Virus record (IMG/VR): IMGVR_UViG_3300017741_000037
Span: 1-27,620 of that record
Strand: one strand, 5' to 3'
Source: a virus
DNA length: 27,620 nt
In this document: positions 1-27,620 of the stretch, in pieces
Layout of the letters: each line of letters opens with the position of its first letter
How positions within the stretch are numbered: position 1 is the first letter of the stretch
The notes under the pieces: generated by a model
Seen by the model: only the letters and a program-made list of their open reading frames with translations
Told to the model about the DNA's origin: nothing
The model's database searches: none
Translations under genes and position numbers: made by a program

Positions 1-60
1 CAAATGTCTTTAGAGGAAGCAAAAGCAACCGTTCAAGAACTTGGAGAACGGTATATTTGA
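1..60 (+). CDS. 3' end of an unidentified CDS (partial)
   Basis: An open frame runs in from the left edge and stops at TGA 58-60, giving 19 residues that end QELGERYI. The piece is too short to identify. It lies 36 nt upstream of the UV-endonuclease gene on the same strand, so the two may be co-transcribed, although a promoter-like box lies between them. The coding character is inferred only from the open frame reaching the edge and from the orderly spacing to the next gene. Confidence 0.5.
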   Translation, partial: QMSLEEAKATVQELGERYI

Positions 61-69
61 TCGTATATT
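60..69 (+). promoter_or_regulatory. Candidate early/middle promoter box (ATCGTATATT)
   Basis: ATCGTATATT lies 27 nt upstream of the uvsE start. It matches, with one change, the TTCGTATATT boxes at 1031, 1885 and 26092. The seven bases GTATATT also occur just before it (51-57), inside a TATATTTG that fits the Bacteroidota -7 consensus TAnnTTTG. Function is inferred from recurrence upstream of genes only. Confidence 0.4.
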
Positions 70-96
70 TACGGAGTAATAAAAAATAAAGGTTAT

Positions 97-993
97 ATGA
101 ATTTAGGATATGCGTGTATAAACACGATTATGAGTGCAAACGGTATTATGACAAACCGTACAATGCGAAGAAAAACATTTGATCAAAAAGGATTAGATTA
201 TGTTTCAGATTTAGCATTATTAAATGTTAAAGATTTAAAAACTATTGTTGAATGGAATAATGAACATGGAATAAAATTATTCCGTTTGTCATCCCAAATA
301 TTTCCTTGGCAAGATGAATATGATTTTTCATCACTAAAAGATTATGATGAGATTTGTAAGTTGATGCTAGAAATAGGAGCAATTGCTACTAAATCAGATC
401 AACGACTTACTATGCACCCAGGTCCATATAATTGTCTTGCTTCACCAAATACAAAAGTAGTTGCAAAAACTATTCGAGAACTCGATTGTCATAGCGAACA
501 AATGAATATGCTTGGGTTTGAACCCTCAAATTACAATAAAATTAATATTCATGTTGGTGGTGCTTACGGCGATAAAAGCGCAACATTGGCGCGTTTCGTG
601 AAGAATTTTAGCTTATTGCGTGATGACACTAAAAAACGGTTAGTAATCGAAAATGATGATAGTCCAAACGAATATTCTGTTAAAGATTTATTTGATGGAA
701 TTTACCAAACAATAGGTATTCCAATTACATTTGATTATTTTCATCATAAATTTAATACTGGAGGGATGACTGAGGAGGAAGCATTAAAAATGGCTGCTAT
801 TACTTGGCCTGAAGGTATTGCTCAGTGTTGTCATTACTCTGAAAGTAGACAAAAGGAGAAATTAGATGAATCAATTCGTCCTCAAGCCCATTCAGATATT
901 ATCTATGAAAGAATTAATACATATGGTTTAGAACCAGATATTGTGATTGAAGCTAAATTGAAAGAGCAAGCAATATTTAAAAGAGTAATTTAA
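97..993 (+). CDS. uvsE: UV-damage endonuclease (UvsE/UVDE family)
   Basis: This 298-residue protein is close to the usual length of bacterial UvsE. These TIM-barrel, metal-dependent endonucleases nick DNA 5' of UV photoproducts and start an alternative excision repair. The N-terminus NLGYACIN matches the typical family start, which supports ATG 97. Visible family motifs are FRLSSQIFP (62-70), the MHPGPYN segment with H107, IHVGG with H152, VIENDD with E185, FDYFHH with D213, H216 and H217, CHYSES with H246, and PQAHSD with H265. Together these supply the expected His/Glu/Asp metal ligands. T4 itself uses the unrelated glycosylase DenV for UV damage, so this is a different solution to the same task. 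No Shine-Dalgarno is present; an A-rich run and a TATATT box lie upstream. Identification by motif is firm; activity is inferred. Confidence 0.92.
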   Translation: MNLGYACINTIMSANGIMTNRTMRRKTFDQKGLDYVSDLALLNVKDLKTIVEWNNEHGIKLFRLSSQIFPWQDEYDFSSLKDYDEICKLMLEIGAIATKSDQRLTMHPGPYNCLASPNTKVVAKTIRELDCHSEQMNMLGFEPSNYNKINIHVGGAYGDKSATLARFVKNFSLLRDDTKKRLVIENDDSPNEYSVKDLFDGIYQTIGIPITFDYFHHKFNTGGMTEEEALKMAAITWPEGIAQCCHYSESRQKEKLDESIRPQAHSDIIYERINTYGLEPDIVIEAKLKEQAIFKRVI

Positions 994-1030
994 AGACTTC
1001 CGCGCAAGGACTTGGCTCCCCGAGGGTTTG
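994..1030 (+). other. GC-rich intergenic island with a small hairpin
   Basis: The 37 nt between the uvsE stop and the next promoter-like box are clearly GC-rich against an AT-rich background. CTTGG (1011-1015) can pair with CCGAG (1020-1024) around a CTCC loop, followed by GGTTTGTT. This could be a weak terminator for uvsE. The stem is only five pairs with a poor T run, so I cannot assign a role. Confidence 0.3.
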
Positions 1031-1040
1031 TTCGTATATT
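1031..1040 (+). promoter_or_regulatory. Candidate early/middle promoter box (TTCGTATATT)
   Basis: TTCGTATATT is identical to the boxes at 1885-1894 and 26092-26101. It lies 23 nt upstream of ATG 1064, between the GC-rich island and the small-protein cluster. Recurrence upstream of genes is the only evidence. Confidence 0.45.
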
Positions 1041-1063
1041 CATGGTATAAAGGAATTAAGGTT

Positions 1064-1321
1064 ATGACAAAAAGAGAAATGCAAAGACTCCATAGAGAGC
1101 AATTTTTTACAACAGTATGTGAAAAATATCCAGGAACCACAATTGATAGTGATGGGTTTGGTAGATGGCAAATTTACATGGAAAATGGTTTTACTTTTGA
1201 TCTAAGTAATATTAGTTATGGTGGTCAAATTGATTGTTATGAGATTAGAGGATCCGAACAATATGAAGAAGGCCAAATACTAGAAAAAGAACTTCAATTA
1301 CTTTGGGATCAATTAAAATAA
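1064..1321 (+). CDS. Hypothetical small protein (85 aa)
   Basis: The product is 85 residues, starting MTKREMQRLHREQ. I chose ATG 1064 because the longer frame begins at a TTG (1028) that lies upstream of the TTCGTATATT box, while ATG 1064 follows an A-rich leader like its neighbours. A basic N-terminal helix is followed by a mixed, probably beta-rich middle (GRWQIYMENGFTFDLSNIS) and an acidic C-terminal helix (EEGQILEKELQLLWDQLK). I recognise no family. It is first in a run of small genes (1064-2090) probably transcribed together, of the sort phages express early to act on the host. Confidence 0.7.
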   Translation: MTKREMQRLHREQFFTTVCEKYPGTTIDSDGFGRWQIYMENGFTFDLSNISYGGQIDCYEIRGSEQYEEGQILEKELQLLWDQLK

Positions 1322-1326
1322 AAGTT

Positions 1327-1479
1327 ATGGACAAAAAAATGGAAAAATTCATCATCAATTATCTTCAGAAGAATTTAGATGAATCAGAAAAAATGTGGGA
1401 TGAAAAAGCACCACGAGCTCAAATTGTAGGATATCTACAAGGTTGTATTAAATCATTAATTAACACTTTAGAAGAATAA
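1327..1479 (+). CDS. Hypothetical small protein (50 aa), GY-Q helix type
   Basis: The product is 50 residues, from ATG 1327 to TAA 1477-1479. It is highly charged and predicted helical, ending in a segment VGYLQGCIKSLINTLEE. The stop overlaps the next start by one base (TAATG), so the pair is probably translationally coupled. The C-terminal segment resembles MRGYQQALEDMLED in the next protein, suggesting two small paralogues. No known family is recognised. The coding call rests on tight packing, the A-rich leader and the overlap. Confidence 0.62.
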   Translation: MDKKMEKFIINYLQKNLDESEKMWDEKAPRAQIVGYLQGCIKSLINTLEE

Positions 1480-1673
1480 TGACATTTAAAGAAACATTAT
1501 TAGCAACTATTGAAGATAATCGACTAGAAATGTTGATGCCTTCACGTGAATACAGTGAAAATGAAATGGTATACATGCGTGGTTACCAACAGGCATTAGA
1601 GGATATGTTAGAGGATTATGATGGCGAATTATACACTATTAATCATGGTAAACACACATTTTCATTAAATTAA
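1479..1673 (+). CDS. Hypothetical small protein (64 aa), GY-Q helix type
   Basis: The product is 64 residues and starts within the TAATG junction with the previous gene. It has an acidic helical body with the segment YMRGYQQALEDMLEDYD near residues 32-48, similar in pattern to the C-terminus of the preceding protein, then a short tail ending NHGKHTFSLN. No family is recognised. The one-base overlap and absence of a Shine-Dalgarno suggest translation by termination-reinitiation. Confidence 0.68.
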   Translation: MTFKETLLATIEDNRLEMLMPSREYSENEMVYMRGYQQALEDMLEDYDGELYTINHGKHTFSLN

Positions 1674-1679
1674 TATCAT

Positions 1680-1877
1680 ATGAATCCAGTAAAAAAGAAA
1701 TTTTTAGAAAAGTCAACAAGTGAAGAAATGCTTGAGATTGTTGAATGTATAACACGGGCTGAAAGTCATGGGTTATTAGTAGAAGTTGTATACACAGCAT
1801 TAAAAGAAATGAAAGAATATCCCAAGTCTTCCCCATTACTTGCTTTACAAATTGCATTAGAAGATTGGGATGTGTAG
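1680..1877 (+). CDS. Hypothetical small acidic helical protein (65 aa)
   Basis: The product is 65 residues, starting MNPVKKKFLEKSTSEEMLEI. The composition suggests an all-helical fold. The segment LLVEVVYTALKEMKEYPKSSPLLALQIALEDWDV has a helix-loop-helix look often seen in short phage proteins. It begins 6 nt after the previous stop. No family or function is recognised. Confidence 0.68.
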   Translation: MNPVKKKFLEKSTSEEMLEIVECITRAESHGLLVEVVYTALKEMKEYPKSSPLLALQIALEDWDV

Positions 1878-1884
1878 AAATAAT

Positions 1885-1894
1885 TTCGTATATT
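1885..1894 (+). promoter_or_regulatory. Candidate early/middle promoter box (TTCGTATATT)
   Basis: This is an exact copy of the box at 1031-1040, lying 16 nt upstream of ATG 1911. It could drive the small gene 1911-2090 and perhaps the RNA island that follows. Confidence 0.45.
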
Positions 1895-1910
1895 AATAAA
1901 AAATAAAGTT

Positions 1911-2090
1911 ATGGCAAATAGAGATTTAAAAATTGAATTAATTAATGAATTAGCATTTTTACTAGAACTGCAAAGTAAAGCTTGGGCTTATCATCCAAAT
2001 AACCCAAACGCTAAAAGTATTGTAGATGAGTATGCTCAACTTCAGATTGATATTGAAACAATCGAAGAACAAATCAAAAAAATCGATTAA
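1911..2090 (+). CDS. Hypothetical small coiled-coil protein (59 aa)
   Basis: The product is 59 residues, from MANRDLKIEL to IEEQIKKID. Two amphipathic helices with heptad-like spacing (residues 5-26 and 37-59) are separated by a short YHPNNPNAK loop, suggesting a helical hairpin. It follows an A-rich leader (aataaaaaataaagttATG) and a candidate promoter box. No family is recognised. It is the last protein gene before the RNA island. Confidence 0.65.
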   Translation: MANRDLKIELINELAFLLELQSKAWAYHPNNPNAKSIVDEYAQLQIDIETIEEQIKKID

Positions 2091-2102
2091 CTCTAAGTAA
2101 AT

Positions 2103-2199
2103 AGGGGGAGTAAAACGTAATATCCTAAGAACACAATCGACGGATTGCTTAGGTTGGGACTCTGATGCTGCAAGCGCGCTATAAGGAGTGAAGCCCCCT
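2103..2199 (+). ncRNA. Putative structured RNA upstream of the tRNAs
   Basis: This 97-nt non-coding segment folds by eye into a three-way junction. P1 pairs AGGGGG (2103-2108) with CCCCCT (2194-2199). P2 pairs CCTAAG (2124-2129) with CTTAGG (2148-2153) and continues, past an AACA bulge, as CAATC (2134-2138) with GATTG (2143-2147), capped by GACG. P3 pairs ACTC (2159-2162) with GAGT (2186-2189). It is much richer in G and C than its surroundings and has no meaningful reading frame. It ends 6 nt before tRNA-Leu, so it may be co-transcribed and cut free by tRNA processing. It lacks a T-loop sequence, so it is not an ordinary tRNA. I do not recognise an RNA class. It could be a phage sRNA, a degenerate tRNA-like element or a processing signal. 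Confidence 0.45.
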
Positions 2200-2205
2200 T
2201 AATTT

Positions 2206-2291
2206 GCTACTGTGGTGGAATAGGTAGACACGAGGGACTTAAAATCCCTTGAACAGTAATGTTCGTGCGAGTTCGATTCTCGCCAGTAGTA
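2206..2291 (+). tRNA. tRNA-Leu (anticodon UAA)
   Basis: The acceptor stem is GCTACTG (2206-2212) with CAGTAGT (2284-2290), which includes one G-U closing pair. The anticodon arm is AGGGA-CTTAAAA-TCCCT, with anticodon TAA. A long variable arm (GAAC...GTTC) marks a class II tRNA, as expected for leucine. The T-loop GTTCGATTC is present. The CCA end is not encoded (ACA follows). It reads UUA, a codon used very heavily in the surrounding phage genes. Confidence 0.95.
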
Positions 2292-2299
2292 CAACTTAC

Positions 2300-2373
2300 G
2301 GACTCGTAGCTCAATTGGATAGAGCATCGCCCTTCTAAGGCGACGGTTATAGGTTCGACTCCTATCGGGTTCA
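2300..2373 (+). tRNA. tRNA-Arg (anticodon UCU)
   Basis: The acceptor stem is GGACTCG (2300-2306) with CGGGTTC (2366-2372), including two G-U pairs. The D-arm is AGCTCAATTGGATAGAGC. The anticodon stem is TCGCC with GGCGA, and the loop CTTCTAA gives anticodon TCT. The T-loop GTTCGACTC is present and no CCA is encoded. It reads AGA, the arginine codon that dominates the structural genes here. It lies 8 nt after tRNA-Leu, so the two are one transcript. Confidence 0.95.
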
Positions 2374-2389
2374 CATTTATAAATTATTT

Positions 2390-2421
2390 AAAGGGAATAG
2401 CTTGGCTATTACCCTTTTTTT
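2390..2421 (+). terminator. Rho-independent terminator after the tRNA pair
   Basis: AAAGGG (2390-2395) and AATAGC (2396-2401) pair with GCTATT (2405-2410) and CCCTTT (2412-2417). This gives a 12-bp stem with one bulged A (2411) and a three-base TTG loop, running straight into a seven-T tract (2415-2421). It is a textbook intrinsic terminator and closes the RNA island. Confidence 0.9.
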
Positions 2422-2425
2422 ATCT

Positions 2426-2435
2426 ATATTTATCA
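2426..2435 (+). promoter_or_regulatory. Late-type box variant (ATATTTATCA)
   Basis: This sequence lies directly after the terminator and 24 nt before ATG 2460. It differs from the ATATTTATAA boxes upstream of the virion genes at one position. Its place right after a terminator fits a new promoter. Weak evidence on its own. Confidence 0.35.
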
Positions 2436-2459
2436 ACACATCATTAATTTTTATACAGT

Positions 2460-2633
2460 ATGGGACATTATGAAGATAGATTTTTTGAAATTTATGAAGA
2501 CATTAAGGTTAAAAACTTAAGGGAAGATTTTGATAAACAGCTTGTAAAAATGAGTAGACAAGAAAAACACAGATTTAAAAATCAAAAAGAAAGATGGGAA
2601 TATGCTCATGCCCGCGTTACAGGATCAATTTAA
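2460..2633 (+). CDS. Hypothetical small basic/acidic helical protein (57 aa)
   Basis: The product is 57 residues, MGHYEDRFFEIYEDI to YAHARVTGSI. It is very rich in charged residues, with a Lys/Arg-rich second half (MSRQEKHRFKNQKERWEYAHARV) that could contact nucleic acid. It is the first gene after the tRNA terminator and is followed after 3 nt by the 2637 gene. No family is recognised; the coding call rests on packing and composition. Confidence 0.65.
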   Translation: MGHYEDRFFEIYEDIKVKNLREDFDKQLVKMSRQEKHRFKNQKERWEYAHARVTGSI

Positions 2634-2636
2634 AAT

Positions 2637-3083
2637 ATGTATACTAAAAATAATAAAGTGAAATTAGATAATATTTTCGAATTATTTTCATCAAATGAAA
2701 ATGTAGATGGAGAAAATGATATAGTTCATATCGATTTCACCCAAACCCCAGTTTACTGGATTGGGATGTATAAAAAATTAGTATTAAATCATCTTAATTT
2801 TAATAAAAAAGTCGTACAATTTTTTAAAGAATCAAATCATGAACTTGATGTAGTAGACATGGAAAACGCGGGAGAATTTGTAGTTTACAATAGGGCATGG
2901 TATTATATTCAAAATGTAGATATCAACGTTGAAGAACACGTATTAGCCATAGAAAAATATCAAGATGAATATTTAGATACGGCTCTCAAATTAGGAATTA
3001 ATTTTTTTGAGGAGCAGGAGGAATACGAGAAGTGTGCTCTCCTTAAACGTATCTTAGACAAAATCCAGGAAATTTCAAAATAA
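2637..3083 (+). CDS. Hypothetical protein (148 aa) with UVR-like C-terminal helix
   Basis: The product is 148 residues. The N-terminal part (1-30) is Asn/Asp-rich and probably flexible. The middle contains aromatic residues (TPVYWIGMYKKLVLNHLNF; VYNRAWYYIQNVD). The C-terminus has a helix EEQEEYEKCALLKRILDKI (about 124-142) that resembles the UVR motif, a short helical hairpin of UvrB/UvrC and Clp-type partners that mediates protein contacts. That resemblance is by pattern only. Function unknown. Confidence 0.75.
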   Translation: MYTKNNKVKLDNIFELFSSNENVDGENDIVHIDFTQTPVYWIGMYKKLVLNHLNFNKKVVQFFKESNHELDVVDMENAGEFVVYNRAWYYIQNVDINVEEHVLAIEKYQDEYLDTALKLGINFFEEQEEYEKCALLKRILDKIQEISK

Positions 3084-3123
3084 AACTTGGTTACCCAAAA
3101 TATCTCTCGTAACTTCAGAATAC

Positions 3124-3198
3124 GGGTTTAGGAAAAAAGGGAATGGGGAAATAAGGAGATAAGGATAGGTTGGAAAGGTGGGAGTAAGGTGTTATATT
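3124..3198 (+). other. C-free, G-rich intergenic tract
   Basis: The 139-nt gap 3084-3222 holds no gene I accept. Within it, positions 3124-3198 contain no C on the + strand, and 3124-3190 carry 29 G in 67 bases by my count, in runs such as GGG, GGGG, AAGG and GGTGGG. This contrasts sharply with the AT-rich surroundings. The runs could form a two-layer G-quadruplex or a protein-binding purine tract. No role is shown. Confidence 0.5.
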
Positions 3199-3222
3199 CA
3201 TCACATAATAAAAATAAATAAT

Positions 3223-3411
3223 ATGAGAAATAAAGAACTAGTGGATAAAAGATTTATCCAAGTAGAAAGTAAAATTAAACAACTAAAATTCTTAGTTGGA
3301 GGTCAAGGTACTGCTAAAGAATTTCAAGATACCATCAAAGATTTAGAAACCGTAGTAGAAGATTTAAAATCTATAGTAGAAAGAGATTTAGATCCTCTAA
3401 GAAATGGGTAA
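3223..3411 (+). CDS. Hypothetical small coiled-coil protein (62 aa)
   Basis: The product is 62 residues, MRNKELVDKRFIQVESKIKQ to LDPLRNG. I chose ATG 3223 because it follows an A-rich leader (aaaaataaataatATG) like other genes here. The upstream GTG extension (3178) would translate the odd G-rich tract. The body is one long charged helix with heptad-like spacing interrupted by GGQGTA near residue 27, so an antiparallel helical hairpin is likely. Its 3' end overlaps the next small gene by 8 nt. No family is recognised. Confidence 0.65.
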   Translation: MRNKELVDKRFIQVESKIKQLKFLVGGQGTAKEFQDTIKDLETVVEDLKSIVERDLDPLRNG

Positions 3412-3502
3412 AATATCCAACATATTAAAAGGTTTATCATTTACACTAGTATTCCCACTATGTGTAATTTATATTTTAATCACAAGTTTATTAAATAAAT
3501 AA
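3404..3502 (+). CDS. Small single-pass membrane peptide (32 aa)
   Basis: The product is 32 residues starting MGKISNILKG, then a hydrophobic stretch (about residues 11-29, LSFTLVFPLCVIYILITSL) and a short NK end. This is a plain transmembrane helix with a basic N-terminus. The gene overlaps the preceding one by 8 nt in another frame and ends 5 nt before the HD-hydrolase start, a compact arrangement that supports it being real. It could be a small membrane effector of the sort phages make early; a holin role is not supported. Confidence 0.5.
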   Translation: MGKISNILKGLSFTLVFPLCVIYILITSLLNK

Positions 3503-3507
3503 AAGTT

Positions 3508-4293
3508 ATGAAATTAACAGCAGAACAAATCCAAATGAATTGGGTTGAATTTATGAGTAATATTGATACTTATATTTCATCCCCACGTAAAGAACAATTA
3601 AAAGCATTCTATGAGAAATTTGAAGATCGTATTTCTCTTATGCCTGCCTCACATAAAAAAGAATATCATTCTGCATTTCCTGGTGGTTATGTTGATCATG
3701 TTAATAGAGTAGTTAAAGCTGCTTTATCAATGTCTGCTGTTTGGGAGGGATTTGGTTGTGATATGACCACATTTACTACTGAAGAATTAGTATTTTCAGC
3801 TATTAATCATGATTTAGGTAAAATGGGTGATTCGGAACATGAATCTTATATACCCCAGACTGATAAATGGAGGAGAGATAAATTAGGTGAAGAATATATG
3901 CACAATAAAGCTATTGCATTTGCTGCTGTCCCAGATAGAGGATTATTTTTACTCCAGGAGCATGATGTTAAATATACATTTAATGAAATGATGGCTATTC
4001 AAACACATGATGGTTTATATGATCCAGCAAATGAAAAGTATCTAAAATCATTTATGCCAGAAACAAAACCAAGAACTTCACTACCATTTATACTACATCA
4101 GGCCGATATGATGGCAGCAAGAATTGAATTTGAAATTGAATGGTTACCTAAATTTAAGAATAACTTGGATGCTAGCAAGAGTAATTTTACATTAACAAAT
4201 GATAATAAAAAAACTCATGCTAATAAAGCAAAATCTAAAGCATTAGGTTCTATGAAAAGCGAGGGTTTAAAAAATTTATTAGATAATTTATAA
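3508..4293 (+). CDS. HD-domain metal-dependent phosphohydrolase
   Basis: The product is 261 residues. The HD-superfamily ligands appear in order: H64 in GGYVDHVNRV, the H101-D102 pair in INHDLGKMG, H167 in IQTHDGLY and D200 in LHQADMMAARIE. This pattern (H...HD...D) marks metal-dependent phosphohydrolases that act on nucleotides or other phosphates. The C-terminal 45 residues are Lys/Asn-rich and probably flexible. The substrate cannot be read from sequence. Possibilities include dNTP or nucleotide hydrolysis to adjust pools, or degradation of a signalling nucleotide. It overlaps the next gene by one base (TAATG) and lies two genes before the late sigma factor. Confidence 0.85.
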   Translation: MKLTAEQIQMNWVEFMSNIDTYISSPRKEQLKAFYEKFEDRISLMPASHKKEYHSAFPGGYVDHVNRVVKAALSMSAVWEGFGCDMTTFTTEELVFSAINHDLGKMGDSEHESYIPQTDKWRRDKLGEEYMHNKAIAFAAVPDRGLFLLQEHDVKYTFNEMMAIQTHDGLYDPANEKYLKSFMPETKPRTSLPFILHQADMMAARIEFEIEWLPKFKNNLDASKSNFTLTNDNKKTHANKAKSKALGSMKSEGLKNLLDNL

Positions 4294-4580
4294 TGGAAAC
4301 AACTACAATAATTATTATATCAATTTCAGTTTTAGCCGCTGTTTTATTATTTACAACTATTAATTTATTGCGTAAAAATGAAAGAGCAGAAGATATAGTA
4401 GTAGGTTATCTTATTTATTTAGATAAAATATCAAAGGTTATAGAAGCTTCAGATAAGAAATTAAAAAAGATCGATCACAAAGAATCATTTAAAAGTGATG
4501 ATGAAATTGGTTTTTTCTTTGAACAAGTAAAGAAAATTCAAGAAATTTTAAATGAATTTAAGTTGAAAAAACTCGATTAA
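4293..4580 (+). CDS. Membrane-anchored coiled-coil protein (95 aa)
   Basis: The product is 95 residues, starting at a TAATG junction with the HD-hydrolase gene. Residues 4-26 (TTIIIISISVLAAVLLFTTINLL) form one transmembrane helix, followed by a basic RKNER. The rest is a charged helix with coiled-coil spacing up to KLKKLD. An N-in or N-out single-pass anchor with a cytoplasmic or periplasmic coiled coil is expected. Function unknown. Coupling to the phosphohydrolase hints that they work together, but that is only inference. Confidence 0.75.
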   Translation: METTTIIIISISVLAAVLLFTTINLLRKNERAEDIVVGYLIYLDKISKVIEASDKKLKKIDHKESFKSDDEIGFFFEQVKKIQEILNEFKLKKLD

Positions 4581-4592
4581 ATTGAAAACATA

Positions 4593-5408
4593 ATGGATTC
4601 TATAATTAGAAAACACAAAAGCAAACCACAAAAAAGAAGATATTTTACAAAAGAAACAGAACAGGCGATTGTTAGGTACAATCGCTCTTCTGATCCCGAA
4701 GAAAGAAGTGAGATTTATCAAGAATGGATACATTGGCCATTTTATAAGTTAACAGAAAATATTATTCATACTTTTAAATTTTACCACACTGATGGGGTAG
4801 AAAATTTAGAAGATTTACAACATGAAATAATTACATTTCTGCTATCAAAAATCCATCTATTCAACCCAGAAAATGGAGCTAAGGCATATTCGTATTTTGG
4901 TACTATAGTTAAACGATGGTTAATTGTTTATAATCAAAAAAATTATAATAAAAAAATTACAAATATTAATGTAATGGATTTAAGTAGTTACTCTAACCTA
5001 GACTCAGGTAATCCATCATTTATAGCTTCATCCCGAATGGAAAAAGAATTAAATTCTATTATGAGAGATGATAATGAGAATTTTGATGGTGATGAGTTAA
5101 GTCTCCAAGGTTATACTTATAAAGATAAACTATCAGTATTTGTAGATAAGTACGTTGAGTATTGTACAGATAATATTTATGAAATTTTTCCAAAAGAATA
5201 CGATGCCTCTATTGCTGATGCCATATTAGAGTTATTTAGAAAAAGAGAAAATATAGATATTTTTAATAAAAAAGCACTTTACATTTTTATTAGAGAGCAA
5301 ATTGATGTAAAAACTCCAAAAATTACTAAAATTGCTAATGTTTTATACGCAATTTTTAAGGAAAAATATATGTTTTATTTGGAACATAATAGATTTCCAT
5401 ACAAATAA
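4593..5408 (+). CDS. 55: Late-transcription sigma factor, T4 gp55-like
   Basis: The product is 271 residues. Residues about 24-120 match the gp55-type sigma region 2 seen in T4-like phages: RYNRSSDPEERSEIYQEWIH, then FYKLTENIIHTFKF, LEDLQHEIITFLLSKIHLF and NGAKAYSYFGTIVKRWLIVYN. This domain redirects host RNA polymerase to late promoters. T4 gp55 is about 185 residues, so this one carries a C-terminal extension of roughly 130-150 residues. That extension includes a helical segment (KTPKITKIANVLYAIFKEKY, about 239-258) that could be a helix-turn-helix or clamp-binding element. It lies immediately upstream of the first ATATTTATAA box and the baseplate genes, the expected targets. Assignment of region 2 is confident; the function of the extension is unknown. 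Confidence 0.85.
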   Translation: MDSIIRKHKSKPQKRRYFTKETEQAIVRYNRSSDPEERSEIYQEWIHWPFYKLTENIIHTFKFYHTDGVENLEDLQHEIITFLLSKIHLFNPENGAKAYSYFGTIVKRWLIVYNQKNYNKKITNINVMDLSSYSNLDSGNPSFIASSRMEKELNSIMRDDNENFDGDELSLQGYTYKDKLSVFVDKYVEYCTDNIYEIFPKEYDASIADAILELFRKRENIDIFNKKALYIFIREQIDVKTPKITKIANVLYAIFKEKYMFYLEHNRFPYK

Positions 5409-5421
5409 GTTCCATTTAATG

Positions 5422-5431
5422 ATATTTATAA
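5422..5431 (+). promoter_or_regulatory. Candidate late promoter box (ATATTTATAA)
   Basis: An exact ATATTTATAA ends 9 nt before ATG 5441, the first gene of the baseplate cluster. Identical boxes precede genes 9760, 14396 and 22965. The T4 late consensus is TATAAATA; this box contains its reverse complement (TATTTATA), so it is AT-similar but not the same in this orientation. Confidence 0.55.
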
Positions 5432-5440
5432 TCAAAAATT

Positions 5441-5788
5441 ATGGGACAACTAGATTCAATTGTATTTGGTGATAAAAAATTTTCTGATATTTTAGAAGAA
5501 ATTTACACAAACCAAAAGAAAAAAGAAGCACAAGTAACAGCTTTAATAGGTGAATTAAAACCTTTAGTTCAAGAAATAGGTGATGCTACTCTTATAGTTC
5601 CACTTATTAAAGAATATATGGAGATTGGTGTTAAAAATGATGAGGCCTTAATTAAAATGGCTACTATTGTTCAAAGAGTCATTAATAACAGTCAAACTGA
5701 TGATGGTAACTTTGGAATTTCTGAAGAAGAAAAAGCACAATTATTAGCTGAAATGGATAAAATACAGGCGGATAAAGAAAAAGAATAA
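5441..5788 (+). CDS. Probable virion or baseplate-associated small protein (115 aa)
   Basis: The product is 115 residues, MGQLDSIVFGDKKFSDIL to DKIQADKEKE. It is predicted almost wholly helical and acidic, with coiled-coil segments at about 20-50 and 85-115. It opens the late block under an ATATTTATAA box and is joined to the gp5-like gene by a TAATG overlap, so an assembly or chaperone role in the baseplate hub is plausible. I recall similar short proteins beginning LDSIVFGDKKFS in related phages, but no function is known to me. Confidence 0.75.
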   Translation: MGQLDSIVFGDKKFSDILEEIYTNQKKKEAQVTALIGELKPLVQEIGDATLIVPLIKEYMEIGVKNDEALIKMATIVQRVINNSQTDDGNFGISEEEKAQLLAEMDKIQADKEKE

Positions 5789-7014
5789 TGGCAAAAAGAA
5801 TAACAGGAAGTAATAAAACTAAAAGTGTTATTACATCTCTTCCAAAAGGAATATTTACTGGTAGGGTAAGAGGAATCATTTTAGATGATACAACTTATCC
5901 TGATTCTTTTAAAAACTTAGGAGATTGGTCAAGTATTGGTACTATTTTTTGGGATAAACCCACATCCCCTAATATAGGTGAAGTCAATCCAGCTTCATCA
6001 GCAACCGCTAGACCCTTATTCCCTAATGAAAAAAAATACCCTTTAGTAAATGAAATTGTTTATATAATTTCTTTACCTAATAATGACAACCAGTCCTCAC
6101 CTAATTCAATCTCATTTTATTACTTCCAATCTATCAATATTTGGACTAGTAACCACCATAATGCAATACCAAACCCTTATCAAAATACCAATCCCCCATC
6201 CCAACAACAAGATTATCAAACTACAGAAGGAGGTAACGTTAGGAGAGTAACTGATGGTGGAACTGAAATTAATTTAGGTCAAACTTTTACTGAAAAATTA
6301 AATATAAAATCAATATTACCTTATGAAGGTGATATAATTTATGAAGGTAGATGGGGTCAAAGTTTTAGATTAGGGTCAACCGTTAATAATGCTAATATTC
6401 CAAATACGTGGTCTAGTGCTGGTGAAAATGGAGATCCTATTACAATTTTAAGAAATAGTCAACATGATGATGGTAACGATCCTTGGGTACCTCAAGTTGA
6501 AGATATAAATCAAGATAAAACTAGTATTTATCTTACCTCCACTCAAAAAATCCCAATTGAAACTGCTAGTACTAATTACAAAGGGTACAGTACACCCCCT
6601 ACTTCTCCTAATGAGTTTGCAGGAGAACAGATAATTTTAAACTCAGGACGATTATTATTTAATTCAAAAAATGATTCTATATTATTAAATTCCTCAAAAA
6701 CTATTAACTTAAATTCATTAGAAGATATAGTAATAGAAACACCTAAAACTGTAATACAATCAGGAGAAATTCATTTAGGAGATAAATCATCATCTGAACC
6801 TATTATATTAGGAAATAAATTTTTAACTGATATGAGTAAATTATTAAGCCAAATAATAGCATTAAGTACAGCATTACAATCTCCTGTTGGTAGTGGTGTT
6901 CCATTTGTACCAAACGCGGCTATACCAGTACCCGCAACTCAATTACAGTTACAAGCTCAACAAATGTTAAATAGTATTGAAACATATAAATCTAAAGTAA
7001 GTACTAGTAAATAA
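5788..7014 (+). CDS. Baseplate hub/spike protein, gp5-like without a lysozyme domain
   Basis: The product is 408 residues. The N-terminal 1-110 has an OB-fold-like pattern (GIFTGRVRGIILDD, SIGTIFWDKP, ARPLFPNEKKYPLVNEIVYIISLP), as in the gp5/VgrG-type spike base. Residues about 170-200 (LPYEGDIIYEGRWGQSFRLGS) continue this domain. Residues about 285-340 show short beta repeats (ILNSGRLLFNSKNDSILLNS, INLNSLEDIVIETPKTVI, IHLGDKSS) typical of a triple-stranded beta-helix spike, followed by a helical C-terminus. T4 gp5 (575 aa) carries a lysozyme domain between these parts; none is visible here, so cell-wall digestion must be done by another protein. TAATG overlaps at both ends tie it to its neighbours. 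Confidence 0.75.
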   Translation: MAKRITGSNKTKSVITSLPKGIFTGRVRGIILDDTTYPDSFKNLGDWSSIGTIFWDKPTSPNIGEVNPASSATARPLFPNEKKYPLVNEIVYIISLPNNDNQSSPNSISFYYFQSINIWTSNHHNAIPNPYQNTNPPSQQQDYQTTEGGNVRRVTDGGTEINLGQTFTEKLNIKSILPYEGDIIYEGRWGQSFRLGSTVNNANIPNTWSSAGENGDPITILRNSQHDDGNDPWVPQVEDINQDKTSIYLTSTQKIPIETASTNYKGYSTPPTSPNEFAGEQIILNSGRLLFNSKNDSILLNSSKTINLNSLEDIVIETPKTVIQSGEIHLGDKSSSEPIILGNKFLTDMSKLLSQIIALSTALQSPVGSGVPFVPNAAIPVPATQLQLQAQQMLNSIETYKSKVSTSK

Positions 7015-9008
7015 TGGGATTAGAAAAACTCATAGTAAATCAAATTACAGGTGCAGCTAAGAATGCATTTAAAATGGATATTGTTATCGATTCAATGAAA
7101 GGTCAAGTAATTGATGTTGTAGCTGAAAAAGTAGAAGAAAAAGTCCCAGTTCCATTACCTTTTAGCACTAGAGATGTATTAAATGGTAATGCATCTTTAT
7201 CTCCAAATTTATTAACACCAGAAATTTTACAACAAGTCCCAGAAATACCTGAATCACAAAGACAAGAATTATTAACAACTTTAGATAATTTAGAGGCACA
7301 ATTAAACCAAATCATTGATACTAAAAATAAATTACAAGGTTCATTAGATACTTTAAGAAAACCAATCGAAACTTTAGAAAAGTTAGCAGATACTTTAGGA
7401 AAAGTAATTCCAACTTTAAAGGGGGTTGTATTAATTATTAGAAACTTACCTCTTCCCACTGCAGTACCTCCAGGTATAGGTTTACCTGCTACTGTTCTTA
7501 ATAATTTCTCAAATACCCTAGATGTATTAAAAGTAGTTATCGATAAATTAGATGGTCCTGTTTCTGTAGTTTCATTAGGGGTAGAACAGATTTCAAAAGT
7601 AATTACTCCTCTTTTAGGTAAAATTAAACTCTTAGATCCTATTTTTATACAATCACAACAAATTATTATTTTTATAAGATCTTTATTACTTTATGGTCCT
7701 TTAGCAACTCAACAAGATATAAATTCTGTAGCCTCAGATGTAAATGGTAGAGCTACTGCTATAATAGATGCAGCACCTGGCCCATTAAATTCATCTTCAG
7801 GAGGAGAGTGGAGGTTAGTTTCCCCTATTGGTGGTGTTTCTACCCCACCTTCTACACCACCCCCAACACCTACATCTCCCTTTACAGCTGATAATGGTTA
7901 TATTTATGAATGGTTTGCAAACGATAAAGCTTATAGTGATTTCTTATTAGGGTTACTAACACCTCCGGTTGTAGGTGATGGTTTAATATACAGAGGATAT
8001 CAATTAACTATTGAATATGATGGTGATAATAAATATCCATTTCCTGCAAGAAGAATAGTTGCTAATTTTACCCTAACAGAATCAGATATTAACCCAAATG
8101 ACCCCGATACTAATTTTGCATTAAGACTCTTAGGAAGTACAGTATACAATCTCCCAGATGAAGATTATTCTTTTTCATCTTCAGTTCAAGTATTGATAAG
8201 TGAAGCATATTATGAAATAGATAGATTTATTGATGGTAAACAATCAATTCAAAAATTAATAAATGATGAGTATATATTTGATTCTAATGGTATAGCTATA
8301 GGTAGAATTCCTCGTAGACCAGGATTTACTTTCCCTCCATCAATAGTCCAACCAACTAACATAGTTTCACTTCCAACTTCAGGAGTACCTTCTGGTGGTA
8401 CTGTAAATTCAAATATTGAGGCAACAGCAAATTTATCATCAGATAGTAGGGTATCTAATTTACAAGCTTTTGAAGGAGGAATTGCTATAGATGCTGTAAT
8501 TAAAGGAGGTATGAACCCAGGATTACCATCATTCAAACCATCCTCTAGACCTAGAATTTTTCAAACTTATATTGATAGATTTCCTAATGATACTTTCCTA
8601 CAAGAATATGGAGGTTTTTTTATTATAATAGAATCAGGACTTGATACCACTACAGGTGGAGGATCTGCACCTGTAAGTGTAGCTACAAATCCTAATCAAG
8701 GTTCTAGTAGAAATATTACTGCAGGAAGAAATAATACAACAGCTTCAGGAGGTAAAGGTTCAAGTAATGGTTCGGGTAATACACCACCACCTCCACCTCC
8801 AAACCCATTTGCACCTTTCACCACTCCTGGTACTATGATTAATGAGATTAAACTTTACGCAGTTCCTAACACTAACCCTGTAGTTATACGAACATATAAA
8901 TGGAATGGTAATAAATGGAACTTAATATCAACTTCAGGTGGAACCGGAGGGGGTAAAGGTGGTGGAGGAGGTAGTCCTGGTGGTGGAGGATTTGGTGGGG
9001 GTTACTAA
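7014..9008 (+). CDS. Large probable baseplate/tail protein with Pro-rich linkers and Gly-rich C-terminus (664 aa)
   Basis: Residues 1-260 are mostly helical with heptad spacing (LDNLEAQLNQIIDTKNKLQG, LEKLADTLGKVIPTLKG) and several amphipathic or hydrophobic helices. A Pro/Thr linker (STPPSTPPPTPTSP, about 276-289) leads to a globular domain (about 295-420) with beta-strand patterns. Later come a Ser/Gly/Asn-rich stretch, a PPPPPP run, a small beta domain (MINEIKLYAVPNTNPVVIRTYKWNGNKW) and a final Gly-rich tail ending GGGGFGGGY. Such mosaic architecture fits an extended virion component. The Gly-rich end recalls receptor-binding adhesins such as T4 gp38, by composition only. It shares a TAATG junction with the spike gene. 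I cannot name a T4 counterpart. Confidence 0.7.
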   Translation: MGLEKLIVNQITGAAKNAFKMDIVIDSMKGQVIDVVAEKVEEKVPVPLPFSTRDVLNGNASLSPNLLTPEILQQVPEIPESQRQELLTTLDNLEAQLNQIIDTKNKLQGSLDTLRKPIETLEKLADTLGKVIPTLKGVVLIIRNLPLPTAVPPGIGLPATVLNNFSNTLDVLKVVIDKLDGPVSVVSLGVEQISKVITPLLGKIKLLDPIFIQSQQIIIFIRSLLLYGPLATQQDINSVASDVNGRATAIIDAAPGPLNSSSGGEWRLVSPIGGVSTPPSTPPPTPTSPFTADNGYIYEWFANDKAYSDFLLGLLTPPVVGDGLIYRGYQLTIEYDGDNKYPFPARRIVANFTLTESDINPNDPDTNFALRLLGSTVYNLPDEDYSFSSSVQVLISEAYYEIDRFIDGKQSIQKLINDEYIFDSNGIAIGRIPRRPGFTFPPSIVQPTNIVSLPTSGVPSGGTVNSNIEATANLSSDSRVSNLQAFEGGIAIDAVIKGGMNPGLPSFKPSSRPRIFQTYIDRFPNDTFLQEYGGFFIIIESGLDTTTGGGSAPVSVATNPNQGSSRNITAGRNNTTASGGKGSSNGSGNTPPPPPPNPFAPFTTPGTMINEIKLYAVPNTNPVVIRTYKWNGNKWNLISTSGGTGGGKGGGGGSPGGGGFGGGY

Positions 9009-9014
9009 AAAAAC

Positions 9015-9052
9015 TTGGATATGCAAATAATTTTTTGTATCATAATATCCAA
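9015..9052 (+). terminator. Inverted repeat, possible terminator
   Basis: TTGGATAT (9015-9022) and ATATCCAA (9045-9052) are a perfect 8-bp inverted repeat around 22 nt. Inside it GCAAA can also pair with TTTGT around an AT-rich loop. It lies between the 664-aa gene stop (9008) and the glycosyltransferase start (9066). No good U tract follows, so an intrinsic terminator or an operator are both possible. Confidence 0.35.
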
Positions 9053-9065
9053 AATCTATTAAACC

Positions 9066-9704
9066 ATGAGTTCTCAAATTCCAAAAATTATTCATCAAAT
9101 ATGGGTAGGTGATAATCCTATTCCGGATCATTGTAAGGAATTTCATTTAAAAATGAAACAAATGCATCCTGATTGGGAGGTAAATTTATGGGGGAATGAA
9201 ATATTTACTACTTACTATTCTAATGATCCATTTTTATCCAACTATAGAAAAAATGTTGAATTATATAAATGGGCTTTTATATGTGATAGAATTAGATTGT
9301 TATTATTAAGAGATTATGGTGGGGTTTATGTTGATATAGATGCTGAACCTATTAGATCATTTAATAATATTTTATCTAAATTAGAACCACATCATACATT
9401 CTTTTCAGGTATGAAACCAACCCAAGAAAATAATACTTTAATAGATTGTACTGTTTATGGGTCAATCCCAAATTCAAGAGCAGTTAATTTATGTTTAGAA
9501 ACGTATGATGATATAAATTGGGCTAACGGGTGTAAGATGTTTAGTGATGCTTTAATAGCGCATATGGACACTGATATAGCGTTATTTAACTATAAATACT
9601 TTTATAACTGGGAACGAAATGATCCCCACACAATAGTTTTACATGATGTTGAAGAAACCCGACTTTTTAGTTGGTTAGATAATGAAGAAGACAAAAACTG
9701 GTAA
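9066..9704 (+). CDS. Glycosyltransferase, GT32/OCH1-like (DXD type)
   Basis: The product is 212 residues. The N-terminus IPKIIHQIWVGDNPIPDHCKE is the hallmark start of the GT32-type (OCH1/capsular polysaccharide) sugar transferase family. ELYKWAFICDRIRLLLLRDYGG leads into the DXD-type motif VYVDIDAEP (D94 and D96), which binds a nucleotide-sugar through a divalent metal. There is no signal peptide or membrane helix. The gene is inserted between virion genes and is flanked by an inverted repeat upstream and a late box downstream. It may glycosylate a virion protein, or alter host surface sugars late in infection. Family assignment is confident; acceptor and sugar are unknown. Confidence 0.87.
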   Translation: MSSQIPKIIHQIWVGDNPIPDHCKEFHLKMKQMHPDWEVNLWGNEIFTTYYSNDPFLSNYRKNVELYKWAFICDRIRLLLLRDYGGVYVDIDAEPIRSFNNILSKLEPHHTFFSGMKPTQENNTLIDCTVYGSIPNSRAVNLCLETYDDINWANGCKMFSDALIAHMDTDIALFNYKYFYNWERNDPHTIVLHDVEETRLFSWLDNEEDKNW

Positions 9705-9743
9705 TATTATCTATTACCTTTATACAAAAAAACAACTAATTTA

Positions 9744-9753
9744 ATATTTATAA
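9744..9753 (+). promoter_or_regulatory. Candidate late promoter box (ATATTTATAA)
   Basis: An exact copy of the box ends 6 nt before ATG 9760. It would restart transcription for the gp25-gp6 part of the baseplate cluster after the glycosyltransferase gene. If transcription begins about 6 nt downstream, as at T4 late promoters, the mRNA would be almost leaderless. Confidence 0.55.
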
Positions 9754-9759
9754 CAAAAA

Positions 9760-10107
9760 ATGAAATCAAGCGAATTGAAAAATATGATAAAGGAGGCCGT
9801 AAAAGAGGCAATTCAAGAAGAATTAAAAGATATTCTTTTAGAAGCTGTTAAAGCCCCAAAAGCATCTACTGTAGCAGTTGTACAAGAATCAGTTTCTCAA
9901 CCCCAACCACCTTCACCCCAAACCCAAATGAGTGCTGAACAAAAGAGAGCAGCATATCAAAATATTTTAGGTGAAATGGGTGGCACAATGACAACTAATA
10001 ATGTACCTCAAAAATTCAATCCAGCAGGTGGAGATTCAATTAATGGATCATTACCCCCAGGAGAAGTAAATATGTCTCAAATCGCAGGTTTAATGGGAAA
10101 AAAATAA
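9760..10107 (+). CDS. Small helical, Pro/Gln-rich protein upstream of gp25 (115 aa)
   Basis: The product is 115 residues. Residues 1-31 form an amphipathic helix (LKNMIKEAVKEAIQEELKDILLEAV). A Pro/Gln-rich linker (about 45-58) follows, and the C-terminal half is Gly/Asn/Met-rich (ILGEMGGTMTTNN, GLMGKK). It is probably partly disordered. It heads the gp25-gp6 unit, 5 nt upstream of gp25, which suggests a role as a virion or assembly factor. No family is recognised. Confidence 0.7.
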   Translation: MKSSELKNMIKEAVKEAIQEELKDILLEAVKAPKASTVAVVQESVSQPQPPSPQTQMSAEQKRAAYQNILGEMGGTMTTNNVPQKFNPAGGDSINGSLPPGEVNMSQIAGLMGKK

Positions 10108-10112
10108 TTTAA

Positions 10113-10520
10113 ATGGCTCAAATAATAGCAAATAAAGTCCCGATTGATTCTAACCCCCGAAAAGCGGTTGGGTTTGGGTTTCCTTTAGATGGTGATGCTG
10201 TTTTTATACCTACATATACTACTAGGGAACAAACAAAAGCAAATTTAATTAATTATTTATTAACTAACACCGGGGAAAGAGTATTTAATCCTAGTTATGG
10301 TGCTAATTTAAGAGCTCAAATTTTTGAAGGACTTAACGACGATAATCTTGTAACTTTAGAAGATGTAATTGTACAAGCTATAAATGATCGATTCCCAAAT
10401 ATAGAAGTCGAACAGATAAAATTTGATCCTGATCCTGATAACAATACTTTATTTTTTACATTAACATACCAGATAGCATTATTATCAGGTACAGATGAAA
10501 TAAATATACAACTTACATAA
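10113..10520 (+). CDS. 25: Baseplate wedge protein gp25 (GPW/gp25 family)
   Basis: The product is 135 residues, close to T4 gp25 (132 aa). It has the GPW/gp25 fold pattern: a beta strand and loop (FPLDGDAVFIPTYTT), a helix (EQTKANLINYLLTNTGERVFNPSYGANLRAQIFE) holding the conserved GER-x-x-x-P-x-YG-x-x-L signature, then ITIEVEQIK-type strands (FPNIEVEQIKFDPDPDN) and a final strand pair. In contractile tails gp25 links the wedge to the sheath and triggers sheath assembly. It lies directly upstream of gp6, the usual order in many contractile systems. Confidence 0.93.
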   Translation: MAQIIANKVPIDSNPRKAVGFGFPLDGDAVFIPTYTTREQTKANLINYLLTNTGERVFNPSYGANLRAQIFEGLNDDNLVTLEDVIVQAINDRFPNIEVEQIKFDPDPDNNTLFFTLTYQIALLSGTDEINIQLT

Positions 10521-10522
10521 TA

Positions 10523-12385
10523 ATGGCTGAATTAAAAAGAGATATAAGATATATTGATAGAAATTTTAATGATTTTAGAAATACATTAATTAATTACTCT
10601 CAAACATACTTCCCAGATACTTACAATGATTTTACTCCTGATTCTACAGGGATGTTATTTATTGAAATGGCTTCTTATGTGGGGGATGTTTTATCATTTT
10701 ATTTAGATAACCAAGTACAAGAAACATTTATCCAATATGCTCGTGAAACCGAGAATTTGTTTAATATGGCTTATATGTTAGGTTATGAACCTAAAGTAAC
10801 CACAGCAGCAAGCGTTAATATTGATTTCTACCAACAACTCCCAGCAAAACTAAGTGGTAGTGTTACAGTCCCTGATTTTGATTATGCTTTACAAGTTCCA
10901 GAAAATACTACAATTTCATCAGTTAATAATGAGGAATTTATTATTGAAGATGTGATAGATTTTTCATCTTCAAGTTCATTAGATCCATCAACAATTACTG
11001 TATATCAACTTTCAGGAACAACCCCTACAACATATTTAATTAAAAAAACACGTAAAGCAATATCAGCTACAATTAACACTTCTACTTTTAATTTTACATC
11101 ACCAGTCAGATTTGATACTCGTAGTATAAACGATTCAAATATTATAGGAATTTTAGATTGTTTCGATTCTGATGGGAATGAATGGTATGAAGTTCCTAAT
11201 TTAGCTCAAGAAAATGTATATGATACTATTAGAAACACTAATACCAATGACCCAAATGTTCCTGATGATGGTAGTGGAAATGACGTCCCATACCTTTTAC
11301 AACTAAAATCAGTACAAAGAAGATTTGCTGCTAGATTTGTAAATAATAACTCATTACAATTACAGTTTGGTGCTGGTAGTTTTGGGGATAATGATGAAGA
11401 AATTATTCCTAACCCTGATAATGTAGGATTGGGTTTACCATTTGAAAGAGATCAATTAACAACAGCATTCTCACCTTTAAATTTTGTATTTACAAATACC
11501 TACGGTATAGCACCTTCAAATACAACCCTAACAATAAGATATTTAACTGGTGGTGGTATTAATTCTAATGTTAATGCTAATACCTTAACAACAGTTGATG
11601 ATACTAATGTAACTTTTGTAAAAGAAAATCTTAACCCTGCATTAGCTAATACTATATTTAACTCTCTAGCAACAAATAACCCTGTGGCAGCTGATGGAGG
11701 TCAAGATGGAGATACAACAGAAGAATTAAGACAAAATGCTTTAGGTAATTACCAAACCCAGTTAAGAACAGTAACTAAAGAAGATTATCTAATTAGAGCA
11801 TTATCTATGCCCTCTAATTTAGGAGTTGTAGCAATGGCATATGCTGAACCTGTTAAAGTAAGTGAATACGAAACAGGTACTTTACCTTCAATATTAGATT
11901 TATATGTTTTATCCTATGATATTAATAAAAAACTAAAAACAGCATCCTCAATTTTAAAACAAAATTTAAAAACATATCTTTCTGAATATAGAATGATAAA
12001 TGATGCTATTAATATTAAAGATGCTTTTATTATTAATATTGGAATTGAGTTTGATATAGTAGTAAGACCTAATTATAATAATAATGAAACTTTAACTAAA
12101 TGTATTGAAGCTTTAACCAATTACTTTAATATAGAAAATTGGCAAATAAACCAACCAATAATCCTTCCAGAATTAAGCATTCTTTTAGATAAAATTGAAG
12201 GTGTTCAAACTGTTAAAAATTTAAAAATAGATAATTTAGCAGGTACTACTTTAGGGTATAGTGAATATGCTTATGATGTTGTAGGGGCTACAATTAATGA
12301 TGTAGTTTACCCATCAATAGATCCTATGGTATTTGAAGTCAAAACCCCAGGTACCGATATTAAAGGTAGAGTAGTACCACTATAA
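10523..12385 (+). CDS. 6: Baseplate wedge protein gp6 (baseplate-J-like)
   Basis: The product is 620 residues; T4 gp6 is 660. The N-terminal segment DIRYIDRNFNDFRNTLINYSQTYFPDTYNDFTPDSTGMLFIEMASYVGDVLSFYLDNQ (split here in prose: IDRNF, FPDTYNDF, TGMLFIEMASYVGDVLSFYLD) is the conserved gp6 opening. The middle has beta-rich domains (LQLQFGAGSFGDNDEE). The C-terminal half carries the baseplate-J-like core (RTVTKEDYLIRALSMPS, YVLSYDINKKLKTASSILKQ). gp6 forms the inner ring that joins baseplate wedges. It starts 2 nt after the gp25 stop. Confidence 0.93.
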   Translation: MAELKRDIRYIDRNFNDFRNTLINYSQTYFPDTYNDFTPDSTGMLFIEMASYVGDVLSFYLDNQVQETFIQYARETENLFNMAYMLGYEPKVTTAASVNIDFYQQLPAKLSGSVTVPDFDYALQVPENTTISSVNNEEFIIEDVIDFSSSSSLDPSTITVYQLSGTTPTTYLIKKTRKAISATINTSTFNFTSPVRFDTRSINDSNIIGILDCFDSDGNEWYEVPNLAQENVYDTIRNTNTNDPNVPDDGSGNDVPYLLQLKSVQRRFAARFVNNNSLQLQFGAGSFGDNDEEIIPNPDNVGLGLPFERDQLTTAFSPLNFVFTNTYGIAPSNTTLTIRYLTGGGINSNVNANTLTTVDDTNVTFVKENLNPALANTIFNSLATNNPVAADGGQDGDTTEELRQNALGNYQTQLRTVTKEDYLIRALSMPSNLGVVAMAYAEPVKVSEYETGTLPSILDLYVLSYDINKKLKTASSILKQNLKTYLSEYRMINDAINIKDAFIINIGIEFDIVVRPNYNNNETLTKCIEALTNYFNIENWQINQPIILPELSILLDKIEGVQTVKNLKIDNLAGTTLGYSEYAYDVVGATINDVVYPSIDPMVFEVKTPGTDIKGRVVPL

Positions 12386-12398
12386 TAAAAAAATAAAA

Positions 12399-13454
12399 AT
12401 GGCAGTATATAAACTTTTCCCAACAAAAGATGCTTCACTTTATAGTGAATTTCCTAGTACTAATACTGGTTTAGATCAGATATTAGAAGCTTCTACTTAT
12501 CTAAAAGAAGGTGTACCTTACGTTAGTAGATATTTAATAGAATTTTCAACAACAGAAATCCAAGATATACTTAATAATAAAGTAGGTTCCTCATCTTTTG
12601 CTACTTATCTAAGAAATTATTCAGCTCTAGTAACTAGTTTAAATACAGATTCAAAATTAGAAGTTAAAACAGTATCTGGAAGTTGGGATATGGGAACTGG
12701 AGTATTAGGTTACCAACCTGCAGTTGAAAATGGATGTAGTTGGGTATGGAGAAGTTACTCAGGTTCAAATGCTTGGGTATCTACTGGAAGTGATTCATAT
12801 GCTAACCCAGTTTACTCACAATCATTTAGTTATGGAAGTACAACGGATATAAATGTAGATGTTACACCATCCATATTATCTTGGTATAGCGGTTCAATTC
12901 CAAATGATGGTTTTTTAGTTAAGCAACCTGATGCTGTTGAATTTGTTCAAAATCCAAATGTTGTAACTACATTTAAGTATTTTTCAATTGATACAAATAC
13001 AATATACCCACCATCATTAGAATTTAAATGGGATGATTATACTTTTAGTACTGGCTCATCCACTAATAAAATATTGGAATCTGCTGAGACTTTTATGTCA
13101 GTTTATAATAATGAAGGTACATACTATTCTCAAAGTGTAGCTAGAATGAGATTAGCTGCTATTCCAAAGTACCCATTACAAACATTTAGTACAGCATCTG
13201 AATGGACTACAAATTTCTACTTACCAGAAAATGTATCTACTTATGCAATTAAAGATACAACAACAAACGAATTTGTAGTCGATTTTGATTCTAATTATAC
13301 AAAAATTAGTGCAGATTACTCATCAAGTTATTTTGATGTTTATATGAATGGTTTAGAACCTGAAAGATACTATACAATTCTTATTAAGACTATATTAGAT
13401 GGTACTACAAAAGTGTTTGATGAAGATATAATGTTTAAAGTAGTTAACGGTTAA
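12399..13454 (+). CDS. Virion protein with DNRLRE-like N-terminal domain (351 aa)
   Basis: The product is 351 residues. The start YKLFPTKDASLYSEFPSTNTGLDQILEAS has the 'KDA-x-x-(Y/S)-x-N-x-G' pattern of DNRLRE-type beta-sandwich domains, and residues 1-220 keep that style (SRYLIEFS, KLEVKTVSGSWDMGTG, DVTPSILSWYSGSIPNDGFLVK). The C-terminal 120 residues look like one or two further beta domains (YPLQTFSTASEWTTNFYLPE; PERYYTILIKTI). The position after gp6, in a late unit, indicates a baseplate or tail-fibre attachment component. The T4 counterpart is not obvious. Confidence 0.75.
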   Translation: MAVYKLFPTKDASLYSEFPSTNTGLDQILEASTYLKEGVPYVSRYLIEFSTTEIQDILNNKVGSSSFATYLRNYSALVTSLNTDSKLEVKTVSGSWDMGTGVLGYQPAVENGCSWVWRSYSGSNAWVSTGSDSYANPVYSQSFSYGSTTDINVDVTPSILSWYSGSIPNDGFLVKQPDAVEFVQNPNVVTTFKYFSIDTNTIYPPSLEFKWDDYTFSTGSSTNKILESAETFMSVYNNEGTYYSQSVARMRLAAIPKYPLQTFSTASEWTTNFYLPENVSTYAIKDTTTNEFVVDFDSNYTKISADYSSSYFDVYMNGLEPERYYTILIKTILDGTTKVFDEDIMFKVVNG

Positions 13455-13456
13455 TT

Positions 13457-14365
13457 ATGGCAAGATATTCAGGAGCAAGACCATCAAGACAAAACCCATT
13501 TGCAAATCAAGGATCAGGATCAGGGTCAGGATCAGGTAAAGGAACAGGAAAAACTAAATACCCTCCTGCTCCCCCACCATTTGATTTTAAGGGGTATGAA
13601 GCTAATAAAAATGCTCAATTTAGAGAAGAACAACAAGCAAAGATACAAAGGAGAAAAATTGAGGAACAAAATGAAACCCAAGCTCCTAGAGGATATGCTT
13701 ATACAGTAGATGGAAAAGTTGTAGGTGAAAAAGCATTTTTAAATGCTGGTAGTGGAGCTCGTAGCTCAGGACGTGGTTCAGGTATTAACCCACCACCTAT
13801 GAATATACAAGGTACTCCACCTGAAGACACTATTAAAAATGGACCTAAACCTATCCCAGAACCTGAAGTACCTAAACCTTTAAGTTTAGAACCAGAAGTT
13901 GGGTCAATAGAAAAATTACGACCAGAGGATCCATCAGAAGTTGCTTCAAAAAGTCCACTTATATTATCAAATTTAACAAAAGAAGTTTTTGAAAAATCTT
14001 CATTTGATAATACTTTGGATATAACATTTTCTCAATTAGGGCCTGAAAGTGCATTAGATCCAACTTTTTTTGATGTTAGCTTGGCTACCTTAGAAGACTT
14101 TTGGACATTATACGAACAATTCTTTTATGATATTCCTAAAACTGGAGATGTTAATTCACATGAATATTTAGCTAGGACAAGTGGGGAATATGCAAACTTT
14201 GAATTTATACAAGAACAAATACAAGCATTATTAGACGAAATAGCAGAAATAAGAGAAGAAAATGTAGAACTTAGACTTGAAAATGTTAATTTAACTGTAT
14301 CTGGATCCTTAGCAGAAGGAGAAGCTGCAGCATTACAAGCTCAAATTGACGCACAAACAACTTAA
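13457..14365 (+). CDS. Pro/Gly-rich virion protein with C-terminal coiled coil (302 aa)
   Basis: Residues 1-180 are low-complexity: Gly-Ser repeats (GSGSGSGSGKG near 20-30), a Pro-rich patch (YPPAPPPFDFKGY), a charged helix (QFREEQQAKIQRRKIEEQNE) and Pro/Glu-rich linkers. Residues about 190-250 are more ordered (FDNTLDITFSQLGPESALDPTFFDVSLATLEDFWTLYEQFFYDIPKT split into several segments). Residues 252-300 are a strong coiled coil (IQALLDEIAEIREENVELRLEN). It sits between the DNRLRE-like gene and the giant structural gene, so a fibre linker or trimeric adaptor is plausible. No family is recognised. Confidence 0.7.
   Translation: MARYSGARPSRQNPFANQGSGSGSGSGKGTGKTKYPPAPPPFDFKGYEANKNAQFREEQQAKIQRRKIEEQNETQAPRGYAYTVDGKVVGEKAFLNAGSGARSSGRGSGINPPPMNIQGTPPEDTIKNGPKPIPEPEVPKPLSLEPEVGSIEKLRPEDPSEVASKSPLILSNLTKEVFEKSSFDNTLDITFSQLGPESALDPTFFDVSLATLEDFWTLYEQFFYDIPKTGDVNSHEYLARTSGEYANFEFIQEQIQALLDEIAEIREENVELRLENVNLTVSGSLAEGEAAALQAQIDAQTT
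13511..13534 (+). repeat. Short GGATCA-type tandem repeat coding Gly-Ser
   Basis: Four 6-bp units run in tandem: GGATCA, GGATCA, GGGTCA, GGATCA. They encode the Gly-Ser linker near the start of the 302-aa protein. In-frame expansion or contraction would change linker length without breaking the gene. Confidence 0.6.
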
Positions 14366-14381
14366 GTTTTTACAAATTAAA

Positions 14382-14391
14382 ATATTTATAA
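14382..14391 (+). promoter_or_regulatory. Candidate late promoter box (ATATTTATAA)
   Basis: An exact copy of the box ends only 4 nt before ATG 14396 of the giant gene. With T4-like spacing the transcript would start at or within the ATG, so either the mRNA is leaderless or the box has another role. Confidence 0.5.
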
Positions 14392-14395
14392 ATAA

Positions 14396-17300
14396 ATGGC
14401 AACATCACCAACAGCATCAGTTACTTCAATAACCCCTAGCATTATAGATGGGGAAGGGTTTGAACTTTCAACTCAAACTATTATACCTAGTGCTGAAGTA
14501 ACAGCTACTTTTGTCCCATTTCAAGACATAATAGAAGTTTGGGCTTATGATCCTAATAATAATTTATTAGGAGGAGATAGTAATTTTCAAGATTATATAC
14601 TTGTTGATTCTCCTTCTGGTGAGGAAGAAATTGATGGTAGTACTAGTGAATTAAAGTTAAATCCTGAACAAGATTCTGTAAATTTAGGATTTGATATAGG
14701 TACTGTAAATTTAGTTTACAATTTTATTAGACCTCAATTAGGTAGTAGTAACCAAGATGATTCTGATTTAAAATATTATTTAGCAGAAATTTCTTCAGAT
14801 AGAACAGAATTAAGATTTAAATCAAATTATATTGATAATAATATTATAATATCAACATATAATTCATTTAAGGCTCAATTAAATTCTAATGAAAATTTTG
14901 CAGATGAATTTTATGTAAATTTTGGAGATAATGAATATCAAGTAGGTATAAATTGTACTTTAGACACATCAGTTGATCAATTTTCAGTTTTAGTAAAGTT
15001 GTATGATGCTTTACCTCCTCAATTTTCACTAGATGATTTAGCCTGTTTTGTTATAAAACCTGCAGAGTCTTTAGCATATAATATTCAATTCCCAGAACTC
15101 CCAGATCCTGAAGACTTTACATATATTAAAGGTCCTAACTATAAATTAAAAGTAAATGAATTTTTAAATAATTCAACTAATTTAAAGTCTAAAAATGAAT
15201 TATTACAGACCAATTCTTCAGGTTCACTAGATGAACTGCAAAACATACTTAACAGGAAAGGTGTAACATTAACACCTAATTATTCATATGATACTTTTAA
15301 TGAATTTGTTAATTTTTCTTCTGCTAAAAAAAGAATCGAAAATTTTGTAGAAAAAGTAACTCAAATCCAATCTTACCAAGCTGATATAGATACTTTAAGT
15401 AGCATTTCAGGACCAACATCAGAATCAATATCAATTTCATCAAGTGTAGCTTCAGCTTATAATAACATTCAAAATTTAATTACTAATTTTGATGGGTATG
15501 AATATTTTTTATATTATGGAACAGGTTCATCTTCATATCCAAAAACAGGTTCAGCATATCCATTTGAATTATTACCTACTACTAATGCAAGTGTTTCTGT
15601 TTGGTTAGGTAGTGATGTTGAAAATACTCAATATTATGGAGGTATTTTATTATCAGCTTCATTGTATGATTATAGTAATCAAAACTGGTTATATTATACA
15701 ATACCAGAATTCATTAGAGATAATAGTAACAACAACCAATATCTTGAATTTTCAAATATGGTTGGTCAACATTTTGATGAAATATGGTTATATACTAGAG
15801 CTGTAACTGAAAAATTAAATACAACATCTGAATTAAATGATGGTGTACCTCTAGATTTAGCCGATGATGTTATTACATCCTTAGGTTATACTGGATTTGG
15901 AAATAATTTTAATAACCAAGATAATTTTATTGGGTTAGTAGGTGAAGATAATGGATCTTATGTCCCACCAACTGGGAGTGAATTAATTACAAATTATATA
16001 GCAGTTAATGGTGGTACTATAGTTAATTATTGGGATCCAGATTATTCATGGGAGTATTATGTTCAATCACTTTCAGATCCTGGATATCCTTATGCTATAG
16101 ATAAAGTTAGTAAAGAAATTTATAAGCGCCTTTACCACAACATGAACTACCTTGTTAAGAAAAAAGGTACAATTGCAGGTTTAAGACAACTTATTAATAT
16201 TTGGGGTATTCCAAATACAATTCTCCGAATTAATGAATTTGGAGGTAAAGATAGAGATAATTCTGATGATTATGATTTATGGTATAACAGATATAGTTAT
16301 GCTTATACTCCTGTTTCTACTCAAAATGTAGCAAGTTCATCAGTTGTATTTCCTTGGATGCCATTAGAAAGAAATAGAATTGTTGATAGTAAAAATATTG
16401 TACCTGATAGTTTCCAATTTAGGTTTAAAACTACAGGTTACCCATCATCATCATATGCTGGTGAGTTTTTTACTCAATCTTTAGCAGTTAAAAAATCAGA
16501 TGGTGATGACACTTCAACAGAATTTGATTTTGGTATTTCATTATTTTATGAACCTGTAGCTACAGGATCATATTCAGGTTCAGCATCTAGTGAATATGAA
16601 AATTGGGGTAAAATGAGATTTTACCTATCAGGATCTTCAGCTAATGGTGGTATAGCAACGTCAGATGATATATATCTCCCATTCTTCGACAAAGGTTGGT
16701 GGACAGTAATGTTACAACGAGATCAACACGTATCTGCAAGTGATAACACAAATGCTACAACTTATACTTTATATGCTAAAAATACAATCTATAATGGTTG
16801 GGATGGAGCTCAAATAGGATTTGAAGGTTCAGCAAGTATAACATCTGATGTTTCCCAATCCATAAATGAAGCTTGGAATAAATTTGGAACTTCTGTTTAT
16901 GATGGTATTTACTTAGGAGGATTTGTTTCTGGTTCTACAGTAGGTAGTGAAACTTTAGGGCTATCAGGAAAAATATTTTCAGGTTCTTTACAAGAATTTA
17001 GATATTATTCAAACGACATACCAGAAGCTACATTTAATGACTTTGTAATGAACCCTGAATCTATTGAAGGTAATGCAATTACAGGTTCACAGTCATCATT
17101 TGATATAGTTAATTTTAGAGCACCCTTAGGTAATGAATTAGAAAGTATATTTACTTCTTCTTATAGTTCTTCCTATTCAGAATCAATGCAATCAATGCAT
17201 CCTGCAATTCAAGGTCAAGCTCCAATATTAATTACAGGTTCATTTTTTAATCCAACTACTTCTACTACTTCAAGTGAATATAGAGTTTTATATTATGAAA

Positions 17301-20300
17301 ATACAACAAACAGAACTTTTAGTAAGACAAATACCGAAGTATATTTCTTAGACCAACCAGCTATTGGATTCAGAAATAGAATTTCAGATAAAATTCAACT
17401 AAGAGATGGAGATGATTTTGGTAATATATTATCAAATAGAATTAGTATTCAACAAGATTATCAAATTAGTAGAAGTTACACTGAAAATATTAATAATTTA
17501 GAGGTAGCATTTTCACCACAAGATGAAGTAAATGATGATATTATTGCTTCATTTGGGTATGGTGTAATAGCTGATGCTATAGCAGATCCAAGATTTATAT
17601 CATCATCGGATGATTATTACCCCCAATTAAGAAAAATTGCAGAATCTTATTTTAAGAAATACACAGAAGGAAATGTTTACGATTATTTAAGATTAATTAA
17701 ATATTTTGATAATTCAATATTCCAAGCAATCAAAGCTTATGTTCCTGCTCGTACAAGTTTATCTACAGGTATTGTTATTAAACAACACATGCTTGAAAGA
17801 AATAGATTCCAACCTGTACAAATAACAGAAGGAACCCCAATTGCTGTAACACCTTCAGGAGCATTAAATACTCCAATTATAATGGAGAATATAGTATTAT
17901 CTGGAAGTATAGATGCAATTAATCAAGAAGCACCTTCAGGTAGTACAGGGGGTTCAGCAAATAGGTTTAATTATGTAGATAGTTCATTTTTAGTAGAATC
18001 AGGATCAGAACAAGGTAACCCTCATAGTACTCCATTTGGTAAAATTGTAAATACTCAATCTTACGAAATTACAAATGAAACAGTATTAGGATTAGTAGAA
18101 GAAACTATAAATAACCAGCATGAGTTTTATGATGGAGAATTTAGTGGTAGTGAAGAAGTAGTAACATCTCAATCAGCCTTTTATAATCCTTTTATTAAAC
18201 AGTCTAATGTACCAGTATTTTATACTACAGAAGTTAAAAATTTAGATCCTTTACAATCATCATCAGCTTTCTTCACCCAATTATCTGGTTTTAATATATC
18301 TGGAGATGTTTCAGCTTATACAGCAAGTGGACAATTTCAAATAGCTTTAGTAGATGTTACAGTTGCAGCACCCACATTCCCCAAATCATATACAAATTTA
18401 CAAGCAACTGGTTCTAATGGATTAACAGGTGTTGTATTAGATATGGATATTACAGCCTCTAATGGTACACAACCAGGTGATATTGCTAATAATATTACTA
18501 TTGTTAATACAGGATCAGGATGGAATGGTAATTCACCGGTAGAATTAAGAATTAACAATGACCAATTTGAAAATTTTGGTCCTGGTCAAGGTGTAATATT
18601 TGATATAGGAGCAGATCTTTTAAGTAATGCATCTGCATCAACTCTTTCAAATCAAGAAATAGACCAATTCCTTCAAGGTCCTGCTTATTTAGAAGTAACA
18701 TCAGGAAGCTCAGATATATCAAAAACAGCATTAGCTAATGGTTATAGATATATTCCTTCATCTTCATTAGTTGTAGCTACAGGATCTTTATTAGATAGTT
18801 CTTTCGTTTTACCAGGGGCATCCCCTTCAGAAGGCATTCAGTTTCAACCTAGTGATTTTAATCAATTCCATAAAGATAGATTTGGTCCAACACAATTACA
18901 AGAAGGAGTAAAAATGCAACCTATTAATAGACCTTTAGTTATAGGTTTATGGAGGCAAGATTGGGGTTCAGCAATAACCTCACAATATTTAACTGAAATA
19001 TATGTAGAAAGTTGGGATAGTAATGGGTATAATAGTGGAAGTTGGTGGCAAAGTGTAGATACCCTTGGAGGGCCTATATTAAACCAGATGGTTTCAGAAG
19101 AAGTCATGAATGAACTCATTAATCCTGATTTACAAGGTATAAACACCCCAGCTACAAGATCATTTTATGTTTCTTATGTAGGTATTCCTTATGTAAATAG
19201 TCCAAGTATAAATTTAGCGGGTTCAAGTAGTTTAGGCAACGTAATTACAACTAATACTGTAGAAGGAATTGGGGTTAATGCTTTACAAAACCCTTCAAAT
19301 ACTGAAACGTTAAAGTTTAAAGCTTTTTCTGCATATACTGGTGTAGGTCAGCTTGGAAATTTAGATACTCCAACCTTAAAAGCAGATTTAACAGCAGTAT
19401 TTCCTAGTACAGCATCATATACTTATATTGATACTGATGGTCCTTTGGCTGGAGTAGGTTTTGGTATAGATTATAGAATAATAGATCTTTCGGCTAATAA
19501 ACAAAGAACAAGTTTATCATTTTACAATACCGATCCAATAATTAATACTTTTACTAAAAATTGGAATAACTATCTATTCCAAATTTATCAAAATAATGAA
19601 GAAAATAATGTTGGTCAAAGACCTATTCTTCAATATGGTGTAATTCCAACCGTTGATCAACTTGCCCAATTTGGTGATTCATCCAAACCCTCAGGTGCTA
19701 CAGTAGGAAGTGGACTTGTAGGTGGGAGAGTAGATTATAAACAATTATTTAAAGTTACAGATAGTAGTGCATCAGAAAATACATATTTTATTGCTACTAC
19801 TAATAGACAAGCCCTTTTACCTTATCTTGATGATAATACAGGCACCACATATTATAGATTATTCAGTAAAGGAATGGATATCTGGGCTTATGATGATTTT
19901 GGTAGTGGGTTAGAGATAAGACCTGTTACAGAAGTATTCGATTTTACTACTAATAGTGTATTAACTATTGATACAACTGAAACAAGTAGTGGTCTCTTCA
20001 CCAACCCATCTGCACAAAATCAGCAATTTAATGGAATCTACCAATCTACTATCATCCCAGATTTAAGTAATAACTATAATCGTATAAATGGAAAATATTA
20101 TGTATTAGAAACTAATCCAACCATACTACCAGGAGTTAGAAACGCAGCAACCCCTCAACCAAATAATAACTTTGCTCATATAACAGCATCATGGGATACA
20201 CATCAAAGTTACTCAGGAACACAAAATGATTATGATGTAAAACCAATAAACACTACTCGCCCATCAGTAGGTTCAACTGTAAAAGCTTCTAATAGATATG

Positions 20301-22903
20301 TGTTAAGTAATTTTTACGGAGCAAGAGATAATGCACTTCTTGATATTAATGCTAATACTCCAACAAAAGGAACATCAAGTTTATATCCATTTTTACTTAA
20401 TACTACATCATCTTTCCCTGATTTAAATTATACACCTCCTCAGTACTATTCTGGTAGTTATGCTACTGTTCCAACAGCTCTATCAATTAATAATCAAAGT
20501 GTAAACCCTACAACAGGAAATACTATTCAAAATGAAATAGCTTTTAGTCAAGATCCTAACATAAAATTTACAATTGGTTTTACAGGTTCACTATCCTCTT
20601 TTTCTAGTTCCTTAGGACCGAGCAATATTATTGATACAAACCAATTAACTCTAGCTTCTCAACCATTTACCTTTGGTGCATATACAAATCTATATCAACC
20701 AAGTTCAAGAGTGTATTATGGTACAGTATCTGGAAACGGAGGTTTTAATTTTTCAACATTGTACTCTCAATATAATATAGATCCTTACATTGAAGATACA
20801 GGAATAGGATTTTTTGAAAATACAATTTATTTTGCTACCCCAAATAATTATAATGATAATAGACCTAATAAATTTAAATTTGTAGTAGAAAATCAAAATG
20901 GAATAAATACTACATCTAATTTAGCACCAATATTTTCTCAATCAGCTCAACAAGTTGCTACACCTGAAAGTAATTATACTATGTTAGCTTCTATATTACC
21001 AAGATATTCTGGAAGTAAAGTAACTAGTGCTAACTATAATTTCTACTCAGCTCCAACCCCACCTAAAAATGAAAAATTATTATTAGGAACAGGAAGTTTT
21101 GAAATTTTAAACACCTTTAATGCAACAGGTTCTACATTAACTGCAGCAGGTGTTACACAATCTAATACAACAGGTATTGGTTCTGGAGCAGAATTTACAT
21201 TTAACTTAGCAACTACTCAATCTATTGGTAGTATAGTAGTCACTTCAGGAGGTAAAAATTACAAACCAGGAGATGCATTAATATTTACATCTCAATCATT
21301 AGGTGCAACTGTACCAAATGGGTTAGATTTAACACTGTTATTAAATGCAAGTAACTTTAAATTGTTAAAACCTACAGAATTTGCTGATGGAACATCAGGC
21401 AGTTGGATAGGAGATCAATCTTATGGTAAAACTGCAGCATTAGATAAAAATCCAATTTATTTTGCTCATTTTAAAACCTCTAGGAATAATTTAGAATTAG
21501 ATGATACTTACACATTTTCAATTGACCAATTAATCTTAGCTCCATTCGAAGATGTTTCTGCAGATTCATTATCAACACCACCCCAAACAGTAGATATTAA
21601 TGGTTCAAATAATAGATTATTAGATGTTACAAGCACATTTGAAAAAGGAAGAAAAGCTTCTATAACATATCAAGTCCCTATTCAAACATACCCTGTACTT
21701 TCAATTCCACGTAATACAGATAGCGCCATAACACAATCACCAGCTATATCACGATCAGTAGTTACAAATTACCAAACATTAACAATTGGAGATAATGAAA
21801 TTTTCCAAGGTGGGGCTGAATTTGAAACAATATTAACAACTCAACCTGATGGAGATGGTCCAAATTTCTTAGAATCAGCTAGTATAACTAGAGGTTTGAA
21901 TATTGGTCTTATTCCTGAATCTGGTTCAACAAATGGTAGAGAAGTTATTAGTTACTTAGGTACTTCTATTTCTTCATCAGGAGGTAATACAATTACATAT
22001 GGTCATGAATTTTGGGCATTTGCTTCAGGTTCAGATTCAGAAGGAGGATATATAGATTTAAAAGGAGGCCCTGCTCGTATGTCTGCTAGTTTAGCCCCGG
22101 GATCAGGTAATTTTGGTTTTTATTTTGGTGATATTTTAGCAATAGCCCATAGTTACAATTATTGGGTTAAAGATCAATTACTTTCAGAATATACAGCAAG
22201 TGCTGCAACACCAGTTGCAAAATTTAAGGTACCGGGATTACCTACAGCATCATCAACACAATCCCCAATACCAGTTGCTTCTTCATCACTTGCAAATTAT
22301 AATACATTTAACTTCTCATCTTCAGAAGCAGGAGCCAATGTGTTAGGTTATGAAGATTTTGGTTTACCATTCTTAATTGAAAGAGGAGATGAAATTAGAG
22401 TAACTTATGATATTAATTTTACAGGTTCATCATACTCAGACATCACCCCAGATGTGCAAGCTTTAGCAAATTACCGTACTCAAGATTTTGTAGTAAAGGA
22501 TATTGGATTTAGTGTTAGTGGTAGTAGTACAGGTTTACCCTCTATTGTATTTGCTAATAGTGGACCATCTGCTTCAATTTCTTCAAGTAGATTATTTGAT
22601 AGAATTTACGTAAATCCAAACCCTGCAGAATTAGCAGAACCAATACCTTCGGGTTCAATATATCAATTTACAATTAGAAGAAAAATTAATGCTGATGATA
22701 GAATTATTATTTATCAAACACCACCAATTAATGCTTTAGGTTCACAAACACCTACAGGAGATGGATACTTAATACCTAATGATTTTACACCAACACAAAA
22801 GAAAAACGTTCAAACTTTAATTAATCAGTTGAAGAATCAAAATGCAGTTAATACAAGTACTACTGCACAACAATCCCCAGGAACAGGACCTTCAACAGCT
22901 TAA
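14396..22903 (+). CDS. Giant baseplate/tail-fibre structural protein (2835 aa)
   Basis: One uninterrupted frame of 2835 codons, rich in Ser, Thr, Asn and Tyr, takes up almost a third of the window. Residues about 430-620 look like a conserved baseplate portion, with VSKEIYKRLYHNMNYLVKKK (near 570) and GTIAGLRQLINIWGIPNTIL (about 591-610). Residues about 670-890 form a LamG/concanavalin-like jelly roll ending FSGSLQEFRYYSNDIPEATF. Residues about 1070-1140 contain a conserved helical block (NVYDYLRLIKYFDNSIFQAI, then KAYVPARTSLSTGIVIKQHM) that I recall from tail proteins of Bacteroidota phages. Two Gly-rich beta modules lie near 1322-1390 and 2240-2320. The rest is beta-rich, unidentified sequence. 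From its place after gp6 it could stand in for T4 gp7 or gp10, or be a fused tail-fibre protein; both are inference. Coding is certain, virion role very likely. Confidence 0.85.
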   Translation: MATSPTASVTSITPSIIDGEGFELSTQTIIPSAEVTATFVPFQDIIEVWAYDPNNNLLGGDSNFQDYILVDSPSGEEEIDGSTSELKLNPEQDSVNLGFDIGTVNLVYNFIRPQLGSSNQDDSDLKYYLAEISSDRTELRFKSNYIDNNIIISTYNSFKAQLNSNENFADEFYVNFGDNEYQVGINCTLDTSVDQFSVLVKLYDALPPQFSLDDLACFVIKPAESLAYNIQFPELPDPEDFTYIKGPNYKLKVNEFLNNSTNLKSKNELLQTNSSGSLDELQNILNRKGVTLTPNYSYDTFNEFVNFSSAKKRIENFVEKVTQIQSYQADIDTLSSISGPTSESISISSSVASAYNNIQNLITNFDGYEYFLYYGTGSSSYPKTGSAYPFELLPTTNASVSVWLGSDVENTQYYGGILLSASLYDYSNQNWLYYTIPEFIRDNSNNNQYLEFSNMVGQHFDEIWLYTRAVTEKLNTTSELNDGVPLDLADDVITSLGYTGFGNNFNNQDNFIGLVGEDNGSYVPPTGSELITNYIAVNGGTIVNYWDPDYSWEYYVQSLSDPGYPYAIDKVSKEIYKRLYHNMNYLVKKKGTIAGLRQLINIWGIPNTILRINEFGGKDRDNSDDYDLWYNRYSYAYTPVSTQNVASSSVVFPWMPLERNRIVDSKNIVPDSFQFRFKTTGYPSSSYAGEFFTQSLAVKKSDGDDTSTEFDFGISLFYEPVATGSYSGSASSEYENWGKMRFYLSGSSANGGIATSDDIYLPFFDKGWWTVMLQRDQHVSASDNTNATTYTLYAKNTIYNGWDGAQIGFEGSASITSDVSQSINEAWNKFGTSVYDGIYLGGFVSGSTVGSETLGLSGKIFSGSLQEFRYYSNDIPEATFNDFVMNPESIEGNAITGSQSSFDIVNFRAPLGNELESIFTSSYSSSYSESMQSMHPAIQGQAPILITGSFFNPTTSTTSSEYRVLYYENTTNRTFSKTNTEVYFLDQPAIGFRNRISDKIQLRDGDDFGNILSNRISIQQDYQISRSYTENINNLEVAFSPQDEVNDDIIASFGYGVIADAIADPRFISSSDDYYPQLRKIAESYFKKYTEGNVYDYLRLIKYFDNSIFQAIKAYVPARTSLSTGIVIKQHMLERNRFQPVQITEGTPIAVTPSGALNTPIIMENIVLSGSIDAINQEAPSGSTGGSANRFNYVDSSFLVESGSEQGNPHSTPFGKIVNTQSYEITNETVLGLVEETINNQHEFYDGEFSGSEEVVTSQSAFYNPFIKQSNVPVFYTTEVKNLDPLQSSSAFFTQLSGFNISGDVSAYTASGQFQIALVDVTVAAPTFPKSYTNLQATGSNGLTGVVLDMDITASNGTQPGDIANNITIVNTGSGWNGNSPVELRINNDQFENFGPGQGVIFDIGADLLSNASASTLSNQEIDQFLQGPAYLEVTSGSSDISKTALANGYRYIPSSSLVVATGSLLDSSFVLPGASPSEGIQFQPSDFNQFHKDRFGPTQLQEGVKMQPINRPLVIGLWRQDWGSAITSQYLTEIYVESWDSNGYNSGSWWQSVDTLGGPILNQMVSEEVMNELINPDLQGINTPATRSFYVSYVGIPYVNSPSINLAGSSSLGNVITTNTVEGIGVNALQNPSNTETLKFKAFSAYTGVGQLGNLDTPTLKADLTAVFPSTASYTYIDTDGPLAGVGFGIDYRIIDLSANKQRTSLSFYNTDPIINTFTKNWNNYLFQIYQNNEENNVGQRPILQYGVIPTVDQLAQFGDSSKPSGATVGSGLVGGRVDYKQLFKVTDSSASENTYFIATTNRQALLPYLDDNTGTTYYRLFSKGMDIWAYDDFGSGLEIRPVTEVFDFTTNSVLTIDTTETSSGLFTNPSAQNQQFNGIYQSTIIPDLSNNYNRINGKYYVLETNPTILPGVRNAATPQPNNNFAHITASWDTHQSYSGTQNDYDVKPINTTRPSVGSTVKASNRYVLSNFYGARDNALLDINANTPTKGTSSLYPFLLNTTSSFPDLNYTPPQYYSGSYATVPTALSINNQSVNPTTGNTIQNEIAFSQDPNIKFTIGFTGSLSSFSSSLGPSNIIDTNQLTLASQPFTFGAYTNLYQPSSRVYYGTVSGNGGFNFSTLYSQYNIDPYIEDTGIGFFENTIYFATPNNYNDNRPNKFKFVVENQNGINTTSNLAPIFSQSAQQVATPESNYTMLASILPRYSGSKVTSANYNFYSAPTPPKNEKLLLGTGSFEILNTFNATGSTLTAAGVTQSNTTGIGSGAEFTFNLATTQSIGSIVVTSGGKNYKPGDALIFTSQSLGATVPNGLDLTLLLNASNFKLLKPTEFADGTSGSWIGDQSYGKTAALDKNPIYFAHFKTSRNNLELDDTYTFSIDQLILAPFEDVSADSLSTPPQTVDINGSNNRLLDVTSTFEKGRKASITYQVPIQTYPVLSIPRNTDSAITQSPAISRSVVTNYQTLTIGDNEIFQGGAEFETILTTQPDGDGPNFLESASITRGLNIGLIPESGSTNGREVISYLGTSISSSGGNTITYGHEFWAFASGSDSEGGYIDLKGGPARMSASLAPGSGNFGFYFGDILAIAHSYNYWVKDQLLSEYTASAATPVAKFKVPGLPTASSTQSPIPVASSSLANYNTFNFSSSEAGANVLGYEDFGLPFLIERGDEIRVTYDINFTGSSYSDITPDVQALANYRTQDFVVKDIGFSVSGSSTGLPSIVFANSGPSASISSSRLFDRIYVNPNPAELAEPIPSGSIYQFTIRRKINADDRIIIYQTPPINALGSQTPTGDGYLIPNDFTPTQKKNVQTLINQLKNQNAVNTSTTAQQSPGTGPSTA

Positions 22904-22937
22904 TAATTATAACTTGGAATAGAAATTAAAAAAACGT

Positions 22938-22947
22938 ATATTTATAA
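22938..22947 (+). promoter_or_regulatory. Candidate late promoter box (CGT-ATATTTATAA)
   Basis: The late-type box, ending 17 nt before ATG 22965. It is preceded by CGT, so the sequence ACGTATATTTATAA combines the CGTATATT core of the early-type boxes with the late-type ending. It would serve the 22965-25633 gene group. Confidence 0.55.
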
Positions 22948-22964
22948 CTAAAATAAACAAGACA

Positions 22965-23633
22965 ATGGGATATTTAAATAATCAAGTAGTAACAATTGAT
23001 GCTATTTTAACTAAAAAAGGTAGAGAACTCTTAGCTCAAGGTGAAGGGGGTTTTACTATTACACAATATGCTTTAGCAGATGATGAAATCGATTATACAA
23101 TGTATAATCCAACACACCCTTCAGGTGCTGCTTATTATGGAGAGGCAATTGAAAACATGCCTTTATTAGAAGCATTTCCAGATGAAACTCAGATTATGAA
23201 ATATAAGTTAGCTACTTTACCTCGTGGTACTAGTAGATTACCTATTATTAATGTTCCTACAAACGTTACTTTACAACAGCTAGCTACACAAGCAGTAACT
23301 CCATCTACATTAAACTATGTAACTACAGTAGAACCATCAGGTTATACATTTACCATTTCAGATGCTAGATTATTTTCAACATTCCAAGCTACTGGAATTG
23401 ATACAGCGGCAGCTAATACTTTAAATGCAAATGTAACAGCTGTAACTAACGGAACTAATGTTTCTCAAACAGTAATAGGAACTACATTAAACATAGCAGC
23501 TACTGGAGTTAATACATTATTTGGAACTCAAACATCACTATTTGCCACATTAACAGTTATAGGTAGAGATAGTGGAGCAAGAGTACAAATCCCAGTAACA
23601 ATAAATAAATCAGCTAATACAACCGCAGCATAA
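22965..23633 (+). CDS. Tail/fibre structural protein (222 aa)
   Basis: The product is 222 residues. The N-terminal 90 residues (MGYLNNQVVTIDAILTKKGR, LLAQGEGGFTITQYALADDEIDY, MYNPTHPSGAAYYGEAIENMPLLEAF) look like a conserved virion-attachment domain that I recall in tail proteins of related phages. The C-terminal 130 residues are Thr/Val/Asn-rich beta sequence (LNYVTTVEPSGYTFTISDAR, TSLFATLTVIGRDSGARVQI), consistent with one or two Ig-like or cadherin-like domains. It starts a late unit with two further tail genes. Exact position in the virion is unknown. Confidence 0.78.
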   Translation: MGYLNNQVVTIDAILTKKGRELLAQGEGGFTITQYALADDEIDYTMYNPTHPSGAAYYGEAIENMPLLEAFPDETQIMKYKLATLPRGTSRLPIINVPTNVTLQQLATQAVTPSTLNYVTTVEPSGYTFTISDARLFSTFQATGIDTAAANTLNANVTAVTNGTNVSQTVIGTTLNIAATGVNTLFGTQTSLFATLTVIGRDSGARVQIPVTINKSANTTAA

Positions 23634-23654
23634 AAATAGAATAAAAATAAAATT

Positions 23655-24683
23655 ATGGGATTTCAAAGATTTCAAGCAGGAGATATAATAGTAAGTAATG
23701 ATGCCGTTGCTTCCACAATGTGGAGTAATAACGTACCAACATTAACTGAATTTTATACTTCATCAGTTCAAGTAGAAAGTAGTACAAAAGAATATTATTT
23801 TGATGTTTACCAAACAGCATCCCAAGATACAACAGCACAAATTCAATTTGCAGTTGCTTATTGTGATCAAGAAGGTAGTGGTAGTACATTTTTTAATTCT
23901 TTAGTAACAGGTTCTTCAGCTACAAGATCAAATTATGGTCAATATAGAACTTTAGTTCTAGGAGATGAAAACGCAAGTTTTATTTTTGGTAACGCCACTT
24001 CATCTTATTTTTATGCTCTCAATATTGAAAGAGCCCGCTATAAAGAATCAATTCTCCCAGGTATAACAGATATTGTATTAACAAATTCAGGTAGTACTCT
24101 TCATTTAACAGATGATAGTCAATTAAACCAAACTGCAGTATTTACGGATGCAGGTAGAAGATATAATTTAGTATCTGGTTCATCAGGAACAGTTTACACA
24201 GGGTTAAATGATAATGGTTGGACACCTTCCTCAGGATCATATGGTTGGTTATTACCAGATATTGGAGTTCTATTATTAAATGGAGAAGCTTTAGATGGTG
24301 CAAGTGGTATTGCTGTTGATGGTGGTTTAAATTTTAAAATTTCTAGATCATTTGATTCTGGTTCCTTAAACCAAAAAAGAATGATTGATACATTAAATAA
24401 TGGTCAAAACTTCACATTAAATAGTGATGAAACATTATCATCAGATTTTGTATTTGTAAGAGCAAAAAACAATGAATTTAACTATTCAGAAAACCCATCA
24501 TTTATTTCAGGTTCAACAGGTGTTGTAATTTATCCTGAATTTGTTGATAACCCACAAACATATATTACTACAGTAGGATTATATAATGATAATAGTGAAT
24601 TATTAGCAGTAGCTAAATTATCAAGACCCCTACCAAAAGATTTTACAAAAGAATTACTCGTAAGAGTTAAGCTTGATTTTTAA
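23655..24683 (+). CDS. Tail structural protein A with shared C-terminal module (342 aa)
   Basis: The product is 342 residues, starting MGFQRFQAGDIIVSNDAVAS, with a beta-rich N-terminal half (STKEYYFDVYQTASQDTTAQ). The C-terminal part follows the order: an LTDD element, a GWLLPDIGVLLLNGEAL strand pair, NEFNYSENPSF, then TYITTVGLYNDNSELLAVAK and LSRPLPKDF. The next protein has the same order, so the two share an assembly module with different N-termini. I recall this NEF-x-Y-x-x-NP...TTVGLYN-x-x-x-LLAV signature from tail proteins of other T4-like and Bacteroidota phages. Likely a baseplate-proximal or fibre-connecting protein. Confidence 0.78.
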   Translation: MGFQRFQAGDIIVSNDAVASTMWSNNVPTLTEFYTSSVQVESSTKEYYFDVYQTASQDTTAQIQFAVAYCDQEGSGSTFFNSLVTGSSATRSNYGQYRTLVLGDENASFIFGNATSSYFYALNIERARYKESILPGITDIVLTNSGSTLHLTDDSQLNQTAVFTDAGRRYNLVSGSSGTVYTGLNDNGWTPSSGSYGWLLPDIGVLLLNGEALDGASGIAVDGGLNFKISRSFDSGSLNQKRMIDTLNNGQNFTLNSDETLSSDFVFVRAKNNEFNYSENPSFISGSTGVVIYPEFVDNPQTYITTVGLYNDNSELLAVAKLSRPLPKDFTKELLVRVKLDF

Positions 24684-24688
24684 AATGA

Positions 24689-25633
24689 ATGGCAGCCTTC
24701 AAACAATTTTCCACCAAGGATATTACCATAGCTCCTTTTACAGCTAACAAAGGATTTGATTTTGTTAGTGGATCTATAACTGCATCTAACGTTGGTATTG
24801 ACATTTTTCAAGGTATTAACCCTACAGGCTCTATTATTTCAACGGAAGCCCCAGATACAGGTTTAATATCAGTACAAAACACAACAGGGGTATATAATAG
24901 TATAAAACAGTTATATTATACTAATTTTTTATCTAGGAGTTGGGGTAATGATGTCCCTACCCAAAGTATAATCCCAGGAGCTTTAAGACAAGACACAAAA
25001 TTTGTAGGTCCAATTCAAGCACCTAGATATGAAAATTATCTTCAATCTACCTTAACTCAATCAAGAATGTTACCTACAGGGTCAGGTTCTGTAGAAGGTG
25101 CTATTTCAGTTGTTTCAGTACCACAAAAATTATTTGGTGAAAATATTGTCCCTACTACTTTTGTTTTAAATTATAGTAGTAGTGAATTAACAGATGATGG
25201 AGAAGGAAATTTAATAAGTGGATCTGATATAGTAGGTCAAATTTTTTATCCTCATGGTATAGCAGTTATTACTACAAGTTCTTTAACAACTATGAGTGCT
25301 GCTATTAGTGCTTCTGGAAAAGATTTATCTGCTGTTTCTGTTCATTTTTCATCATCTATAACAATATATGAACATCAATATAAATGTATTATTAGTGAAA
25401 ATGAATTTGGATATTCATTAAACCCCTCAATTATATCATCAAGTACAGATTTAACCGGTAGTCTAAATGATGTGTATTATGATTTTGCAACAGGTTCAGT
25501 TTTTGACCCTTATGTAACTACAGTAGGATTATATAATGAAAATTCTGACTTATTAGCTGTAGGTAAATTATCATACCCTGTACCAATTTCAAAATATTGT
25601 GATACTACAATCATAGTAAATTTCGATACTTAA
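24689..25633 (+). CDS. Tail structural protein B with shared C-terminal module (314 aa)
   Basis: The product is 314 residues. I chose ATG 24689 (MAAFKQFSTKDITIAPF) over ATG 24685, which is in another frame. The N-terminus has a mixed beta pattern (FVSGSITASNVGIDIFQGIN) and YTNFLSRSWG. The second half contains KLFGENIVPTTFVLNYSSSE, LTDDGEGNLISG, GQIFYPHGIAVIT, NEFGYSLNPSI and VTTVGLYNENSDLLAVGKLS, matching the module of the preceding protein. It starts 5 nt after that gene. The pair probably interacts in the same tail substructure. Confidence 0.78.
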   Translation: MAAFKQFSTKDITIAPFTANKGFDFVSGSITASNVGIDIFQGINPTGSIISTEAPDTGLISVQNTTGVYNSIKQLYYTNFLSRSWGNDVPTQSIIPGALRQDTKFVGPIQAPRYENYLQSTLTQSRMLPTGSGSVEGAISVVSVPQKLFGENIVPTTFVLNYSSSELTDDGEGNLISGSDIVGQIFYPHGIAVITTSSLTTMSAAISASGKDLSAVSVHFSSSITIYEHQYKCIISENEFGYSLNPSIISSSTDLTGSLNDVYYDFATGSVFDPYVTTVGLYNENSDLLAVGKLSYPVPISKYCDTTIIVNFDT

Positions 25634-25634
25634 A

Positions 25635-26084
25635 ATGCAATGGACTTATAAAACACAAGTAATGGAGAGTATCTCTGACTTTCCAGATGAAACTCATGGT
25701 TTCGTGTATATGATAACCCACAAACCTACAAAAAAGGCTTATCTTGGTAAGAAAATACTTCAAAATACTACTAAAGTAAAATTAGGTAAAAAAGAATTAG
25801 CTGAATATGCTGGGGTAGTAGGAAGGAAACCATCATATAAATTAGCAGTAAAAGAATCAAATTGGAAAACATATTGGGGTTCAAATAAATATCTTAAAGA
25901 ATTATACGAAACAGAACCAAGAGAAAATTTTGAGCGACATATTTTAATTTGTGCTCCTACAAAAAAGTTATTAACTTACTACGAAATAAAATATCAAATG
26001 ATATATCAAGTTTTAGAAAAACCCGAAGAATTCTTCAATGATAACATTCTCGGAAAGTTCTTCACTCGTGACTTTGATATCTAA
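25635..26084 (+). CDS. GIY-YIG endonuclease, SegE-like
   Basis: The product is 149 residues. GFVYMITHKPTKKAYLGKK (22-40) is a variant GIY-YIG core: the first motif is VYM and the second YLG. YYEIKYQMIYQ carries E117, fitting the catalytic glutamate, and FFNDNI carries N136 near the end, as in SegE-type proteins of T4-like phages. K39 and K40 follow the YLG motif as in that family. It may be a free-standing homing or host-DNA nuclease. It lies at the join between late tail genes and replication genes, 1 nt after the upstream stop, with a promoter-like box after it. Family call is good; target unknown. Confidence 0.82.
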   Translation: MQWTYKTQVMESISDFPDETHGFVYMITHKPTKKAYLGKKILQNTTKVKLGKKELAEYAGVVGRKPSYKLAVKESNWKTYWGSNKYLKELYETEPRENFERHILICAPTKKLLTYYEIKYQMIYQVLEKPEEFFNDNILGKFFTRDFDI

Positions 26085-26091
26085 ATAATTG

Positions 26092-26101
26092 TTCGTATAT
26101 T
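26092..26101 (+). promoter_or_regulatory. Candidate early/middle promoter box (TTCGTATATT)
   Basis: Third exact TTCGTATATT, ending 7 nt before the primase start. Its presence upstream of a replication gene, where no ATATTTATAA occurs, supports a class separate from the late boxes. Confidence 0.45.
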
Positions 26102-26108
26102 ACGATTT

Positions 26109-27035
26109 ATGGTAAATGAACTATTAGTCAATTTAGTAGATTCTGTATTAGGTACAGGTAAAAGAACAGCAAGAGGCAATAAAGCCTATCACTGTCCTTA
26201 CTGCAACCATCATAAACCAAAATTAGAAGTTAACTTTACTCAACATAAAAAAGGTTATAATCCCTTCCATTGTTGGGCTTGTGATAAAAAAGGTAGTCGT
26301 ATTTCGTCTATATTTAAACAAGTAAAAGCACCATTAGAAAAATACGAGGAATTAAAAAAATTAATTGGTAGTGAAGTCGAAATAAAAAAACAAGATAATC
26401 AAACACAATTAAAACTCACAGAAGAATATAAATCAATTTTAGGTAGTAGAGATATTTTAGCCCGACATGCATTATCATACTTAAAATCTAGGGGTATTAC
26501 TAAAGATGATATTGAAAAATATAATATAGGATATTGTGAATATGGTAGATATGCTAAAATGATTATTATCCCATCTTATGATGAACAGGGTAATTTAAAT
26601 TATTTTACAGGTCGTTCATTTGAAAAAGAACCATTTGTTAAATATCGTAATCCAGAGACATCACGTGATATAGTACCATTTGAGTTATTTATTAATTGGG
26701 ATATACCGTTAGTACTGTGCGAAGGACCATTTGATGCTATAGCTATTAAAAGAAATGCTATTCCTCTATTAGGTAAGAATATACAACAAAATTTAATGAA
26801 AAAAATCGTCACTTCTAAAGTTGAAAAAATTTATATAGCTTTAGATACAGACGCCCAAAAGCAAGCACTTAAGTTTGCTGAATATTTTATAAATGAAGGT
26901 AAAGAAGTCTATTTTATGGACCTCGAAGGAAAAGATCCAAGTGAAATGGGTTTTACTAATTTCACAAAACTAATTCAAAAAACGTTTCCAATTAATCAAT
27001 ACGATTTGATGAAACGGAAACTACAATTACTATGA
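26109..27035 (+). CDS. 61: DNA primase, gp61-like (zinc finger + TOPRIM)
   Basis: The product is 308 residues. An N-terminal zinc-binding module has C29-x2-C32 (HCPYC) and C55-x2-C58 (HCWAC), which read template DNA in bacterial and phage primases. A TOPRIM domain follows, with E205 in LVLCEGPFDAIAI and the D247/D249 pair in IYIALDTDAQ; these residues bind the catalytic metals. Length is near T4 gp61 (342 aa), and there is no helicase domain, so a separate gp41-like helicase is expected elsewhere. It makes RNA primers for lagging-strand synthesis. The stop overlaps the next start by 4 nt (ATGA), so the nuclease gene is translationally coupled. Confidence 0.92.
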   Translation: MVNELLVNLVDSVLGTGKRTARGNKAYHCPYCNHHKPKLEVNFTQHKKGYNPFHCWACDKKGSRISSIFKQVKAPLEKYEELKKLIGSEVEIKKQDNQTQLKLTEEYKSILGSRDILARHALSYLKSRGITKDDIEKYNIGYCEYGRYAKMIIIPSYDEQGNLNYFTGRSFEKEPFVKYRNPETSRDIVPFELFINWDIPLVLCEGPFDAIAIKRNAIPLLGKNIQQNLMKKIVTSKVEKIYIALDTDAQKQALKFAEYFINEGKEVYFMDLEGKDPSEMGFTNFTKLIQKTFPINQYDLMKRKLQLL

Positions 27036-27620
27036 GTAAAAGAAACATTAAACATTCCTACAACAGGATTCTAGAAATTTCTGAGGATGCGAAACAAATT
27101 ACTATGCCAGATTCACGGTACTACCGTAGAAATGGAAAGTACTACCCCTCAATCACTTATGTTTTAGGATCATATCCTAAAGGTAAATTCTTTGAAGATT
27201 GGCTAAAAAAAGTAGGATATTCTGCTGAATATATTGTTAAAAAAGCAGGGGAACAGGGTACTGAAGTACATGAAATGATTGAAGATTACCTAAATGGTAA
27301 GGAATTAAATTTCTTATCACCAACGGGATACCCAAAATATGACCCATTAGTATGGCAAATGTTCTTACGCTTTGTTGATTTTTGGGAAGAATATAATCCA
27401 AAATTAATTGAAACAGAAGTACACTTATTTTCAGATGAAATTAAAGTAGCAGGTACTTGTGATATGGTATGTGAAATTGAAATCGATGGTAAAACAGAAC
27501 TTTGGATTATTGATTTTAAAACATCAAACCACCTTCAAACAACCTATGATTTACAAACTGCAATTTATGGTAAATGTTATGAAGAATGTTATGGTAAAAA
27601 AGCAGATCGTTATGGTGTGC
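27032..27620 (+). CDS. PD-(D/E)XK exonuclease (Cas4/RecB-like), 5' part
   Basis: The frame is open from ATG 27032 to the window edge, about 196 residues. The PD-(D/E)XK nuclease core is visible: a helix with KAGEQGTEVHEMIEDYLNG (about 72-90, containing the H of the RecB/Cas4 motif), an acidic strand VAGTCDMVCEIEIDG with the catalytic Asp, and WIIDFKTSNHLQTTYDLQTA with D-x-K followed by the Q-x3-Y type motif QTAIYG. Such enzymes degrade or resect DNA during phage recombination or replication. The 3' end is outside the window. Family call is confident; the specific role is not. Confidence 0.87.
   Translation, partial: MSKRNIKHSYNRILEISEDAKQITMPDSRYYRRNGKYYPSITYVLGSYPKGKFFEDWLKKVGYSAEYIVKKAGEQGTEVHEMIEDYLNGKELNFLSPTGYPKYDPLVWQMFLRFVDFWEEYNPKLIETEVHLFSDEIKVAGTCDMVCEIEIDGKTELWIIDFKTSNHLQTTYDLQTAIYGKCYEECYGKKADRYGV

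Follow-up and report, generated by a model that had tools for sequence, protein, structure and literature searches.

A conserved three-way-junction RNA of about 97 nucleotides encoded in phage tRNA arrays

The role of RNAs other than tRNAs in phage tRNA clusters (T4 species 1/2, GOLLD, ROOL) is a question of long standing, and it is posed again by positions 2103-2199 of a 27,620-base virus record from IMG/VR (the window, i.e. the whole stretch of DNA analysed), where a sequence-only reading had proposed an undescribed structured RNA beside a tRNA pair. The proposed architecture proved to be exactly the minimum-energy fold of the segment: a three-way junction in which an outer stem (P1, AGGGGG/CCCCCT) encloses a bulged 11-bp hairpin (2124-2153; CCTAAG/CTTAGG and CAATC/GATTG, with a bulge AACA and a loop GACG) and a second stem (P3, ACTC 2159-2162/GAGT 2186-2189), the latter gaining one extra G-U pair (2163-2185) in the window sequence (Table 1). 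Similarly, the segment is GC-richer (0.495) than the window (0.31) and the upstream gene (0.28), is overlapped by no open reading frame of at least 50 aa, and ends 6 nt 5' of tRNA-Leu, all as had been claimed; its upstream neighbour is a short ORF ending at 2090. The RNA cluster is closed by a terminator-like hairpin that a simple scan missed because of its bulge; no promoter was identified. The covariance model built for the family (R1) matched the window copy, which is within its training set, with 125.7 bits at 2098-2205.

Table 1. Positions of the RNA, its structural elements and its neighbours in the window, and loci of further RNA families in other contigs
Feature	Position	Strand	Evidence or remark
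Whole 97-nt RNA, three-way junction	2103-2199	+	R1 match and independent near copies by DNA patterns
P1 5' strand AGGGGG	2103-2108	+	pairs with 2194-2199; AU/GC/UA and GC/AU compensatory changes in relatives
Junction J1/2, AGUAAAACGUAAUAU, conserved core AAACGUAA	2109-2123	+	near-invariant A1 columns
C2116, proposed tertiary Watson-Crick partner of G2156	2116	+	top-scoring pair outside helices
P2a 5' strand CCUAAG (3' strand 2148-2153)	2124-2129	+	compensatory changes, 3/6 pairs in A3
Bulge AACA, 4 nt	2130-2133	+	sequence varies among relatives
P2b 5' strand CAAUC (3' strand 2143-2147)	2134-2138	+	compensatory variants in relatives
GACG tetraloop	2139-2142	+	retained in most diverged-form copies as well
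P2b 3' strand GAUUG	2143-2147	+	covariation
P2a 3' strand CUUAGG	2148-2153	+	covariation
Junction J2/3 UUGGG	2154-2158	+	contains proposed tertiary partner G2156
P3 5' strand ACUCU (3' strand GGAGU 2185-2189)	2159-2163	+	compensatory variants in relatives
Small apical hairpin GCU-GCA-AGC	2167-2175	+	weak, no covariation
Self-complementary loop segment AGCGCGCU, GCGCGC core	2173-2180	+	candidate kissing/dimer contact
P3 3' strand GGAGU	2185-2189	+	covariation
Junction J3/1 GAAG	2190-2193	+	invariant in main form
P1 3' strand CCCCCU	2194-2199	+	covariation
tRNA-Leu (TAA)	2206-2292	+	ARAGORN, Rfam
tRNA-Arg (TCT)	2300-2374	+	ARAGORN, Rfam
Terminator-like hairpin (one bulge) and T run, closing the RNA cluster	2390-2421	+	read from sequence
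Family B	L002:543-665, L012:219-307, L036:4678-4766, L111 Tyr-Phe gap, about 40 others		
Family D	L012:387-478, L081:3301-3392, L080:3747-3838, L100:1676-1767		
Family E	L065:197-268	-	
Family E	L070:4963-5034, L075:280-351, L115:11078-11149, 9 more contigs		

The folding energy of the 97-nt RNA is not significant in itself (z -1.49), as 15 of 200 shuffled sequences fold equally well; none of the 459 tiled 97-nt segments of the window does so, which is partly owing to the higher GC content of the RNA. Since the fold is unremarkable alone, the case rests on relatives, which were sought in IMG/VR with exact and degenerate DNA patterns derived from different parts of the RNA. After removal of coding or unrelated short-pattern matches (L007-L010, L015-L017, L020, L120, L121, L123, L125-L127, L129 and others), the main form of the RNA was found in 56 other viral contigs, a count that comprises the model matches and five pattern matches. 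R1 detected exactly one copy per record in 24 whole virus records, and the length of the family in relatives ranges from 88 to 115 nt. The element is 84-98% identical between relatives and window, while the adjacent gene is 77-86% identical (L006 being omitted from the latter comparison because its contig ends there). Additionally, an R1 search of 43 loci collected for neighbouring RNAs revealed a diverged form, A' (L138, L139, L137, L144 and L171; E 8e-6 to 9e-3), which lies inside tRNA arrays and twice occupies the Leu-Arg gap where the main form also sits. A' retains P1, the strand AAA-GUAAAAUCC, the 3' strand UAAGG..AGC and P2 in a shortened version, while its P3 is longer than that of the main form and is tipped with GACG.

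The stems covary in these relatives, as judged by RNAalifold, shuffling and an R-scape-like test. RNAalifold applied to alignment A1 (39 distinct sequences aligned with MAFFT and not fitted to the structure; a larger set held 45) returned the same three-way junction with compensatory changes in 11 of its 21 pairs. For the named structure, double changes were observed in 14 of 27 pairs as against 7.5 in shuffles, the covariation score was 0.254 as against 0.126, and sliding the partners abolished the signal. Variants in relatives include CAGUC/GACUG, CAACC/GGUUG, CUAUC/GAUAG and CGGUC/GAUCG for P2b, and ACCUU/AAGGU, ACCAU/GUGGU and UCCUU/GAGGA for P3. When A' was included (A3), 97.7% of cells were paired and the score was 0.363 as against 0.150, although A3, unlike A1, was fitted to the structure, and this leaning to the model inflates its counts. 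The R-scape-like test combined a G statistic and average-product correction with a phylogeny-preserving null, in which inferred substitutions were replayed on a FastTree tree. Among the proposed pairs only, 10 of 21 reached E<0.05 in A3, distributed across P1, P2a, P2b and P3; among all column pairs at least 4 apart, three passed, and the P3 pairs 82-157 and 83-156 (A3 columns) were significant even against this background. In the unfitted alignment, with all pairs considered, only a P1 pair passed (E 0.003) and one P3 pair came close (0.06), the top-scoring pairs being mostly helix pairs; the high conservation of the family explains why so few pass the all-column test. It is thus the relatives, through conservation and covariation, that show the 97-nt RNA not to be a product of chance; a conserved RNA structure at 2103-2199 is almost certainly real, and the RNA is very probably a working small RNA.

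Beyond the helices, positions 2116 (J1/2) and 2156 (J2/3) are C-G in 25 sequences, G-C in three (the L018/L025/L065 clade) and A-U in three (L137/L138/L144), a pattern most readily explained by a tertiary Watson-Crick contact between the junction strands. A candidate pair inside the apical loop of P3 (window 2166-2170) displayed weak covariation, and the triloop of the small apical hairpin is variable (GNA, UUA, UAA, UAG, UGU), this hairpin being missing from the short form of P3. A CGU:ACG pseudoknot of J1/2 with the GACG loop was considered and rejected, as it is lost where CGU becomes GGU or CAU.

P3 occurs in three designs, namely long (as in the window, GAUGCUGNAAGCGCGCUA), middle (L100) and short (CUUC-AGCGCGCAU-GAAG), and AGCGCGC is retained in all of them, including at loci obtained with a pattern that did not require it. 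The loop of L082 reads GCGCGU, which is still self-complementary via G-U pairs, and the duplex energy of the bare GCGCGC hexamer is -10.9 kcal/mol. As the main-form loop stays palindromic while the surrounding stem is rebuilt, loop-loop dimers are suggested, and we tentatively propose, at somewhat less than even odds, that the main form may dimerise in this manner. The palindrome, nearly invariant in the main form, is absent from A', indicating that dimerisation is not the family-wide function.

A tRNA lies 3-14 nt away on at least one side in 48 of the 49 loci mapped with ARAGORN, commonly with 6 nt separating the RNA from the preceding tRNA and 7 nt from the following one. The earlier proposal that the RNA is made from the tRNA precursor draws its support from this position. 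Leu(TAA) and Arg(TCT) predominate among the adjoining tRNAs, which further include Leu(TAG), Thr, Gly, Met and Ser. The exception, L060, is a 23-kb record with zero tRNAs (it may be a fragment, with tRNAs possible elsewhere in that genome), which shares the upstream gene of the window and in which a terminator-like hairpin, GGGGGGAUA...UAUCCCCCC-UUUUU, comes after the RNA. The presence of the RNA without a tRNA in this record argues that it is maintained in its own right and is more than a leader or spacer for tRNAs.

To place the RNA among known elements, several collections were searched. Rfam 15 yielded no match at the gathering threshold and none overlapping 2103-2199 at E<=10; together with the covariation and the occurrence in more than 50 contigs, this strongly bears out the view that the element is a structured and undescribed RNA. 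The A' copy of L138 scored 18.9 of 42 bits with the wcaG model (E 6.8). A blastn comparison of three versions of the element with 50,697 phage records returned only one chance 19-mer, two exact patterns had no match in 84,980 bacterial and archaeal genomes, and models R1 and R2 found nothing above chance in the huge phages with the nearest portals, PAU, Lak-B5 and T4. As the cultured phage records searched hold no copy, its function is not readable from known biology. The open full-text literature on structured RNAs of phage tRNA arrays offered no description of the RNA, the matches being work on GOLLD/ROOL and general surveys; an earlier description in subscription papers is possible.

The closest parallels are T4 species 1/2 RNAs (rnaC and rnaD; NC_000866), which, like the 97-nt RNA, are small structured RNAs beside a phage tRNA-Arg. 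These are annotated as small stable RNAs with a spacing of 1-6 nt; however, they measure 119 and 139 nt and adopt other folds, R1, run with filters off, scored no higher than 8 bits in the tRNA region of T4, which is background level, and R2 had no match in the T4 record. GOLLD and ROOL, RNAs of phages or prophages that frequently occur close to tRNA islands, assemble into homo-oligomers whose contacts include kissing loops (PMC12286853). They span hundreds of nt as compared to about 97 nt here, and their Rfam models give no match to the present RNA, for which oligomers are only suggested by the palindromic loop of the main form. The structured RNAs manA and wcaG come almost only from marine metagenomes and T4-like phages and have been reported in linkage with protein genes, which they may regulate (PMC2864571), whereas the 97-nt RNA resides among tRNAs and reaches the gathering threshold of neither model. 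YrlA (Y RNA-like, RF02553) is a small RNA with a tRNA-like part, and its weak match covers the tRNAs rather than the 97-nt RNA; in the latter no tRNA or tmRNA fold was detected, ARAGORN giving only the two adjacent tRNAs. Thus, the kind of RNA is known from T4 rnaC/rnaD and GOLLD/ROOL, while the family itself is, by the homology tests applied here, not.

On balance, the 97-nt RNA is likely to be a processed, trans-acting small RNA from the phage tRNA array. The structured RNA of about 97 nt would form a cassette within the array, and its position beside tRNAs suggests that it would be transcribed together with them and released by the tRNA-maturing enzymes, i.e. by RNase P at the 5' end of the next tRNA and by 3' processing of the previous one. 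P1 would shield the ends of the freed RNA, which would adopt a three-way junction locked by the C2116-G2156 contact between the junction strands, the main form possibly being a homodimer via its GCGCGC loop. Its independence from particular tRNAs and its persistence where none is nearby suggest a product that would act in trans in the infected cell, its binding partner probably being a protein or the translation machinery. The close and regular tRNA spacing (typically 6-7 nt) would also suit an element acting in cis on the tRNA precursor, as a processing or leader sequence that aids RNase P or 3' processing and gives no free product. We consider this unlikely, as the identity and side of the adjoining tRNA vary, L060 carries the RNA in a record devoid of tRNAs, the majority of tRNAs in these arrays are not accompanied by the RNA (one copy being present per record), and its conservation is far above what a spacer needs. 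That the segment is a non-functional GC-rich spacer inherited by related contigs, as a single-sequence fold inside the shuffled range might indicate, is contradicted by the compensatory changes in all three helices; with a conservation exceeding that of adjacent coding DNA and retention across differing tRNA settings, this reading has a probability close to nil.

A decoy or mimic directed against host defence, which might titrate a nuclease targeting tRNA or rRNA, or a host RNA-binding protein, is compatible with a processed trans-acting RNA and would be a special case of it. Phage tRNA arrays are a plausible site for such a molecule, the structure is compact and protected, and the RNA is so far confined to phages, the two exact patterns being absent from bacterial and archaeal genomes. 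However, the RNA has neither a tRNA-like cloverleaf nor an Rfam tRNA match, and its likeness to E. coli rRNA is at chance level (of 200 shuffles, 31 or more reach the scores of the A and A' queries against 23S/16S), so that we regard the decoy as improbable. Mimicry of 23S rRNA, which strikes the eye in the H69 area for A' and in GAAAGACCC for family B (see below), was likewise rejected, being not above shuffles. Finally, self-cleaving ribozymes and riboswitch-like cis-regulators also feature three-way junctions, conserved junction nucleotides and a tertiary pair; yet no Rfam ribozyme or riboswitch matched even at E<=10, and only tRNAs, with no ORF, lie downstream. A hammerhead-like reading of UGAUG...GAAG fails because the hammerhead-core-like UGAUG of P3 is missing from the short form, and a function of this type is very unlikely.

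The carriers are large, uncultured phages, probably marine and probably infecting Bacteroidota. The window encodes a baseplate-wedge protein, a primase and a UV-endonuclease-like gene, and a 170-kb member (G007) encodes portal and prohead protease of T4-like families, its nearest portals being those of uncultured huge phages, followed by PAU and Prevotella Lak phages. A Shine-Dalgarno-like motif is missing and leaders are A-rich in approximately 95% of genes (G007 and window), from which, together with the Lak kinship, we infer Bacteroidota hosts. Two further genes of the window may be mentioned: a single ORF of 2835 aa (14396-22903) without Pfam or PHROG match, which adjoins the T4-like baseplate wedge gene and probably encodes a giant tail or fibre protein, and a gene for a 149-aa protein (25635-26084) with conflicting annotations, phrog_447 ('NAD synthetase') and the homing endonuclease families phrog_314 and phrog_7363, which is possibly a homing endonuclease.

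Besides the 97-nt RNA, at least two undescribed structured RNAs showing covariation, families B and E, occur in the same arrays. Family B (GAGAGGYAGUGAAGCU...GAAAGACCCGAARCCUCUC; 89-128 nt, 46 contigs) is absent from the window; its usual place is between tRNAs, frequently the Leu-Arg gap, which is empty in the window. It possesses an outer stem GAGAGG/CCUCUC, a conserved CCGAAAGACCCGAA and compensatory changes (GGGUUU/AAACCC, GGCAUU/AAUGCC, AGGUUU/AAACCU), with double changes in 3 of 20 alifold pairs despite a poorly aligned variable arm. Family E (approximately 72 nt, 13 contigs), often directly 5' of tRNA-Thr, displays double changes in 6 of 21 pairs, an outer stem GACCCAA/UUGGGUC with compensatory changes and a core UUGUGUAUGCAAUUAGCUC. 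Family D (GAGCGGGUAAAUAGUUCAGUACACC..., approximately 90 nt), also located in tRNA gaps, is, like several other recurring segments, too conserved for a covariation test, and neither B, D, E nor the other array RNAs matched Rfam.

The presence of several RNA families in these arrays suggests that phage tRNA genes also deliver other RNAs. A wider reading, speculative and in our estimation rather doubtful, is that the tRNA arrays of large, probably Bacteroidota-infecting phages could be general small-RNA arrays, whose cassettes (the 97-nt family, B, D, E and more) would be cut by tRNA enzymes and act jointly on host translation or defences, the 97-nt family as a loop-loop dimer. The 97-nt family is short and highly conserved, with three helices, a putative tertiary pair, a loop that occurs in three natural designs and a sister form that has diverged, and it is small enough to be folded, pulled down and mutated, so that the question of what such RNAs do becomes testable.

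Further non-coding segments recur in tRNA gaps (ACUGAGUCUAGCC..., UAGAGUGGAGCUACAGUGGCAGG..., one of about 240 nt and one of about 300 nt), for example in the gaps Pro-Thr of L114, Ser-Thr of L115, Arg-Pro of L117, Asn/Gly of L068 and L082, and Gly-Ala of L108 (304 nt), and are probably additional RNA families. Upstream of tRNAs or the element, a motif GUUCUUUGACAUAUU recurs (L069, L074, L108, L114, L118, L122), which may resemble the boxA-like antitermination signal of Bacteroidota rRNA operons. Short GC-rich hairpins also occupy tRNA gaps, with a different filler in each phage (L005:214-264, and L033 and L035 after the element), their sequences being GCUCACCC.../GGGUGAGC, ACACACCU.../AGGUGUGU and GCCGGGAGUUA....
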